This document shows positions 1 to 60,850 of a stretch of DNA of 60,850 bases, piece by piece. Position numbers and translations under genes: made by a program. The number at the start of each line of letters is the position of its first letter. Position 1 is the first letter of the stretch. The notes beneath the pieces are model-generated. The model was not told the DNA's origin, ran no database searches, and worked only from the letters and a program-made list of their open reading frames with translations. Origin of the DNA: Thermoplasmata archaeon. Its GTDB lineage: Archaea > Thermoplasmatota > Thermoplasmata > Lutacidiplasmatales > UBA184. The stretch is taken from NCBI GenBank assembly GCA_022750455.1, contig JAKIVR010000006.1, positions 1 through 60,850 on the forward strand, written 5' to 3'.

Positions 1-731
1 ACGTTCGCGGGAGAGAGGATGCTCACATTCGCGGACCCGTGGTTCGCGACGTAGATGTCCGAGTCCGCCGGGTCGTACTGGAGCGCGGCGGGATTCGACC
101 CCACCTCGACCGTCGTGACCACGGCGTTCGTGGGTCCGATCACGGTGATCGAATTGGACCCGGAGTTCGCCACGTACATCTCCTTCGAGCTCGGGCTGTA
201 CGCCAGGGCCACCGGGTCGGAGCCGACGGTCAGGTTGGCGACGACTGCGTTGGACGTATCGACCACCGTGACGGAGGCGCTGCCGGGGTTGGCCGCATAG
301 ACGTCCTGAGAGGTCGGGCTGAAGACGAGACCCCCTGGAGGCGTGCCGGACCCGGAAGGGAGGACCTGTTCGACGTGGTAGTCCGTTCCGCTCAGCGCGG
401 CGATGAACGGCGTGGCGCCCGAGGCGTACAGGAGACCGTTGGCGGGGTCGAAGACGACGGCGTTGGGCTTGTTGACTGTGAGATAGCTGACGTTGCCCAG
501 GACCGTGTGGTTGAAGGCGATGCCGACGGTCGAGAGGACCGAGAGGCCCCCCGCACCCGGCGGAGCGATCGAGTAGGCGGGCGACACGCGGGAGGGTAGC
601 CCTTCTCCCGCGGACCGAGCGGCCAGGGGGGAGTGGGCCGCCAATCCGATCGGCCCCAGCACGAGGCCCAGCACGGCGATGGTAGTCAATCCGGCGACGA
701 CCCATGCTCGGCCTGTTCGATCTGCTTTCAT
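1..731 (-). CDS. YVTN-type beta-propeller surface protein (N-terminal part, cut by window edge)
   Basis: Reading the minus strand from the ATG at 731 gives at least 243 codons without a stop, running off the left edge. The product starts MKADRTGRAW and has a hydrophobic signal or anchor segment at about residues 10-31. Repeats of about 43 residues follow, with motifs such as DVYAANPGSASVTVVD, EMYVANSGSNSITVIG and DIYVANHGSANVSIL, which are the hallmark of YVTN beta-propeller blades found in archaeal surface-layer-like proteins. It is probably exported and extracellular; the ligand is unknown. A possible TATA-like stretch (AGTTTACATC on the minus strand) lies near 777-788. The 275 nt between this start and the tRNA show no further gene. 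The C-terminus, including any anchor, is not visible. Confidence 0.82.
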   Translation of the reverse strand, partial: MKADRTGRAWVVAGLTTIAVLGLVLGPIGLAAHSPLAARSAGEGLPSRVSPAYSIAPPGAGGLSVLSTVGIAFNHTVLGNVSYLTVNKPNAVVFDPANGLLYASGATPFIAALSGTDYHVEQVLPSGSGTPPGGLVFSPTSQDVYAANPGSASVTVVDTSNAVVANLTVGSDPVALAYSPSSKEMYVANSGSNSITVIGPTNAVVTTVEVGSNPAALQYDPADSDIYVANHGSANVSILSPAN

Positions 732-1006
732 CGTTCACGTCGCGGGGTGCGACGACCGCGGACGGTGCTCCGGCAGATGTAAACTCTTCGGCGAGTGGAA
801 GGACGGGCCCTTTCGCAGCAAAGTCCGACGGAGAAAGCTCTCCCCGGAACTCAGCCGCGCCGGGAGGGAGCGTACGGGGGCGGGCGCTCGCATGCCCGGG
901 TCACCGCGGATCGCCCCGATCGACGGAGATTCCCACCGGGGCCTGGATCCCGCCAAACCGGCGACGGCCGGCCCGGGCAGCGGCCGAGACCCGAGGGGGA
1001 GGGGAG

Positions 1007-1171
1007 TGGGAGCAGGGGGATTTGAACCCCCATATGCGGGTCTCTCCGCGCGCTCCAGTCATTCGTCATAGAGCGGTGCGCACCGCTCTCCGCAGACTCA
1101 TGTCACTTCCAGGCCCTCAATTCGAGGGACTGACTGGAGCCCGCTGGTCTACCAAGTTAGCCTATGCTCCC
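1007..1171 (-). tRNA. tRNA-Trp(CCA) with a 92-nt intron
   Basis: On the minus strand, exon 1 is 1171-1134 and exon 2 is 1041-1007, giving 73 nt. The acceptor stem GGGAGCA/TGCTCCC pairs over 7 bp, the T arm is GGGGG-TTCAAAT-CCCCC, and the anticodon stem GCGGG/CCCGC encloses the loop CTCCAGA, so the anticodon is CCA. The 3' CCA is not encoded. The exons join at the canonical archaeal 37/38 position: CTCC (loop) can pair with GGAG at the intron 3' end, leaving two three-base bulges AG^T and AG^A, a bulge-helix-bulge substrate for the splicing endonuclease. The D arm is the weakest part of the fold. Confidence 0.88.
1042..1133 (-). ncRNA. tRNA-Trp intron, possible box C/D-like guide
   Basis: The 92-nt intron contains two hairpins: CCCTC/GAGGG around a GAATT loop, and the fully self-complementary AGAGCGGTGC/GCACCGCTCT. 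It also has a box C match ATGACGA (1063-1069), followed by TGACTGGAGC (1052-1061), which is exactly complementary to ten nt spanning the anticodon loop and the 5' splice junction. In many Euryarchaeota the tRNA-Trp intron is a box C/D guide that directs 2'-O-methylation in its own tRNA. No CUGA D box is present at the expected spacing, and position 39 is C, not U, so guide function is uncertain. Confidence 0.5.
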
Positions 1172-1277
1172 TCCAACGAAGGGGGGGACCGAACCCCAAG
1201 ATAGCTTTGCCGATGCGAACGGGACGATGCGACCTCCTCGACTTTCGCGGACGCCAACGCCCCGAAATCGGCGCAAC

Positions 1278-1285
1278 CTTTATCA
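1278..1285 (+). promoter_or_regulatory. TATA-like box of the btuF-type gene
   Basis: CTTTATCA lies 25-32 nt before the ATG at 1310, in otherwise GC-rich DNA. This spacing fits TBP-dependent transcription of a leaderless mRNA. Confidence 0.55.
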
Positions 1286-1309
1286 TCAATCCTGTTTGCC
1301 TAAAATCCA

Positions 1310-2338
1310 ATGTCGTTGAATGACGTGACCCCCCCGCCGAGCCCCCCCGCTCCCGCCTCGCCCGGTCGGAGCGTCCCGCTCACCTGGGTCGTCGTAGGCA
1401 TCCTCGTCGTCGCCGGCGCGGCGATCGTTGGGACCGCGGCGATCCTCGGCCGGTCCTCCTCCTCCCCCGGGGCCGTTACGGTGACCGACGATCTCGGTCG
1501 GACGGTCAGCTCCCCGTACGATCCCGCGCGGGTGGTCGTTCTCGGCCCCAGCATCATGGACGACATGTACCGGCTCGGACTTCGCAACCGCGTCGTCGGC
1601 GTCGACTGCTACACTCCGATCGGAGGCGGCCTCTCGGCCGACTACTCCTCCGACCAGGTCGCGTTGTGGACCCTCTCGGGCTCGATGTGCGTCCAGATCG
1701 GACCGAGCTTTGATTTCGAGTCGCTCCTGAATGCGACCCCCCAGCTCGTCCTCGCGTCGACCATCGTCTCCCAATCGTCGGTGGAATCGATCAGCACCAC
1801 GTACCACATCCCGGTGGTGATGCTGCAACCCCCCACGCTGAGCGGCGTGCTCGTCGATCTCACGCTCCTCGGGACGATCTTCGGCGTCGCCCCGGCGGCC
1901 GCTGCCTTGAACGCCCAGCTGTCGACGGAGCTCGCCAACGCTTCGGCGATCCAACAGACGTTGTACAGCTTCCCCACCGTCCTCGTGACGTACGATACGG
2001 ACTTGAACGGGTACTGGACGTTCGGCCCGGGTACCTTTGGGGAGTCGCTCATCGAACTGGCCGGAGGGGCGAACGTCAACGGGGCGAACTCTACGTTCCC
2101 CTACCCGGAGCTCTCCGGCGAGCAGGTTCTCGTGGCGAATCCCCAATACATCATCGTCGGCACGGGCTTCGGACTCAATGTGTCGAGCTACTCGGGCGCT
2201 CCGTTCTGGACCCATCTCGGGGCCGTCCAGAACGGGAACGTCACGGGGATGGACTCGAATTGGATGACCGAGCCGGATCCGACGATGATCTTGCAAGGGC
2301 TGCCGGCCATGATCGCGATCTTGCATCCGACCACCTGA
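1310..2338 (+). CDS. ABC importer substrate-binding protein, BtuF/FhuD type
   Basis: 342 aa. A Pro-rich cytoplasmic N-terminus is followed by one membrane segment (about residues 22-46) and an extracellular binding domain of the helical-backbone TroA/BtuF class. That domain begins VTVTDDLGRTVSSPYDPARV, the usual opening of the family, and contains a typical helical backbone and a second lobe (LVTYDTDLNGYWTFGPGTF). It should capture corrinoid, haem or a ferric chelate outside the cell and hand it to the permease encoded 9 nt downstream. The start is the ATG placed about 30 nt from a TATA-like box. The BtuCD order and ATPase type favour a cobalamin, haem or siderophore substrate; the sequence does not tell which. 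Confidence 0.85.
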   Translation: MSLNDVTPPPSPPAPASPGRSVPLTWVVVGILVVAGAAIVGTAAILGRSSSSPGAVTVTDDLGRTVSSPYDPARVVVLGPSIMDDMYRLGLRNRVVGVDCYTPIGGGLSADYSSDQVALWTLSGSMCVQIGPSFDFESLLNATPQLVLASTIVSQSSVESISTTYHIPVVMLQPPTLSGVLVDLTLLGTIFGVAPAAAALNAQLSTELANASAIQQTLYSFPTVLVTYDTDLNGYWTFGPGTFGESLIELAGGANVNGANSTFPYPELSGEQVLVANPQYIIVGTGFGLNVSSYSGAPFWTHLGAVQNGNVTGMDSNWMTEPDPTMILQGLPAMIAILHPTT

Positions 2339-2347
2339 TAGGCCGCC

Positions 2348-3484
2348 GTGCCCAACGTCCGGCCGGTGGCTGCGACCCCCACGGCTCAACCGCCACGATC
2401 CGGAACTGTCCCGACGACGCGTCGCCGCCGGACGATAACGCTCCTCGTCCTCGCGCTCGTCGCCCTCGGTCTGTTTCTCGTGTCGCCGTTCCTCGGCACG
2501 GTATCGATCCCGTTCGAGACGGTCCTGCGCATCACGCTGGAGAAGATCTCCGGAGGCGCCCTGTTCCCCCAGCCGTGCACCGGGTCCTCCGGTCCATCGT
2601 CCACCCTCTGCCAGGCGTACCAGCTGATCATCTGGGATGAGCGGCTCCCCGAGATCCTTCTCGCGGTCCTGGCGGGAGCCGCCCTGGGGATGTCGGGGGG
2701 AGCCCTCCAAGGTCTCTTTCGGAACCCGCTCGCGGATCCGTTCCTCCTCGGGCTCTCGAGCGGAGGGACCCTCGGCGCGTCCGCTGTGTTCGTCTTCGGA
2801 GTCGGACAGTCCGAGGCGTACCTCGCCCTCCCGATCTTCGCGTTCCTCGGGGCGATCGGGACGGGCCTTCTCATCCTGGGGATGGCGAGCACCCGGTACG
2901 GCTCGGTGGAGACGCTCCTTCTGACGGGGGTGGCCATCGCCAACATCCTCGGTGCGGCGCTCGCGCTGGTCCTTTTGTACAATCCGACGGCCTCCATCCA
3001 AGTCAGCTTTTGGCTCCTGGGAGGGCTCGGGCAGGGCACGTGGTCGACGGACGGCATCGTGTTCGGGGTGCTCCTGATCGGAGGCACCTTGCTCGCCGTC
3101 CATGGACCGGAGCTGAACCTCATCCAGCTCGGCAACGATGTCGCCCAGAGCGCCGGGGTCGATCCTCGACAGATCCGGATCCGCGTCCTCCTCCTGACCT
3201 CCGTCCTCACCGCCGTCGCAGTCGCCTTCACCGGCGTCATCGGCTTCGTGGGACTCGTCGCTCCCCACGTGGTCCGCCGGGTGGTGGGCTCGGACTACCG
3301 CTGGGTGTTGCCGGGCTCGGCGATCGTGGGGGCGCTCTTCCTTCTCAGCGCACGGGACGTCTCCCTCCTGATCTTCCCGAGCTCTGTCCTGCCGATCGGG
3401 ATATTCACCGCGTTCGCCGGAGCTCCGTTCTTCCTCTACCTACTGTACCGCCAGCGGAATCGGACCACCATGGGAGGCTCTTGA
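2348..3484 (+). CDS. FecCD/BtuC-family ABC permease
   Basis: 378 aa from a GTG start 9 nt after the binding-protein stop. It is a polytopic membrane protein with about ten hydrophobic segments. It carries family landmarks: LPEILLAVLAGAALGMSGGALQG with FRNPLADPFLLGLSSGG (cytoplasmic ATPase-contact region) and TGVIGFVGLVAPHVVRRVVG near the C-terminus. It forms the membrane channel of a vitamin B12/haem/iron-chelate importer with the flanking binding protein and ATPase. Its TGA shares a base with the ATG of the ATPase gene, implying translational coupling. The N-terminal 30 residues are variable, so the GTG is the best but not a proven start. Confidence 0.88.
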   Translation: MPNVRPVAATPTAQPPRSGTVPTTRRRRTITLLVLALVALGLFLVSPFLGTVSIPFETVLRITLEKISGGALFPQPCTGSSGPSSTLCQAYQLIIWDERLPEILLAVLAGAALGMSGGALQGLFRNPLADPFLLGLSSGGTLGASAVFVFGVGQSEAYLALPIFAFLGAIGTGLLILGMASTRYGSVETLLLTGVAIANILGAALALVLLYNPTASIQVSFWLLGGLGQGTWSTDGIVFGVLLIGGTLLAVHGPELNLIQLGNDVAQSAGVDPRQIRIRVLLLTSVLTAVAVAFTGVIGFVGLVAPHVVRRVVGSDYRWVLPGSAIVGALFLLSARDVSLLIFPSSVLPIGIFTAFAGAPFFLYLLYRQRNRTTMGGS

Positions 3485-4815
3485 TGACCCACCCCTCCGC
3501 CGCCCCGGCCGTCCGGCTGCGAAACATCACCGTCCGGTACGGCGCCCGGACCGCGCTCCATGAGGTCTCGCTGAACGTGATCCCCGGAGAGTTCGTCGCC
3601 CTCGCCGGACCCAACGGCTCCGGCAAGACGACCCTCATCCGATCCGTGCTCGGGTTCCTGGAGCCGTCGGAGGGGTCGATCGAACTGTTCGGTCGACCAC
3701 TGTCGGGACTGTCGGTCCGGGATCGGGCACGGCAGGTCGCGTGGGTCCCTCAGGAAGAGGCGCCGCGGGACAACGTCCCGCTCGAGGAGTACATCCTGTA
3801 CGGCCGGTACCCATTCCACCGGGCCCTCGAAGGGGAGACGACCGAGGACCGACGGATCGCCCGCGACCTCCTCCGGGCGCTCGACCTGGAGGACCGGGCG
3901 GCGGACGGGATCCTCTCCCTGAGCGGGGGGGAGCGGCAACGGGCGGTGCTCGGCCGGGCGCTGGCGCAATCCGCGCCCCTCCTGCTCTTGGACGAACCGA
4001 CCTCCCACCTCGATATCGGCCATCAGCTCGATCTCCTCTCGCGGGTCCGCGAGCTCGCCCACCGCGACGGCGTTACCGTCATCGCCGCGTTGCACGACCT
4101 GAACCTCGCCGCCCAGTTCGCGGACCGGATCGTGGTCCTCTCCCGCGGGCGTTGCCACGCCGATGGCCCTCCCTCGAAGATCCTGACGGAGGCGCTCCTC
4201 GCCCACGTGTGGGGAGTGATCGCGGAGCGACGCATCGAACCGCGAACGGGGCGACCGTATCTGATCCCGCGGAGGCTCCTTGCCGAGAGTTCGACGGCGG
4301 TCGGGACCGATGCATTCGGTCCGATCCACGTGGTCGGCGGAGGCGGCGCGGCCAGCCCGTACCTTCGGGCCCTCGTGGACGAGGGGTTCGAGGTCAGCGC
4401 CGGCATCCTCCACCTGCTCGACTCCGACGCCGAGACCGCCGAGGCTCTGGGGATCCCCGCGACCGTCGAGGTTCCGTTCGCTCCGATCAGCCCGGCCGTG
4501 CGCGAGCGCCATCGCGCGCTCCTCTCCCAGGCGCGGGCCATCGTGGTCACCCCGTTCGCCGTCGGCCCCTCGAACCTCGCCAACCTCGAAGATCTCGGCG
4601 CCCGGTCGGCGCATGTCCCGATCTTCCTCGTGACCGGACCCTCGATCGAGACGCGCGACTTCACCCAAGGGGTGGCGACCCGCCTGGTCCGCGAGTTGGA
4701 GGCGGGCGGCGCCCGTTCCGTGGGCGGGATCGAGGAGTTGTTGCGCGAGTTACGTGCGTTGGCGGCGAGAGCGGTTCCGGCCGGAGCGGCGGGCCCGGAC
4801 CGAGGCGCCCCCTAG
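3484..4815 (+). CDS. BtuD-type ABC ATPase with an extra C-terminal domain
   Basis: 443 aa. Residues about 1-260 form a complete ABC ATPase: Walker A GPNGSGKTT, signature LSGGERQRA, Walker B LLLLDEPTSHLD and a switch His in AALHDLN. Residues about 275-440 form an additional domain starting GPIHVVGGGGAASPYLRAL, with an alpha/beta pattern and repeated references to ligand-pocket-like loops. Similar extensions occur in some archaeal cobalamin-importer ATPases, as far as I recall; their role is unclear. The gene is the last of the three-gene importer operon. Its 3' end overlaps the convergent regulator gene by 66 nt. Confidence 0.87.
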   Translation: MTHPSAAPAVRLRNITVRYGARTALHEVSLNVIPGEFVALAGPNGSGKTTLIRSVLGFLEPSEGSIELFGRPLSGLSVRDRARQVAWVPQEEAPRDNVPLEEYILYGRYPFHRALEGETTEDRRIARDLLRALDLEDRAADGILSLSGGERQRAVLGRALAQSAPLLLLDEPTSHLDIGHQLDLLSRVRELAHRDGVTVIAALHDLNLAAQFADRIVVLSRGRCHADGPPSKILTEALLAHVWGVIAERRIEPRTGRPYLIPRRLLAESSTAVGTDAFGPIHVVGGGGAASPYLRALVDEGFEVSAGILHLLDSDAETAEALGIPATVEVPFAPISPAVRERHRALLSQARAIVVTPFAVGPSNLANLEDLGARSAHVPIFLVTGPSIETRDFTQGVATRLVRELEAGGARSVGGIEELLRELRALAARAVPAGAAGPDRGAP

Positions 4816-5619
4816 CGGCGCGACTTCGAGGGGGGGCGGATGGGTCCCGCTGTAGGCGGCCAGCAGTCTCGGCAGGTCCCGGTCGAGGACGATCACGGTG
4901 CTCGAGACTCCGACCTGGGAGGCCTCGCGGGTCGCACTGGTCACCCCGAACCGTACGAGCTCCCGATTGGTCACCGCCTTCGCCGCATGATACGCTTCGA
5001 GACCTTGCGTGGCGACGAGCCCGGGCTCTCCTTCGATCGCCCGCGCGAGCTTCCGGGCCATCGGGGGAGCTCCGAGATCGGCCTCGGTGATGGTACGGAT
5101 CCGGATCGGAGCCGGGGCGATGGGGACGATCCCCTCGAGGTCGCTCACCTGGACTAACGCCCCGGCCTTCGAGCCTCTCTCGACCCGACCCCGGGATCCA
5201 CCGCCGGGTCCGGGTCGCGCGACCAAGATCCCATCGACGAGCTCCAAGTTCACGATGATTCCCGGGGCCAAGTCGACGGCCGCCACCGCCCGGGTGCTCC
5301 GGACGATGTCCAACCGTTCGCGTCGGCGGGCCGTCTCCTCCTCGATCGACGTCAGGAGCGCGTGCAACCAGGCGCTGCCGGCGATGGTGGGGCGGTACTG
5401 ACCGTCCCGGAACTGCACGAGGCCCCGGGCCCGGAGCTGGCGGAACATGTGGCTGACCGCCTGGACCGTCAAACCCAACCGGTCGGCGACCGGACGCAGC
5501 CGGTAGACCGCCTCGGTCTCACATTCGTACAAGAACAGCAACTCGGAGACCGCGCCGCTGCGGCGCAGCCCCGCGAACCCCGGGGCCGAACGGTCCCTCG
5601 GCACGCTCGCGTCGACCAC
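4750..5619 (-). CDS. Winged-helix transcriptional regulator, archaeal type
   Basis: 289 aa from a GTG start. A winged-helix domain occupies about residues 20-90 (VADRLGLTVQAVSHMFRQLR recognition region, then a wing ending RPTIAGSAWLHALL). A long ligand- or effector-like region follows with beta-rich and mixed segments. Archaeal regulators of this layout are common but poorly characterised. It lies 43 nt downstream of uvrB in the same direction and converges on the ABC importer operon, overlapping its last gene by 66 nt. It could therefore control the importer or be co-transcribed with larE-uvrB; the sequence does not decide. The extreme C-terminus is Arg-rich and lies within the overlap. Confidence 0.68.
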   Translation of the reverse strand: MVDASVPRDRSAPGFAGLRRSGAVSELLFLYECETEAVYRLRPVADRLGLTVQAVSHMFRQLRARGLVQFRDGQYRPTIAGSAWLHALLTSIEEETARRRERLDIVRSTRAVAAVDLAPGIIVNLELVDGILVARPGPGGGSRGRVERGSKAGALVQVSDLEGIVPIAPAPIRIRTITEADLGAPPMARKLARAIEGEPGLVATQGLEAYHAAKAVTNRELVRFGVTSATREASQVGVSSTVIVLDRDLPRLLAAYSGTHPPPLEVAPLGGASVRARRSGRNRSRRQRT

Positions 5620-5662
5620 GTCCCGCCGGAAGGAGCTCGGACTATAGGCGCATCGGGCGAGG

Positions 5663-7681
5663 CTACGGGGCGGCCGCCGCCGGGCGACGCCGGGGCCGGC
5701 GGTCCTCCTCCAGCGAGCGCAGCCGATCGCGGATGCGCGCGGCCTCCTCGAACTCGAGGCGCTCGGACGCGAGTCGCATGTCCTCCTCCAAGTTCGCGCG
5801 CAGGAGCTTCCACTCGCTGGTCCCTACGTCGGGCATCGCGGAGGCCTCCGCGCTTTCGGACTCCCCGAGGAGGTTTCGGATCTCCTTCCGGATCGTCTCG
5901 GGGACGATTCCGTGGGTCCGGTTGTACGACAGCTGCTTCTTGCGCCGTCGGGCCATCTCATCGATTGCCCGCTGCATGGAGCCCGTCATCCGGTCCGCGT
6001 ACAGCAGGACCTTCCCCTCGAGGTTCCGGGACGCTCGCCCGGCGGTCTGGATGAGCGACGTCTCGCTGCGGAGGTACCCCTCCTTGTCGGCGTCGAGGAT
6101 CGCCACCAGCGAGACCTCGGGCAGGTCGAGCCCCTCCCGGAGGAGGTTGATCCCCACGAGCACGTCGAACCGGCCAAGCCGGAGGTCCCGGAGGATCTCG
6201 ATGCGCTTGAGCGTCTCAATGTCCGAGTGGAGGTAACGGACCTTCAGCCCCTGCTGGGCGAGATACGTGGAGAGGTCCTCGGCGGTCCGCTTGGTGAGCG
6301 TGATCACGAGGGAGCGATTACCGCGCTCGACACCGGCCTTGATCTCGGCGAGCACGTCGGCGATGTGACCCTGGAGCGGCCGCACCTCGATCGGAGGGTC
6401 CACGAGCCCGGTGGGGCGGATGATCTGCTCGACGATCCCCTGGCTTACCTTGCGCTCGAACGGTCCCGGGGTCGCCGAGACGAACACGGCCTGGGGGACG
6501 CGGCGGAGGAACTCCGGGAAGGTGAGAGGTCGGTTGTCCTTGCAGGAGGGAAGTCGCCAGCCGAAGTCGACGAGATTGTCCTTGCGGGCCCGGTCGCCCT
6601 TGTACATCCCGTGGAGCTGGGGCACCGCCACGTGGGATTCGTCGAGGAAGACGAGGGCGTCCTTCGGGAAGAAGTCAAGGAGGGTGTAGGGCGGTTCCCC
6701 GGCCTTCCGCCCGGAGAAGTACCGCGAATAGTTCTCGATCCCGGAGCAGTACCCGGTCTCCCGGATCATCTCGATGTCGTACTCGGTCCGGCTCTTGATC
6801 CGCTGGGATTCGACGATCTTCTTCTCCTCGTCGAATTCCCGGACACGCTCGACCTTCTCCGCATCGATCGCCTTGAGGATCGGTTCGAGCTTCTCCCGGA
6901 CGGAGATGAAGTGCGTCGCAGGGAAGATCTCGACGTGGTCGAGCGACCGGCGCTCGTCGAAGGTGACCGGCTGCAGCTCGAAGATCTCCGCGACCTGGTC
7001 CTCCTCGAGGACGATCCGGTGCAGCGTCTCGCCCGAGCCCATGACGTCGATCACCGCCCCGCGCACCCGGAACCGTCCGCGGGCGAGCTCGACATCGTTG
7101 CGGGCGTAGTGGCTCGCCACCAGTCGGGCGAGCAGCTCCTTGCGGCTGATCGTCTCGCCTTTGCGAAGCTCGACCACGCCGGAGCGGTAATCCTCGGGAG
7201 AACCGAGGCCGAAGATGCAGCTCACGGACGCGACGATCAGGACGTCGCGGCGGGTGAGCAGCGCCTGGGTGGCGCGATGTCGGAGCTTGTCGATCTCCTC
7301 GTTGATCTGCGCATCCTTCTCGATGAACAGGTCGATCTGGGGGACGTACGCCTCGGGCTGGTAGTAGTCGTAGTAGCTGACGAAGTATTCGACCGCGCTC
7401 TCGGGGAACAGCGCCCGAAACTCGCTGACGAGCTGCGCGGCGAGCGTCTTGTTCGGGGAGATCACGAGCGTCGGCCGCTGGAGCGCGGCGACGACGTGGG
7501 CCATGGTGAACGTCTTGCCCGAGCCGGTCACCCCGAGCAGCGTGGCGTAGCGCTCCCCCCGCTCGAGCCGCCGGGTGAGCTCGGCGATCGCGGCCGGTTG
7601 GTCGCCCTGGGGCTCCATCTCGGTCGAGAGGACGAACCGCGAGCCACCATCGGTCGGTGCCGGAAGGAACGACTTTCCCAT
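5663..7681 (-). CDS. uvrB: Excinuclease ABC subunit B
   Basis: 672 aa, the usual UvrB length. It begins close to the family's GDQP motif (EPQGDQPAAIAEL), followed by Walker A GVTGSGKTFTM, the beta-hairpin region VSYYDYYQPEAYVP, the helicase motif FLDESH, SATPGPFE, the motif LLREGLDLPEVSLVAILDAD with QTAGRASRN, and a C-terminal UVR domain (LEFEEAARIRDRLRSLEED). It loads at DNA lesions with UvrA and recruits UvrC for nucleotide excision repair. The ATG at 7681 has GAGAGG just upstream; an ATG at 7696, overlapping the larE stop, is the alternative. UvrABC in archaea is a bacterial-type system usually attributed to lateral transfer; uvrA and uvrC are not in this window. Confidence 0.95.
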   Translation of the reverse strand: MGKSFLPAPTDGGSRFVLSTEMEPQGDQPAAIAELTRRLERGERYATLLGVTGSGKTFTMAHVVAALQRPTLVISPNKTLAAQLVSEFRALFPESAVEYFVSYYDYYQPEAYVPQIDLFIEKDAQINEEIDKLRHRATQALLTRRDVLIVASVSCIFGLGSPEDYRSGVVELRKGETISRKELLARLVASHYARNDVELARGRFRVRGAVIDVMGSGETLHRIVLEEDQVAEIFELQPVTFDERRSLDHVEIFPATHFISVREKLEPILKAIDAEKVERVREFDEEKKIVESQRIKSRTEYDIEMIRETGYCSGIENYSRYFSGRKAGEPPYTLLDFFPKDALVFLDESHVAVPQLHGMYKGDRARKDNLVDFGWRLPSCKDNRPLTFPEFLRRVPQAVFVSATPGPFERKVSQGIVEQIIRPTGLVDPPIEVRPLQGHIADVLAEIKAGVERGNRSLVITLTKRTAEDLSTYLAQQGLKVRYLHSDIETLKRIEILRDLRLGRFDVLVGINLLREGLDLPEVSLVAILDADKEGYLRSETSLIQTAGRASRNLEGKVLLYADRMTGSMQRAIDEMARRRKKQLSYNRTHGIVPETIRKEIRNLLGESESAEASAMPDVGTSEWKLLRANLEEDMRLASERLEFEEAARIRDRLRSLEEDRRPRRRPAAAAP

Positions 7682-7688
7682 GGTCCTC

Positions 7689-8495
7689 TCACGCATCCCG
7701 GAGCGCGCCGTAGCCGCGCGGGTCCAGTCGGACCCGGGCGAATCCCAGATCGAGGAGCTCGTGTCGCACCGCCGAGGCGGTCGGCTCCGCCAACAGTCGG
7801 GCGACCTCGCCAGGATCGACCTCGACGCGCGCCCCCTCGGGGTCGATCCGGACCCGGACGCGGCGGAACCCCCGGGCCTCGAGGAGCGCTTCGGCCCGAC
7901 TCACCTGGAGAAGGGACTCGGGCGCGATCGGCGTCCCATGCTGGATGCGGGAGGCGAGGCACGCGTTCGAAGGACGGTCCCAGTTGGGGAGCCCGACCTG
8001 AGCGGCCCACCGCCGGACCTCGGCCTTGCCCCATCCCGCTTCGGCGAGCGGGTGTTGAAAGCCGGCCTCGTTCATCGCCTGCAACCCCGGGCGCTCCTCG
8101 CCGAGGTCGTCGTGATGGATCCCGTCCAAGTACTGCTCGATCCCGTGGGAGGTCCCCCATTCGAGGATCGTCCCGGACTCCATCTGCCGGCAGAAGTAGC
8201 ACCGGTCCGACGCGTTCGCTCGGTACGACCTCGAGGTGAGCGGATCCACGGGCACGGTGAGATGCCGGATCCCGATCGTACGAGCGGCCCCGGTCGCGGC
8301 CTCCTCTTCGGACAGAGAGACCGCCGGGCCCGTCAAGGTGATCGCGACGGCCCTCTCGCCGAGCGCGGCGTGGGCCAGCCACGCGACGACCGCCGAGTCG
8401 ACGCCGCCGGAGAGCGCGACCGCCGCCGCCCCTCGGCCGGCGAGCCGGGCGACGATGGCGTGAGCCGAGTCCGCGAGATCGATCGAGGCGTGCAT
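7689..8495 (-). CDS. larE: LarE-family ATP-dependent sulfur transferase
   Basis: 268 aa. The N-terminal PP-loop ATP pyrophosphatase motif is ALSGGVDSAVVAW. A CYFCR pair of cysteines lies near residue 92, and the motif SNACLASRI, which carries the Cys that LarE proteins sacrifice as sulfur donor, lies near residue 160. LarE adenylates and thiolates the pyridinium dicarboxylate precursor of the nickel-pincer cofactor of lactate racemase. No larA, larB or larC is present in the window, so the partner may be elsewhere or the sulfur acceptor may differ. The gene overlaps or abuts uvrB and is co-directional with it. Confidence 0.85.
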   Translation of the reverse strand: MHASIDLADSAHAIVARLAGRGAAAVALSGGVDSAVVAWLAHAALGERAVAITLTGPAVSLSEEEAATGAARTIGIRHLTVPVDPLTSRSYRANASDRCYFCRQMESGTILEWGTSHGIEQYLDGIHHDDLGEERPGLQAMNEAGFQHPLAEAGWGKAEVRRWAAQVGLPNWDRPSNACLASRIQHGTPIAPESLLQVSRAEALLEARGFRRVRVRIDPEGARVEVDPGEVARLLAEPTASAVRHELLDLGFARVRLDPRGYGALRDA

Positions 8496-8582
8496 GGAGG
8501 AGGAGTGGGGGCAGCCGCGGGGGGGCCTTACGGTTTGCGCGGGCGGGGGTCGAAATCGGGCGCCCGCCCCGAGCCCGAGCCG

Positions 8583-8590
8583 CTTTGTGG
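8583..8590 (+). promoter_or_regulatory. Candidate TATA-like box of lhr
   Basis: CTTTGTGG sits 25-32 nt before the ATG at 8615. The same octamer occurs 21-28 nt before the inferred polB start, which supports a weak TATA variant; neither is strongly AT-rich. Confidence 0.35.
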
Positions 8591-8614
8591 TCGGTCGGCG
8601 TCGAACGGGATCCG

Positions 8615-11434
8615 ATGAGCGTACACCCGTTGCTCGAGGCGCTGGATCCTCGTCTCCGGGCGGCGCTCCAAGGGATCGGCATCGAACGTCCGACGGAGAT
8701 CCAAGAGATCGGCTGGAACGTGCTGGCCGATGGCCGGGCCGATGCCCTCCTGGTGGCCCCGACGGGGACCGGAAAGACCGAGGCCGCCCTCGTCCCGCTC
8801 CTGCAACAACGCCTGACCGACCCGGACCCGCAGAACCGCGTGGTCTACGTGACCCCGCTCCGGGCGCTCAACCGGGACATGGAGCAGCGGATGCTCACCT
8901 TGACCCGCGCCGTGGGCCTCACGGCGGGCGTCCGACACGGCGATACGACGACCGCGGAACGGAGCAAACAGGTCCGGCGCCCCCCCGACCTCCTCATCAC
9001 CACGCCCGAGACGTTGCCGATCCTCTTCACCGGCCATCGGCTGCGCACGATGCTCGGCGGAGTTCGGACCGTGGTCGTGGATGAGGTCCACGAGCTGTTC
9101 GGATCGGACCGGGGCGCGCAGCTCGCCCTGACGCTAGAGCGTCTCGACGCCGAGCTCGGTCGACCGTTGCGACGGATCGGGCTCTCGGCGACCGTCTCCA
9201 ATCCGGAGGAGGTGGCCCGGTTCCTCTCCCCGGCCCCCCGGATGGTGCGCGTGGGGGTCGCCCAGAAGCTCCGCCTCCTCGGGATCTCGGTCCGTCCCGG
9301 CACCGACTCCACGGAGGTGATCCCCGCCGACCTCGCCGCGGAGTTGAAGGCGGACACGCCCTACCTGAAGGCGCTCCTCGCGGTCGAAGAGGAGGTCCGA
9401 CGGCACCACACCACATTGGTGTTCGTGAACACGCGACCGACGGCCGAAGGACTCGCCGCGCGTCTCGCCCGACTCGCTCCGGACCTGACCGTGGCAGTGC
9501 ACCACGGCTCGCTCTCCCGGATCGTGCGCGAGGAGGCGGAGAAGTCGTTCCGAGAGGGTTCGTTGCGGGCGCTCATCGCCACCTCCTCTCTCGAGCTGGG
9601 GATCGACATCGGGGCGGTCGACGCGGTCGTCCAGTTCGGGTCTCCCCATCAGGCCGGCCGCCTTGTGCAACGGGTCGGACGTTCGGGCCACCGGATCGGC
9701 CGGGAGGTGAAGGGGACCCTTCTCGCCCTCGATGACGAAGACCTCGAGGAGTGCGCGGTCATCGGTCGGCGGGCTCTCGCCCGGGAGATCGAACCGATCC
9801 GGTGGCGGACGAAGAACCGTCTCGCCGCGGCCCAGGCGATCATAGCGACCCTTCGGGCCGACCGGACGGCGGACCCGAGCGCCCTCTGGCGCCTGCTCGC
9901 TCACGCAACGTGCCTCGCCGACCTCTCCGAGAGCGAGTGGAACGAGCTCGTCCAGGTCCTCGACCAGTTGCGCAGTCTCCGCCTGGACGCCGGCGCCCTC
10001 AAGCCGACGCGGGGGACCCTGGAGCGGTTCTACGCCACGCTCTCCTTGATTCCGGACCAGAAGACGTACCGGCTTCGCGATATCGCCACGCGACGACCGA
10101 TCGGCACGCTCGACGAAAGGTTCGTCGTCGCGAACGTGCTCGGGCAACCGGAGCAGATCTTCCTGCTCCACGGCCGGACCTGGAAGGTCGTCGAGTTCCG
10201 GGAGGAGGAGCTGCTCGTCGAGGCCGTCGCCGAGATCGGCCAGGAGCCCCGGTGGTACGGGGAGGACCTGCCGGTTCCGTTCGAAGCGGCGATGGAGATC
10301 GGCCGTCTCCGACGGGACGGCGATCTCGAGCCGTACCCGCTGACCGCCCCCGCCCGCAGTCGCCTCGCCACCCGTCTCGCCCTCTTCCGCGCCGCTGAGG
10401 CCTCCCCGACCGATCGGACCGTGACCGTGACGGTCCACGAGCGGATCGTGGTCATCGGCGCGTGCTTCGGGACTCGCACGAACGCGACGCTCGCGCTGTT
10501 GTGGAGCGGGGAGCTCACCGAGCGCCTCGGAGCGAAGAGCGAGATCCTCGAGGTGGAGCCGACCTGGATCGTGCTGAACTTGCCGGTCAGCATGGGAGGA
10601 GAGAACCTGCTGGCGACGATCCGCCAGTCCCCGGCCGACCTCGAGGAGCGGTTCCGTCGCGCCGTCGTCGGAAGCCCGGAGTACCGCTACGTCTTCCTCA
10701 CCGTGGCGAGAAAGCTCGGGATCCTCCCGCTCGGCTCCGACCCGCGCGCGCTGCGGGACCTGGAACCGCTGATCGAGTCCCAACGAACGACACCTGTCGG
10801 GGAGGAGGCGATCGACAAGACGCTCTTCGACCGCTTCGATCTCGAGCACGCGGCCGAGGTCCTGCGCTGGCTCGGGGACGGAACGCTCTCCGGTCAAGTC
10901 TCAGCGGAGAACCCGGCGACGGACTCGGTGCTCGCCCGTTTGCGATGGCGAGAGTTGTCGGACACTCCCCCTCCCACCCTCTTGGCGGCCGTCGGCGAGC
11001 GACTCCGCCACGAGCTCCGGACCCTCGTCTGCCTGCGCTGCGGCTTCCAGCGGAACGTCACGGCCGCGACCTACACGAAGGACGGCGGCAGCGTTTGCCG
11101 GATCTGCCACGGCTCGCTCTCGGCGATCTTCTCGCCGCGACGGGAGGCGGAGATCGAGATGGTCCGCAAGTACGCCCAGAGGAAGTGGAAAGGCCAGAAG
11201 GCCGCCCGCAAGCCCCCGACCCAGCTCGAGCCGACCATCCGGGCGGCGTACACCACCGCGGAGCTCCTCGCGCACCACGGGGCGACGGCGCTGCTCGCGC
11301 TCGCCGGACGGGGGGTCGGACCCGATGCTGCGCGACGCCTCCTGGCGCGACCGTACCGGCAAGAGAGCGAGCTGATCACCGAGATCCTGCGTACGGAGCG
11401 GAACTACGCCCGCACGCGGGCATTCTGGGACTGA
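8615..11434 (+). CDS. lhr: Lhr-family ATP-dependent DNA helicase
   Basis: 939 aa. This is a superfamily 2 helicase with two RecA domains: Walker A APTGTGKTEAA (about residue 47), DEVH in VVVDEVHELFG, LSATVSN, and motif VI LVQRVGRSGHR. These are followed by winged-helix and beta-bundle regions typical of the Lhr core. Near the C-terminus, two CxxC pairs (LVCLRCGF and VCRICHG, about residues 805-830) make a zinc ribbon. Lhr unwinds 3'-tailed DNA and DNA-RNA and is linked to repair and replication restart. The ATG at 8615 is preferred over a TTG ten codons upstream because of the promoter-like spacing. The 3' end overlaps trm1 by 31 nt. Confidence 0.93.
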   Translation: MSVHPLLEALDPRLRAALQGIGIERPTEIQEIGWNVLADGRADALLVAPTGTGKTEAALVPLLQQRLTDPDPQNRVVYVTPLRALNRDMEQRMLTLTRAVGLTAGVRHGDTTTAERSKQVRRPPDLLITTPETLPILFTGHRLRTMLGGVRTVVVDEVHELFGSDRGAQLALTLERLDAELGRPLRRIGLSATVSNPEEVARFLSPAPRMVRVGVAQKLRLLGISVRPGTDSTEVIPADLAAELKADTPYLKALLAVEEEVRRHHTTLVFVNTRPTAEGLAARLARLAPDLTVAVHHGSLSRIVREEAEKSFREGSLRALIATSSLELGIDIGAVDAVVQFGSPHQAGRLVQRVGRSGHRIGREVKGTLLALDDEDLEECAVIGRRALAREIEPIRWRTKNRLAAAQAIIATLRADRTADPSALWRLLAHATCLADLSESEWNELVQVLDQLRSLRLDAGALKPTRGTLERFYATLSLIPDQKTYRLRDIATRRPIGTLDERFVVANVLGQPEQIFLLHGRTWKVVEFREEELLVEAVAEIGQEPRWYGEDLPVPFEAAMEIGRLRRDGDLEPYPLTAPARSRLATRLALFRAAEASPTDRTVTVTVHERIVVIGACFGTRTNATLALLWSGELTERLGAKSEILEVEPTWIVLNLPVSMGGENLLATIRQSPADLEERFRRAVVGSPEYRYVFLTVARKLGILPLGSDPRALRDLEPLIESQRTTPVGEEAIDKTLFDRFDLEHAAEVLRWLGDGTLSGQVSAENPATDSVLARLRWRELSDTPPPTLLAAVGERLRHELRTLVCLRCGFQRNVTAATYTKDGGSVCRICHGSLSAIFSPRREAEIEMVRKYAQRKWKGQKAARKPPTQLEPTIRAAYTTAELLAHHGATALLALAGRGVGPDAARRLLARPYRQESELITEILRTERNYARTRAFWD

Positions 11435-12417
11435 TCGTCGGTCGCTCGGCGCGCGGCCGCTTCGACCTCGGCCTGGGACGCATCGGTCCGGAACGCGCTC
11501 GCCCTCGTGTGGCTTCGGGCGACCCGGTAGCCTCCGGCTCGCAGCGCCTCGAACAACGACTCGAGCGAGGGAGGCTCGCTCAGGTGGAGCCTCCGGGCGA
11601 TCCGGTTCGGCTCGTAGACGAACGGCACGTCGACCTCCGACTCGCCCCGGAACCGGTCGAGCAGTTGACCGACCTCTTTCGGATGATGCGCCGTCGCCGG
11701 AACCGTCAACCGGGCGACGAACGACCGGTCCCACAGCGGACCGACCCACAGCGGCCCGAACGGTCCGCCCGAGGGAAGGGTGGGCCCTCGAAAGCCGACA
11801 GTCGGAACCATCCCCTCCGGCACCGGTGGCCCGCCTCTTCGCACTTCGGCGTAGAAGCGGACGTGGTGGTCCAGAACGTAGCTGACGAGGGGATGGAGCG
11901 AGCGTCCGCTCTCGTGCAACGTCCGGTCGACGAATGCCAGCAAGATGCGCAATCCGCTCTCGGGACCCAACGAGCCAGGAACGGGATTGGAGCCGTACCT
12001 TCGAAGGCAGGCGGCTTTCTGGGCGCCGGCGAGGACGGCCATGTCGGTCGCGGTGATCGCCAAGAGACCCCCGTCCTCGAGAGCGTCCAACGCCGTCGGA
12101 AGGAACGGGGCCGGCGTGCCGTACGGATCGACATCCACGTAGTCGAACGGAGATTCGGGAGGGCGGGTCCGTGCGTCGGCCGCACGCACGGTCACCCGGT
12201 CGAATCCAGGAACCAGGGCGGCATTCGCCGAGAGGACGGAGACCGCCGCCGGCGAGGCTTCGGTCGTGAGGAGAGAGCCGATGGCTCCCGATTCGGTGGC
12301 GAGCCGGAGCCCGCGGGCTCCGGTCGCCGCGAGCATCTCCCAGGCGCGAACCGGATCCGAGCGGAGCAAGCCCCACGCGGAGACGACCGCGATCCCGAGA
12401 TCACGGTCCGTCGCCAT
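11404..12417 (-). CDS. trm1: tRNA (guanine26-N2)-dimethyltransferase
   Basis: 337 aa from the first ATG. It carries the Trm1 core: AATGARGLRLATE (SAM binding), the catalytic motif DYVDVDPYGTPAPFL and ITATDMAVLAGAQKAACLR, with a family-like C-terminal domain (FVYEPNRIARRL, SLFEALRAGGYRVARSHT). It makes m2,2G26 in tRNA. The open frame continues upstream of the ATG, where codons read QPIFYNPAM, matching the family's conserved FYNP motif. The true protein is therefore longer, yet no in-frame ATG, GTG or TTG exists before the upstream stop near 12604. A CTG at 12486 or a sequence error are the options. The 3' end overlaps lhr. Confidence 0.9.
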   Translation of the reverse strand: MATDRDLGIAVVSAWGLLRSDPVRAWEMLAATGARGLRLATESGAIGSLLTTEASPAAVSVLSANAALVPGFDRVTVRAADARTRPPESPFDYVDVDPYGTPAPFLPTALDALEDGGLLAITATDMAVLAGAQKAACLRRYGSNPVPGSLGPESGLRILLAFVDRTLHESGRSLHPLVSYVLDHHVRFYAEVRRGGPPVPEGMVPTVGFRGPTLPSGGPFGPLWVGPLWDRSFVARLTVPATAHHPKEVGQLLDRFRGESEVDVPFVYEPNRIARRLHLSEPPSLESLFEALRAGGYRVARSHTRASAFRTDASQAEVEAAARRATDDQSQNARVRA

Positions 12418-12518
12418 CGCGGGGTTATAGAAGATCGGCTGACGCCGGGCGGGGCCCCGCGTCCCTTGGGGTGGCGGGAGGTCCAGATCGGTGCCGCCCT
12501 CGCGGCGGCGGGAGAGCG

Positions 12519-13076
12519 CTAGTGCGCCTTGCCCGTCAGGAGCTTCACGATCTTGAACGCCAGGAGGTTCTTGTTCACCGGCGTCACCTCGAGAAGTCGT
12601 AGCTCATCCCTCCGACGAATGTCCTGGAGCAGGGGGTTCCGGGACTTCTTGTGGAGCGTCATGACGATGGACTTGTCGCAGTCGAGCGTGTTCACGACCA
12701 TCTTGGTGAACGCATCGCTCTCGACCTCCATCTTGCCGACCTCATCGATCACGATCACGTCGGCGCCCTCACGGGCCTGTTCGAGCGATCGGATCCCGAG
12801 TCCTTCCAGCGCGCTGAGGTTCACTCCGTACTTGCCGGATCGAACTCTCGACTTCAGCGACTCGTGAGCGAAGACCTCGCTCTCCTTGGTCATCCAGTTC
12901 GTGATCTCGAACCCGGACCGGCGTCCCTTCACCTCGACCGGCTGCGTGACCATGCCGCCGACCTTGACGCCCTCATGCTCGAGAAGTTGGATGATTCGCA
13001 AGAGAGTCTGGGTCTTTCCCGCGCCCGGCAGGCCGGTGATGCCTATCTTGACGGAAGCGCTCGGACGACGTGGCAC
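12519..13076 (-). CDS. THEP1-family nucleoside-triphosphatase
   Basis: 185 aa. P-loop GITGLPGAGKTQTLLR at the N-terminus, Walker B-like VIVIDEVGKMEVES, and a C-terminal segment with SIVMTLHKKSRNPLLQDI typical of the NTPase_1 (THEP1) family, which hydrolyses several NTPs and dNTPs in vitro. The physiological role is unsettled. Length matches the family (about 180 aa). It lies upstream of trm1 on the same strand, with its stop about 100 nt from the first trm1 ATG, so the two are probably co-transcribed. The divergent methyltransferase gene starts 70 nt away. Confidence 0.88.
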   Translation of the reverse strand: MPRRPSASVKIGITGLPGAGKTQTLLRIIQLLEHEGVKVGGMVTQPVEVKGRRSGFEITNWMTKESEVFAHESLKSRVRSGKYGVNLSALEGLGIRSLEQAREGADVIVIDEVGKMEVESDAFTKMVVNTLDCDKSIVMTLHKKSRNPLLQDIRRRDELRLLEVTPVNKNLLAFKIVKLLTGKAH

Positions 13077-13146
13077 GACTTCAAAACTCCCAGCCGAGAG
13101 TGTTAGGCGGGGATACCATAAGAAGGTTCGCGGAAGAGAGAGGGCC

Positions 13147-13791
13147 GTGCGACACCGCGACGCGTTACACGAGACCGGAGACGCCTCTCTCCTCCCTGCC
13201 AGCCTCTATCCACCCGGGGCGGACACTTTCCTCTTGATCTCCGCTCTGCGCGAGCTGACCGTGCCGTGCCGATTGCTCGAAATCGGCTGCGGATCGGGAG
13301 CGGTTTCGCTCGCGCTGGCGCGCCGTGGGGCCGCGGTCGTGGCGACCGATGTCAACCCGGAGGCGCTGCGGCACGTGCATCGATCGGCCACGCGCGACCG
13401 ACTTCCGATCGGGCTCGTACGCACCGACCTCGCCGCCGGCCTCGGTCGATTCGACGCCGTGGTCGCCAATCCTCCGTACCTCCCGACGCCGGACGGATTC
13501 CAAGACCCGGACCCGTGGGTACGCCGTGCGGTCGACGGGGGACGGGACGGCTGCGAGGTGTTGGACCGGATCGTCGACTCACTTCCGGAGCACCTGGCTC
13601 CACGAGCCGTCGCCTACATCGTGGTCTCCTCATTGCAATCCGCGAGCCGGCGGAAAGAGATCTGGTCCCGGTGGCGGGAGCGAGGCGGTTCGATCCACTC
13701 AGTCGAGCACCGATCGCTCGAAGGCGAATCTCTCGAGGTGCTTCGCCTCGCGACCCGCTCAGATTCCAACCCTACGGTCGTGGGGCCCTAG
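13147..13791 (+). CDS. HemK/Mtq2-like N5-glutamine methyltransferase
   Basis: 214 aa from a GTG preceded by a purine-rich AGAGAGAG stretch. It has a Rossmann SAM-binding motif LLEIGCGSGAVSLALA, an acidic strand-2 turn ATDVNPEAL, and the catalytic tetrapeptide NPPY in VVANPPYLP. That NPPY plus the short N-terminus match the archaeal/eukaryotic Mtq2 group, which methylates the Gln of the GGQ motif in class I release factor. The upstream intergenic region (13077-13146) is shared with the divergent NTPase gene. The last 20 nt overlap the convergent secreted-protein gene. Confidence 0.82.
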   Translation: MRHRDALHETGDASLLPASLYPPGADTFLLISALRELTVPCRLLEIGCGSGAVSLALARRGAAVVATDVNPEALRHVHRSATRDRLPIGLVRTDLAAGLGRFDAVVANPPYLPTPDGFQDPDPWVRRAVDGGRDGCEVLDRIVDSLPEHLAPRAVAYIVVSSLQSASRRKEIWSRWRERGGSIHSVEHRSLEGESLEVLRLATRSDSNPTVVGP

Positions 13792-15478
13792 GGCCGCGGC
13801 GACGGGCACGGCCCCGTACTCTCGCGGTCGCGACGGCGAGGAGGCACGAGATCGCCAACAAGGTGACGAGCGCGATCAGAACTTCGGTCGAGGCGAAAAG
13901 CCCCATGCGTGGCGGCACGTTCACCGTCCCGAATCCGGATGGATTGGGCCGCAGTTGTACCGAGATCTCCGTCGTCTTCTGCGGGCTCGTGCTCACCTCC
14001 TCGCTCCACGGTTCGAACCCGGGCGCCGTCGCAACCACCCAGTGCGCCCCGGGCGGCACGGTGGCGTTGAACGATCCGTCGACCACGCGCACGCTCACGT
14101 TGTCCACGCGCACCGACGCCGACGGCGGCATCACGGTGCCCGCGAGGTAGGACGGTGTTGGGCGGAACGGGATCAGGAACCCGTAACCGGGGACGCTGCC
14201 GATCACGAGGATCTCCCCCGTCGTTACGTTCGTCTCGTATCCCACCGGCGATCCGACGGTGAACGCGTAGGTCCCATTCGGCAGGAATAAGGGAAGCGCG
14301 TCCCCGGTGCTGCTCGCATTCTCGGTCCCGGCTCGGACCCCCCACTCCGCCCCGTTGGCGAGGCCGGATTCCTGGAACGTGACGAGCCAGGTGAACGGAT
14401 GCCATTCGAGGGTGACTGTCGTGGCCCCGCTCACCACGAGGGGTTGTTCATACCCGGTCAGGAAGAAACCGGGGAGGGGAGTGACCGTTAGCCGGTAGCT
14501 CCCATTCTGGAGGTTTGACGCAACGGAGATCGCGTTCGTCCCGCTCGTGTACGAGCTGCCGTTCACCTGGACCGACCAAGGGGTCCCGGGAGGTAGGCCG
14601 GTCTCCCAGATCGTCACGGCCGGCGGGCTCTCGTACACCACCTGAAGCGTCGCCACGGGGAACGATTGGATCGTCACCGTTGAATTCGGGGAGGTGATGT
14701 AGGTGGCCGAACTGTAGACGCCTCCCACCGACGACGACCCGGCCGCGGAGCATCCGACTGCCACGCAGGCGTCCACGGGGACGAGGGAGAACGGCGGTCC
14801 GTTCGCGACGACCCAGAATGAGACAGACCAGCTGTCCCCGTCGGTCAGCTCGTTCTCGCTCGCGTTGTTGGACCAGTTCCAACCCCAGTAGCTCCCTCCG
14901 CCACTGGTTCCCGAGCTCACGGGTATCGGAGGACAGTTGCTACCGGAGCCGGACCCTCCGCGCCACTGCTGCCCGTTCGACTCCGTGCACACCGTGGCGA
15001 ACTCGGGCTCCGACGCGAGGCGGATGTTTCCGAAGGGAACGAAGCTAAGGATCGGCACGGAGGCCCCGATCGCCATCCCCATCGTTCCGTTCGGGGGCGT
15101 CGTCGAATCCACAGCCGTCAGGGTGACCCGGGATTCTCCGGGACCCGCCGAGCAATCCTCTCGGCCCAAGGCGCAGATCGTTCCCGGGGACGCCGAGAGG
15201 CTGAGGTCGAGAGTCGATTCCGGCGTCGCCGGACTGGTCCGAGGGGCCACGCGCACGGCGACCTGCTTCGAAGGAGTCGACCGATCGACCCGAACTGTTC
15301 CCGCGGTCGGGGCGAGAACGGAGGTGACGCCGGAAAGGAGGAGGAGAAGCGCGATCGTCGCGACCAACCCACGACCGTACGGGAACAGATGCCGCTCGGG
15401 CGGATCCCTCGCGAGACCTCGAGTCTCTACGCCCGGCGCCGACGTGGTCTGGACAGAAGGACAGGGCCGGGTCCTCAT
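13772..15478 (-). CDS. Secreted, C-terminally anchored protein sharing modules with the adjacent thermopsin-like protein
   Basis: 568 aa from an ATG at 15478. Hydrophobic signal segment at about residues 36-56, and a C-terminal membrane segment (STEVLIALVTLLAISCLL) followed by an Arg-rich stop-transfer tail. The N-terminal ectodomain is unrecognised, Ser/Thr/Gly-rich with four or more Cys. The C-terminal half carries repeats of the ETGLPPGTPWSVQVNG kind (also QESGLANGAEWGVRAG) and a PEGA-like module (LAGTVMPPSASVRVDNVSV, then VPPGAHWVVATAPGFEPW). The next gene upstream has the same order of modules, so the pair probably arose by duplication and domain swapping. Function at the cell surface is unknown. 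Confidence 0.72.
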   Translation of the reverse strand: MRTRPCPSVQTTSAPGVETRGLARDPPERHLFPYGRGLVATIALLLLLSGVTSVLAPTAGTVRVDRSTPSKQVAVRVAPRTSPATPESTLDLSLSASPGTICALGREDCSAGPGESRVTLTAVDSTTPPNGTMGMAIGASVPILSFVPFGNIRLASEPEFATVCTESNGQQWRGGSGSGSNCPPIPVSSGTSGGGSYWGWNWSNNASENELTDGDSWSVSFWVVANGPPFSLVPVDACVAVGCSAAGSSSVGGVYSSATYITSPNSTVTIQSFPVATLQVVYESPPAVTIWETGLPPGTPWSVQVNGSSYTSGTNAISVASNLQNGSYRLTVTPLPGFFLTGYEQPLVVSGATTVTLEWHPFTWLVTFQESGLANGAEWGVRAGTENASSTGDALPLFLPNGTYAFTVGSPVGYETNVTTGEILVIGSVPGYGFLIPFRPTPSYLAGTVMPPSASVRVDNVSVRVVDGSFNATVPPGAHWVVATAPGFEPWSEEVSTSPQKTTEISVQLRPNPSGFGTVNVPPRMGLFASTEVLIALVTLLAISCLLAVATARVRGRARRRGPRAPRP

Positions 15479-15650
15479 TCCCTGCAAGTACCCTGGACCG
15501 GTCCTGGCTACATCAATCCTCGGTCGGAGGATCTCGTTCCGCTCGTCCGTCGAAGCTCCCGCAACGCGGGGCTTCCCCGGAGCCTCCGGGGAGAGCCGCC
15601 CTCCCGACTCGGAGATCACGAACCGATCGGCGGGAGCGGTCCCACGCCGT

Positions 15651-17882
15651 CTACGGATCGCCCTTCTTCCGCTGACGCAGCCCGCCCCGGGCCCACCACA
15701 GGGCGCCGATCAGGGCGACCGCCACCGCGCCAACGATCCCGACGAGGATTGGACCCTCCTCGGCGCTCCACGTCGACGCGGGCGCGTTGCCTCCCGATCC
15801 GCCTCCGGGAGTGTGGTCACTCAGTGGAGCGAGGTCGATCGGCACGAGGGTAGTGTTTCCGGCGGTGGTGTTGATCGTCTCGTTCCACCGGGCGAACCCG
15901 GCGAGGCTCGCCACGACGGCGTGGGAGCCCGGAAGCAGGGTCACGTTGAACCGCCCACCCACGATCGACGCCACGATCCCGTCCACCGAGAGGGAGGCAT
16001 TTGCCGGCGTGACAGTTCCCCCCAAGTACGACGGTCGGAGGGTGAACGTCAGGTAGATGACCTGAGCGGATCCGGAGATGGTGATCGGTCCCGATGGGGC
16101 GCTCGCCTCGAAGGTGAACGGGGCTCCGATCTGGTAGGTGTACGTGCCGTTCGACACGTTCAGTCCGAGCACGGTCCCGGAACTCCGGGCGGTCGCGGAG
16201 CCCACGGACGCGGACCACGTTGTACCGCTCGGCAGACCGGTTTCATTGAAGGTCACCGCCGACTCGAACGGTGACCAGACGATCGTCACCGTGGTCGCTC
16301 CCGCGACCACGGCGCTCCGATCGTACGAATCGGTCGTGAACCCCGCGACCGGGATCACCTCGAGAGGGTAGCTGGAGTTGAGAGCGAGCAGATCGATCGA
16401 GGTGGTCGAGCTCGAGAAGGTCGTTCGGTTCCACGCGACCGACCACGATGCATCGGAGGGGAGACCCAACTCTTGGACCGTCACCGACTGGAGGTGGAGG
16501 TCGACGGTGGTGACCTCTCCCTCTCTCACGGTCACATTTCGCTCCGCGAGGAGATTCCCCGGATCGACCTGCGAGATCGTGTACGTGCCCGGAGCTAACG
16601 TCAGCAGCGCGCTGCCGTCGACGTACGGCGTCGCAGTCCCGTTCACTTCGATCGTGCCGCGGGGAGCTCCGAGCACGGTCACCTGGGCGAGCTGACTCAG
16701 GTTGTACAGCGGGCCGAGCGAACCCGATCCCTTCGTCCACGACGCGCCGGGGAGGCCGTTGGACGGAGCGACGAGGGACTTCACCACGACCTGCGAGATC
16801 GTCTCGGCCGTGTCGCTTCCGAAGTCCCACGCGTTCGGGACCGCCTGCAAGTTGTGGCCGTTCCAGTACTGCAGGGTCATCTGGAGGACCGAGCCGGTAT
16901 CGATCTGCATCGCCCCGTCCCCGCCGCTTACGAGATCGAACTCGGAGTCGGTGAAGATCCCCGCGCCATTGTACGCGTACCCATCGACGACGAAATTCTC
17001 GTCGGTCGTGTTCCGGGCGAACGGGAACGAGAGATTGTCCTGGACGACCCAGCCGTCGCCGAGATCGTATCCGATGCCGACCGAAGGGATGCCGTCGACA
17101 ACGTACGACGTCGTCTGGAGCTGGAGGGTCAGCGGCAGCGGGAGGACGTCGAAGTTGCCCGGATACGTCGCGGAGGGCCCGGGCGGGGAGTAGTCGTAGA
17201 GGCCGTCGTCCGTCTCGCCGAGCCCCACGACGGCCCCGGGGCTCATGTACGAGCTCGCGGAGGTCAGGTTCCACACCTCATCATCGAGGTAGAGGGTGTT
17301 GCTGGACGTGTCGAAATCGGGGGCGTTCTGGATCCAGTAGGTGTAGTTGGTGTGCCCCTTCTCGAAAATGACCACGTCGTTCAGCTGAAAGCCGTCGTAC
17401 GTGCCCGACTGACTGGAGTCCCCCTTCAGGGCCGAGATGTTGGCCGTGGCGACGAACTCGGTGGTCGAGTACGTGTACGGCTGAAGAGACCCCGTGACCC
17501 CGTAGTCCGCGATCCCCATCGGGGCCGGTTCGGATGCGTACGCGGCATTCGTGTTGACGACCTTCGAGCGGAGAGAGGAGCTCCCCGCCGGGGGGCGGGA
17601 CAGATCGAGAAGACCCGGGAAGCGCGCGAGTGGCACCGGCGTGACGTGGGGGAGTTCGGGAGCGAGGTGGGCCGCGACCCCCTCACGGGGGGGCGGCGGA
17701 GCCGTCGGGGAGGGCGGCCCGACCGCCAGAGGAGAGACCAACCCCACGATCACGGCGCAAGCGATCGCCGCCGCCACCGGGTTCCGGAGTCCGAAATGTA
17801 ACTTCCGGGACCGGCCGCATATCGCACCGGATCGAACGGATGGGGCGGTCAACGGCGAACGATCAGCCAGCGACCGATACAT
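15651..17882 (-). CDS. Thermopsin-like (peptidase A5) surface protein with C-terminal anchor
   Basis: 743 aa. Signal segment at about residues 33-55. A thermopsin-type domain begins near residue 120 (APMGIADYGV, then TTEFVATANISAL, FQLNDVVIFEKG, YTYWIQNAPDF, YLDDEVWNLTS), matching the known opening of the acid protease family A5. Beyond about residue 400 come ETGLPSGTTWSASVGS-type repeats and a PEGA-like module, then a membrane segment (about 712-733) with a basic RQRKKGD tail. It is likely an extracellular acid protease or a non-catalytic relative tethered to the membrane; family catalytic residues are not well enough defined to check. It begins 24 nt after the purQ stop on the same strand. 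Confidence 0.83.
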   Translation of the reverse strand: MYRSLADRSPLTAPSVRSGAICGRSRKLHFGLRNPVAAAIACAVIVGLVSPLAVGPPSPTAPPPPREGVAAHLAPELPHVTPVPLARFPGLLDLSRPPAGSSSLRSKVVNTNAAYASEPAPMGIADYGVTGSLQPYTYSTTEFVATANISALKGDSSQSGTYDGFQLNDVVIFEKGHTNYTYWIQNAPDFDTSSNTLYLDDEVWNLTSASSYMSPGAVVGLGETDDGLYDYSPPGPSATYPGNFDVLPLPLTLQLQTTSYVVDGIPSVGIGYDLGDGWVVQDNLSFPFARNTTDENFVVDGYAYNGAGIFTDSEFDLVSGGDGAMQIDTGSVLQMTLQYWNGHNLQAVPNAWDFGSDTAETISQVVVKSLVAPSNGLPGASWTKGSGSLGPLYNLSQLAQVTVLGAPRGTIEVNGTATPYVDGSALLTLAPGTYTISQVDPGNLLAERNVTVREGEVTTVDLHLQSVTVQELGLPSDASWSVAWNRTTFSSSTTSIDLLALNSSYPLEVIPVAGFTTDSYDRSAVVAGATTVTIVWSPFESAVTFNETGLPSGTTWSASVGSATARSSGTVLGLNVSNGTYTYQIGAPFTFEASAPSGPITISGSAQVIYLTFTLRPSYLGGTVTPANASLSVDGIVASIVGGRFNVTLLPGSHAVVASLAGFARWNETINTTAGNTTLVPIDLAPLSDHTPGGGSGGNAPASTWSAEEGPILVGIVGAVAVALIGALWWARGGLRQRKKGDP

Positions 17883-17906
17883 ATGGCTGGGGGCCGGGCG
17901 GTCAGA

Positions 17907-18737
17907 TCAACGGCGTTCGGCCAGATGCTGGACGATGGCGCCAAACAGCTGTTGCCCGTCCCCCAAGGATTCCGAATCCCCCGTGCGGGTCCAATCCGCA
18001 TACTGCCATCGGAACGCCGCGCGTTCGGGATGGGGCATGAACCCGAACACGTTCCCTTCGGGGTTCGTCAACCCCGCGATGTCGCCGGGCGAGCCGTTCG
18101 GATTCCAGGGATACGGCGCCGCGCCTCCCGTCGGATCGGACCACCGGAACAGGAGCTGACCGGCGGCGTGGAGCTGTCGGAGTCGCTCCCCCGAATCGCC
18201 GACCAAGCAGAGTCGACCCTCCCCGTGGGCGGACGGAGCGCGCCAGACGGTGCCCGCCGGTACGTTCTGCAACGGGGCAAAATTCCCGCCGTCCCAGCGC
18301 AGGAACGTGGTCCGGCACTCGAAGTGCCCGGACGCATTCGGCATCAATGCCGCCTGGGGCGCGCCGAGACGACCGTTGGGCCGCCCCGGGAGCAGCCCGA
18401 GCTCCGTGAGGACCTGGAACCCGTTGCAGATCCCTCCGAGGTAACCTCCGGAGCTCACGTACTGCTCGAGCTCGTCGCCGAGCGACGTGCGCAAACGGGC
18501 CGCGAAGATCGCCCCGGCCCGGACGTAATCTCCCGCCGAGAACCCCCCGGGCACGAGCACTAACTGGAACTCGTCCAGACGCCGCCGGGGGCCCGACCGG
18601 GCCCCGTCACTCTCGAACGCCCGCAGGGGGAGAATCTCCGGTTGCGCGCCGACCGCCTGGAACGCCACCGCGAGCTCCTCGTCGCAATTCGTCCCCTCCA
18701 TCGAGAGGATCGCCACATGGATCTTCGGCCGTCTCAT
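17907..18737 (-). CDS. purQ: Phosphoribosylformylglycinamidine synthase, glutaminase subunit PurQ
   Basis: 276 aa. Class I glutamine amidotransferase with N-terminal VAILSMEGTNCDEELAVAF, oxyanion region LVPGGFSAGDYVRAG, nucleophile elbow GGICNGFQVL (catalytic Cys) and the His/Glu dyad in FGFMPHPERA. It releases ammonia for PurL in the fourth step of purine synthesis; purL and purS are not in the window, but purM lies near 49 kb. Its ATG overlaps the PfkB kinase stop by 4 nt (ATGA), so the two are coupled. It contains an insertion around residues 45-60 typical of longer PurQ variants. Confidence 0.94.
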   Translation of the reverse strand: MRRPKIHVAILSMEGTNCDEELAVAFQAVGAQPEILPLRAFESDGARSGPRRRLDEFQLVLVPGGFSAGDYVRAGAIFAARLRTSLGDELEQYVSSGGYLGGICNGFQVLTELGLLPGRPNGRLGAPQAALMPNASGHFECRTTFLRWDGGNFAPLQNVPAGTVWRAPSAHGEGRLCLVGDSGERLRQLHAAGQLLFRWSDPTGGAAPYPWNPNGSPGDIAGLTNPEGNVFGFMPHPERAAFRWQYADWTRTGDSESLGDGQQLFGAIVQHLAERR

Positions 18738-19648
18738 GCTCGCTCCCTGCGTCGAGGACGAGGTCGGGGCGCGACGAGGTCCCCGCGTTGCATCCAGCGG
18801 GTCGCGGAGGCGTTGCCGGCCCTGAGCGACTGCGGGAGAGGTACTCCCCGCAGCCACGCGGCGTAGAACCCGCCGCGGAACGAATCGCCGGCCCCCGTGA
18901 TCTGGTTGGGATGGGCCACGCGTCGAGGCGCACCGCGCACGGTTCCGGCTCGCGTGTACGCCACGGAGCCGGCCCGACCGAGCGTCGCCACGACCATCGG
19001 CACCCGCTCGGTGATCGACCGCACCGACGGGAGCCCGAGGAGCTTCATCGCGCGCTCGATCTCCTCCTGGTTCCCGAACAGCATCTCGGCGCCGTCGACC
19101 AACTCGTGGAACCGCCTCGCGTCCCATCGGTAGTGGATCTCCTGGGACGGGTCGACCGCGACGCGGATCCCCCGACGGATCGCCTCGGCCTTCAATCGCA
19201 ACAGGAACGCCGGGTCCCCGGTGGTGAGGTGGAGCGTGGAGGTCCGCGCGAGCAGCTCGGTCGGCAGTCGCGCCCGGGCTGCGTTGCCCAACGGGCCCTG
19301 GTCGATGACGGTCGTCTGGTGTCCCTTCCCATCCTCGAAGATGTAGCAGCTCGACGAACGGGCCCCCGCGACGCGCTCCACTCCCGAGACGTCGATCCCT
19401 TCCTCCACGAGCCGCCGCCAGAACGGGGACGGGAAGTCGTCCCCGATCCGGGAGATCAATCCGGTGGCAACACCCTGGGCCGCACTGGAACGAGCGATCG
19501 TCCCGGCGGGACCCCCGAGCGCGGTATGCATCGCGTCCAGAGGTACCGTCCGATCGGACGACGGCAGGGAGGGGACCCGGAAGAACCGGTCCACATTCAC
19601 GTGTCCCGCTACCGCGAGGGCGATCGCCCGACCCGAACGAGGCGGCAC
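18734..19648 (-). CDS. PfkB-family sugar/nucleoside kinase
   Basis: 304 aa from a GTG at 19648. Ribokinase fold with N-terminal AVAGHVNVDRFFRVPSL, substrate-lid region TALGGPAGTIARSSAAQG, and the C-terminal catalytic signature NQITGAGDSFRGGFYAAWL (anion hole and catalytic Asp). The substrate cannot be assigned: ribokinase, nucleoside kinase and other PfkB members share these motifs. Coupling by a 4-nt overlap to purQ favours a role in purine or ribose metabolism. It is transcribed divergently from the amidohydrolase gene, with an 87-nt intergenic space. Confidence 0.84.
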   Translation of the reverse strand: MPPRSGRAIALAVAGHVNVDRFFRVPSLPSSDRTVPLDAMHTALGGPAGTIARSSAAQGVATGLISRIGDDFPSPFWRRLVEEGIDVSGVERVAGARSSSCYIFEDGKGHQTTVIDQGPLGNAARARLPTELLARTSTLHLTTGDPAFLLRLKAEAIRRGIRVAVDPSQEIHYRWDARRFHELVDGAEMLFGNQEEIERAMKLLGLPSVRSITERVPMVVATLGRAGSVAYTRAGTVRGAPRRVAHPNQITGAGDSFRGGFYAAWLRGVPLPQSLRAGNASATRWMQRGDLVAPRPRPRRRERA

Positions 19649-19735
19649 GAGCGCTCCGAGCCTCGCCGGGGCATAGGCGTTTGCTGGGGACGCCGGGACC
19701 GCCGATTTGAAGAGCCCGGGAGGGTCGTTGGCGTT

Positions 19736-20821
19736 GTGGAGACGATCGTCGAAGGGTCGATCATCGATGTCGACGGCGAGGCGCCGGGGTATCTCCGGAT
19801 CCGCGAGGGCCGGGTCATCGAGCGCGGGCAGATCGGCGCCGACTCGAGCCACGGCCGCGTCCGCCGGATCAAGGGGATCGCGATCCCCTCCGCCGTGAAC
19901 GCCCACACGCACCTAGGCGACGTCGGGTTCGGCCGAGAACCTCCGGTCACCGCGGTGGAGAACGTCATCGCGGCGCCCGACGGCGTCAAGTTCCGCTACT
20001 TGGCCGGCGTCCGGGCTCGCCCGCACCGGGCCGCGCTCCGACGGGCCCTCCAGCGGATGGTCGGGGAGGGCACGGGCGCCTTCGTCGACTTTCGCGAGCA
20101 GGGGTTGGAAGGGGTCCGTCGACTGCGCGCGGCCTCGGTCGGTCTTCCGATCACAGCGCGGATCCTCGGTCGTCCTCTCGCGCGCCCTCTGAGCTCCGAG
20201 GAGCTCGCCGGGCTCGTCGCCGAGGCTGACGGCATCGGCATCAGCTCGGCCCGCGAGGAGTCCCGGGTGATCCGGGAGACGATCTCCTCGACCTGCCACG
20301 CCGCCGGAAAATCGTACGCTCTCCACGCGAGCGAAGTGATCCGGGAATCTCCGGACGAGTACTTGCACCCGCACCCGGATCTCCTCATCCACCTGACCTG
20401 CGCCTCGGAGGAGGACCTGATGGCGGTCCGCGACGCGAAGATCCCCGTCGCCGTCTGTCCGAGATCGAACGCCTTGTACGGGAGACTCCCGGACCTGGGA
20501 CGTTTGGAGCGGCTCGGCCTCACGATGCTCCTGGGGACGGACAACGGGCTCCTCAACGCCCCCTCCATCTGGCGGGAGCTCGAGTTCGCGTACGTGAGCC
20601 AACGACTGACCGGCCACCCGGTCACGCCGCACTATCTGGTGCGATCGGTCTTCCTCGATCCCTGGGCGTGGTTGGGTCTCCCGGGGGCCGCGCGACTGCA
20701 GCCCGGAAGCTCCGCGCGGCCCCTGATCCTGAGGCTGCCGTCCGAGGATCCGGAGTACCAGGTGGTCACTCGGACCTCCGAACGGGTTATTGTCTTGCCC
20801 GCTGACGGGGGCCCGGGATGA
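19736..20821 (+). CDS. Metal-dependent amidohydrolase (deaminase-like)
   Basis: 361 aa from a GTG at 19736. Motifs of the amidohydrolase superfamily: VNAHTHLGD (two metal His), YALHASE (third His), LIHLTCAS (fourth His) and GTDNGLLN (catalytic Asp). This layout resembles the S-adenosylhomocysteine/chlorohydrolase/cytosine deaminase branch, but the protein is short (SAH deaminases are about 420 aa) and the specificity is undecided. Position beside purQ and pfkB hints at base or nucleoside salvage. The stop overlaps the glyS ATG (ATGA), so it heads a five-gene run. Confidence 0.72.
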   Translation: METIVEGSIIDVDGEAPGYLRIREGRVIERGQIGADSSHGRVRRIKGIAIPSAVNAHTHLGDVGFGREPPVTAVENVIAAPDGVKFRYLAGVRARPHRAALRRALQRMVGEGTGAFVDFREQGLEGVRRLRAASVGLPITARILGRPLARPLSSEELAGLVAEADGIGISSAREESRVIRETISSTCHAAGKSYALHASEVIRESPDEYLHPHPDLLIHLTCASEEDLMAVRDAKIPVAVCPRSNALYGRLPDLGRLERLGLTMLLGTDNGLLNAPSIWRELEFAYVSQRLTGHPVTPHYLVRSVFLDPWAWLGLPGAARLQPGSSARPLILRLPSEDPEYQVVTRTSERVIVLPADGGPG

Positions 20822-22353
20822 AGCTCGATGAGCTGTTCGCGCTGCTCCGCCGGCGCGGCGTCTTCTGGCCCTCCGCGGAGATCTACGGCGGAGCGCAGGG
20901 GCTGTACGATTACGGACCCGCGGGCACGGCGCTCAAGCGGCGCCTCGAGGACGCGTGGTGCGCCTGGTTCCTGGGCCTGTCCGACGACTATCATCGGATC
21001 GAGCCGGCCGAGATCGTCCCCGAGGCGGTGGTGCGGGCCTCGGGACACCTCGAGAACTTCACCGATCCCGAGGTACGGTGTACGAAGTGCGGGAACGCGT
21101 TCCGACCGGATACGCTGCTGGAGCGTGTGCGTCCCGAGGGCGTCGATGGGTTGACCCCCGAGCAGATCGGGGCGTTGCTGACGGAAGCGAAGGCGCGCTG
21201 CCCCATGTGCGGCTCCACGGAGCTCTCCGTGCCCCGCCCGTTCAATCTGATGTTCGGGCTCGAGTTCGGGGTCACGGGTCGAGAGCGGGCGTACCTGCTC
21301 CCCGAGACTGCCCAGGCCAGCTACCTCGCCTTCCACCGGATGTGGGACGTCGGCCGGCACGCCTTGCCGCTCGGGATCGCCGTCGTGGGCCACGCCTACC
21401 GCAACGAGATCGCGCCGCGCCAACTGCTGTTCCGCATGCGCTCCTTCACCCAGGCGGAGCTGCAGATCTTCTTCGACCCGACCCAGTTCGACGTGCCGTT
21501 CCCGGACGTCTCGGCGGAGCGACTCCCCGTCCTGCGCGCCGCGGCGCGTCTCCGCGGTCAGTCGGCGCCGACCGAGATCCTCGCCTCGGAGCTGGCGAAG
21601 GAGATCCCACCGTTCTACGTCTATCATCTCGCCATGTCGTACCGATTCTTCCGTGACGTCCTCGGCCACCCGGCGACCTCGATCCGCCTCCTCGAGAAGT
21701 CTGACACGGAGCGGGCGTTCTACAACAAGATCCAGTTCGATATCGAGGTCCACCTGGAGAGCCTGGGGGGGTTCAAGGAGCTGGGGGCGGTGCACTACCG
21801 CGGCGACCACGACCTGCGCCGCCACGCCGAGGGCTCGGGCCAGGAGCTGCAGGTCACCCCGCAGGACCGACCCAAGGTCCTCCCCCACGTACTCGAGCTC
21901 ACGTTCGGGGTCGACCGGAACCTCTGGGGGTTGGCCGACCGCGGCCTGTCGACCCAGGACGAGCGGACCGTGTGGTCGATCCCGACGTACCTCGCGCCGA
22001 CCGTGGTCGCGATCTTCCCCCTGATCGAGAAGCATCAAGGGCCCACGGCCCGAGCGTTGTGGAACGATCTGCGACAGGAGGGGATCGGGGCCGCGTACGA
22101 CGACCGAGGCACCATCGGGAAGCGGTACGCGCGCCACGACGAGCTCGGCACGCCGTTCTGCGTCACCGTGGACGGGACGACCCTCGCGACCGAGGGGCCC
22201 GACGCCGGGACTGTCACTTGGCGGGAGAGGGAGACGAAGGCGCAGAGCCGTCTGCGTCCGGTGGAGTTGGCGCCGCGCCTCCGGGCCGCCCTCGCGTTCC
22301 CTCGTCCGGTGGTCGGGTCGATGCCACCCGCCACTGGGCCGGAATCCCTATAA
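20818..22353 (+). CDS. glyS: Glycyl-tRNA synthetase (archaeal/eukaryal alpha2 type)
   Basis: 511 aa. Class II synthetase: motif 1 region SAEIYGGAQGLYDYGPAG, motif 2 GHAYRNEIAPRQ with FRMRSFTQAE, motif 3-like segment near the C-terminal third (HVLELTFGVDRNLW), then an anticodon-binding domain (YLAPTVVAIFPL). Two CxxC pairs (VRCTKCGN, ARCPMCGS) at about residues 88-141 form a zinc-binding insertion common in archaeal GlyRS. It is slightly shorter than many archaeal homologues. It overlaps the amidohydrolase stop by 4 nt. Confidence 0.95.
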   Translation: MKLDELFALLRRRGVFWPSAEIYGGAQGLYDYGPAGTALKRRLEDAWCAWFLGLSDDYHRIEPAEIVPEAVVRASGHLENFTDPEVRCTKCGNAFRPDTLLERVRPEGVDGLTPEQIGALLTEAKARCPMCGSTELSVPRPFNLMFGLEFGVTGRERAYLLPETAQASYLAFHRMWDVGRHALPLGIAVVGHAYRNEIAPRQLLFRMRSFTQAELQIFFDPTQFDVPFPDVSAERLPVLRAAARLRGQSAPTEILASELAKEIPPFYVYHLAMSYRFFRDVLGHPATSIRLLEKSDTERAFYNKIQFDIEVHLESLGGFKELGAVHYRGDHDLRRHAEGSGQELQVTPQDRPKVLPHVLELTFGVDRNLWGLADRGLSTQDERTVWSIPTYLAPTVVAIFPLIEKHQGPTARALWNDLRQEGIGAAYDDRGTIGKRYARHDELGTPFCVTVDGTTLATEGPDAGTVTWRERETKAQSRLRPVELAPRLRAALAFPRPVVGSMPPATGPESL

Positions 22354-22354
22354 C
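22348..22354 (+). promoter_or_regulatory. Internal TATA-like box over the glyS stop
   Basis: CTATAAC overlaps the end of glyS and lies 26-32 nt before the ATG at 22380. The coiled-coil gene and its downstream partners can therefore probably be transcribed independently of glyS, as a leaderless message. Confidence 0.55.
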
Positions 22355-22379
22355 GGAGAGACCGCATTCCTGCGGAACC

Positions 22380-22997
22380 ATGGCCGCCGGGGGAGCTCCG
22401 CCACCGAACCCGACGCCGCTCTCCGTCCAGAGCGCCCGCGAGAGCCGATGGTTCGGCCAGGGGTATGCGGACATTACCAAGCTCCGGGAGGTCGCCGCGA
22501 AGCACGAGCGGATCGGCACCACCTTCCAGCGCCGCCAGGCCCGAGTCCTGACCCGGATCGAGAAGCTCCGGCACCACTCCACCCTGCTCCGCGAGAAGGC
22601 GGAGACGACGCGCGCGCGGATCCCGGAGATCCAGCAGGAGATCGCTCAGAACGACCGCGCGATCCAGGTCGTCACCGAGCGGACGAGGGGGATCCTGACG
22701 ACGTCCGACGCGACCGACCTGACCTATCGCACACAGAAGCTGAAGCAGAAGATCGCCGATCTGCAGGACAAGGCGCAGCGGTACGAGCACCGCGCGGCGA
22801 TCAAGACCCAGAAGGCGGCCGAACTGATGGTCCGCGCGAACCAGTTCTTGGAGCGGGCGCGGATGGAATCGCAAGAGGCGTTCGCCTACCGAGAGCGGGC
22901 GGACCGGCTGCAGGCCGCGACGGACAATGTGATGACGGCGACGAGCCCGGGACCCGCGGGGATCGGGTCTGCCCCGGACAACCGGCGCCAAGCATGA
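22380..22997 (+). CDS. Coiled-coil protein of unknown function
   Basis: 205 aa. After a short Pro-rich start, residues about 30-190 are almost wholly helical and charged (TRIEKLRHHSTLLREKAETT, LKQKIADLQDKAQRYEHRAA), with heptad-like spacing of Leu/Ile/Ala and no Cys. No signal peptide or membrane segment is visible, so it is cytoplasmic. No family recognised. It follows glyS and overlaps the next gene's start by 4 nt (ATGA), so it is co-translated with the P-loop kinase. A structural or scaffold role is plausible but unproven. Confidence 0.75.
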   Translation: MAAGGAPPPNPTPLSVQSARESRWFGQGYADITKLREVAAKHERIGTTFQRRQARVLTRIEKLRHHSTLLREKAETTRARIPEIQQEIAQNDRAIQVVTERTRGILTTSDATDLTYRTQKLKQKIADLQDKAQRYEHRAAIKTQKAAELMVRANQFLERARMESQEAFAYRERADRLQAATDNVMTATSPGPAGIGSAPDNRRQA

Positions 22998-23545
22998 GAC
23001 TCGTCGTCAGCGTCGGGATGCCCGGCTCGGGCAAGGACGAGCTCGTCGAGGTCGCCCGCAAGCTCGGCCTCGCGACCCTGAAGATGGGCGATCTGGTCCG
23101 GGACGAGACCCGGCGGCGCGGCCTCCAACCGACGGCGCAAAACGTCGCCCGGATCGCCAACGAGGACCGGGAGAAGCACGGTCCCGGGATCTGGGCCCAG
23201 CGCGCGCTGCCGAAGCTGACGGAGACGCGCATGCTCGTGGACGGTTGCCGCTCGGACGCCGAGGTCAGCGTCTTCCGTCACAACTTCGGAGACCTCTACG
23301 TTCTCGGCATCTTCGCCTCGCCCGAGACCCGGCACGACCGCCTGATGCACCGGGGCCGGGGCGATGACGGGGACGATCTCAGCGCCATGTACGATCGGGA
23401 CCGACGGGAGCTCAAGTGGGGGATCGGCAACGCCCTCGCCCTCGCCGACGGCATGCTCGTCAACGAGGGGGACCTCGATTCGTTCCGTGCGGCCGCCCGG
23501 GCGAAGCTCGAGCGGGCTCTGGAGAAGCTGGAAGAGGACCGGTAG
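22994..23545 (+). CDS. UPF0200-like P-loop kinase
   Basis: 183 aa. It begins MRLVVSVGMPGSGKDELVEV, a Walker A in which the usual Ser/Thr after Gly-Lys is Asp. The following LKMGDLVRDETRRRGL and the LID-like RLMHRGRGDDGDDLSAM region resemble archaeal UPF0200 / dephospho-CoA-kinase-like proteins. It may be a small-molecule kinase of unassigned substrate. The ATGA overlap with the coiled-coil gene shows coupling, and sixA follows after 10 nt. Confidence 0.7.
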   Translation: MRLVVSVGMPGSGKDELVEVARKLGLATLKMGDLVRDETRRRGLQPTAQNVARIANEDREKHGPGIWAQRALPKLTETRMLVDGCRSDAEVSVFRHNFGDLYVLGIFASPETRHDRLMHRGRGDDGDDLSAMYDRDRRELKWGIGNALALADGMLVNEGDLDSFRAAARAKLERALEKLEEDR

Positions 23546-23555
23546 GCGCGCGTCC

Positions 23556-24062
23556 ATGCCGCTGTACCTGGTCCGTCACGGCCCGGCGAAGACCCGGGAC
23601 CCGAGGAAGTGGCCGGACGACCGGGACCGCCCGCTCTCGGCGGAAGGCCGGGCGCAGACGAAGCGGGCGGCGCAGGGCGTCGTGAGCCTCGCCCCTCCGA
23701 TCGATCGCTTGGTGAGCAGTCCGGCGGAACGCGCGAAGGCGACCGCCGTCCTCCTCCAATCGTCCCTGCCGGACCACCCGGCGATCGAGTACTGGGAAGA
23801 GCTGCTCCCGGGGGAACCGGCGATCTATGTTCTCGAGAAGCTCAGCCGAACGTCGCGGCCGACCCAGCACGTCGTGCTCGTCGGGCACGAACCGACGATG
23901 GGCGAGGTGGTCGGGCTGTCGCTCACCGGGGACGCGGTCTCGATCGTCCGGCTCTCCCGGGCGGGCGCCGCGGCGGTCGAGTTCCCCCGACGGATCGCCC
24001 CCGGAGCGGGCCGGCTCCTCTGGCTCGTGGACCGGGATACGCTCGGGCGCCTCGCGGCATAG
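23556..24062 (+). CDS. sixA: SixA-like phosphohistidine phosphatase
   Basis: 168 aa. Histidine phosphatase fold: N-terminal LYLVRHGPAKTRD (RHG motif with the phospho-accepting His), VSSPAERAKATA and the second His in VLVGHEPTMGEVV. SixA-type enzymes remove phosphate from histidine phosphoproteins or act on small phosphoesters. Last gene of the glyS run. Ppx/GppA lies close by on the opposite strand, a pairing seen in polyphosphate-related neighbourhoods, though no PPK or CHAD protein is here. Its last 140 nt are overlapped in antisense by the thymidylate kinase paralogue. Confidence 0.85.
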   Translation: MPLYLVRHGPAKTRDPRKWPDDRDRPLSAEGRAQTKRAAQGVVSLAPPIDRLVSSPAERAKATAVLLQSSLPDHPAIEYWEELLPGEPAIYVLEKLSRTSRPTQHVVLVGHEPTMGEVVGLSLTGDAVSIVRLSRAGAAAVEFPRRIAPGAGRLLWLVDRDTLGRLAA

Positions 24063-24783
24063 GCAACGGGTCCGAGCCCGCCCCGAAGAGAGGGGCGATG
24101 AGTCGTCGCACGTCCTCGTGGACCGCCTCGGGGCTGCGGTTCGCGTCGACGACCTGGAACGAGTAGTCCCGCATCATCCAGCTGAACTGCTGGTGGAGCC
24201 GCTCTTGGTAGAGGAAGAAGCTCCGGAACCGGTCGCGGGAGAGGCAGAGGTCCATGCCGGACTCCCAGTAGTCGAGGGAGCCGTACTGGCCGATGGAGCG
24301 GTGCAGCAGGATGTCCGGTCGCGCCTCCAGGAAGATCGTCATGGACGGGACGACCGAGAACGAGTACAGCTGGCGGGCCCACTCCCTCGAGGCGCCCCGC
24401 GCAATCGCCCGGGCCATCAACGTGTAGATGTACCGGTCCGCGAGCACCACCGACCCGGCCGACAGCGCCGGGATGATCTTGTTCTCGAGCTGGTCCGCGA
24501 AATCGACGGCGTAGAACAAGGCGAGGGTCGTCGCGCCCAGGGTGTGGCCCTGCTTCGCCCGGTCGATCTCCCCGCTCACCAAGGTGGAGCGGCGGAGCCC
24601 CGTCGCCGTCACGGCGTGCCCCTCGATCTCGAGCCACTCCGAGAGCAGGTTCACTTCGGTGCTGCGCCCGGAGCCGTCCGGCCCCTCGACGACGATCAGC
24701 GTCCCGGGCAGCTTGCCGTCGGGCATGCCCGGAAGCCGGGTGCCGTACGTCCGTCCGGTCTCGGCCTCACGAGCTCGTCGCAC
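23923..24783 (-). CDS. Thymidylate-kinase paralogue with altered P-loop
   Basis: 286 aa. A TMK-like fold with LIVVEGPDGSGRSTEVN at the N-terminus, where the invariant Walker A Lys is Arg. It keeps the DRY motif (VLADRYIYTLMA) and a helical lid region. The core resembles the neighbouring intact TMK over about 215 residues. The last 46 or so residues are Arg/Pro/Gly-rich and lie opposite sixA coding sequence, so they may simply be read-through to the next available stop. It may be a regulatory or weakly active partner of the upstream kinase. Its start overlaps that gene by 17 nt. Confidence 0.78.
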   Translation of the reverse strand: MRRAREAETGRTYGTRLPGMPDGKLPGTLIVVEGPDGSGRSTEVNLLSEWLEIEGHAVTATGLRRSTLVSGEIDRAKQGHTLGATTLALFYAVDFADQLENKIIPALSAGSVVLADRYIYTLMARAIARGASREWARQLYSFSVVPSMTIFLEARPDILLHRSIGQYGSLDYWESGMDLCLSRDRFRSFFLYQERLHQQFSWMMRDYSFQVVDANRSPEAVHEDVRRLIAPLFGAGSDPLPMPRGARAYPGPRARGAGPLRGRSVGGTRPPRRPPGRAGRSRPRPR

Positions 24784-25471
24784 GGGTCAACACCTCCGCG
24801 GTGGGGAATCCTTTGAGCAGCGTCGCGACCTGCGCCCGCAGGTCGGCCTGCATCTTCTCGACCGGGCGCTCGGCGTCGATGACCCGAAAGTGGTCGATCG
24901 TGGCGATCCGTTCGTACTCGTGCCGCAACCGGGACTGGAACCGCTCGTAGCTGTCCGAGACGTCGTCGGAGAGCCCGAGGTCCATGCCGGCCTCGTAGTG
25001 GGAGATCTTCTGGCGCGAGGCGATCTTCCGTCCGAGCGACGTCGCCACATTCACCCGGAAGTAGAAGATCCGGTCCGGGGTGGGAGCGAAGCGGTACATG
25101 TTCCGGACCCAATCGGGGTCGCATCCGCGCACGGTGTCCCGGACGAACGCCGTGTGGGCGTACCGGTCCGAGACGACGATGTACCCCGCCTGGAGGGGCG
25201 GGGCGATGTGCCGTTCGAACCGGTCGGCAAAGTCGGTGGCGTGGAGCAACGAGAACGTCGTGGGGGTCAACAGTCCCTTCTTCTTGCCACGGCGGATCGT
25301 CTGGGAGACGAGCTCGGAGGAGTTCCACTCCGTGAAGAAGACGCGGTACCCCTTCGCCCGGAGCCACTTCACGATGAGACGGGCTTGGGTCGATTTGCCG
25401 CTCCCATCGAGCCCTTCGAACACCAAGAGACGCCCGGGAAACCCGTGGGTCGTGGAGGGACTATCAGCCAC
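24767..25471 (-). CDS. tmk: Thymidylate kinase
   Basis: 234 aa. An intact Walker A (VFEGLDGSGKSTQARLIVKW), the DRY motif in VVSDRYAHTAFVRD, and a basic lid-proximal region identify a thymidylate kinase, which phosphorylates dTMP to dTDP with ATP. It is slightly longer than bacterial TMK. It overlaps the Ppx/GppA stop by 8 nt and the paralogue's start by 17 nt, so all three genes should form one transcript. Being one of two tandem family members, it is the one expected to be catalytically active. Confidence 0.88.
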   Translation of the reverse strand: MADSPSTTHGFPGRLLVFEGLDGSGKSTQARLIVKWLRAKGYRVFFTEWNSSELVSQTIRRGKKKGLLTPTTFSLLHATDFADRFERHIAPPLQAGYIVVSDRYAHTAFVRDTVRGCDPDWVRNMYRFAPTPDRIFYFRVNVATSLGRKIASRQKISHYEAGMDLGLSDDVSDSYERFQSRLRHEYERIATIDHFRVIDAERPVEKMQADLRAQVATLLKGFPTAEVLTRATSS

Positions 25472-27014
25472 CCCGGACCTCCAACTCCATGCCGAGCATC
25501 TTCCGAGCGGGTCGCGCGAGGCGACTTAGGGTTCTCGGGTGGACCGGGACCCGGGATCCTTCGGTCACCGTGAGCAATAATCGGCCGTCATCCGGGGCGG
25601 TGACCCGGGCGCGCAGGTCGACGGCGGCCTCGGCGACGAGGAGGAGCGCGCCGAGACGCTCGCCGGTCTCCAGGTCGGCCTCCCCGAGCTGGCGGCGCCA
25701 CGTCTTCCGGCCCGGCTCGGGGAGCGGATCTCCCTCGTGGAGGGCGACGGCGACGGCGGCCAGCTGCGTCGCCCGGTGACTGAGACCCCGGAGGGAGACG
25801 TTCTGCACGAAGTACGCCGAATGCCAGCCGTGCCGGGGCCAGTCGACCGCCGCCCCCGAATCATGCATCCACGCCGCGATCGTCAGCGCCAGTCGGTCCT
25901 CCTCGCTCCACTTGAAGCGGCCCCGCAGCCGGTCGAACAGCAACAGCGCCACGTCGGCGACCGCTTCGCCGTGGTCCAGGGAGAAGCCGAGGCCGAGGCG
26001 CGCGGCCTCCACAGATCGGCGGGCCAACGTCACCGCAGGGACCGGGAGCGTGGCGCCGATCGTCTCGAGCGCCGCGCCTTCCCGGACCCCGAAGCCGCAG
26101 ACGGTGACCTCTTCCGCGCCGGTGGCGCGGAGCAGTTCGCTGACCGTGATGATCCCGGCGGGCAACAGGTCCGCACGATCGGCGCTAATCCCGGGGACCT
26201 CCTCGCGGCGGTCCGAGGGAAGATCGAGGAGCAGCTCGGCGAGGGCCTCCACGTCGCGCTTGCGCAGCTCGAAGCCGTGCACGCGGGGGATCGGGTACTC
26301 CCGCATCAGCATCGCGACCCGGGCGAGGGCGCGCACCGTGCCGCCGACGCCGTACAGCTTCGCGCCCTTCGGGACCTTCTCCAGAGGCAACGACTCCAAG
26401 GAGGAACGGACGTGGTCGCGGAGCGCCTCGAGCTCCTTCTCCTTCGGTGGATCGTGCTCGAGGAACTGCCGAGCGAGCCGGAGCGCGCCGAGCGGCCGAC
26501 TGGCGGCGAAGCTCGAGCGGCCCTTGTGGGTGACGACGACCTGGAGGGATCCACCTCCCATGTCGAACAGGACGTCCTCGTCGAGCTCCCACGACGAGGC
26601 GACGGCGAGGTATGCGCAGCGGGCCTCCTGCTCCTCGGTGAGGACGCGGAGCCGTAGCCCACTGCCCCGCTCGACGGCCTTGACGAACTCCTCGACGTTG
26701 GGGGCGGCGCGGACGACGCTGGTGGCGACCGCCACCACCGGGGGACTGCCCCAGCCTTCGATCCGCCGGCGGAACCGGTGCATCGTGGCGATGGCGCGCT
26801 CGATCGCTTCCGCATCCAGCGTCCCGTCGTCAGTGACGTGGGCGCCGAGGCGGGTCAACTCCTTCGCTTCGCCGACGCTCCGAAGCCCCCCGTCGGGCGT
26901 GGTGTCATAGAGGACGACGCGGGACGTGTTCGAGCCGAGGTCGATGACGACCAGAGAGCGCGAGGCGATGGAGGTCCCGGAGCCTTTCCCCGAGACGACG
27001 GCCGCGCTACCCAT
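25464..27014 (-). CDS. Ppx/GppA phosphatase with HD-type C-terminal domain
   Basis: 516 aa. The N-terminal half is an ASKHA phosphatase: VVIDLGSNTSRVVLYD, VATSVVRAAPN, the phosphate loop LFDMGGGSLQVVV and LYGVGGTVRALARV. The C-terminal half is HD-like (AAWMHDSGAAVDWPRHGWHS) and matches the two-part exopolyphosphatase / pppGpp phosphohydrolase layout. It hydrolyses polyphosphate or guanosine pentaphosphate; which of these cannot be said. First gene of an operon with two thymidylate kinases. The start ATG at 27014 is followed by about 20 variable residues before the first strand, so a downstream start is possible. Confidence 0.88.
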   Translation of the reverse strand: MGSAAVVSGKGSGTSIASRSLVVIDLGSNTSRVVLYDTTPDGGLRSVGEAKELTRLGAHVTDDGTLDAEAIERAIATMHRFRRRIEGWGSPPVVAVATSVVRAAPNVEEFVKAVERGSGLRLRVLTEEQEARCAYLAVASSWELDEDVLFDMGGGSLQVVVTHKGRSSFAASRPLGALRLARQFLEHDPPKEKELEALRDHVRSSLESLPLEKVPKGAKLYGVGGTVRALARVAMLMREYPIPRVHGFELRKRDVEALAELLLDLPSDRREEVPGISADRADLLPAGIITVSELLRATGAEEVTVCGFGVREGAALETIGATLPVPAVTLARRSVEAARLGLGFSLDHGEAVADVALLLFDRLRGRFKWSEEDRLALTIAAWMHDSGAAVDWPRHGWHSAYFVQNVSLRGLSHRATQLAAVAVALHEGDPLPEPGRKTWRRQLGEADLETGERLGALLLVAEAAVDLRARVTAPDDGRLLLTVTEGSRVPVHPRTLSRLARPARKMLGMELEVRGG

Positions 27015-27085
27015 CGAACCTGCGATTTCGGACTACGTCTTCAGCTATACGTGATTTGGGTGAGTATCCCAGGGAGCTCGCGAGC

Positions 27086-27721
27086 TCACGCCGGGCTCGC
27101 CGCGAGGGCGCGGGCGAGTCCCTCGGTGCGTTCCCGCTCGGCGATGATCGCGAGGGAGGCGTAGCGGCGCCGCAACGTCTGGACCTCGAGCGCGGCCGCC
27201 GCGTCCCGCTTCTCGGCGAGCCGCCGGGACGCGCCCCGGCCGTTGAGCGTGTGGTCCCAGAAGAGAACGAACCCCTCGGCGGAGTCGACGTGGGGCGGTT
27301 TCCGGAGCAGGCGACGCTCGCGGAGCGTCCGTCGCACGAGCTCCGTGTACCCGATCGTGCTGCCGAACATCTCCGCGTAGATCTCCTCGTTCGGATCGAC
27401 GGGGAGCGTCGGGACGCCGTGGGCGTCGGCCCACCCCACGGCGGCGAGGAAGCTCGGGTGGGGGATCCGCACCTCCCCGAACTGGGAGAGGACCCGGATC
27501 TCGGCGGCCTCGCTCCCCAAGATCGGGACGAACGGCTCGGCGTCCTTCCCGACGAAGTAGTCCCGCAGGCCCTGGACCTCCTCCGTCGAGAGAGCGAGTC
27601 CGACGGCCTCCGGGCGAATCTCCTCGAGGGCGGCCTCGAGGAGAGGGGCTTCGGAGACGAGACCCCGGATCACGCCGAGGATCGTCAGCCGGGAATCCCC
27701 GGCCACCGTCTGGCGTTTCAT
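27086..27721 (-). CDS. Uncharacterised protein, weakly TraB-like
   Basis: 211 aa, soluble, mixed alpha/beta. It starts LTILGVIRGLVSEAPLLEAA, then RPEAVGLALSTEEVQGL, features faintly like the TraB/PrgY family (an 'if neighbours are found, hydrolyse' fold) but too weak to name. It contains FGSTIGYTELVRRTLRERRL, and a Glu/Arg-rich C-terminal helix (RYASLAIIAERERTEGLARA) that also resembles TraB C-termini. Its ATG directly follows the TGA of the HTH regulator gene, so the two are translationally linked and may act together. Confidence 0.6.
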   Translation of the reverse strand: MKRQTVAGDSRLTILGVIRGLVSEAPLLEAALEEIRPEAVGLALSTEEVQGLRDYFVGKDAEPFVPILGSEAAEIRVLSQFGEVRIPHPSFLAAVGWADAHGVPTLPVDPNEEIYAEMFGSTIGYTELVRRTLRERRLLRKPPHVDSAEGFVLFWDHTLNGRGASRRLAEKRDAAAALEVQTLRRRYASLAIIAERERTEGLARALAASPA

Positions 27722-28732
27722 TCAGGCGCGGCCGCGTTCGGCCAGGAGGTCGAGGAGGTCGCCCGCATCGCGGTGACGCATCAGTTCCGCGACCGAGACC
27801 AACGGCATCCCGTCGACCGTGTCTCGGCCCGTCGTCTCGCGGGTGACGAACATCGCCCGGCCCTCGATGACCCGGGCGAGCCCTTGGAGGATCTCGGCCC
27901 GGTGGCGCGCGGTCCGCAGGGTCCCGACGGACGTGAGGAGGATCTCCTCGGGCTCTTCCGGACCCCCGTGCGAGAAGGAGTCGAACGGGCAGCGGACGGT
28001 GACGACGACGTTCCAGCCCATGATGTCGAGGCGCCGCATGACCGTATCCCGCAGCGGGTCGCCGGTCGGGGCGAGCTTGGATCGAGGGGGGGATCCGGCG
28101 CTGGTCGAACCGCGGCTCTCCCCGGCGGGGGGCGCGCTCTCGGGAGAACTCCCCTCGGTGGGGAACAGCTCTACTGGGGAAGCGATCGGCTCGCGCAGGT
28201 ACTCCTCGATCCGCTCCACGATGGTGATCTCGGCGCCGCCCCCGTCCTCGTAGAGCTGGATCGTCCGACGGGTGACCCCGGCGACCGACGCGAGGGCGCC
28301 CAACGAGAGCTGCCTCTCCTCGCGGATCTCGCGGAGGCGCGCCCCATCGACTCGGGCGAAGATCCCCCCCGGGCTGGAGACGAGGAACGGCGGGATGCCG
28401 CGGAGCAAGAACTCGCGCAGGGTGTCGAGCGCGACGATCGGGATCTCGTACCGGGTGTACACGACCCCGGCCCGCAGGGGCGTGCCGCCCGAGGTCTGGC
28501 CGATGACCAACAGGCCCGCCCCGAGCAGGCGCTGGAGCTCCTGCAGCCGCTTCGACTCCTCGGGAGCGATGGCGTCGATGTTCTTCAGGACCTTCAGGAT
28601 GAGCAACTGCGCGTCGCGCCGCGCCATCAGATCGAAGCTCGAAGGGCGGATCGCATGGGCGTCGGTCACGAGGAAGCCAGCCTTCGTGAGAAGGTCCTGT
28701 ACCTCCTGGATCGACCTCTCTCGCTCTTCCAT
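27722..28732 (-). CDS. Archaeal HTH (XRE-like) transcriptional regulator
   Basis: 336 aa. Residues about 1-110 form an alpha/beta domain (MARRDAQLLILKVLKNIDAI) found in a family of archaeal proteins with a central Cro/CI-type helix-turn-helix; here that motif lies at about residues 132-165 (LREIREERQLSLGALASVAG, TRRTIQLYEDG). The C-terminal half repeats the first domain's style (VVVTVRCPFDSF). This pattern matches the UPF-type 'putative HTH-type regulatory protein' widespread in Euryarchaeota, whose targets are unknown. It is divergent from the metallophosphoesterase gene and upstream of the TraB-like gene. Confidence 0.8.
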   Translation of the reverse strand: MEERERSIQEVQDLLTKAGFLVTDAHAIRPSSFDLMARRDAQLLILKVLKNIDAIAPEESKRLQELQRLLGAGLLVIGQTSGGTPLRAGVVYTRYEIPIVALDTLREFLLRGIPPFLVSSPGGIFARVDGARLREIREERQLSLGALASVAGVTRRTIQLYEDGGGAEITIVERIEEYLREPIASPVELFPTEGSSPESAPPAGESRGSTSAGSPPRSKLAPTGDPLRDTVMRRLDIMGWNVVVTVRCPFDSFSHGGPEEPEEILLTSVGTLRTARHRAEILQGLARVIEGRAMFVTRETTGRDTVDGMPLVSVAELMRHRDAGDLLDLLAERGRA

Positions 28733-28776
28733 CGTTCGCCCGGCGTCCGGGCCTCGAGAGAATGAGACCGGCAGTG

Positions 28777-28783
28777 TATTTAA
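28777..28783 (+). promoter_or_regulatory. TATA box of the metallophosphoesterase gene
   Basis: TATTTAA lies 24-30 nt before the GTG at 28807. Its position inside the frame of an upstream ATG (28762) argues that the GTG is the true start of a leaderless mRNA. Confidence 0.68.
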
Positions 28784-28806
28784 CCACGGGTCGGCACGGA
28801 GGGAAT

Positions 28807-29628
28807 GTGACCGGCCCCGTCGTCGTGCCGATCCCGGACCACGCCATCGCCCGGTGGGTCGATCCGAACGGGTCGAGGCGACTGCTCGTCGCGGACCTGC
28901 ATCTCGGCCTCGGCATCACCCGGGGACGCGGCGTCGGGCTCGCCACCGCGCACGCCCAGCAGATGCTCCGGGAGCTCACCGAGGTCGCCGCGGAGGAGAA
29001 CGCCCGGGCGGTGGTCGTCGCGGGGGATGTGAAGCATCCCATCACGAATGCGCCGCCACCGGTCCACCACCTGGTCTTCGATTTCTTCGCCGAGCTGTTG
29101 AAAGAGCGGCTCCGGATCGACGTCGTCCGGGGCAACCACGATGTACGCCTGGACCCCGCGCTCCCGCGGGAGGTCCGCCTCCACCCCGCCGGTGGGCTAC
29201 GACGAGGATCCGTCGGGGTCGTGCATGGCCACACGATGCCCGACGCGAGGCTGGCGGTCGCGGAGACGCTCGTGATGGGCCACCTCCACCCGGGGTTCCG
29301 GCTCGCCGGTCCCCAAGGAAAGGACGGAGGCAAACGGCGGTGCTGGGTCCGCGGGGTGTACCCGGACGGTTCGCGACCAGAGGTCCCGTGGGCCCGAAGG
29401 GCCCGCACCCGGGAGATCCTCGTGATGCCAGCGTTCCACCCCGTGGCGGGGATCGAATCCCTCAACCGGACCGCCCCCTCGCGGGGACGCAGCTTCCTGG
29501 TCCGGCGTTTCCTCGCTCCGGCGAAGTGCCGGGCGTACCTCCTCGACGGGACGGACCTCGGCGATGTCCTCAGGGAGGTGGCGCCGCGGGTGCCGCGAGG
29601 ATCTTCGCGAGCTCGTCCGTCGTCGTGA
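28807..29628 (+). CDS. Calcineurin-like metallophosphoesterase
   Basis: 273 aa from GTG. Motifs in order: LLVADLHLGLGI (D-x-H), VVVAGDVKH (GD), VRGNHDVRLD (GNHD), VVHGHTMPD and MGHLHPGF (GHxH), the full binuclear metal site. It belongs to the archaeal/bacterial family that includes the Lhr-associated exonuclease-like phosphoesterases and MJ0037-like proteins, which are often encoded with lhr. Here lhr is 17 kb away, so a functional link is speculative. The ATG at 28762 is rejected because the TATA box would fall inside the gene. The last 59 nt overlap the convergent YyaL gene. Confidence 0.85.
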   Translation: MTGPVVVPIPDHAIARWVDPNGSRRLLVADLHLGLGITRGRGVGLATAHAQQMLRELTEVAAEENARAVVVAGDVKHPITNAPPPVHHLVFDFFAELLKERLRIDVVRGNHDVRLDPALPREVRLHPAGGLRRGSVGVVHGHTMPDARLAVAETLVMGHLHPGFRLAGPQGKDGGKRRCWVRGVYPDGSRPEVPWARRARTREILVMPAFHPVAGIESLNRTAPSRGRSFLVRRFLAPAKCRAYLLDGTDLGDVLREVAPRVPRGSSRARPSS

Positions 29629-31666
29629 CGGGCGGAAGGCATCGGGTCCCGAAGCAGACGAGGGCCCGAGCCTCGTTCGGAGCGGCGGCTCCCCCGGGGA
29701 TCGGCAGGTCGTACGGCGGCGCCGGATGTCCGGCGAACACCACCAGGTTCGGATGGTACGTCCGTCGGGCCGTGCGGAGGAGTTGCGCGGCCTCCGGCCC
29801 CGCTCCCTCGACGACGACCCTCGCCGCGGGGGCCGAGAGCATCTGCGTCGCCAAGGCGGCACCGCCGGCAAACAGTCCGGCGTGCCGCAGACGTCCTCGC
29901 AGGGCGGGGAGGAGGGCGCGGGCCGCTTCGTCCCACGTCGGATCCCCCGTGATCGCTCCCAGCCGCGCCATGGCGAGAACGGCGGAGGAGTTGGGCGAAA
30001 GGTTCGGGGCGTCGTCGGCCGTCACCGTGGCGGCGGCGACCGAACCGATCCGGGCCCCGTCGTACAGTCGAGGAGAGATGTCGACGAAGAGACCGTGATC
30101 CCCGGAGAACTCCTGGCGGACGAGCGTCAGGAGCTCTGCGGCCACCTGTGCGTATCGCGGCACCGCGGTCGCGGCCCCCAGCTCGGTGAGCCCGTACGCG
30201 AACGAAACTTGGTCGTCGAGCATGCCGTACCCGGTTCCGGTGGTGCCGGTCAGTTGGTGAGCGACGCCCCGCGCCGGATCGTACGCGTGGTCGAGGAACC
30301 GGTCCGCGGTCTTGCGCGCGAGGGCGAGCCATCGCGCGTCGTCCCGGTACGACGCGGCGCGCGCGAGAGCGCCCACGTACGCTCCATTGAGGTTCGCGTA
30401 CAGCGCGTGGTCTACGGCCGGCATCGGTCGGCGAGAACGGGTCGTCCGCAGCGTCTGAACGGCCTTCGTCAGAAGGGCGCTCGAGTCGGACTCCGTGATC
30501 GCAAGCGCGTGGGCGACCTCCGTCAACGGCAGGGGACGGTACAGCACGTTGCGGGTCGGGGCGTGAGGCATCATCCCCTCCCCTCCGATCCCGAAGAAGC
30601 GCAGCGCCAACCGGTACTCCTCCGCCGGGAGCGTGCCCTTGAGCTCCTCCTTCGTCCAGGTGAAGTAGTCGCCGTCGTCGCCGGGCGTGGCGTCCGCGTC
30701 CTGGCTCGCGCCAAACCCGCCCGCGGGATCTCCGAGGGTTCCGACCGCCCAGGCGACCGAGCCGTCGATCACTTCCTCGAACCGGGGGTCCCCAAAGCGA
30801 CGGGCCGCGTCGACGAACACGGGGAGCAGGGCCGCGTTGTCGACCGCCATCTTCTCGAAGTGGGGGATGTGCCAGCCTTCGTCCACCGAGTAGCGGTGGA
30901 ACCCTCCGCCGAGCTGGTCGTAGATTCCGCCGTCGGCCATGTGCACCAGCGTCTCGCGGACCGGTTCGGCGACCGCCGGGTCCCCTTGCTGAAAGGCGTC
31001 GGCCAGGAGGAATGCGAGCGCGCTCGGGTGCGGGAACTTCGGGGCCGCCCCGAATCCGCCGTGCACGGGATCGACACTGCCAAGCATCTCCCGGCGAACG
31101 GTTTCCAGGAAGTGCCCCTCGAGGGGGGCCGTGGGCGGGGCGCTGTTCATCCGGGCGAACGCGTCCCGGAGCGCCTGGGTGTTCTGTTGGATCTTCTCCG
31201 GCTCGTCGCTCCACATCCGAGCGATCTCCTTGAGCACCTTGCGGAACCCGGGCCGACCCATCCCGTCCTTCGCCGGGAAGTACGTACCGCCGAAGAACGC
31301 CTCCCCCTCCGGGGTCGCAAAAACGGTGAGCGGCCATCCGCCCTCCCCAACGAGGGCCTGGATGCTGCGCTGGTACTGTCGATCGATCTCGGGGTTCTCG
31401 TCCCGGTCGACCTTCACGGCCACGAAATGCTGGGCGAGGAGCCGAGAGACCTCGTCGTCCGTGTACGTTCCCTCATCCATCACGTGACACCAATGGCACC
31501 ATGCGGCGCCGAGATCGACCAGGACCGGAACGTGCCGGCGACGGGCGAGCTCGAACGGCTCGGGCCCCCAGGGATACCAATCGATCTTCTGTTCGGCGGC
31601 GCTGCGGAGGTACGCCGAGCGAGCCGTTTTCAGTCGATGCGCGGTCGGTTCCGCACTCGGAGCCAT
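29570..31666 (-). CDS. YyaL/spermatogenesis-associated protein 20-like thioredoxin-domain protein
   Basis: 698 aa. The N-terminal 150 residues form a DUF255 thioredoxin-like domain with the characteristic CHWCHVM motif (near residue 57) and YSIQ..-type FGGTYFPAKDG segment. An (alpha/alpha)6-barrel region like N-acylglucosamine 2-epimerases follows (FPHPSALAFL, GGFHRYSVDEGWHIPHFEKM, FSASQDAD-like GFGASQDAD). The family is widespread and conserved but its reaction is unresolved. A TATA-like GTAATGAAGG about 30 nt upstream suggests a leaderless mRNA. Overlaps the metallophosphoesterase gene by 59 nt at the 3' end. Confidence 0.9.
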   Translation of the reverse strand: MAPSAEPTAHRLKTARSAYLRSAAEQKIDWYPWGPEPFELARRRHVPVLVDLGAAWCHWCHVMDEGTYTDDEVSRLLAQHFVAVKVDRDENPEIDRQYQRSIQALVGEGGWPLTVFATPEGEAFFGGTYFPAKDGMGRPGFRKVLKEIARMWSDEPEKIQQNTQALRDAFARMNSAPPTAPLEGHFLETVRREMLGSVDPVHGGFGAAPKFPHPSALAFLLADAFQQGDPAVAEPVRETLVHMADGGIYDQLGGGFHRYSVDEGWHIPHFEKMAVDNAALLPVFVDAARRFGDPRFEEVIDGSVAWAVGTLGDPAGGFGASQDADATPGDDGDYFTWTKEELKGTLPAEEYRLALRFFGIGGEGMMPHAPTRNVLYRPLPLTEVAHALAITESDSSALLTKAVQTLRTTRSRRPMPAVDHALYANLNGAYVGALARAASYRDDARWLALARKTADRFLDHAYDPARGVAHQLTGTTGTGYGMLDDQVSFAYGLTELGAATAVPRYAQVAAELLTLVRQEFSGDHGLFVDISPRLYDGARIGSVAAATVTADDAPNLSPNSSAVLAMARLGAITGDPTWDEAARALLPALRGRLRHAGLFAGGAALATQMLSAPAARVVVEGAGPEAAQLLRTARRTYHPNLVVFAGHPAPPYDLPIPGGAAAPNEARALVCFGTRCLPPVTTTDELAKILAAPAAPPP

Positions 31667-31767
31667 CGGAGGGCCACGAAGCCGGCCCGTCCTTCATTAC
31701 GCTGGCGGAGACTGAGCGCGTCCCGAGGATGAAGACTGCGCCATCGACGGCCGCCCGAGGAAGCCGG

Positions 31768-32379
31768 TTACGCCGGAGGAAGCAGTACCACCTCTCCTGA
31801 CCTTGCCGTGGATCTCGCAGCTCGGGCGACGGCGATGACGGCGACGATTACGGCAACCACCCACAACCCGAGGGAGATCACGACGAAGTTGTAGAAGAAT
31901 AGGAGGCCGAAAGGTGTCGTCACCATCATTTCCGACGCGCAGCTCGCCACGGATTCGCGGGGCGTCGGGGCAACCGCGCCTCCATTAACGCAGCCGCCGG
32001 AACCCGGGAAGAAGTAGGCCATGGCGAGAAGCAGTACGACCGTCCCGACCGCGAGAGCGGCAACTGACGTGAGCCCCAGCCGAGAGCCCGGGACGTGCCC
32101 CCGTCGAAAGATTTCCCGAGCTCCCGCCCCAGAGAGCGCGGCGATTCCGACCATCATGGCCACGGACCCGAAGATCCAAAGCGCGGCCCAAACGACGAAG
32201 AATGGCTCGCCGGTGGCCGGAGGAGTATCTCCGAAGGCCCCCGACGCTATCCAACCGATCGAAACGAGTGGTGCGACAAGGGCCACGACCCCGAACGTCG
32301 CGAGCGTGAGGGCGAGTCCCCGGGACATTTGGCCCGATGTTCGTGGGTAACCTTGCCCCTCGCGAGGGTCCAGTGCCAT
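31768..32379 (-). CDS. Four-TM membrane protein of unknown function
   Basis: 203 aa. Four clear hydrophobic segments at about residues 22-48, 61-85, 103-124 and 156-187; a loop with two Cys (GCVNGGAVAPTPRES, ASCASEM) lies between TM3 and TM4 and may be disulfide-bonded outside. Short basic tails lie at the ends. No family recognised. A second ATG, at MSRGLAL, 17 codons in, would remove a hydrophilic stretch and is possible. It precedes the YyaL gene on the same strand with a 101-nt gap. Confidence 0.65.
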   Translation of the reverse strand: MALDPREGQGYPRTSGQMSRGLALTLATFGVVALVAPLVSIGWIASGAFGDTPPATGEPFFVVWAALWIFGSVAMMVGIAALSGAGAREIFRRGHVPGSRLGLTSVAALAVGTVVLLLAMAYFFPGSGGCVNGGAVAPTPRESVASCASEMMVTTPFGLLFFYNFVVISLGLWVVAVIVAVIAVARAARSTARSGEVVLLPPA

Positions 32380-32552
32380 GCTAGAAACTCCCGAACGAGG
32401 GACACGGCATCAACCCTTGGACGTCGCCCAAAGGACCGACTCCTCGCCGGATCGATGCGCCCTCGCGGACCGAGATCGGCTCCCGTCCGGCATTCACCTC
32501 ATCGCGCGGGCGGCCGGGGTGGTAACGGCAACGCCATCCGGCGTGCGATGCG

Positions 32553-32559
32553 TTATAAG
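32553..32559 (+). promoter_or_regulatory. TATA box of the proteasome-exosome operon
   Basis: TTATAAG stands out in the GC-rich 218-nt intergenic region and lies 39-45 nt before the psmA ATG, implying a short leader of about 15-20 nt that includes a CGGAG ribosome-binding stretch. Nothing else is visible in this intergenic region. Confidence 0.65.
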
Positions 32560-32597
32560 CCGCAGGCCAGTGGGACCGACCCTCAATCGGAGCACCT

Positions 32598-33356
32598 ATG
32601 GAGATGCAGCCCGGCCAGATGGCCTACGACCGCGCGATCACCGTCTTCTCCCCAGACGGCCGACTGTTCCAGGTCGAGTACGCGCGGGAAGCGGTGCGGC
32701 GCGGCGCGACGACCGCGGGCGTCTGCTTCCAAGACGGCGTCGTCCTGGCGGCGGACCGACGCATCCCGAACCCGAAGCTCGCGGAACCGTCCTCCCTCGA
32801 AAAGATCCACCAGATCGATGAACACATCGCCTGCGCCACCGCCGGCCTCGTCGCGGACGCCCGCGTCCTCGTCGACTTCGCCCGCCTCACCTCCCAGATC
32901 AACCGGGTCACCTACGCCGAGCCGCTCACCGTCGAGCTGTTGGCGCGGAGGATCTGCGATTACAAGCAGCAGTACACCCAGTTCGGCGGCGTCCGGCCGT
33001 TCGGGACCGCGCTCCTCGTGGGCGGGTACGACGAGACCGGCGTCCACCTGTTCGAGACGGAACCGTCAGGCTCGCTCACCAGCTTCCGGGCGACGTCCAC
33101 CGGCGGGAACAAGGGACCTGTGATGGAGCTGTTCGAGTCAAAGTACACTCCCAACATGGACGCCGACGGGGCGGTCCTCCTTGCGTTGGAGGGGATCCGC
33201 CAATCGCTCGAGGACACCCAGAACCTGGGGCCTGTCGAGGTCTGCGTCAGTCAAGCCGGTCGCGGGTTCCGCCGCCTGAGCCCCGAAGAAGTCCAGAAGT
33301 TCGCGTCCCGCCTCCCCGCCCTCCCGTCCACCGCCGCCAAGCCGGGCAAGTCGTAG
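32598..33356 (+). CDS. psmA: Proteasome subunit alpha
   Basis: 252 aa. It has the diagnostic alpha-subunit N-terminus AYDRAITVFSPDGRLFQVEY, the gate-forming region, followed by the conserved GVCFQDGVVLAADRR strand pair and ACATAGLVADARVLVDFAR. Alpha subunits form the outer rings of the 20S proteasome and gate entry of substrates. As usual in Euryarchaeota it heads the exosome superoperon. The beta subunit is not in the window. The C-terminus ends in Lys-Ser after a Pro/Ala-rich tail. Confidence 0.97.
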   Translation: MEMQPGQMAYDRAITVFSPDGRLFQVEYAREAVRRGATTAGVCFQDGVVLAADRRIPNPKLAEPSSLEKIHQIDEHIACATAGLVADARVLVDFARLTSQINRVTYAEPLTVELLARRICDYKQQYTQFGGVRPFGTALLVGGYDETGVHLFETEPSGSLTSFRATSTGGNKGPVMELFESKYTPNMDADGAVLLALEGIRQSLEDTQNLGPVEVCVSQAGRGFRRLSPEEVQKFASRLPALPSTAAKPGKS

Positions 33357-33385
33357 GAAGGTCGGTCCGCGCAGAGGAGCGCTCC

Positions 33386-34081
33386 ATGGTCAAGGTCGAG
33401 GATGCAGTGGTCGCCCGATGGGAGACCCAAGGCTCCCGGTTCGAGGTCCTCGTCGACCCCGAGGCGGTCCAGGCGATCAAGGACGGCAAGGAGGTCAACG
33501 TCGCGGGAAAGCTCGCCATGGACCACGTCTTCAAGGACGCGAAGAAGGGCGACAAGATCTCCGAAGAGCATCTCGAGAAGATCTTCCACACCCGGTCGAT
33601 CCCGGATATCGCCAAACAGATCATTCTGAAGGGCGAGGTGCAGGTCACCACCGACCAGCGTCACAAGCTGCTCGAGGCGAAGCATCGGCAGATCGTCGCC
33701 GAGATCGCCCGGAACGCCATGAACCCCCAGACCGGAGCGCCCCACCCTCCGGCCCGGATCGAAGCGGCGATGGTGGAGGCGAAGGTCCACATCGACCCAT
33801 TCCGTTCGGTCGACCTCCAGGTCCAGGAGGTCATCCAGAAGCTGCGACCCCTACTCCCGATCCGGCTGGACACGGCGCGGGTGAGGATCCGCCTGCGGGC
33901 GCAGGATTATCCGAAGGTGATCGGCGAGATCAAGGGGCTCGGTCGCCTCAGTGATGAGCAGTGGATGCCGGACGGCGCCTGGTCCGGTGTCCTCGAAATC
34001 CCCGCCGGCGTGCAGACTGAGCTCTACGAGAAGCTCAACGCGAGGACAAAGGGCGCCGCCGAGACCACTTTGGTTAAATAG
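33386..34081 (+). CDS. Ribosome maturation factor SBDS
   Basis: 231 aa, standard for archaeal SBDS. Three domains: N-terminal FYSH domain (VVARWETQGSRFEVLVDP, FHTRSIPDIAKQIILKGEVQ), central helical bundle (LLEAKHRQIVAEIARNAMNP) and C-terminal ferredoxin-like domain (RVRIRLRAQDYPKVIGEI). It helps release the anti-association factor aIF6 from nascent large subunits. An SD-like GAGGAG precedes the ATG. It lies 29 nt after psmA, the universal order of the archaeal exosome operon. Confidence 0.96.
   Translation: MVKVEDAVVARWETQGSRFEVLVDPEAVQAIKDGKEVNVAGKLAMDHVFKDAKKGDKISEEHLEKIFHTRSIPDIAKQIILKGEVQVTTDQRHKLLEAKHRQIVAEIARNAMNPQTGAPHPPARIEAAMVEAKVHIDPFRSVDLQVQEVIQKLRPLLPIRLDTARVRIRLRAQDYPKVIGEIKGLGRLSDEQWMPDGAWSGVLEIPAGVQTELYEKLNARTKGAAETTLVK
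34074..34080 (+). promoter_or_regulatory. Possible internal TATA box before rrp4
   Basis: TTAAATA overlaps the SBDS stop codon and lies about 40 nt before the rrp4 ATG. It could drive an internal transcript of the exosome genes. Confidence 0.4.
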
Positions 34082-34118
34082 CCACCCCCGGTCGCGCGGC
34101 CGGTGTTGGAAACTGAAT

Positions 34119-34967
34119 ATGGGCAATGGACAGCATGCCCGCCATCGTGGGCATGGACGCGAGGGAAGACCCTCGTCGTCCAACAGTGATCGTGTCGTAG
34201 TTCTTCCCGGGGACGAGATCCCCTCCCGGGGCCTCCGGCCAGGGGTCGGGACCTACCGCACGGACGGACGCATCTACGCCAGCGTGCTGGGGCTCGTTCG
34301 CGAATCCCCCCCGTTCATCAAGGTCATGCCCCTGTCGGGGCGCTACATCCCCCACGCCGGGGACGTCATCGTCGGCATCGTGACCGACGTCCAGGGGACG
34401 TTCTGGTTGCTCGACATCGCCGCCCCCCGGTGGGCACCGCTCCATATGACCGGAACGCCCTGGAAGATCGATTTCGGGGAGACCGGCAACTATCTCCATG
34501 TCGGGGACTCCGTCGTCGTCGCCGTCGAGCAGATCGACGAGACCGGGCGGATCGGCGTCACCATGAACGGCCCCGAGCTCGGGAAGCTCGAGGGCGGCAC
34601 ACTCTTCACCGTCTCGCCGGCCAAGATCCCGCGCGTGATCGGTCGGGGCGGCTCCATGATCCAGACGATCACCGAGGCGACCGGCTGTCAGCTCCGCGTC
34701 GGGCAGAACGGCCGGGTCTGGGCCGATGGCCCGCCCGACGGGATCCGGCGCGTCCACGAAACGCTCGTGATGATCGAGACCGAAGGCCAACGACGGGGCC
34801 TCACCGAGCGCGTGGAACGGTACCTGACGTCCAGCGCCCCGACGGGCCCGGAGCTACCGTGGACCGGACCCCCGCGGTCGGCGACCCTCGACGAAGCCCT
34901 CCCTCGACCTGAGTCGCTGGACGACGGGCCGGGCGACGATATTGAACTTTCCGAGAACGGAGCGTAA
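34119..34967 (+). CDS. rrp4: Exosome RNA-binding cap subunit Rrp4
   Basis: 282 aa. An NTD strand (DRVVVLPGDEIPSRGLRPGVG), an S1 domain (GDVIVGIVTDVQGTFWLLDI) and a KH domain with GRGGSM (RVIGRGGSMIQTITEATGCQ). It caps the Rrp41-Rrp42 ring and feeds RNA into it. A 23-residue polar N-terminal stretch precedes the first strand and an acidic tail follows the KH domain. The ATG at 34119 fits; a start at a later Met is unlikely because none precedes the first strand. The gap to rrp41 is 6 nt. Confidence 0.94.
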   Translation: MGNGQHARHRGHGREGRPSSSNSDRVVVLPGDEIPSRGLRPGVGTYRTDGRIYASVLGLVRESPPFIKVMPLSGRYIPHAGDVIVGIVTDVQGTFWLLDIAAPRWAPLHMTGTPWKIDFGETGNYLHVGDSVVVAVEQIDETGRIGVTMNGPELGKLEGGTLFTVSPAKIPRVIGRGGSMIQTITEATGCQLRVGQNGRVWADGPPDGIRRVHETLVMIETEGQRRGLTERVERYLTSSAPTGPELPWTGPPRSATLDEALPRPESLDDGPGDDIELSENGA

Positions 34968-34973
34968 CGGACC

Positions 34974-35744
34974 ATGGGAAGCGTAGGAGCCAAGGAGATA
35001 CCACAGCTGATCACGCCTGACGGCCGACGCATCGACGGACGGCTGCCGGATGAACTGCGCCAATTGCGGATCGTCGCCGGCCCTCTCCACCGGGCCGACG
35101 GGTCGGCGTACGTCGAATGGGGCCTGAACAAGGTCATGGCCGCCGTCTACGGACCCCGCGAGGTGCACCCCCGACACCTGCAGCAGAACAACAAGGCGAT
35201 CGTCCAGTGCAAGTACAACATGGCCGCGTTCTCCGTCGACGAGCGCAAGCGCCCGGGCCTGGACCGCCGCTCCCAGGAGATCTCCAAGGTGATCGCGGAG
35301 GCGTTCGAGTCGGTGATATTCGTCGAGGAGTTCCCCCGGACGAGCATCGACGTCTACATCGAGGTGCTCCAGGCGAACGCCGGCACCCGGTGCGCCGGGG
35401 TCGTCGCCGCGTCGGTCGCCCTCGCCGACGCCGGGATCCCGATGGTCGACCTCCTCCCCTCGGTCGCCGTGGGGAAGGTCGGCGGCAAGATCTGCCTCGA
35501 CCTGAAGAAGGAAGAGGACAACTTCGGAGAAGCGGACCTGCCGATGGCGCTCGTGCCCCAGTCGGGCCGGCTCGTGCTCCTCCAGATGGAAGGACACATG
35601 ACCCGCGACGAGCTCTCCCAGTCGCTCGATCTCGGCGTCAAGGGGTGCCGGAGCATCTACGAAGTGATGCGCGCCGCCCTCCGAGAGAAGTACAGCGTCG
35701 AGCCGTCCGCGGCCACTCCGGCCGCCGCGGGGGTCGGCCAATGA
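34974..35744 (+). CDS. rrp41: Exosome catalytic subunit Rrp41
   Basis: 256 aa. RNase PH fold with RRIDGRLPDELRQLRIVAG, the RNA-contact Arg cluster AAVYGPREVHPRHLQQ, KRPGLDRRSQEISKVIAEAF, and the catalytic Asp-containing segment KEEDNFGEADLPMALVPQ. It phosphorolytically degrades RNA 3' to 5' and can add tails in the reverse reaction. Forms a hexamer with Rrp42. The C-terminal Ala/Pro-rich tail is variable. The stop overlaps the rrp42 ATG. Confidence 0.96.
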   Translation: MGSVGAKEIPQLITPDGRRIDGRLPDELRQLRIVAGPLHRADGSAYVEWGLNKVMAAVYGPREVHPRHLQQNNKAIVQCKYNMAAFSVDERKRPGLDRRSQEISKVIAEAFESVIFVEEFPRTSIDVYIEVLQANAGTRCAGVVAASVALADAGIPMVDLLPSVAVGKVGGKICLDLKKEEDNFGEADLPMALVPQSGRLVLLQMEGHMTRDELSQSLDLGVKGCRSIYEVMRAALREKYSVEPSAATPAAAGVGQ

Positions 35745-36532
35745 GCGAGGAGGTCACCGCCGAGATCCTGCAGACCCACATCCTCGAACTGGCGAAGCAA
35801 GGCAAGCGCGTCGACGGCCGCGGCCTCGACGACATCCGCCGCGTCACCCTGGAACCGGGGTACGTGGTGACGGCCGACGGCAGCGCGCTCTGCCGCCTCG
35901 GGGACACGATGGTCCTTGCCGGCATCAAGCTGGAGCCGGGGAAGCCGTTCCCGGACACGCCGAACGCGGGCGTCCTGACGACCAACGCCGAGCTGATCCC
36001 GCTCTCGTCACCGATGTTCGAGCCCGGTCCCCCCCACCCGCGGGCGATCGAGGTCTCGCGCGTCGTCGACCGGGCGATCCGGGCCGCTGAGACGATCGAC
36101 CTCACCAAGCTGTGTGTCACGCCGGGCGAGAAGTGCTGGACGTGCTTCGTCGATATCCACGTCCTCGACCACTCCGGGAACCTGATCGATGCGGCGTTCC
36201 TGGCGGCCGTGACCGCGCTCTCGCACGCTGTGCTGCCCGCCAAGCGCTTCGGCCTCGCCGAGGCCGACAGCCGCCTGCCGGTCGAGCACCTGCCCGTCGA
36301 GACGACGTTCACCCGGCTCGGCGACGCGATCGTCGTCGACCCGACGGTGGAGGAGGAGGCGGCCGGCCAAGGGCGCCTCACGATCGCGACGGACGAGCTC
36401 GGCCGACTGGTCGCGATGCAGAAAGGTCTCGTCGGCGCGTTCTCGCCCGATGAGGTCCGCTCGATGGCCGACCGCGCGCTCCAGCACGGGGACACGCTGC
36501 GCCGCCAGATCCGCGCGGGGGTCACGGCATGA
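35741..36532 (+). CDS. rrp42: Exosome subunit Rrp42
   Basis: 263 aa. RNase PH fold without the catalytic Asp pattern of Rrp41: GKRVDGRGLDDIRRVTLEPG, SALCRLGDTMVLAGIKLEPG, FEPGPPHPRAIEVSRVVDRA, LCVTPGEKCWTCFVDIHVLD. It supplies the non-catalytic half of the hexameric ring and helps bind RNA. Overlaps rrp41 by 4 nt and rpl37ae by 4 nt, in the classic exosome superoperon order. Confidence 0.96.
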   Translation: MSEEVTAEILQTHILELAKQGKRVDGRGLDDIRRVTLEPGYVVTADGSALCRLGDTMVLAGIKLEPGKPFPDTPNAGVLTTNAELIPLSSPMFEPGPPHPRAIEVSRVVDRAIRAAETIDLTKLCVTPGEKCWTCFVDIHVLDHSGNLIDAAFLAAVTALSHAVLPAKRFGLAEADSRLPVEHLPVETTFTRLGDAIVVDPTVEEEAAGQGRLTIATDELGRLVAMQKGLVGAFSPDEVRSMADRALQHGDTLRRQIRAGVTA

Positions 36533-36810
36533 CCCAGCGAACGAAGAAGATCGGCTCCACGGGCTGGATGGGACCCCGGTACGGGATCCGGATCCGCCGG
36601 CGCGTGCAGGAGATCGACCGCATCAAGACCTCCTCCTCGGCGTGCCCGAAGTGCGCGACGGTGACCGTCCAGCGGCGCGGCAGCGGCGTCTACCAGTGCC
36701 GCCGGTGCCACCGGACGTTTGCGAGCGGCGCGTACGAGTTCACCGCGAACCCCCCGATCACCCGCTCGGAGCGCTCCACCGAGGAGACGGTGGACGTCCC
36801 GAAACGTTAA
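36529..36810 (+). CDS. rpl37ae: Ribosomal protein eL43 (L37Ae)
   Basis: 93 aa. A zinc-ribbon ribosomal protein: starts MTQRTKKIGSTGWMGPRYG, with CPKCATVTVQ and CRRCHRTFASGAY providing the four metal-binding Cys. Length fits archaeal L37Ae. The ATG lies in an ATGA overlap with the rrp42 stop. Large-subunit protein near domain III of 23S rRNA. Confidence 0.96.
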   Translation: MTQRTKKIGSTGWMGPRYGIRIRRRVQEIDRIKTSSSACPKCATVTVQRRGSGVYQCRRCHRTFASGAYEFTANPPITRSERSTEETVDVPKR

Positions 36811-36834
36811 ACCGAGAATCCGGGTGGTCTGCTC

Positions 36835-36969
36835 ATGTTCCGGTGCATCCGCTGCGGGGAGGCGCTCCCGAGCGACGCGAACCTGTTCGGGGTCCGCTGC
36901 GACAACTGTGGGGGGAAGATCTTCACCAAAGAGCACCCCAACGTCAAGAAAGTGATGAAGGCCCGCTGA
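36835..36969 (+). CDS. rpo12: DNA-directed RNA polymerase subunit Rpo12 (P)
   Basis: 44 aa. ATGTTCCGGTGC opens a tiny zinc-ribbon protein MFRCIRCGEAL with a second pair RCDNCGGKIF, then KEHPNVKKVMKAR. Archaeal subunit P (eukaryotic Rpb12) is a 45-60-residue four-Cys protein bridging the Rpo3/Rpo10/Rpo2 assembly. It typically follows L37Ae in Euryarchaeota, as here, 24 nt downstream. Pcc1 and prefoldin, the usual next genes, are absent; the segment ends at a convergent gene. Confidence 0.92.
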   Translation: MFRCIRCGEALPSDANLFGVRCDNCGGKIFTKEHPNVKKVMKAR

Positions 36970-37016
36970 GCCCGGGGGCCTTCGGCGCCCGGGCGCGACC
37001 GGACGTTGGCTCGCGG

Positions 37017-37919
37017 TTACGGCTCGTCTCGGGAGCCGAACTCGTCGGCGAAATCGACCGGTGCGTCCGGAGCCGGGCTGGGAGCGACCGAGGGAGCCGG
37101 GGATGCGCTGGGCTTCGGACCCGTTCGGAACTTGAAGACGAGCCGCTGGCAGTAGTCGATCGCGCTCTCCCCGGAGTCTCGGGAGATCCCGGTCTGGCGT
37201 TCGACCTCGACGATCTCGGGCTCGACCTCGTTGAGGTACGCTTCCGCCTCCCCCATGCCGCGCAGTAGCTTTTCGGCGGCGATGATCGATTGGAGCCGCC
37301 GGGCGATCTCGGCCATATCGCTGCCGGAGAGCTTCTTCTCCGCCGAAGGGGAGGGGGCGAGGGAGCGAAGGGCCACCGGGGGCACTGGCCGCGGGGCCGG
37401 GGGCCGGAGCACGGGCGGCGGGGAGGGGGAGCGGACCGGTTCCGGGGGTGGGGGTGCCGCGACCGGGGGGGTCGGCTCCACGACGGGCGTCTCGGTCTCG
37501 GACGATTCGGACTCCTCGACGGGCTCCTTGTCGCCGGGGGGCGGGGGCGGGCCTTCCGAGAACGTCCCATCGACGTCGCCGCTCGCCATATTGACCTTCA
37601 CACGGAGCCAGCGCTCCCATTCGGCGCGGGGCACGACGATCTCGGTGGCGTCGAGGTCGAGCGTGGCCTCGGGAGGTGCTTCCCAGTCGAGGAACGCGCA
37701 GAGGATCCCCCCGAGGAGGGCGACGAGGCCGATCGTCAGAAGCCACGGCCAGAGCGGAAGCCGCCCCAAGTACGTCTCGACGTGGCTGACGAGCATCCAC
37801 GAGGAGAGGCCGACGCTCGCGGCCCCCAGGAACACCAACGGGAGACCTTGACGGAACCCGGAGCCGAGGGCGACGGGCCAAGCGGACCGCTCCTCCGCCG
37901 GTCCTTTCTCCTTCCCCAC
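37017..37919 (-). CDS. Two-TM protein with Pro-rich linker and helical C-terminus, last gene of the secreted-paralogue operon
   Basis: 300 aa. Two membrane segments lie at about residues 26-48 and 56-78, with a short loop between. A long Pro/Glu/Ser-rich stretch (about residues 120-190) and a helical segment follow (MAEIARRLQSIIAAEKLL, then YLNEVEPEIVEVERQTG). The C-terminal tail is Pro/Ala-rich. No family recognised. It starts 13 nt after the fourth secreted paralogue gene, so it likely belongs to the same transcript and may be an anchor, assembly or regulatory partner. It does not carry the cysteine pair of the paralogues. Confidence 0.65.
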   Translation of the reverse strand: MGKEKGPAEERSAWPVALGSGFRQGLPLVFLGAASVGLSSWMLVSHVETYLGRLPLWPWLLTIGLVALLGGILCAFLDWEAPPEATLDLDATEIVVPRAEWERWLRVKVNMASGDVDGTFSEGPPPPPGDKEPVEESESSETETPVVEPTPPVAAPPPPEPVRSPSPPPVLRPPAPRPVPPVALRSLAPSPSAEKKLSGSDMAEIARRLQSIIAAEKLLRGMGEAEAYLNEVEPEIVEVERQTGISRDSGESAIDYCQRLVFKFRTGPKPSASPAPSVAPSPAPDAPVDFADEFGSRDEP

Positions 37920-37932
37920 GATCCGTTCCTCC

Positions 37933-38523
37933 TCAGCTCACCACGATGTCAAGGACGGCGACGCCCGCCGCGGGCGGTGTCGCCGAGCCGTAGTCGATGT
38001 ACACGTCGAGGTCCCCCGTGTAGGTCCCGGTCGTGGCGGCCGCGGTGAGCTTGCAGCTCTCCGACGTGCTCGTGGGCGAGGCGGCGGCGGGGAGCTGGGA
38101 GGACATCGTGATCGCATTCGTCTGGGTGACCGCCGTGCCCGTGACCGCGACGGAGAAGGAGAAGTTGTACACTTCCGCGTAGTTCCCCAGGGCGCACGTC
38201 CCCCCGGTGGAGGAGAGGACCATGTTCTGGACCGGGGGCGTGGCACTCGTGGAGAGGGCGAGGGTCAACACGCCCGTGGTGCAGGCTCCCACGGGATTGG
38301 TGGACGCCTCGAGGGTGGGGACCGGGTAGTGGACGACCTGAATGTCCCCTCCGGTGTCCAGGTTGGCCGTCTGGGTGACCGAGACGCTGGGAAGGACGGA
38401 GGCGACCGTATACCCGGCGACCACGCTGAGGGCCGCCAGCACGAGGGCGAGGGAGGCGATCCTCGGGTCCCCGGCGGGGCCCGGGCGGCCCGGTGATCCC
38501 GGAGAGCGGGGGGAGAGCGTCAT
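37933..38523 (-). CDS. Secreted paralogue 4 of a tandem family, single N-terminal TM
   Basis: 196 aa. A Pro/Arg/Gly-rich cytoplasmic start, TM or signal at about residues 22-43 (IASLALVLAALSVVAGYTVA), then a beta-rich ectodomain. Aligned Cys lie in GACTTGVLTLAL and GGTCALGNYAEVY, with one extra Cys in SESCKLTA. The C-terminus GTYTGDLDVYIDYGS, PPAAGVAVLDIVVS is closely similar to the other paralogues. Its ATG overlaps the stop of paralogue 3 by 4 nt. No named family recognised; likely a cell-surface subunit. A leader cleavage site cannot be placed with confidence. Confidence 0.75.
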   Translation of the reverse strand: MTLSPRSPGSPGRPGPAGDPRIASLALVLAALSVVAGYTVASVLPSVSVTQTANLDTGGDIQVVHYPVPTLEASTNPVGACTTGVLTLALSTSATPPVQNMVLSSTGGTCALGNYAEVYNFSFSVAVTGTAVTQTNAITMSSQLPAAASPTSTSESCKLTAAATTGTYTGDLDVYIDYGSATPPAAGVAVLDIVVS

Positions 38524-39158
38524 TGCACCGTCAGGTCGAGGAAGGTGACGCCCCCGGGGAGGGGGGCGATCGAGCCGAAGTCGACGTGGACATCGAGGTC
38601 CCCCTTGTACGTGCCGGCCATGGCGGGCGCCTGGATCTCGAACAGCTCCGAGGTCGAGAAGAGCTGGCCGCCCCCCCAGACCTCCGAGTTGACGGTGATA
38701 TTGTTGGTCTGGCTGAGCGCCGTGGTCGTGATCACGACGGAGAAGGCGAACACCCACTCGTATCCGACGTCCTTGGTCGCGCACGTTCCCCCGTCGTAGG
38801 AGAGCTCCAGGTCCTCCGTCGGAGCGGTCCCGGTCGAGAGCGTGAGGCTCTTCAATCCGCTCGTGCAGGCGGCGATCAGGCTCGGCGTGTAGACGAGCGT
38901 CGGGTTGTGATAGTTCGGGACGGCGGAGCCGGTTCCCGAGCTCTCCTCGGCGGCCTCGGAGACGCCTTGGATCGGCAACACCACCGCGAGGGCGGCACCG
39001 GTCGTGCTGCCCACGACGATCGCGATCGCGAACGCGATGGCGATGCGGCCCGACCAGTGTCCCCGGGGGGGGCGGAGGGCGAACTCGCGCGGGGAGGCGG
39101 CCCTGAGGGAGACGGGTGGCGCCGGGGAGGAGTCCGAGGCGATCGGATCCGCGCCCAT
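38520..39158 (-). CDS. Secreted paralogue 3 of the tandem family
   Basis: 212 aa. TM at about residues 37-61 (IAIAFAIAIVVGSTTGAALA), preceded by a Pro/Arg-rich cytoplasmic stretch. Aligned cysteines in IAACTSGLKSLTL and GGTCATKDVGYEW; SQTNNITV and GTYKGDLDVHVDFGS then LPGGVTFLDLTVQ complete the shared pattern. Its ATG directly follows the paralogue 2 stop codon (TGA-ATG), and its own stop overlaps paralogue 4. The most divergent ectodomain of the four. Confidence 0.75.
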   Translation of the reverse strand: MGADPIASDSSPAPPVSLRAASPREFALRPPRGHWSGRIAIAFAIAIVVGSTTGAALAVVLPIQGVSEAAEESSGTGSAVPNYHNPTLVYTPSLIAACTSGLKSLTLSTGTAPTEDLELSYDGGTCATKDVGYEWVFAFSVVITTTALSQTNNITVNSEVWGGGQLFSTSELFEIQAPAMAGTYKGDLDVHVDFGSIAPLPGGVTFLDLTVQ

Positions 39159-39710
39159 TCAGCTCACCACCAGGTCGACCTCGGGGATCCCCGCGGCGGG
39201 GAACGCGACCGTCGCATAGTCGATGACCAGCGTCAACACCGCGGAGAATGGCCCGCCGGTCGACGGGCTCGTCAGCAGGATGTCGAGATACGTCGAGACG
39301 ATCTGCCCGCCGACGAGCGAGACGACGGTCAGATTGTCCGATTGGTTCAACGAGAGCGTGGCGGTCGCGAGCGGGATCGTGAACTCTTCCCCATAGTCCC
39401 CGACCGTGCAGGTGTTCCCGCCCGTCGATCCAATCGTCGCGGTGGAGCTCCCCGCGACGGCCGAGAGGGGGACCGTCAGGAGTCCCGAGGTGCACGAGCT
39501 CGCACCGGTCGTCGCCTGGGAGAATGCGGGCGTCCCGAAGTTGGCGACCCCGCCGTTCCCGTCCTCGTACGTGTCGATCTCGGAGGTGACCGAGACCGGC
39601 GTGACGATGGCCGCCGTCGCGCCGTGCAGAAAGAGACCGATAGAGGTTCCGACGATCGTGATGACGGCGAGAGTGACCCACACGGAGCCACGGGGCGCTC
39701 CGGTCTTCAT
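39159..39710 (-). CDS. Secreted paralogue 2 of the tandem family
   Basis: 183 aa from the ATG at 39710, preceded by GGGGGA. Alternative in-frame ATGs at 39821 and 39809 would add a Pro-rich cytoplasmic segment. TM at about residues 10-32 (VWVTLAVITIVGTSIGLFLH). Ectodomain with paired Cys (SSCTSGLLTVPL, GNTCTVGDYGEEF), LNQSDNLTVVS, then FSAVLTLVIDYATVAF and AGIPEVDLVVS. Separated from paralogue 1 by 189 nt holding a strong hairpin, so it may be translated from a weaker, processed or read-through transcript. Confidence 0.72.
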   Translation of the reverse strand: MKTGAPRGSVWVTLAVITIVGTSIGLFLHGATAAIVTPVSVTSEIDTYEDGNGGVANFGTPAFSQATTGASSCTSGLLTVPLSAVAGSSTATIGSTGGNTCTVGDYGEEFTIPLATATLSLNQSDNLTVVSLVGGQIVSTYLDILLTSPSTGGPFSAVLTLVIDYATVAFPAAGIPEVDLVVS

Positions 39711-39852
39711 TCCCCCATACCGGAGTCGGCCCTCAACTCTAGGCCCGGGGCCCGTCGAACGAATTCCCCGAGAGGTCGGGGGCTCAAGGGTCGGAGGAGA
39801 GGTGTTCATCGGTCGCCGCATCGAACGTCGTTCCCGTGCTTGCAAAGGGTTC

Positions 39853-39874
39853 GGGGAGGCCGGAGGGCCTCCCC
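39853..39874 (-). terminator. Perfect 9-bp hairpin between paralogue 1 and paralogue 2
   Basis: GGGGAGGCC and GGCCTCCCC are exact inverted repeats around a 4-nt loop, starting 25 nt after the paralogue 1 stop. No U-tract follows, so it is better viewed as an mRNA-stabilising, processing or attenuating element than a factor-independent terminator. Confidence 0.5.
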
Positions 39875-39899
39875 GGGTCGAGGTCGGGACGGGCGCGCT

Positions 39900-40457
39900 C
39901 TACTGGACGACGACGTTGAGCAGGGTGATCCCGCCCGAAGGGGGGTTCACGCTGCCGTAGTCGACAAAGACGTCCAGCGTGCCGGTATACGTGCCCGCGG
40001 GGGCGGCCGTGGTGACCTTCATCGACTGGGTGTTGGTCGTCACGGAGCCCGCGCCCACCTGGGAGGTGATGGTGAGGGTGTTCACCTGGTTCAGGCTCGT
40101 CGTGGTGCTCGAGAGCGCGAACTGGAACTCTTCCGCAAAGTCGCCCGCCGCGCAGGTTCCGCCGGGAGCGACGGTGACCTGGGCCGTGGGGGGCGTCGCG
40201 ATCGAGAGGGCGACCGTCTGCTGGCCCGATGTGCACGAGCTCGTCGGGGAGATCGAGATCAACAGCGTCGGGGCCGGGTAGGTCGGTACCCCCGCGCCAG
40301 TGCCTTGGTCGAAATCGGCGGTCTGCGTGACGGAGGTGCTCGTCAGGACCGAGGCCATGGCAAATCCGCCCGTGATTCCCAAGATCGCCACTACAGTCCC
40401 CAAGAACACGGCGCGTCCGGTCCATCGAGAGTCTCTCCAGTTCGGCATTCGCCCCAT
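39900..40457 (-). CDS. Secreted paralogue 1 of the tandem family, first gene of the operon
   Basis: 185 aa. TM at about residues 15-38 (AVFLGTVVAILGITGGFAMA), ectodomain Ser/Thr-rich and beta-predicted. Aligned Cys in SSCTSGQQTVAL and GGTCAAGDFAEEF, then LNQVNTLTITSQVG and GTYTGTLDVFVDYGS, PPSGGITLLNVVVQ. No class III prepilin signal is evident. It sits directly downstream of an AT-rich palindromic promoter with TATA-to-start spacing of about 30 nt, and a hairpin follows, so it is probably the most abundant product of the operon, possibly the major subunit of a surface structure. Confidence 0.77.
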   Translation of the reverse strand: MGRMPNWRDSRWTGRAVFLGTVVAILGITGGFAMASVLTSTSVTQTADFDQGTGAGVPTYPAPTLLISISPTSSCTSGQQTVALSIATPPTAQVTVAPGGTCAAGDFAEEFQFALSSTTTSLNQVNTLTITSQVGAGSVTTNTQSMKVTTAAPAGTYTGTLDVFVDYGSVNPPSGGITLLNVVVQ

Positions 40458-40481
40458 CTCAGGAGGGAGAGGTTCGATTGG

Positions 40482-40493
40482 CGTATTAATACG
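40482..40493 (-). promoter_or_regulatory. Palindromic TATA/operator of the paralogue operon
   Basis: CGTATTAATACG is a perfect 12-bp palindrome within a short AT-rich patch of about 20 nt. Its centre is 31 nt from the paralogue 1 ATG, so it can serve as the TATA box and as a symmetric binding site for a dimeric regulator. The rest of the 257-nt divergent intergenic region to radB shows no other gene. Confidence 0.55.
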
Positions 40494-40714
40494 TATTTAC
40501 ACGCCTGATAGGCGCCGGGGACGGTGTATATCCCCCACCCCCGCCCCGGCCGCCCCCGTCCTACGGCCCCACGGCTCGGGTTGGCCGGGACGATCCTGCC
40601 ACAGGGGTCCCTCGGTCGACGGGGCGCGCCGGGGTCTCCGCATCGTTAAGATTCTACGGACGGTCCGGTCGGAGGGCGGCCTCCTCCGAGCCCCGCCCCG
40701 GATTTGAACGGCTG

Positions 40715-41440
40715 ATGGGGGACGAGGGCGACGGGAAGCTCGCCGGAGCCCGCTCCCCGACCGGCTCGGCCCCGATCGACGCCCTCTTGGGGGGCGGACT
40801 GGAGAGCGACGGCATCACGCAGTTATACGGCGAGGGCGGCACAGGGAAGACGATCCTTTGCCTGCAGACGACGGTCGCCACGCTCCGGTCGGAGCGGTGG
40901 GTCGCGTACATCGACACCGAGGGACTCTCCATGGAGCGCCTCCAGGTGATGGGGGGCGAGGCGACGCCCCAACTGCTCCGCCATCTTCTCCTGACGACCC
41001 CGCACGACCTCGGGGAGCAGACCACGGCGGTGTCGACCGCCTGCGGTCTGGTGAGGGACGGCCAGCGGCCGGTCGGATTGCTGGTCCTCGACTCCGCCAC
41101 CCTCCACTACCGGCTGGCCCTCGGCACCGACCAGGAGGAGGAGGCGCGACGGGAGCTGGTGCGCGAGCTGTCAGAGCTCCTGGCGACCGCCATCGCCCAC
41201 GCCGTGCCCGTGCTCGTGACGAACCAGGTGTACTACAGCCCCGCCAGCGGCCAGCACGAGCCGCTCGGGGGGCCGTGGGTCAACCACGCCAGCAAGTCGA
41301 TCCTGCGCTTCGACCGCCTGCCCGGGAGCCGCCGGCGGGTCGTCCTGGTCAAGCACCGCTCCCGCCCGGAGAGCGCGACCGTCGTCCGGATCACGGCCCA
41401 TGGGCTCGAATCCGAGCTCGGGTCATCGGACCCGACTTAA
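40715..41440 (+). CDS. radB: RadB, RadA paralogue
   Basis: 241 aa. RecA-type core only: LYGEGGTGKTILCLQ (Walker A), AYIDTEGLSMERLQVM, Walker B-like VGLLVLDSATLHYR, and loop region VLVTNQVYYSPASGQ, with no N-terminal helix-hairpin-helix domain. This matches RadB, an archaeal recombination mediator that modulates RadA and Hjc. Length is normal. It is followed 22 nt later by ogt, whose promoter-like TTAAGC overlaps the radB stop. Confidence 0.91.
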   Translation: MGDEGDGKLAGARSPTGSAPIDALLGGGLESDGITQLYGEGGTGKTILCLQTTVATLRSERWVAYIDTEGLSMERLQVMGGEATPQLLRHLLLTTPHDLGEQTTAVSTACGLVRDGQRPVGLLVLDSATLHYRLALGTDQEEEARRELVRELSELLATAIAHAVPVLVTNQVYYSPASGQHEPLGGPWVNHASKSILRFDRLPGSRRRVVLVKHRSRPESATVVRITAHGLESELGSSDPT

Positions 41441-41442
41441 GC
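41436..41442 (+). promoter_or_regulatory. TATA-like box of ogt
   Basis: CTTAAGC overlaps the radB stop and is 21-27 nt upstream of the ogt ATG at 41463, fitting a leaderless message. Confidence 0.45.
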
Positions 41443-41462
41443 AACCGCTGCATGGTGCCGGC

Positions 41463-42062
41463 ATGAGCGATTTGGACGTCGCCCTCGTCTCCACCCCCAT
41501 CGGAAGTTTCCGCATCGGCTACCAGGGACGGACCGTCCGGGTCGTCGATCTGATGGAGCGCGGCCACGAGACGACCGCGCTCCCCGAGGGCCCGGTGAAC
41601 CTCGTGAAACCACCGTACCCGAAGGGGAGCCCGCCGGCCCAGCTCCGGGATTATTTCCGGGGCTCGATCCAGCACTTCGACCTCGACGTCGAGCCGACGA
41701 TGGGACACGAGTTCGACCGGGCGGTGTGGAAGGTGCTCCGGGAAGTACCTCCGGGGAAGACGATCACCTACGGGGAGCTCGCCCGACGCGCGGGGCACGC
41801 CGGCGCGGCGCGGGCCGCGGGCGGAGCGATGCATCGCAACCCGATCCCGATCATCGTGCCCTGCCACCGGGCCGTCGGGGCAGACGGCTCCCTGACCGGC
41901 TTTGGCCTCAACCTGTGGCGGAAGCGGTGGCTCCTCCAGCATGAGGGTGCGTGGCCGATCCGGTCCCGGACGGTCGATGGCCCGATGGATCCCGCCCAAC
42001 GAACGCTCGATGGCGGACGAGGCGCCCGCGCGAAGCGCGCCCGGGCCGTTCGGAAGCACTAA
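41463..42062 (+). CDS. ogt: Methylated-DNA--protein-cysteine S-methyltransferase
   Basis: 199 aa. Contains the active-site motif IIVPCHRAVGADGS with the acceptor Cys, the recognition-helix region ITYGELARRAGHAGAARAAG, and the asparagine hinge-like AMHRNPIPI. It repairs O6-alkylguanine by suicidal alkyl transfer. The C-terminal 30 residues are Arg/Gly-rich and non-conserved. The stop codon overlaps the convergent fusA gene by 4 nt. Confidence 0.93.
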   Translation: MSDLDVALVSTPIGSFRIGYQGRTVRVVDLMERGHETTALPEGPVNLVKPPYPKGSPPAQLRDYFRGSIQHFDLDVEPTMGHEFDRAVWKVLREVPPGKTITYGELARRAGHAGAARAAGGAMHRNPIPIIVPCHRAVGADGSLTGFGLNLWRKRWLLQHEGAWPIRSRTVDGPMDPAQRTLDGGRGARAKRARAVRKH

Positions 42063-44260
42063 CCGGAATAGTACGCCGCGTCGTACGGCTCGGGCTTCAA
42101 GCCGCGGCGCGTCCGCACTTCCGCGACGATCGCCGGCTGCATCTCGTGGGGGAGCGGCTCGAATCCCATCGACTCCGTCGCCCACAGGACCTTGCCGGCA
42201 GTGGCGCTGCGGATATCCGAGGCGAATCCGAACATCTCGGCGACCGGCACCTTCGCGACGACCGTCTGCAGGTCGCCGACGTTGGTCATGTCGAGGATCT
42301 CGCCCCGGCGGCGTTGGAGCTCGCGGGTCGCCCCGGAGAGGATGTCCTGGGGGACGTTGACCGTGACCTTCTGCAGCGGCTCGAGCAGGATCCGCTCGGC
42401 CATGCACATCGCCCCGTAGACCCCGGACCGGGCGGCCGGGATCGTCTGCGCGGGCCCGCGGTGGATGGAGTCCTCGTGCAGCTTCGCGTCGACGAGCCGG
42501 ATCTTGAGGCCGTAGACCTTCTCGTTGGCGAGCGGTCCGCGGTTGATCGCCTCCTTGATCGCGTCGACGACCAGGTCCATCGTCTCGTTGAGGTTCTGGA
42601 TCCCCTTGGTCACGTCGAAGAAGATGTTCGTCCCCTCGACGGCAGTGATCCCCCGGCCCTCGTCGCGCGGGATCCCGAGCGCCTCGAGCTTGGTCACGAG
42701 CGCCTTCGTGTCCTTGAACGACTTGCCCTGGGGGATCTCGCCCTCCTTGATCGCCTGGACGACGGCGTCCGGCAGGCGCTCCACTTCGAAGTAGAACTTG
42801 TTGTGCTTGTTCGGGGACTTCCCCTCGAACGGGCCGCCCGGGTGCTTCACCGTCTCCCGGTACACGACGATCGGCTTCGACGCGGAGATCTCGACCTTGT
42901 AGTCGTTGATGATCCGGAACTGGGTGATCTCCAGGTGGAGCTCACCCATCCCCGACAACAGGTGCTCGCCGGTCTCGGGGTTGATCTCGACCTTCAGGCT
43001 CGCGTCCTCCTTGGCGATCTTGCGCATCGTCTCGATCAGCTTCGGCAGGTCGGACATGTGCTTCGGCTCGATCGCGACCGTGACGACGGGCTCCGACACG
43101 TGGCGGATCTCCTCGAACGGCACCATGTCCGCGGCGTTGGACATCGTCGTGCCGGCAAACGCGTCGGTGAGACCGATGACCGCGGCGATGTTGCCCGCCG
43201 TGACCTCCTCGACCATGAGCCGCTCCGGGCCCATGAACAGCGACACGTGCTGGACGCGGTTCTTCAGCTTCGTGCCGACGACGGTGAGCTCCATCCCCTT
43301 GATGAGACGTCCGGAGAAGACCCGCCCGGTGGCGATCTCCCCGGCGTTGGCGTCCATTGTGATGTCGGTGACCATGAACGCGGTCGGACCTTCGGGATCC
43401 GTCGCGGCCATCGCCTTCGCGACGGTGGTCGAGATGTCCCCCTTCCAGATGTTCGGGATCCGGTACTTCTGGGCCACCCCCGGGTTCGGGAGGTGTTGGA
43501 CGACCATGTCGAAGATCACGTCGTTGATCCGGGCCTTCGCCGCGATCTCCCGCGGGCGGTCGGTGGAGACATACTCGATGATGTCCTTGAACGTCACGCC
43601 GGTGCGCTTCATGTACGGGACGCTGATCGCCCAGTTCGCGTAGCCGCTCCCGAACGCCACCGATCCGTTCGACGGATTGACGAGCCACGAGTCGCCGAAC
43701 TCCTCGGGCGCCATGCGCCGGATCAGCTCGTTCACCTCGTCGATGATGATGGTGAACCGCTTCTGGAGCGCGTCGGGGGTGAGCTTCAGCTCGTTGATCG
43801 CCCGGTCGACCTTGTTGATGAACAGGACCGGCTTGACCTTCTCCCGGAGCGCCTGCCGGAGTACGGTCTCGGTCTGGGCCATCACGCCCTCCACCGCGCA
43901 GACGACGACGACGGCCCCGTCCACCGCACGCATGGCGCGCGTGACGTCCCCGCCGAAGTCGACGTGGCCGGGCGTGTCGATGAGATTGATCAAGTGCTGC
44001 TGCCCTTGGTACTCGTGCACGATCGTGACATCGGCGTTGTTGATCGTGAGGAGCCGGGCCTGCTCCTGTTCGTCGAAGTTCAGATAGAGCTGCTTCCCCG
44101 CGAGCTCATTGGAGATCATCCCCGCGGCGGCGAGCAGGTTGTCGCTCAACGTCGTCTTGCCGTGGTGGATGTGGGCGACGACCCCGATGTTGCGGATGCG
44201 CTCGGTGTGCCGCATCATGTCCGGGATGGCCTTGGCCAGCTCGGCTCGAATGTGCGTCAT
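42059..44260 (-). CDS. fusA: Translation elongation factor EF-2
   Basis: 733 aa, full length. GTPase motifs: AHIHHGKTTLSDN (G1), LINLIDTPGHVDF (G3), FINKVD (G4). Diphthamide target segment SIHRGPAQTIPAARSG with its His. Two deviations are visible: the common AHIDHGK is AHIHHGK, and the switch I sequence usually written RGITI reads RLLTI. It catalyses ribosomal translocation. Located downstream of rpsL-rpsG with a 24-nt gap, as in the archaeal str operon, but tuf and rps10 do not follow. Confidence 0.96.
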   Translation of the reverse strand: MTHIRAELAKAIPDMMRHTERIRNIGVVAHIHHGKTTLSDNLLAAAGMISNELAGKQLYLNFDEQEQARLLTINNADVTIVHEYQGQQHLINLIDTPGHVDFGGDVTRAMRAVDGAVVVVCAVEGVMAQTETVLRQALREKVKPVLFINKVDRAINELKLTPDALQKRFTIIIDEVNELIRRMAPEEFGDSWLVNPSNGSVAFGSGYANWAISVPYMKRTGVTFKDIIEYVSTDRPREIAAKARINDVIFDMVVQHLPNPGVAQKYRIPNIWKGDISTTVAKAMAATDPEGPTAFMVTDITMDANAGEIATGRVFSGRLIKGMELTVVGTKLKNRVQHVSLFMGPERLMVEEVTAGNIAAVIGLTDAFAGTTMSNAADMVPFEEIRHVSEPVVTVAIEPKHMSDLPKLIETMRKIAKEDASLKVEINPETGEHLLSGMGELHLEITQFRIINDYKVEISASKPIVVYRETVKHPGGPFEGKSPNKHNKFYFEVERLPDAVVQAIKEGEIPQGKSFKDTKALVTKLEALGIPRDEGRGITAVEGTNIFFDVTKGIQNLNETMDLVVDAIKEAINRGPLANEKVYGLKIRLVDAKLHEDSIHRGPAQTIPAARSGVYGAMCMAERILLEPLQKVTVNVPQDILSGATRELQRRRGEILDMTNVGDLQTVVAKVPVAEMFGFASDIRSATAGKVLWATESMGFEPLPHEMQPAIVAEVRTRRGLKPEPYDAAYYSG

Positions 44261-44284
44261 GGTCCCCCTGCTGCCCCCGGGCCT

Positions 44285-44956
44285 TCAGCGCGCCGACTGG
44301 GCCACGCGCTCGGCCTCTTCCTTGCGCCCGACAGCGTAGCTCGACTGGTCGCCCTTCGCGGCGAGAGCGATCTCCTTCGCGAGGCACCCGGCGATCGGGG
44401 TGGTGGACTTCCGGGAGGATTGGATCGCGCCCATGGCGATGTTCCGGATCGCGACGCCGACGCGGCGGGACGGCGCGGAGTCGACGGCGCGGGGGACACT
44501 GATGCCGCCGAACTGTAGACGGGTGACCTCCTCCCGGGGCGCCGCGTTCTCGACGGCGTTGACGAGGAGCTGGAGCGGGTTCTCCTTCTGCTGCTTCGCG
44601 AGCTGCTCGAACGCGAGTCGGACCGTGTTGACGGCCTTCGCCTTCTTGCCGGTGAACTTCCCACCGCGCATCATCTGGTTGGCGAGACGCTCCACCAGGT
44701 GCATCTGGGCCTTCCCGAACGGCCGGCCCGCGAGCTTCCCCTCGGTGTGGGGGGAGTAGATCGGATGCAGGAACAGGTACGGCGCGAGGCCGGGGTCGTG
44801 GACCTCCACGCCCTCGAACGGGAACTGTCCGAACAGCGGGGGGAGGTTGAACGACGGAGGCGGCGGGGCGACCGGGCGCAGGACCGACGGTTCGGCCATG
44901 GGGCCTCCCTCGCCGTCGTCGGTGGCCGGGGGCGGGATCGCCGTATCAGGGCTCAT
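44285..44956 (-). CDS. rpsG: Ribosomal protein uS7
   Basis: 223 aa. Archaeal S7 with about 40 extra Pro-rich N-terminal residues. The core contains [55 protein letters not shown] and the C-terminal [16 protein letters not shown]. The ATG at 44956 is in an ATGA overlap with the rpsL stop; a Met 19 codons later (44899) is the alternative. It nucleates assembly of the small-subunit head. Confidence 0.95.
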
Positions 44957-45387
44957 CGTTGCGGTTTCTCCTTCCGGCCGCGGACGAGCTCGTCCAGGGA
45001 CGTGCCGTTGACCTGGATCACCTTGTAGCGTACTCCGGGGATATCGCCGTACGACCGACCCATACGACCTCCGATCCCCTCGACCAGCACCTCGTCGTGC
45101 TCGTCGATAAAGTTGATGGCCCCGTCGCCCACGGCGAACGCGGTCACCTGCCGTCCATTCTTGATGAGTTGGACCTTGATGCACTTGCGGATCGCCGAGT
45201 TCGGCTGTTTCGCCTCGACGCCGACCTTCTCCAGGACGATCCCTCGTCCTTGGGGAGCGCCCTCGAGAGGGTCCGACCGCTCCTTGAGGTGGAGCGTCCG
45301 GCGCTTGTAGTACCGGTCCGACCAGCGTCGCCGCTGGCGGAGCCGCGCCAAGCGGCCACCTGTGTTCAAGCCGGAGGGTGGGGACAT
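44953..45387 (-). CDS. rpsL: Ribosomal protein uS12
   Basis: 144 aa. Archaeal S12 with the [19 protein letters not shown] core, [20 protein letters not shown] and a basic C-terminus. It takes part in decoding at the A site. Start ATG at 45387 has GAGGG upstream and a TATA box about 40 nt away. First gene of rpsL-rpsG-fusA, divergent from polB. Confidence 0.96.
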
Positions 45388-45423
45388 GATTGCCCTCGGA
45401 AAGGGGGCCGTCCATCGGGCCTC

Positions 45424-45432
45424 TATATTTAA
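45424..45432 (-). promoter_or_regulatory. TATA box of the rpsL-rpsG-fusA operon
   Basis: TATATTTAA (minus strand TTAAATATA) is the clearest AT-rich box in this region, 37-45 nt upstream of rpsL. A leader of about 12-15 nt containing GAGGG is implied. Confidence 0.7.
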
Positions 45433-45558
45433 GGGGCCCCCCCGGGGCTCCGTGCGCCGCGTCCCCTCAGTGCGAAACCGCGTCTCGGTCGACGATTCCC
45501 CGGCCGGACGCCGAACGTTCCGCGAAATGCCTTTGTGGCATGGCCGTCTCGAACCCGC

Positions 45559-48087
45559 GTGCCCGAGATCGAGCTGTTCCTCTTGGGGGGCTCCTACCGG
45601 GGTCTTCCCGATCCGGGCAGCGTGCTCGTCGAGCTGTACGGCAAGGACCGGGCCGGTACGCCCGTCGTCGTTCTCGTCGAGAAGTTCCGGCCGTACTTCC
45701 AGCTGCTGGAGCCGAGCGCCGAGGTCCGAGCGCGCCTGCGGCAGGAACCGGAGGTCGTCGAGACCCAGGAGACGGAGCGGTGGGTCGAAGGTCGGATGCG
45801 CCCGGTCCTCACGGTGACGGTGAAGTTCCCGTGGAAGGTCCCCGACTTCCGGGAACGGTACCGCCGACCGGGGGACGAGCTCAGCGTCCTGGCGTGCGAT
45901 ATCCCGTTCGTCCATCGGTACCTGTACGATCGGCATCTGGGTCTCACCGTCCGTTGTCAGGTGGAGGACGCGCCGCCGGAAGTTCGGGCCCTCTACTCGG
46001 TCGATCGAGTCGTCCGGTTGGTCGATGATGGGACCGCGGCCCCGATCTCTGCCGCCGAACCGTTCCGTCCGCCGCTGACGTATCTGAGCTTCGACATCGA
46101 GAACGCGATCCGCGACCGGACGATCTTCACGATCTGCGGGGTCGCCGCGACCTTCGAGGACGGCGACGAGTCCGTGGGCACGAACCGGAGATCGTTCCAG
46201 CTCCAGGGCTCCGAAGCGGAGATCCTCACCCAGTTCGTCCAGAAGGTCCAGGAGTTCGACCCGGACATCATCACGGGGTACAACATCGGAGGATACGACA
46301 TCCCGCTCCTTCTCGAACGCGCGAAGGCGGTGGGGGTCGGGGAGCTGAAGCTCGGACGGGACCGCGCGGCGCCGCGGGAGATGGGCGAGCGCCTGTGGCG
46401 GATCCCGGGTCGGGTGGTCGCCGACGCGTGGTGGTCCGCGCGGCGGGAGCTGCACCCGAAGCAGGAGTCTCTCGATTTCGTGGCCCGCCAGCTGCTGAAC
46501 GACGGGAAGCTCGACGTCGATCGCCGCAACATCGAGGGGGAGTGGGCCAAGGACCCGATCGCCGTCATGCGATACTGCGAGCACGACGCCGACCTCGCCC
46601 TGCGGATCCTGCGAAAGCTCCGCTCGATCGAGAAGGCGACGGACTTGGCCACCGTCGCCCACCTCCCGCTCGAGGAGGGGCTCAATGGCCGGACCTCTCT
46701 GTTCGTCGATTCGCTGCTGATCCCGCGCGCCGACGAGCGGAAGATCGGGGTCCTGCCGACGCATCGGACCCGGAGCGACTCGGCGATCGAGGGCGGGTAC
46801 GTCCACGCGATCCGGCCGGGCCTGTACGCCTGGGTCGTCACGCTCGACTTCAAGTCGATGTACCCGTCGATCATCATCGCGAAGAACCTCTGCTTCACCA
46901 CGCTCACGACCGACGCCTCCGCCGAGGGCACAACACTCGCCCCGGACGGGGTCGCGCGCTTCCTGCCCGCCGAGAAGATGCGGGGAATCATCCCCGAGAT
47001 CCTCGAGGGGCTGATGCGCAACCGGGCCGAGTTCCGGCAACGCTCGCGCGACGCCGCCACCCCGGCCCTCCGGCAGTACTACAACGGTCTACAGGAGGCG
47101 GTCAAGGTGCTCATGAACTCCTTCTACGGGGTGCTCGCCTCGAGCTTCTACCGGTTCACGAACAAGGACATCGGCGCCGCGATCACGGCGTTCGCGCGCG
47201 AGGCGATCACCTCCATCATCCGGGCCCTCGAGCAGGACGGGTACGACGTCGTGTACTCCGACACCGACTCCGTCTTTGTCCGGGCCCCGACCCCGGACAA
47301 GGAGTCGGCGATCGCGTTCGGGAACTCGATCGCGAAGCGGTTCAGCGTCGCCGGGGCGAGCTTCGAGTTCCAGACCGTCTACGAGTCGTTCTTCTCCCAC
47401 GGGGCCAAGAAGCGGTACGTCGGGCGCACGGTGTGGCCGAAGGAAGAGCTCATCATCCGCGGGTACGAGAGCCGCCGGACCGACGCCTTCGACTTCCAGG
47501 TCGACTCGCTGAACGAGATCTTCGAGCTCGTCCTCAGCGGCGCGACGGAGCGCGCCGTCGTGCGCGCGCAGGAGATGGTGAAGGAGGTCTTGGAGGGCAA
47601 GGTGACCACCGCGAAGCTCGTCGTCGCCCGCTCGGTGCGCGCCGAGGGGGAGTACAACGAGTCGACCCGGGACGCGTTGCCGTTCCTCCGAGCGTACAAG
47701 CAGTTGCACCAGGAAGGGTACGACGTGATCCCCGGGATGAAGGTGGCGTGGATCGTCACCGACGCGAAGAAAACGCCCCAGGATATCGAGCCGTGGATGG
47801 CCGGGCGACCGTTCCAAGGGATCCCGGACTATCAGTACTACGCCGACCGCGTCGCCCAGACGTTGGCCCGGGTGACGGAAGTCTTCGACTGGGACGCGGC
47901 CTCCCTCCTCCGGGGGAAGCGCGGACCGAAGCAGCAGCGTCTCGGCGAATCGTCGGACGAAGGAACGCCCGAGACCGAGGCACCGACCTCTAAGGCTCCC
48001 CCGATCTCTCTCGACACATCGATCGGAGAGGTCTCCCGATCCCCAGCCGGACGGCGGGGCACCCAGAAGCGGCTCGAGTTCGCCTAA
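45559..48087 (+). CDS. polB: Family B DNA polymerase
   Basis: 842 aa. N-terminal uracil-sensing-like domain, then 3'-5' exonuclease motifs [10 protein letters not shown] (Exo I, near residue 178), [13 protein letters not shown] (Exo II) and [12 protein letters not shown] (Exo III). Polymerase motifs [11 protein letters not shown] (A), [10 protein letters not shown] (B) and VYSDTDSVF (C) are all intact. The C-terminal tail ends TQKRLEFA, close to a PCNA-interacting peptide but one residue short of the consensus. A GTG at 45559 fits the CTTTGTGG box about 28 nt upstream; a GTG at 45535 gives eight more residues. Replicative or repair polymerase; PolD is not in the window. Confidence 0.94.
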
Positions 48088-48102
48088 ACACCGACGGTCG
48101 GC

Positions 48103-49029
48103 TTACGCCGCCGGGGACGCGGGCGTCGCCCGGCCTTCCCACCCGCCGACCGCGACGAGCGCGCCGACCACCGCGACCACGATCCCGATCGATGCGAGCG
48201 CCGAGGGGATCTTGTGGAGGAGCCCGGTTTGCAGAAGGAGGGTGAACACCGGGATGCCGGCCATGAGAAGGGCGGGGAGCAGGATGCCGACCTTCTCGAT
48301 CGCCGCGAAGTACATCACCGGGGCGATGGCAAAGCTCGTGACGCCGAGGGCGAGGAGCCCGAGCCACGGAAGGAGCGGTGGGGCGGGCCAACCCCCCAAC
48401 GCTCCCCCCACCAACGGGACGGTGATCGCCACCAAGATCCCCGCCTGGATGCAGGTCGATCCGACGACCGCGTCGACCGGCATCGTCCGGGCCGCCTCGG
48501 CGGAGGCCACGAAGTAGAACGCCACGAAGAACGGGACAAGGATCCCGGCGAGGAGGGCGATCCCGCGCAGCGGCTCGGCGGCCCCCCCGGAGACGATCGT
48601 CAGGCTCGCCCCCGTGGCCACGAGCGCCAACCCGACCACGAACGACGCGGTCGTGATCTTGTCCCGACCGTGCCCGTACAGCGTCGCGGCGACGAGCGGA
48701 GTCAGCAGAACGTCCCCAACGAGGGTCAGCAGCGACGTGTCCACCGGTCCCGCATACAGCGTCACGGCGACGACGGTCAGTTGTATCCCGGCGTAGAGGC
48801 CCGCCCGCACCCAGGAGCGGCCGTCGCGGAACATCCGGAGAAAGCTGGGGAGAGAGCCGTGGTTCCAAGAGATCGCGGCGTACGCCACCCCCCCGATCAG
48901 GAACGGGACGGCGACGAGTTCGCCGAGGGAGATCGACGGGGCGATCGCGAGCGCGATGAAGTAGTACGACGACCACAGGAACGCGGCCATCACCGAGAGG
49001 CTCACGGCGACGCGGCGAGTTCCGTTCAT
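48103..49029 (-). CDS. DMT/EamA-family transporter
   Basis: 308 aa. Ten hydrophobic segments in two five-helix repeats (starting AFLWSSYYFIALAI and GIALLAGILVPFFVAF), with the usual short loops and a C-terminal basic/Gly tail. These carriers move drugs, metabolites or amino acids; the substrate is not predictable. It lies 12 nt downstream of purM on the same strand, so it is probably co-transcribed, and ends 15 nt from the convergent polB. Confidence 0.8.
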   Translation of the reverse strand: MNGTRRVAVSLSVMAAFLWSSYYFIALAIAPSISLGELVAVPFLIGGVAYAAISWNHGSLPSFLRMFRDGRSWVRAGLYAGIQLTVVAVTLYAGPVDTSLLTLVGDVLLTPLVAATLYGHGRDKITTASFVVGLALVATGASLTIVSGGAAEPLRGIALLAGILVPFFVAFYFVASAEAARTMPVDAVVGSTCIQAGILVAITVPLVGGALGGWPAPPLLPWLGLLALGVTSFAIAPVMYFAAIEKVGILLPALLMAGIPVFTLLLQTGLLHKIPSALASIGIVVAVVGALVAVGGWEGRATPASPAA

Positions 49030-49041
49030 CCCGCCGTCCCG

Positions 49042-50100
49042 TCAGGCGTACTGCGCGTATCGAAGGCCGAGAGCGGGGAGGCGGACCCCGGTGCCCTTCT
49101 CGACAACGCCGACCACCGAGACCGGGGTGCCGCTGGCCCGGGCCAGGGACCTCGAGAGCGCGCGGACCCCACGGGGTCGGACGGCGACCACGAAACCGAC
49201 GCCCATGTTGAAGGTCTGGTACATCTCCTCGTTGCTCACGCCGCCGAGCTTCTGGAGGTAGCCGAACACCCCGGCCGCGCCCGGCCAACCGTCGAGGAGG
49301 AACGAGACGTTCGGGTTCAGTCGGAGCAAGTTGCGAACGCCCCCGCCCGAGATGTGGGCGAGGCCCGTCACGTCCGGGGAATCGGCGACGGCTTCGACCG
49401 CGCCGACGTACGTGGTCGTCGGCCGGAGCATCTCCACGCCGAGGGCCACCCGCGCCCCCCGGCGAGGTCGGCGCCACGGGACGCGGGATTCCCGCACGAT
49501 CCGGCGGGCGAGGGTCAACCCGTTCGCATGCACTCCGGACGACGGAAGTCCCAGAAGGACGTCTCCGGGACGGAGGCGGGCACCCGTGATCGGCCGTCGG
49601 CCGTTCGGAAGGAAACCGATCGCCGTGGCCCCGATGTCGATCCCCGCCAGCATCTCCGGGACCACCGCAGTCTCCCCCCCAAGAAGGGAGCAACGGGCTG
49701 CCCGCAGACCTCGCTCCAGGCCGCGACCGATCCCGGCCAGCTGACGCCGGTCGGGCCGTCCCATCACGAGTGTGTCGACGATCGCCGCGGGCCGCGCGCC
49801 GATCGCCGCGAGGTCGTTGACGTTGATCGCCACCGCGTCCTCTCCGACCTCCCCCCAGCGGCCCATCTCGGCCGCGAGGAGTACTTTGGTGCCGACGGTG
49901 TCGGTCGTGACGGCGATGCTCTCCCGCCCGATGCGAACGACCCCGGCGTAATGGCCCGACAGGGCGAGCGGGCGTCCACTGCTGGCCGGAGCCCGGTAGT
50001 GGACCTCCGCGAGAAGGGCGGCGAGCCCCTCGCGGATCGAGCCCCGGTCGACGCCCGCCTTCGCGTACGTCCAGCCCGAGGCACGACGTTTCGGTCCCAC
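49042..50100 (-). CDS. purM: Phosphoribosylformylglycinamidine cyclo-ligase (AIR synthase)
   Basis: 352 aa from GTG at 50100. PurM fold: YAKAGVDRGSIREGL, TDTVGTKVLLAAEMGRW, the Asp-rich loop AVAINVNDLAAIGARPA, LLGGETAVVPEM, and LPSSGVHANGLTLAR. It closes the imidazole ring in purine synthesis. The GTG is 28 nt from a TATA-like box (GCTATTTGG on the minus strand, 50124-50132), and an upstream in-frame extension is ignored for that reason. Another purine gene, purQ, is 31 kb away, so the pathway is not one operon here. Confidence 0.93.
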   Translation of the reverse strand: MGPKRRASGWTYAKAGVDRGSIREGLAALLAEVHYRAPASSGRPLALSGHYAGVVRIGRESIAVTTDTVGTKVLLAAEMGRWGEVGEDAVAINVNDLAAIGARPAAIVDTLVMGRPDRRQLAGIGRGLERGLRAARCSLLGGETAVVPEMLAGIDIGATAIGFLPNGRRPITGARLRPGDVLLGLPSSGVHANGLTLARRIVRESRVPWRRPRRGARVALGVEMLRPTTTYVGAVEAVADSPDVTGLAHISGGGVRNLLRLNPNVSFLLDGWPGAAGVFGYLQKLGGVSNEEMYQTFNMGVGFVVAVRPRGVRALSRSLARASGTPVSVVGVVEKGTGVRLPALGLRYAQYA

Positions 50101-50123
50101 GACCGGTCGCGAGGGTCCGCGCC

Positions 50124-50132
50124 CCAAATAGC
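50124..50132 (-). promoter_or_regulatory. TATA-like box of purM
   Basis: The minus strand reads GCTATTTGG, 24-32 nt before the purM GTG at 50100, a leaderless-type promoter. Confidence 0.5.
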
Positions 50133-50175
50133 TGGCGCCTCGGGGGCGAACGGACGTTCTTCCACGGAGGAGCGC

Positions 50176-50183
50176 GTTATCTG
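50176..50183 (+). promoter_or_regulatory. TATA-like box of pyrC
   Basis: GTTATCTG lies 24-31 nt upstream of the pyrC ATG. With the purM box it forms a divergent pair within a 106-nt intergenic region. Confidence 0.45.
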
Positions 50184-50206
50184 GGCCGGGGTCTCGTCCG
50201 ACGTCG

Positions 50207-51577
50207 ATGCCCGCGCGGCCCCGGTTGCGGCGAAAGGACGGGGAGACCCGACCGCCGACCGTGGAGCGTATTCTGGCCGGTCGGGCGCTGCTCCGGGGCA
50301 AGCTCCAGCCGATCGAGATCGGGGTGGGAGAGGACGGTCGGATCGTGCGCCTGGGGCGCTCCCTCACCGGCGCGCCCCGGCACGATGTCGGGGAGGGCGT
50401 CATCCTCCCCGCGGGGACGGACCTTCACGTTCACTTCCGCCAGCCCGAACCGGGCCCGGCGGCGGAGGACTGGAACTCGGGCACCGTCCGCGCGGCGCTC
50501 GGCGGGATCGGGCTGGTCGGGGAGATGCCCAACGCCGATCTCCCGGTGAACACCGTCGATCGACTGCTCGACCGGCAGGCCCGGGGCCGAGGACGGCTGG
50601 CGGTCGACATGCTGCTGTTTGCCGCCGCGATGGATCCGGCGCGGATCTCTCGACTCGCCGAGGTCTGTGGGGCGTTCAAGCTGTACATGAGCCCGACCAC
50701 GGGGATCTCGGCGGAGGAAGCGGCCCGACCGATCGCTCCGCTCCTCGCCGCCGTCGCCGCGACCGGGATGCCCTTGACGGTTCACGCCGAGGACCCTCGA
50801 GAGTTCCGGGACTCGCCCCCCGCGCGGGACGCCGTGGAGTGGAACCGGGCGCGACCGCCCGCGTCGGAGGAGCGCGCGGTCGACGAACTTCTCGCCAGCG
50901 CGCCCCCGATGCGTCTCCATGTGGCCCACGTCACCTTACCGTCCGTGGTCGACCGGTTGCGAGAGGCTGGGGTCTCGTTCGAGGTGACGCCTCACCACCT
51001 CCTCTTGTCCGCCAAGTCCGGCGAGGACGCTCGGTTCAAGACGAATCCACCGCTCCGGCCCGACGCGATCCGGGCCGAGCTGTGGCGAAAGTACTGCGCC
51101 GGGGAGGTCCCGGTGGTGGCGAGCGACCACGCGCCCCACCACGCCTCCGAGAAATCGGAACCGTTCGCGAAGGCCCCGAGCGGGGTCCCCGGCGTGGAGA
51201 CGATGATGCCGCTGCTGTTGCACCACGTCCGGGCGGGCTCGGTCTCGCTCGAGCTCCTCCAACGAACGCTCTGCGATCTCCCCGCCCGCTGGATCGGAGT
51301 ACCGGCTGGGCGCATCGCCGTCGGACACCTGGCCCGGTTGATCGTGGTGGACTTCCGGCGGGACGCCAAGATCTCGCGCCGGCCGTCCGGCCACGCCGAA
51401 GGCTGGACCCCGTTCGACGGAGTCTCGGCCATCTTTCCGCAGGAGCACTGGCGGGGCAGCGAGAGGATCGTCGAGGGAGGCGAGTACGTCGGTCGCCGGG
51501 TCGGAGAGTTTGTCCGGCCGGAGTATGCCCCCGAGGCGAGCTCGGGGCTCCGTCCAGCACTGGCGGATGCCGGTTGA
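50207..51577 (+). CDS. pyrC: Dihydroorotase
   Basis: 456 aa. Metal site motifs DLHVHFRQPEPG (two His), carbamylated Lys region GAFKLYMSPT, TVHAEDP, LHVAHVTLP and catalytic VVASDHAPHH. Class I dihydroorotase, which closes carbamoyl-aspartate to dihydroorotate in pyrimidine synthesis. The N-terminus (about 20 basic residues) is variable. Divergent from purM with a shared promoter region, so purine and pyrimidine genes may be co-regulated here. Confidence 0.94.
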   Translation: MPARPRLRRKDGETRPPTVERILAGRALLRGKLQPIEIGVGEDGRIVRLGRSLTGAPRHDVGEGVILPAGTDLHVHFRQPEPGPAAEDWNSGTVRAALGGIGLVGEMPNADLPVNTVDRLLDRQARGRGRLAVDMLLFAAAMDPARISRLAEVCGAFKLYMSPTTGISAEEAARPIAPLLAAVAATGMPLTVHAEDPREFRDSPPARDAVEWNRARPPASEERAVDELLASAPPMRLHVAHVTLPSVVDRLREAGVSFEVTPHHLLLSAKSGEDARFKTNPPLRPDAIRAELWRKYCAGEVPVVASDHAPHHASEKSEPFAKAPSGVPGVETMMPLLLHHVRAGSVSLELLQRTLCDLPARWIGVPAGRIAVGHLARLIVVDFRRDAKISRRPSGHAEGWTPFDGVSAIFPQEHWRGSERIVEGGEYVGRRVGEFVRPEYAPEASSGLRPALADAG

Positions 51578-51718
51578 ACGCCACCGGTTCTTACGGGAAG
51601 AATCGGGGTTCCCGCCTCTCTCGCCCCCGGAGCTTTATGAACAGAGCCTCGTTGGACGCTCGACAGGGAGACATCGGGGTCCGAGCGGACCGTCGGCGTC
51701 TCTGCCAGGTGAGGTGCA

Positions 51719-52396
51719 ATGGCCGAAACGGTGGTCGGTGGAGTGGACGTCTGGAAGGTCTACGGGACGGGCGAGGCGCAGGTCGCCGCGCTCCGTGGGG
51801 TGAACGTCGACATCCGGCGGGGCGAGATGGTCGCCATCCGCGGTGCCTCCGGGTGCGGCAAGACGACGTTCCTGAACTGCTTCAGCGGCCTCGATGAGAT
51901 CACCCGGGGCACGATCACCATCGAAGGGACGAACATCCAGGCGCTGACCGACCGCCAACGCAGCGAGTACCGGGCGAAGCGAACGGGGTTCGTCTTCCAA
52001 TCGTACAATCTGTTGCCGGTCCTGAGCGCCGTCGAGAACGTGGAGATGCCGCTCCTCATCTCGGGCATCAAGTCGAAGGAGGCCCGCCACCGGGCGAACG
52101 AGATCCTCACGGGGCTCGGACTGGGCGATCGGTTGCACCACCGCCCCGCGGAGCTCTCCGGCGGGCAACAGCAGCGCGTCTCCCTCGCACGCGCCCTCGT
52201 GAGCCGACCGGCGATCGTCTGGGCGGACGAACCGACCGGAAACCTCGACCTCGAGGGGACGAAGCAGGTGACCGAGCTCCTGCGCCAGCTGAACCAGCAG
52301 TTCTCGCAGACGATCGTCGTCGTCACCCACGACCTCGAAGTGGCGAACGCGTGCGACCGGACGCTCCTCATGCAAGACGGGCAGTTCGTCCAGTGA
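51719..52396 (+). CDS. MacB/LolD-type ABC ATPase
   Basis: 225 aa. Walker A GASGCGKTTFLN, Q-loop FVFQSYNLLPVL, signature LSGGQQQRVSLARA, Walker B IVWADEPTGNLD and switch VVTHDLEVA. Pairs with the FtsX-like permease 16 nt downstream. This class couples ATP hydrolysis to lipid extraction, peptide export or mechanotransmission, not classical import. A TATA-like CTTTATG near 51634 would give a leader of about 60 nt. Confidence 0.9.
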   Translation: MAETVVGGVDVWKVYGTGEAQVAALRGVNVDIRRGEMVAIRGASGCGKTTFLNCFSGLDEITRGTITIEGTNIQALTDRQRSEYRAKRTGFVFQSYNLLPVLSAVENVEMPLLISGIKSKEARHRANEILTGLGLGDRLHHRPAELSGGQQQRVSLARALVSRPAIVWADEPTGNLDLEGTKQVTELLRQLNQQFSQTIVVVTHDLEVANACDRTLLMQDGQFVQ

Positions 52397-52412
52397 GCTG
52401 TTCGGAACTCCG

Positions 52413-55367
52413 ATGACCGACTCGACCATCGTCGTTCTGGTGGGCATCGTCGCCCTCATCCTCCTCGCCACGGCGCTCCTCGCGTTGCGGAGTCGACTGA
52501 CGTTCCGGATCGCGATGCGCAACATCCGGCGCAGCCGCAGCCGGACGATCCTCGTCATCCTCGGGCTCCTCGTGGGGACCACGATCATCTCCGGGAGCTT
52601 CGTGGTGGGCGACACGCTCCAAGAGCTGGAGCTGCACTACACCTACCTCGGCGGCGGCCTGACGGACGAGGCGATCTACGCCGTCGGACCCTCGGGCGGC
52701 TACACCTACTTCCCGTACTCGACGTACACCCAGATCGCGTCGTCCGCGCTCCCGAATCCATCGATCGCCGGGATGACCCCGATGATCATCGACGTCACGC
52801 AAGCGCTCGACAAGTCCACCGGGATCCCCCAGACCAATCTCAACTTGATCGGCGTGAACGGCAACCAGAGCCAGGTGCTCGGTTCGTTCGTCGCCGACAA
52901 CGGCACCTCGATCGCCGGACCGGCCCCGGGCGAAGCGCTGCTCGACGACCAGGCCGCCCAGCAGATGGACGCCGTCGCCGGCAATACGCTGGTACTCTTC
53001 GGTCGCTCGTCGCTCGTGGTCACGGTCCAGGCGGTCGTCCAGGACAACCTCCGCGGGGCGTACCTCACCGGGGGGATCGAGGGCGGCAACGTGTTCGTGT
53101 CGCTGCCCACGGCCCAGACGCTGCAGAACAGCTCCGGGTTGATCAACGGGATCTCCATCACCAACGTCGGGTCACAGCAGGACGGGGTCGGCCTCTCCTC
53201 GTCGGTGAGTGCGTCGCTCAATGCGACGTTGGCGGGCATCCCCGCCGCCGTCGGCCTCACCGTACACGAGCCGTTGCAGGATGCGGTGAATGCCGCCTCG
53301 TCCGCGGCCACGAGCATCACCTCGATCTTTCTCGTGCTCGGACTGTTCTCGATCGTTGCCGGGGCGATGCTCATCGTCGGGATCTTCATCATGCTCTCCG
53401 AAGAGCGCAAAGGGGAGATGGGGATGCTCCGGGCGATCGGACTGCAGCGGGGCGATCTGATCCGGATCTACTACTTCGAAGGGCTGTTCTACTCCGTCGG
53501 GAGCGCCTTCGCGGGGGCCCTGCTCGGGGTCGCTGTTGGCTACGTTCTCGTCTACGCCTTCAGTCTCCTGTTCGCGGGCGGCGGGCTCACGGCCACCGCG
53601 ATCTTCCAGTCGTTCACGGTCACGCCGGATAGCCTCGTGGAGAGCTACGTCATTGGCTTCCTGCTCACCCTCATCACCGTCGTCGTCGCCAGCCACCGGG
53701 CGAGCCGCTTGAACATCGTACGGGCGATCCGGGACGTTCCGGAGCCGCCGCCGCCCCGGCGGCTGTACGCGTACCTCGCCTACATCGGCGTCGTCGTGGC
53801 GGCACTGGGCGCTCTGCTCCTCGCCACGACGTTGCACGGATCCTCGGACATCTCGGACCCGATCCTCGGCGGGGCGATGCTGATCCTCGGCGGCGGCCTC
53901 ATCGCCTCCCACTTCGCCCCGAACCGGCCGGTCTTCACGGCGGTCGGGCTCGGCCTCCTCCTCTGGGCCGGCCTCGAGCCGCTCCACCGGGCGGTGCTCG
54001 GAACGACGCACAGCGGCGGGATCTTCGTCCTCTTCGTCGAAGGGATCCTGATGATCGGGGGCGCCCTCCTCCTGTACATCTTCAACTCCTCGGTCCTGGT
54101 CGACGGGCTCATCCGCCTCGTCGGGAACCGGCCCGACCGCACGGCGATCGTGCGGATCGGTCTCGCGCACCCGAGCCGTCAGCCCGGGCGGACCGTCATC
54201 ACCCTCTGCATCTTCGCGCTGGTCGTCTTCACGATGGTCGCCGTGGCGACGTTCGGCGCGACCGTCGGCTCCAACCTGCAGGACTCCATCGTCACCGAGT
54301 CCGGCGGGTACTCCTTCGTCGGCGTCTCCCCCGAACCGATCCCGAACCTCCCCGGGCAGATCGCCAACAACTCGACGCTGAACGCGGACTTCGCGAACGT
54401 GGTCCCGGTCGTCAACGGCCAGGTCAACGTGAACGTCACGGGCTACAGTTTCAATCCGTTCGCCGATTCGCTGTACGCGGCCCCCACGGGGGTCCCCGCG
54501 GCCTCGAACTTCTACGACACGAACCAGTTCACGTTCTACGCCACGTGGAACGGGATGACCCCGGCGGAGGTCTTCTCGGCCCTCGAGACGAACACGAGCG
54601 TGGCCGTGGTCGATCAGACGTACGACCAGCCCGGCGGTGCGGTCGCTGGAGCGCCGTCCGGACCCCACCCCACGACGGCGCCCGGCTCCCTGATCGTCCT
54701 CGGCCGTCCTGGATCGGACGCGACCACCCAAGTCCGGGTCATCGGAGTGCTCACGGAGGAGCTGATCACCGGCATCTGGGTGAACCCGACCGCCGCGGCG
54801 CACCTCGGCTACGTGAACCAGACGCTCTATTTCCTCACGGTCCGGGCCGGCGTCTCCACCACCACGGCCGCCAACCAGGCGAAGGCGGCGTTCTACCGCT
54901 CGGGGCTCGTGCTGTACGACATCGAAGCGGACCTCGCCTCGTCCATCGCCAGCACCCAGGGATTCATCGGCCTCCTCGAGATCTTCGTCGGCCTCGGCCT
55001 CGCGGTGGGCATCTCCGCGATGGGGATCGTCGCCCTGCGCGCCGTCGTCGAACGGCGGCGGGAGATCGGGATGATCCGGGCCCAAGGGTTCACGCAAGGG
55101 ATGGTCCTGAAGTCGTTCGTCCTCGAGTACTCGTTCGTCACCCTGCTCGGGCTCGCCATCGGCGCGTCGCTCGGGGTGCTCATCGTCTACAATCTCTCGA
55201 TCTCGGCGACGGCGGCGGCCTCGGGGGTCACCTCGCTCGACATCCCGTGGCTCAACATCGTCCTGATCGTGGTCGTCGCCTACGCGCTCGCCATGGCCGC
55301 GATCGCGGTCCCCTCGATCCGGGCGTCCCGGGTCCCGCCCGCCGAGGCGGTCCGCGCGACGGACTGA
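52413..55367 (+). CDS. FtsX/MacB-family permease, double-module
   Basis: 984 aa. It starts with one TM, then a large extracellular domain (about residues 40-270, MacB periplasmic-like), the first FtsX core (about 296-430, GEMGMLRAIGLQRGDLIRIY), three to four more TM segments, a second extracellular domain (about 600-830) and a second FtsX core near the C-terminus (REIGMIRAQGFTQGM, about 875). Two FtsX units in one chain, as in some prokaryotic lipoprotein or peptide exporters. It likely works with the upstream ATPase. The C-terminus ends 9 nt before the convergent dedA gene. Substrate unknown. Confidence 0.85.
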   Translation: MTDSTIVVLVGIVALILLATALLALRSRLTFRIAMRNIRRSRSRTILVILGLLVGTTIISGSFVVGDTLQELELHYTYLGGGLTDEAIYAVGPSGGYTYFPYSTYTQIASSALPNPSIAGMTPMIIDVTQALDKSTGIPQTNLNLIGVNGNQSQVLGSFVADNGTSIAGPAPGEALLDDQAAQQMDAVAGNTLVLFGRSSLVVTVQAVVQDNLRGAYLTGGIEGGNVFVSLPTAQTLQNSSGLINGISITNVGSQQDGVGLSSSVSASLNATLAGIPAAVGLTVHEPLQDAVNAASSAATSITSIFLVLGLFSIVAGAMLIVGIFIMLSEERKGEMGMLRAIGLQRGDLIRIYYFEGLFYSVGSAFAGALLGVAVGYVLVYAFSLLFAGGGLTATAIFQSFTVTPDSLVESYVIGFLLTLITVVVASHRASRLNIVRAIRDVPEPPPPRRLYAYLAYIGVVVAALGALLLATTLHGSSDISDPILGGAMLILGGGLIASHFAPNRPVFTAVGLGLLLWAGLEPLHRAVLGTTHSGGIFVLFVEGILMIGGALLLYIFNSSVLVDGLIRLVGNRPDRTAIVRIGLAHPSRQPGRTVITLCIFALVVFTMVAVATFGATVGSNLQDSIVTESGGYSFVGVSPEPIPNLPGQIANNSTLNADFANVVPVVNGQVNVNVTGYSFNPFADSLYAAPTGVPAASNFYDTNQFTFYATWNGMTPAEVFSALETNTSVAVVDQTYDQPGGAVAGAPSGPHPTTAPGSLIVLGRPGSDATTQVRVIGVLTEELITGIWVNPTAAAHLGYVNQTLYFLTVRAGVSTTTAANQAKAAFYRSGLVLYDIEADLASSIASTQGFIGLLEIFVGLGLAVGISAMGIVALRAVVERRREIGMIRAQGFTQGMVLKSFVLEYSFVTLLGLAIGASLGVLIVYNLSISATAAASGVTSLDIPWLNIVLIVVVAYALAMAAIAVPSIRASRVPPAEAVRATD

Positions 55368-55376
55368 GCGCGGCTC

Positions 55377-56030
55377 CTACGTCGGGGGGTCGGGCGGAGC
55401 TCCGCCGGTGAGGTCCCTCGCGCGCAGCCAGCCGAGGAGGTAGAACGCCACCGCCACGAGGATCACGATGACGACGACGTCGAAGAACTGGAAGTACCGC
55501 TCGATCACCCCGATCCGGTGGCCGAGGACCGTCCCGAGGTAGACCATGAGGGTGATGAACGGCACGGCGCCGGCGAACGTGTACAGCCCGAAGCGCCACG
55601 GGGGGACCTGGGCGGCCCCCGCGGGGTAGGAGATGTACGCCCGGAGCAGCGGCACCAGCCGCGCCCCGCCGATCGTGACCGCCCCGTACCGTTCGAAGAA
55701 CTTCTCCGCCCGGGCGATGTCGTTCTCGTGGATGTGGAATCTCCCGCCCCAGCGGCGGACGAGCGCCGGCCCTCCCCAACGGCCGACGTAGTACGCCAAG
55801 AACGACCCGACCAGGCTGCCCCCGACGGCGGCGACGAGGATGATCGGCCACGTGAAGTTCGCGACCCCCTCGACCAAGAGGACACCGGCGAGCGGAAGGA
55901 TGATCTCGCTCGGCAACGGCGGAATGCCGAAGCTCTCCACGACCATGAGCGCGAACAGGCCGGGGATCCCGACGGTCTCCAGAGCCGTCAGCAGGAAGTG
56001 GAACAGGGTCCCGGTCAGCGAGAAGCTCAT
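55377..56030 (-). CDS. DedA/SNARE-associated family membrane protein
   Basis: 217 aa. Characteristic DedA motifs: VVESFGIPPLPSEIILPLAG, GGSLVGSFLAYYVGRWGG, and FERYGAVTIGGARLVPLLRAYISYPAGAA with the conserved re-entrant loops, plus C-terminal TM. DedA proteins are undecaprenyl- or polyprenyl-phosphate flippases or related lipid transporters. Here it lies in a stretch with other envelope genes, convergent with the FtsX-type permease. Confidence 0.88.
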   Translation of the reverse strand: MSFSLTGTLFHFLLTALETVGIPGLFALMVVESFGIPPLPSEIILPLAGVLLVEGVANFTWPIILVAAVGGSLVGSFLAYYVGRWGGPALVRRWGGRFHIHENDIARAEKFFERYGAVTIGGARLVPLLRAYISYPAGAAQVPPWRFGLYTFAGAVPFITLMVYLGTVLGHRIGVIERYFQFFDVVVIVILVAVAFYLLGWLRARDLTGGAPPDPPT

Positions 56031-56075
56031 GGACGTCCGATCGCCCGCGCGAGCGTCCGCCCCGCCGCGGAGACG

Positions 56076-56348
56076 TCAGGCAGGAGCGGAGCCCCCTTCC
56101 AGGACCAGACGGAACGGCTCGTGCATCCGGGCGTTCGTGCGGGCAGGGATCCCCTCGAACTGGAGCGGGTCCGTGCAGCCTCCACAGGAGACGACCGGAC
56201 GCATCTTTCCGAGCGTGATGGAGAGCGCGATGCCGACCTCGATCTCCCGGACGCGTCCGGGGGCCGCGTGGATCGCCGCCCGCAAGGCGTCCAGCGACGG
56301 ATCGGTCGGACCGTCGGAAGGGCCCTCGGCGGGTACCGAGCCGTTCAT
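56076..56348 (-). CDS. Small conserved-looking protein with CGGC motif
   Basis: 90 aa from the ATG at 56348. Acidic/Pro-rich N-terminus followed by a beta-rich segment REIEVGIALSITLGKMRPV and VSCGGCTDPLQFEGIP; the CGGC pair could be a metal or redox site. No family recognised and no membrane segment. It lies between the Ala/Gly/Ser-rich membrane protein and dedA on the same strand, with 34 nt to the former, so it may be part of that transcript. An in-frame upstream extension exists but overlaps the neighbour and is unlikely. Confidence 0.5.
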   Translation of the reverse strand: MNGSVPAEGPSDGPTDPSLDALRAAIHAAPGRVREIEVGIALSITLGKMRPVVSCGGCTDPLQFEGIPARTNARMHEPFRLVLEGGSAPA

Positions 56349-56382
56349 GATTGCGAAACTCCCTGGTCGCGGATCTGGGGAC

Positions 56383-57312
56383 CTAGGACGCGGTCTCGTC
56401 GCCGCCGGCCCCTTCGTCCCCCGATCCATCGGTGGACTTCGCCTTCTCCCGGTCCTTCTTCAGGATGTCGCGGCCGATCCGGTCGAGCTCTTCCATCAAC
56501 GAATCGATGTTCGGCTCGGCGGCGGCCCCGGCGGCTCCTGCGGCGGGAGCCCCGCCAGGACCCGTCGGCGGCGTCGCGCCCTTCTTCCGTCGGTCTGAGG
56601 CAACGGCCGCGCCGATCGCGGCGCCGCCGGCGGCGCTCGCCCCGGCGGTGGCCAAGAGCTCCGCATCCGTCACGGAGCCGGAACTGGAGCCGGACCCGGC
56701 GCTGGCACCCGCCCCCGAGCCCGGGGGGGCCGCGGACGGGGCGGTCGGAGCGGCGGAGGCGGCCGGCGTGACGCCGGACCCGGCGGGGCCCTTCGGGGCC
56801 GATCCCGCCGAAGAGCCCGGGGAGGGGGACGAACCGGAGGCCGTTCCGGACAACTTGGACGTGGAGGCCCCGCTGCTCTTCCCGGCCGCGGCCTCCTTGC
56901 CGATCTGCCAGCCATCCGAGGACGGGACGGTCGGCGCCGACTCCGAGGTCGGGCCGGACCACTCCGCCGGAGGGCCCTCGGCGTAGGCGCCCGCGGCGGC
57001 GCCACCGGCGGCGCCGCCCCCGGCCGCGGCGGCTCCTCCCGGGGGACGGCGTGACCGCATCAGGAGCAAGCCCGCGACGAGCGCGATCACCACGGCGAGA
57101 GCGAAGATGCCACCCAGCTCGAGCGCGGAGAGGCCCGAACCGGGGGAGTTATTGACGACCGGGCACGCCCCGTACGGGCAGGCGGTCTGCGCGGGGGCGG
57201 AGCCGGCGATATTCGGGGAGATCGCGGCGGCGATCACGAAGGCCATGAGGCCGAGGCCGACCAGGGTCGGAATGACCCTGCCGCTGAAATGAAACCAAGG
57301 CTTAACGGTCAT
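56383..57312 (-). CDS. Two-TM protein with long Ala/Gly/Ser/Pro-rich region
   Basis: 309 aa. TM1 at about residues 12-32 and TM2 at about 60-84, with a Cys pair (ACPYGACPVV) in the extracellular loop between them. Some 180 residues of Ala/Gly/Ser/Pro low complexity follow, then a short helical end (NIDSLMEELDRIGRDILKK) that resembles a coiled-coil or docking segment. A TATA-like GCTTAGATA lies about 35 nt upstream. Unknown function; the layout resembles the Pro-rich two-TM protein at 37017-37919. Confidence 0.6.
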   Translation of the reverse strand: MTVKPWFHFSGRVIPTLVGLGLMAFVIAAAISPNIAGSAPAQTACPYGACPVVNNSPGSGLSALELGGIFALAVVIALVAGLLLMRSRRPPGGAAAAGGGAAGGAAAGAYAEGPPAEWSGPTSESAPTVPSSDGWQIGKEAAAGKSSGASTSKLSGTASGSSPSPGSSAGSAPKGPAGSGVTPAASAAPTAPSAAPPGSGAGASAGSGSSSGSVTDAELLATAGASAAGGAAIGAAVASDRRKKGATPPTGPGGAPAAGAAGAAAEPNIDSLMEELDRIGRDILKKDREKAKSTDGSGDEGAGGDETAS

Positions 57313-57473
57313 GCGCTCCGTGACCTACGTTTCCAATCCCTCGACGGGTATCTAAGCCCTTCGAGGACGAGAATCGACGGAAATCGGGCCGTATAGCTCG
57401 AAAAGCGGCGCCGTCGCCGTGAACGAGGGATCGAACGGGCTCCGTAGAGCCCGCCGGACCGCGGGCCGGCGCG

Positions 57474-59054
57474 TCACGGTCGTCCGGTATCGAGCCAACG
57501 GCCGAACCGACGCACCAGCGGCAGCCGGAAGTGGAGCAGCCCCTCCACGGCCCCCAGCAGCATCCGGTCCCCCTCGTCGATGCTTCGGGTCAGGACGATC
57601 ACCCCGATGAACGCCCCGGCGGACGCGAGGACCAGCAGCGGGAGGAGCCAGAGCGGCCCCGTTCCGTGCAGCAACGTCAAGGCGAGCCCCACGGGGACGG
57701 CGGTCAGGACCAGCGGGACCACGTAGTGCCGCTCGAACGGATGGACCCCCTTGGTCAGTCCGAGCTGGATCATCGAGAGCGTTGGGGCCAGCGCCGCGGC
57801 GGTCCCCCAGGCGATCGCGGCCCCCAGACTGCCGTACGTCGGAACGAGCCACAGGGCCAGGAGGACGTCGGCGAGGGCCGCGGCCATGGTGTTGTACAGG
57901 AGGGCCCGGGTCTGTCCGAACGCCACTTGCGTCGCCGAGGCGGGTCCGACCAGGACGGCGATCATCGAGCCGAGGATGAGGATCTGCAACGGTACTGCGG
58001 GTCCGGCGTACGCCGCCCCGTAGACGAGGTCGAGGGAGATCGTCGGGAGGGCAAAGAAGACCAGGAACAGCGGCAGCGAGGTGAGCAGGGTCCACTTGGT
58101 CGCCGTGACGTAGGTCGTCTTCGTCGTCGCGGTGTCGTCGACCCGCGCGTACCGGGCGATGACCGGGAGCAGGATGTAACCGAGGGCCGAGAGCCCGACC
58201 TGGAGCAGCCGTGCCATCGTCAGCGCGGCGACATACGGGCCGACCGAGCCTGAGTGGAAGTAGTTCAGGATCAGGGTGTCGGCGTTCCCATCGACGTAGG
58301 CCAGGACCGCCACGGCGAGCAGCGGGGCGGCGAAGAGCAGGATGTGGCGGGACATCCCCGGGGCGGACGGCCCGTGGACGAGACGCTTCGGCAGCCGACG
58401 CCAGTAGTAGATCACCAGACCGAGGACCGTGATCGCGTTCGCGGCGAGGTAGGCGTACAAGGCGTTCGCGTAGGTGAGGTGGATCGGCCCGACGTTCGTG
58501 GAGGTGCCGTAGGGGAGCAAGGCGGCGACGACCAGGAACCCGATCACCAGGGCCGGGTTGAGGAGCTGGATGAACAACGCGTTCGGCCGCACATCCTCGA
58601 GCCCTTGGAACACCGAGGCGATCTGGGTCCCGATGATCGATCCGGCGACGGCGGGGGCGAAGATCGCCACCGCTTCGCCGAGGGCGGGGGCGTTGTACCG
58701 AACGTCCAACAGGTAGGCGACGACGAGCATCAATCCCGCGACGGCCGCCGCCATCGGGAGGACGAACAGGAACCCGGCCCGGATCACGCCCCGTCGCTCG
58801 TCGTCGGTGGCGACGTACGGGATGTTCCGGGCGACGGCCTGCGGGAGCGCGAGGTTCCCGAACGAGATCAGGAGGCCGGCCAACGACAGCCCGACCGAGT
58901 AATCGCCGAACTCTGTGACGGTCAGGCTGCGGGCGAGAATGACCCGGAGGACGAAGTTCAGACCGACGAACGCCAAGGTACCGATGAAGAGGATCAACGT
59001 CCCGCGCGTCACCGAGTTGAGAGCGTCGCGGGCCCCGGATCCAGCTTCGGCCAC
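57474..59054 (-). CDS. Polysaccharide-type flippase (Wzx/MATE-like)
   Basis: 526 aa with about 12-14 hydrophobic segments. It begins TRGTLILFIGTLAFVGLNFVLR and contains the typical repeated 12-TM MVF/MATE pattern (FGNLALPQAVARNIPYVA, and a re-entrant pair in the second half). Such proteins flip lipid-linked oligosaccharides across the membrane for glycan or S-layer glycosylation. It is transcribed away from a second large membrane gene, and the AT-rich GCTTAAGC box at 59087-59094 fits its promoter. About 160 nt of non-coding sequence lie between its stop and the gene upstream. Confidence 0.85.
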   Translation of the reverse strand: MAEAGSGARDALNSVTRGTLILFIGTLAFVGLNFVLRVILARSLTVTEFGDYSVGLSLAGLLISFGNLALPQAVARNIPYVATDDERRGVIRAGFLFVLPMAAAVAGLMLVVAYLLDVRYNAPALGEAVAIFAPAVAGSIIGTQIASVFQGLEDVRPNALFIQLLNPALVIGFLVVAALLPYGTSTNVGPIHLTYANALYAYLAANAITVLGLVIYYWRRLPKRLVHGPSAPGMSRHILLFAAPLLAVAVLAYVDGNADTLILNYFHSGSVGPYVAALTMARLLQVGLSALGYILLPVIARYARVDDTATTKTTYVTATKWTLLTSLPLFLVFFALPTISLDLVYGAAYAGPAVPLQILILGSMIAVLVGPASATQVAFGQTRALLYNTMAAALADVLLALWLVPTYGSLGAAIAWGTAAALAPTLSMIQLGLTKGVHPFERHYVVPLVLTAVPVGLALTLLHGTGPLWLLPLLVLASAGAFIGVIVLTRSIDEGDRMLLGAVEGLLHFRLPLVRRFGRWLDTGRP

Positions 59055-59086
59055 GGGAGTCCTTCGGTCTGAGTCAGAACTCGGAG

Positions 59087-59094
59087 CTTAAGCA
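59087..59094 (-). promoter_or_regulatory. TATA-like box of the flippase gene
   Basis: GCTTAAGC is 33-40 nt before the flippase ATG at 59054; the divergent GTATAAG box is 30 nt further on. The 99-nt gap between the two starts holds both promoters. Confidence 0.5.
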
Positions 59095-59123
59095 ATCCGT
59101 TCGAGAGGTGCGGGCCGGACGGC

Positions 59124-59130
59124 GTATAAG
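59124..59130 (+). promoter_or_regulatory. TATA box of the edge membrane gene
   Basis: GTATAAG lies 24-30 nt before the GTG at 59154, a classic archaeal promoter for a leaderless transcript. Confidence 0.6.
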
Positions 59131-59153
59131 ACGGAACGAGTTCGGGACCGTTC

Positions 59154-60850
59154 GTGGCGTTGCCGGGACCGGGAGGCGCGCTGTGGGCCGCGGAGCTGCT
59201 CCTGTGGGCGGCCCTGTACGTTCCGCTCGGAGATCTGATCCGAGGGATCGGGGCCCGACGGATCCCCCTCCTTCGCCTCGAGGACCCGATCGAGAGGATC
59301 CTGGTGGACCTGTATCTCGGCGGGGCGGTCGTCTACACCGTCGCCGCCGTGCCGATCGGCGCGTGGGGACCCTGGACCGCGTGGGTCCTGTGGATCGGCG
59401 GAGTCGCCGGGTGGGTGGCGTACTACGAATGGCGCCGCCGGGCGAAGGAGGCGCCGGGGGTCATCACCGCTTGGTCCCGCCTGATCCGCCTCCCCCAGTT
59501 GGTGGTGATCGCCGTGACCGCCGGGCTCTTCGCCGTCGAGCTCTCGCTCGCGGAGGCCGCGGCCTCGGGGAACACGTTCGATTCCAGCGTTCTCGCCACC
59601 TTCACCGGCCTCACCCAGCTCCACCACCAGCTCCCGTCGAACTTCTCTCCGGTCACCGCCCAGGCGATCCTGTACCCGCAAGGCAGCACGGCGTGGCTCG
59701 TCGCGCTCCCCGGAGCGTTCGACGTCCCCGGCGCCCGACTCGCCCTGCTGGTCACTCCGCTCTTCCTCGCCCTGGTTCCGCTCGCCGCGTACGTGTGGGG
59801 GCGTCGATGGTTCGCGAGCGACCGGGCCGGAGCGGCGTTCGCGTTGACCTTCGCGTTGCTCGCGAGCTGGACTCGGCTCCTCTTCCAAGGGAGCAACGAC
59901 TTCGTCTTCGCCTTCCCTCTCGTTCTCCTCCTGTGGGCGTGGATGCCCCTCTGGACACGGCCGGATCCGCCCCTGTGGGGCGACGCTCTGGCGTACGGCC
60001 TCTTCGCCGGGTACTCCGCCGCGCTCAACCCCGTGGGCGCAGAGCTGCTGTTCCCGATGTTGATCCTGGTGGCGGTCGCGGCGACGCCTCGATTCAGTGG
60101 CCGATTCTTCGCATGGGGGGTACGGTGGGTCGGGAGTCTGGGGGTCGCTCTCGTGCCGGTGATCCCCTCGCTCGCGGTCGCGTGGGCGGGGGCCGCCAGC
60201 TTCGCTCTGACGCCGGGGGCGCTGCCTCCCCCACCCGCTCCGGCGACGATCCCGGTCGGCTCCAACCTGCTCGGTCTCCTCGACCCGTTCCTGTTCCAGG
60301 CGGACGATGTTCGTCTCTCCCCGCTCCCGGGTCTCCGCGTGGAGCTCGCAGTGCTCTTGGTGGTCGGGCTCGCGTTGCTGTACGTCCCAGGATTCCTCGG
60401 CCGGGAATCCCCCGGCTGGGCCCGGCTTCGACGGTTCCTCCCGAGCTCGTTCGTGGTCGTCGCCGCGCTGGCCGCCGCCAGCCTCGGTGGTGGGGGAGTC
60501 CCCGGAATCTCCCGGATCGCCTCGCTGACCAGCCCGCCGGAGGCGTCCCTCCTCCTGTTCTCCGTGTTCGCGGCCGTCGCCGCCCTTCCTCTCGTCTGGC
60601 TGTTCGAGGCGGCGAGCGGTGGCGGTTCGGCCCGGCCCCCCGAAGGAGTCCCGGTCGCGGCGGTACCGGCCTACCTTCGCGCTCCTCGATCGAGAGAGCG
60701 GACCCAGACGCTCCTTTGCCTCGTGCTCGCCGCGGCGTTGCTCGTCCCGGGGCTGGCGCTCACGGTCACGCAAGTACCGCAGTATGGCACCGCGGTGTAC
60801 AACGAGTTCGGGAACGTCACGCCTCAGGATTACGAGCTGCTCGAATGGTC
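59154..60850 (+). CDS. Large multi-membrane protein, probable glycosyltransferase-like (cut by window edge)
   Basis: At least 565 residues from GTG with no stop before the window ends. A polytopic membrane protein with about a dozen hydrophobic segments. Several hydrophilic parts are seen, such as YNEFGNVTPQDYELLEW near the end, a segment typical of large membrane-bound glycosyltransferases (GT-C type) just after a TM. The luminal loop near residues 145-175 (LTQLHHQLPSNFSPVTAQAI) also suits that class. No family assigned firmly. Divergent from the flippase, suggesting a glycan-assembly locus. Confidence 0.65.
   Translation, partial: MALPGPGGALWAAELLLWAALYVPLGDLIRGIGARRIPLLRLEDPIERILVDLYLGGAVVYTVAAVPIGAWGPWTAWVLWIGGVAGWVAYYEWRRRAKEAPGVITAWSRLIRLPQLVVIAVTAGLFAVELSLAEAAASGNTFDSSVLATFTGLTQLHHQLPSNFSPVTAQAILYPQGSTAWLVALPGAFDVPGARLALLVTPLFLALVPLAAYVWGRRWFASDRAGAAFALTFALLASWTRLLFQGSNDFVFAFPLVLLLWAWMPLWTRPDPPLWGDALAYGLFAGYSAALNPVGAELLFPMLILVAVAATPRFSGRFFAWGVRWVGSLGVALVPVIPSLAVAWAGAASFALTPGALPPPPAPATIPVGSNLLGLLDPFLFQADDVRLSPLPGLRVELAVLLVVGLALLYVPGFLGRESPGWARLRRFLPSSFVVVAALAAASLGGGGVPGISRIASLTSPPEASLLLFSVFAAVAALPLVWLFEAASGGGSARPPEGVPVAAVPAYLRAPRSRERTQTLLCLVLAAALLVPGLALTVTQVPQYGTAVYNEFGNVTPQDYELLEW

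Follow-up and report, generated by a model that had tools for sequence, protein, structure and literature searches.

We found that five consecutive minus-strand genes of a Thermoplasmata archaeon (genes A to E) hold one copy of a previously undescribed two-part module, which is present in most sampled members of one Thermoplasmata family and was found nowhere else in our searches. Genes A to D each encode an N-terminal hydrophobic helix followed by a beta-rich ectodomain, and gene E encodes a predicted membrane hairpin with a long tail. The window, which is the whole stretch of 60,850 nucleotides that was analysed, corresponds to contig C86 in an assembly of 2.16 Mb (GC 66-72%). The genes flanking the module read like, and presumably are, those for the archaeal exosome, the proteasome and EF-2. 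Lutacidiplasmatales are described with ~69% GC and genomes of 2.1 Mb (PMC9287336).

Table 1. Coordinates of the module and its features in the window.
Feature	Position	Strand	Description
Gene A	39900..40457	-	185 aa; the paralogue nearest the family consensus
Gene B	39159..39710	-	183 aa from the start used in the initial annotation; most divergent paralogue
Gene C	38520..39158	-	212 aa paralogue
Gene D	37933..38523	-	196 aa paralogue
Gene E	37017..37919	-	300 aa, GTG start; hairpin of two TM segments, then a Pro-rich tail; lacks the zinc ribbon
Block of genes A-D	40457-37933	-	
Conserved N-terminal helix of gene A	40353..40415	-	Residues 15-35 (R15, aromatic at 18, G31, A35)
Cys75-to-Cys102 stretch of gene A	40152..40235	-	Cys pair of the family
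Conserved TM hairpin of gene E	37680..37862	-	Hairpin profile E=6.6e-21 (own sequence among the profile's input)
GC-rich stem-loop between A and B	39852..39875	-	10 bp; -26.4 kcal/mol for the 61-nt stretch, z=-2.15
AT-rich TATA-like stretch upstream of gene A	40482..40500	-	Candidate archaeal promoter, from reading of the sequence

The initial annotation had described four consecutive minus-strand genes and a fifth that completes the unit, and the coordinates, strand, lengths and junctions of all five check out. It had also described tight gene spacing. This holds for B and C (a direct TGA-ATG junction), for C and D (a 4-nt ATGA overlap) and for D and E (a 13-nt gap), but not for A and B. Depending on the start taken for B, these two genes are separated by 54 nt (TTG at 39845), 78 nt (ATG at 39821), 90 nt (ATG at 39809) or 189 nt (ATG at 39710), with a stem-loop inside the gap. 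No T-run terminator was called at the stem-loop, which may mark a partial 3' end for transcripts of A. Given this gap and the stem-loop, a single transcript of all five genes is best taken as putative.

Genes A to D are paralogues, as had been proposed. Aligned over their length, B, C and D are 32%, 40% and 46% identical to A, and a whole-genome search with A retrieves D (E=2e-38), C (E=2e-34) and B (E=9e-19). Against the family profile A itself scores E=7e-63, A being among the input sequences of that profile. Two aligned cysteines had been noted and are indeed invariant across A-D (Cys75 and Cys102), but the count of two is incomplete for D, which carries a third at position 157. The conserved pair probably forms a disulphide. 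In a tree of the sequences compared, A, C and D group together with support (97/89), from which it follows that part of the array, at least, originated in this lineage; B has no supported position in that tree.

Tandem arrays recur in the family. Across 107 beta-protein clusters, 89 consist of a single gene and 18 are arrays of at least two genes, every one of them on the same strand. Arrays of two to four recur, and the widest profile described below adds further arrays of three. Accordingly, the array in the window is among the largest and is not unique in kind. Dozens of genomes have homologues that support the reading frames, as does purifying selection among relatives, where dN/dS ranges from 0.12 to 0.25 in the beta-protein family and from 0.31 to 0.44 in E (both constrained, E the less so). 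Among the genes of the window, codon adaptation places A at the 14th percentile, B at the 43rd, C at the 84th, D at the 55th and E at the 10th. These ranks do not mark A as a major subunit and lend no support to the earlier suggestion that the major subunit is encoded first.

Of 300 genomes in the class, a narrow profile detects relatives in 12, each belonging to the GTDB family of the window, and a wider profile finds them in 65 of the 103 genomes of that family. With the widest profile, the homologous clusters that the initial annotation had proposed to look for in Thermoplasmatota appear in 74 of the order's 106 sampled genomes (~70%), again in a single GTDB family, and the genome of the window has ten matches. 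A search of 390 genomes of Thermoplasmatota gave no credible match outside that family, only a few partial hits at E values of 1e-4 to 1e-2. All relatives with names are MAGs labelled 'Thermoplasmata archaeon'.

Three features are shared by the members: the N-terminal helix, C-x-x-G-D-[FY]-A-E in the core, and D-x-G near the C-terminal side; the module of the window has all of them, with an E hairpin adjoining the cluster, and belongs to a subtype with a VVQ-like C-terminus. Another subtype (L082-L084, L086-L094, L098 and L120) ends in QC....CP at the very C-terminus, that is, in a terminal Cys pair. Two more modules are present in the same genome, one on contig C54 (L118) and one on contig C84 (L039), each consisting of one beta-protein and an E with a zinc ribbon. 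In one relative (L038), the module lies just upstream of homologues of three window genes at 1556-4815 (53-58% identity) and also upstream of a homologue (73%) of the window gene at 5663-7618; there is no module at those genes in the window.

The fifth gene had been taken as unrelated to the other four. Based on our data, it is instead a conserved partner of the family: an E-like gene with a TM hairpin lies within 2 kb of 48 of the 107 beta-protein clusters (chance ~0.4% per E), and 50 of 95 E hits lie near such a cluster. In 37 cases E is downstream on the same strand and in 10 it is on the opposite strand, so that the linkage persists through a switch to divergent orientation. For the other 59 clusters no E was detected nearby; short contigs and the limited sensitivity of the search account for some of these, and others may genuinely lack it. 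The initial annotation had stated that homologues dispersed singly among unrelated neighbours would count against its reading; the clusters are mostly single but often stand beside E. E-like genes were mostly missed by the codon-bias gene caller and were recognised by scanning the neighbourhoods. Over 32 linked pairs, the distances among beta-proteins and among E proteins correlate (Mantel r=0.56, the best of 2000 permutations reaching 0.25), a correlation that is partly confounded by species phylogeny.

The profile of the E hairpin has P-L-L and P-L-W at the starts of the helices, and a conserved G and GG in helix 2. The hairpin is followed by a Pro-rich tail that varies strongly among relatives. 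In most of these it closes with a zinc ribbon of two CxxC motifs, and in some it has helical repeats. The ribbon is absent from the E of the window and from its relatives of the same genus (L026 and L027). The alignment of E-like proteins contains no invariant residue that could be catalytic, and E as a protease is rejected on this ground. DUF4129 (PF13559) matches two long E-like proteins weakly and below the cut-off (E=0.0005 and 0.002) and is undetected in the E of the window. In another genus of the same family (L109-L112), E-like open frames of ~936-987 aa have genes in their vicinity that resemble, on reading, those of KaiC-type ATPases; the stretches searched contained no beta-protein. 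L109 and L110, the two that were measured, have a second TM pair, and L110, the only one of these four that was scanned, has a weak DUF4129 match.

The helix is the best-conserved part of the beta-protein family, with 40% pairwise identity compared to 23% in the ectodomain (28-member alignment). G31 is found in 28 of 28 members, R/K15 and A35 in 27 of 28 each, and V8 of the mature chain is nearly invariant. An ordinary signal peptide that is cleaved off would not usually be conserved to this degree. Small residues in the helix have no significant helical periodicity (p 0.18-0.68). An A-x-A-like site follows the helix in all 28 members (loose pattern), as cleavage would need, and which would weaken the idea of a lasting membrane tether.

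Membership of two known classes of surface protein was rejected. Class III signals, as in type IV pilins, have a [KRDE][GA] cleavage site before the hydrophobic segment; tested as a simple pattern, this motif was found in 0 of 28 members. A C-terminal hydrophobic segment with LPxTG or PGF, as in substrates of sortases and archaeosortases, was likewise found in 0 of 28. A TIGR02228-type signal peptidase is encoded on contig C42 of the same genome, yet several family-bearing genomes gave no hit to it. A SipW-like peptidase thus does not track the family and is rejected as its partner.

Pfam and NCBIfam searches with all five proteins and 20 family members gave weak, scattered hits only, in agreement with the initial impression that no described family was recognisable. 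One of these, to DUF4402 (PF14352), covers most of gene A (E=0.087), is below the curated cut-off and is matched by one of the 20 family members. Sequence searches of the PDB with one protein and two profiles returned no credible match. The full-length model of gene A reached a pLDDT of 63 and had no significant fold match. For L043, a consensus-like relative with 48% identity to mature A, the mature domain is predicted to be all-beta (pLDDT 82, pTM 0.80) with residues 1-9 disordered. This model has no significant fold match in the PDB (E<0.001) or among viral folds. TasA is absent among the 50 PDB fold matches listed, although a low score may be expected of a monomer without its donor strand.

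Our best explanation, which we hold tentatively and at somewhat less than even confidence, is that A-E represent a single copy of a two-component module of the cell surface, specific to this family, in which the hairpin of E would handle or hold the conserved helix. The first component would be a small exported beta-rich domain with a Cys pair, headed by the helix that ends in the A-x-A-like site. The second would be the membrane hairpin, with its large C-terminal part probably in the cytosol, since zinc ribbons of the CxxC type are expected there. Export of the beta-protein would be carried out by the Sec machinery. E might then recognise the helix through its hairpin, or hold it in the membrane; such a relation is the simplest reading of a conserved helix and a linked membrane hairpin. 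The ectodomains may form a coat or short assemblies on the cell surface, with E as a platform that would anchor them and link them to the cytosol. Duplication of the first component, four copies of which are found here, would provide diversified subunits on one platform.

Several other explanations account for part of these data. In line with the fibre that the initial annotation had tentatively proposed, A-D could be subunits of an extracellular filament in which the conserved N-terminal tail, once released by signal peptidase, completes the beta-sandwich of the next subunit by donor-strand complementation, as happens in TasA fibres, archaeal bundling pili and archaeal threads. The all-beta domain, the several paralogues per locus and the order of features in the mature chain (an A-x-A-like site, then a conserved tail around V8 that is disordered in the model) agree with it, and such fibres have published precedent in archaea (PMC9715654, PMC9674648). 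However, profile comparisons linked the family neither to TasA nor to a PDB chain, and we found no significant fold match and no SipW or TapA gene in the loci; gene A has codon usage unlike that of an abundant protein, and the helix is conserved beyond the needs of a simple signal peptide. We consider the filament unlikely and retain it because the conserved disordered tail is what a fibre needs, while little else points there.

A sensor is less probable still. Here the ectodomains of A-D, tethered to the membrane, would bind a ligand or surface and pass a signal to E, whose zinc ribbon or helical repeats would recruit cytosolic partners. The size and variability of the E tail, the several different modules per genome (on contigs C86, C84 and C54 here) and the proximity of E-like proteins to KaiC-type-ATPase-like genes in some genomes (L109-L112 and L090) suit a sensor, but those ATPase genes adjoin only some loci, no known signalling domain is present, and tandem copies on one E suit subunits better than receptors. 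We give the lowest weight to E as a dedicated helper for export or processing of a distinct signal class, in the way that SipW serves TasA and TapA, with A-D being otherwise free secreted proteins. A family-wide signal-like helix with an A-x-A-like end and a linked membrane protein would be expected of such a helper; nonetheless E lacks an invariant, potentially catalytic residue and the TIGR02228 peptidases do not follow the family, which makes this reading improbable.

Under the two-component explanation, the helix and hairpin pair raises the direct question of whether one of them binds, holds or processes the other. A classical cell wall is often missing in Thermoplasmata, and a multi-copy exported family with a dedicated membrane partner in most sampled genomes of the order is a candidate part of the cell covering. 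The module probably builds part of the cell surface. The broader proposal of a new surface-assembly system confined to one Thermoplasmata family, in which a hairpin with a cytosolic zinc ribbon would serve a distinct class of signal or anchor helix as its dedicated platform and tandem, diversified beta-subunits would build surface structures, is doubtful at present, and we offer it as a speculation. The paper describing the Lutacidiplasmatales makes no mention of cell surface, pili, adhesion or biofilm (PMC9287336).

Finally, we compared the module with known surface systems. The initial annotation had raised a similarity to TasA and camelysin, which is rejected at the sequence level: PF12389 had no match in the genome of the window and none over the cut-off in 21 genomes (a B. 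subtilis control matched), and hhalign against TasA gave a probability of 0.1%. Nor does the confident L043 model lend the similarity any support. The module also differs from TasA/camelysin in its conserved Cys pair and in the absence of SipW and TapA from the loci, and the module of the window contains no peptidase gene. The Saci_0406 threads of Sulfolobales have a mature chain that starts with a conserved Asp and carries a YYY motif (PMC9715654); the mature chain starts with Asp in 0 of 28 family members, and membership of the threads is rejected. The module nevertheless has in common with the threads a Sec/SPI-type export of a beta-rich subunit, independence of a class III peptidase and a neighbouring accessory gene. 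With TasA/camelysin and the archaeal bundling pili it has in common small exported beta-rich proteins, an A-x-A-like end of the signal and neighbouring accessory genes, and by analogy donor-strand exchange could be a further feature common to them.
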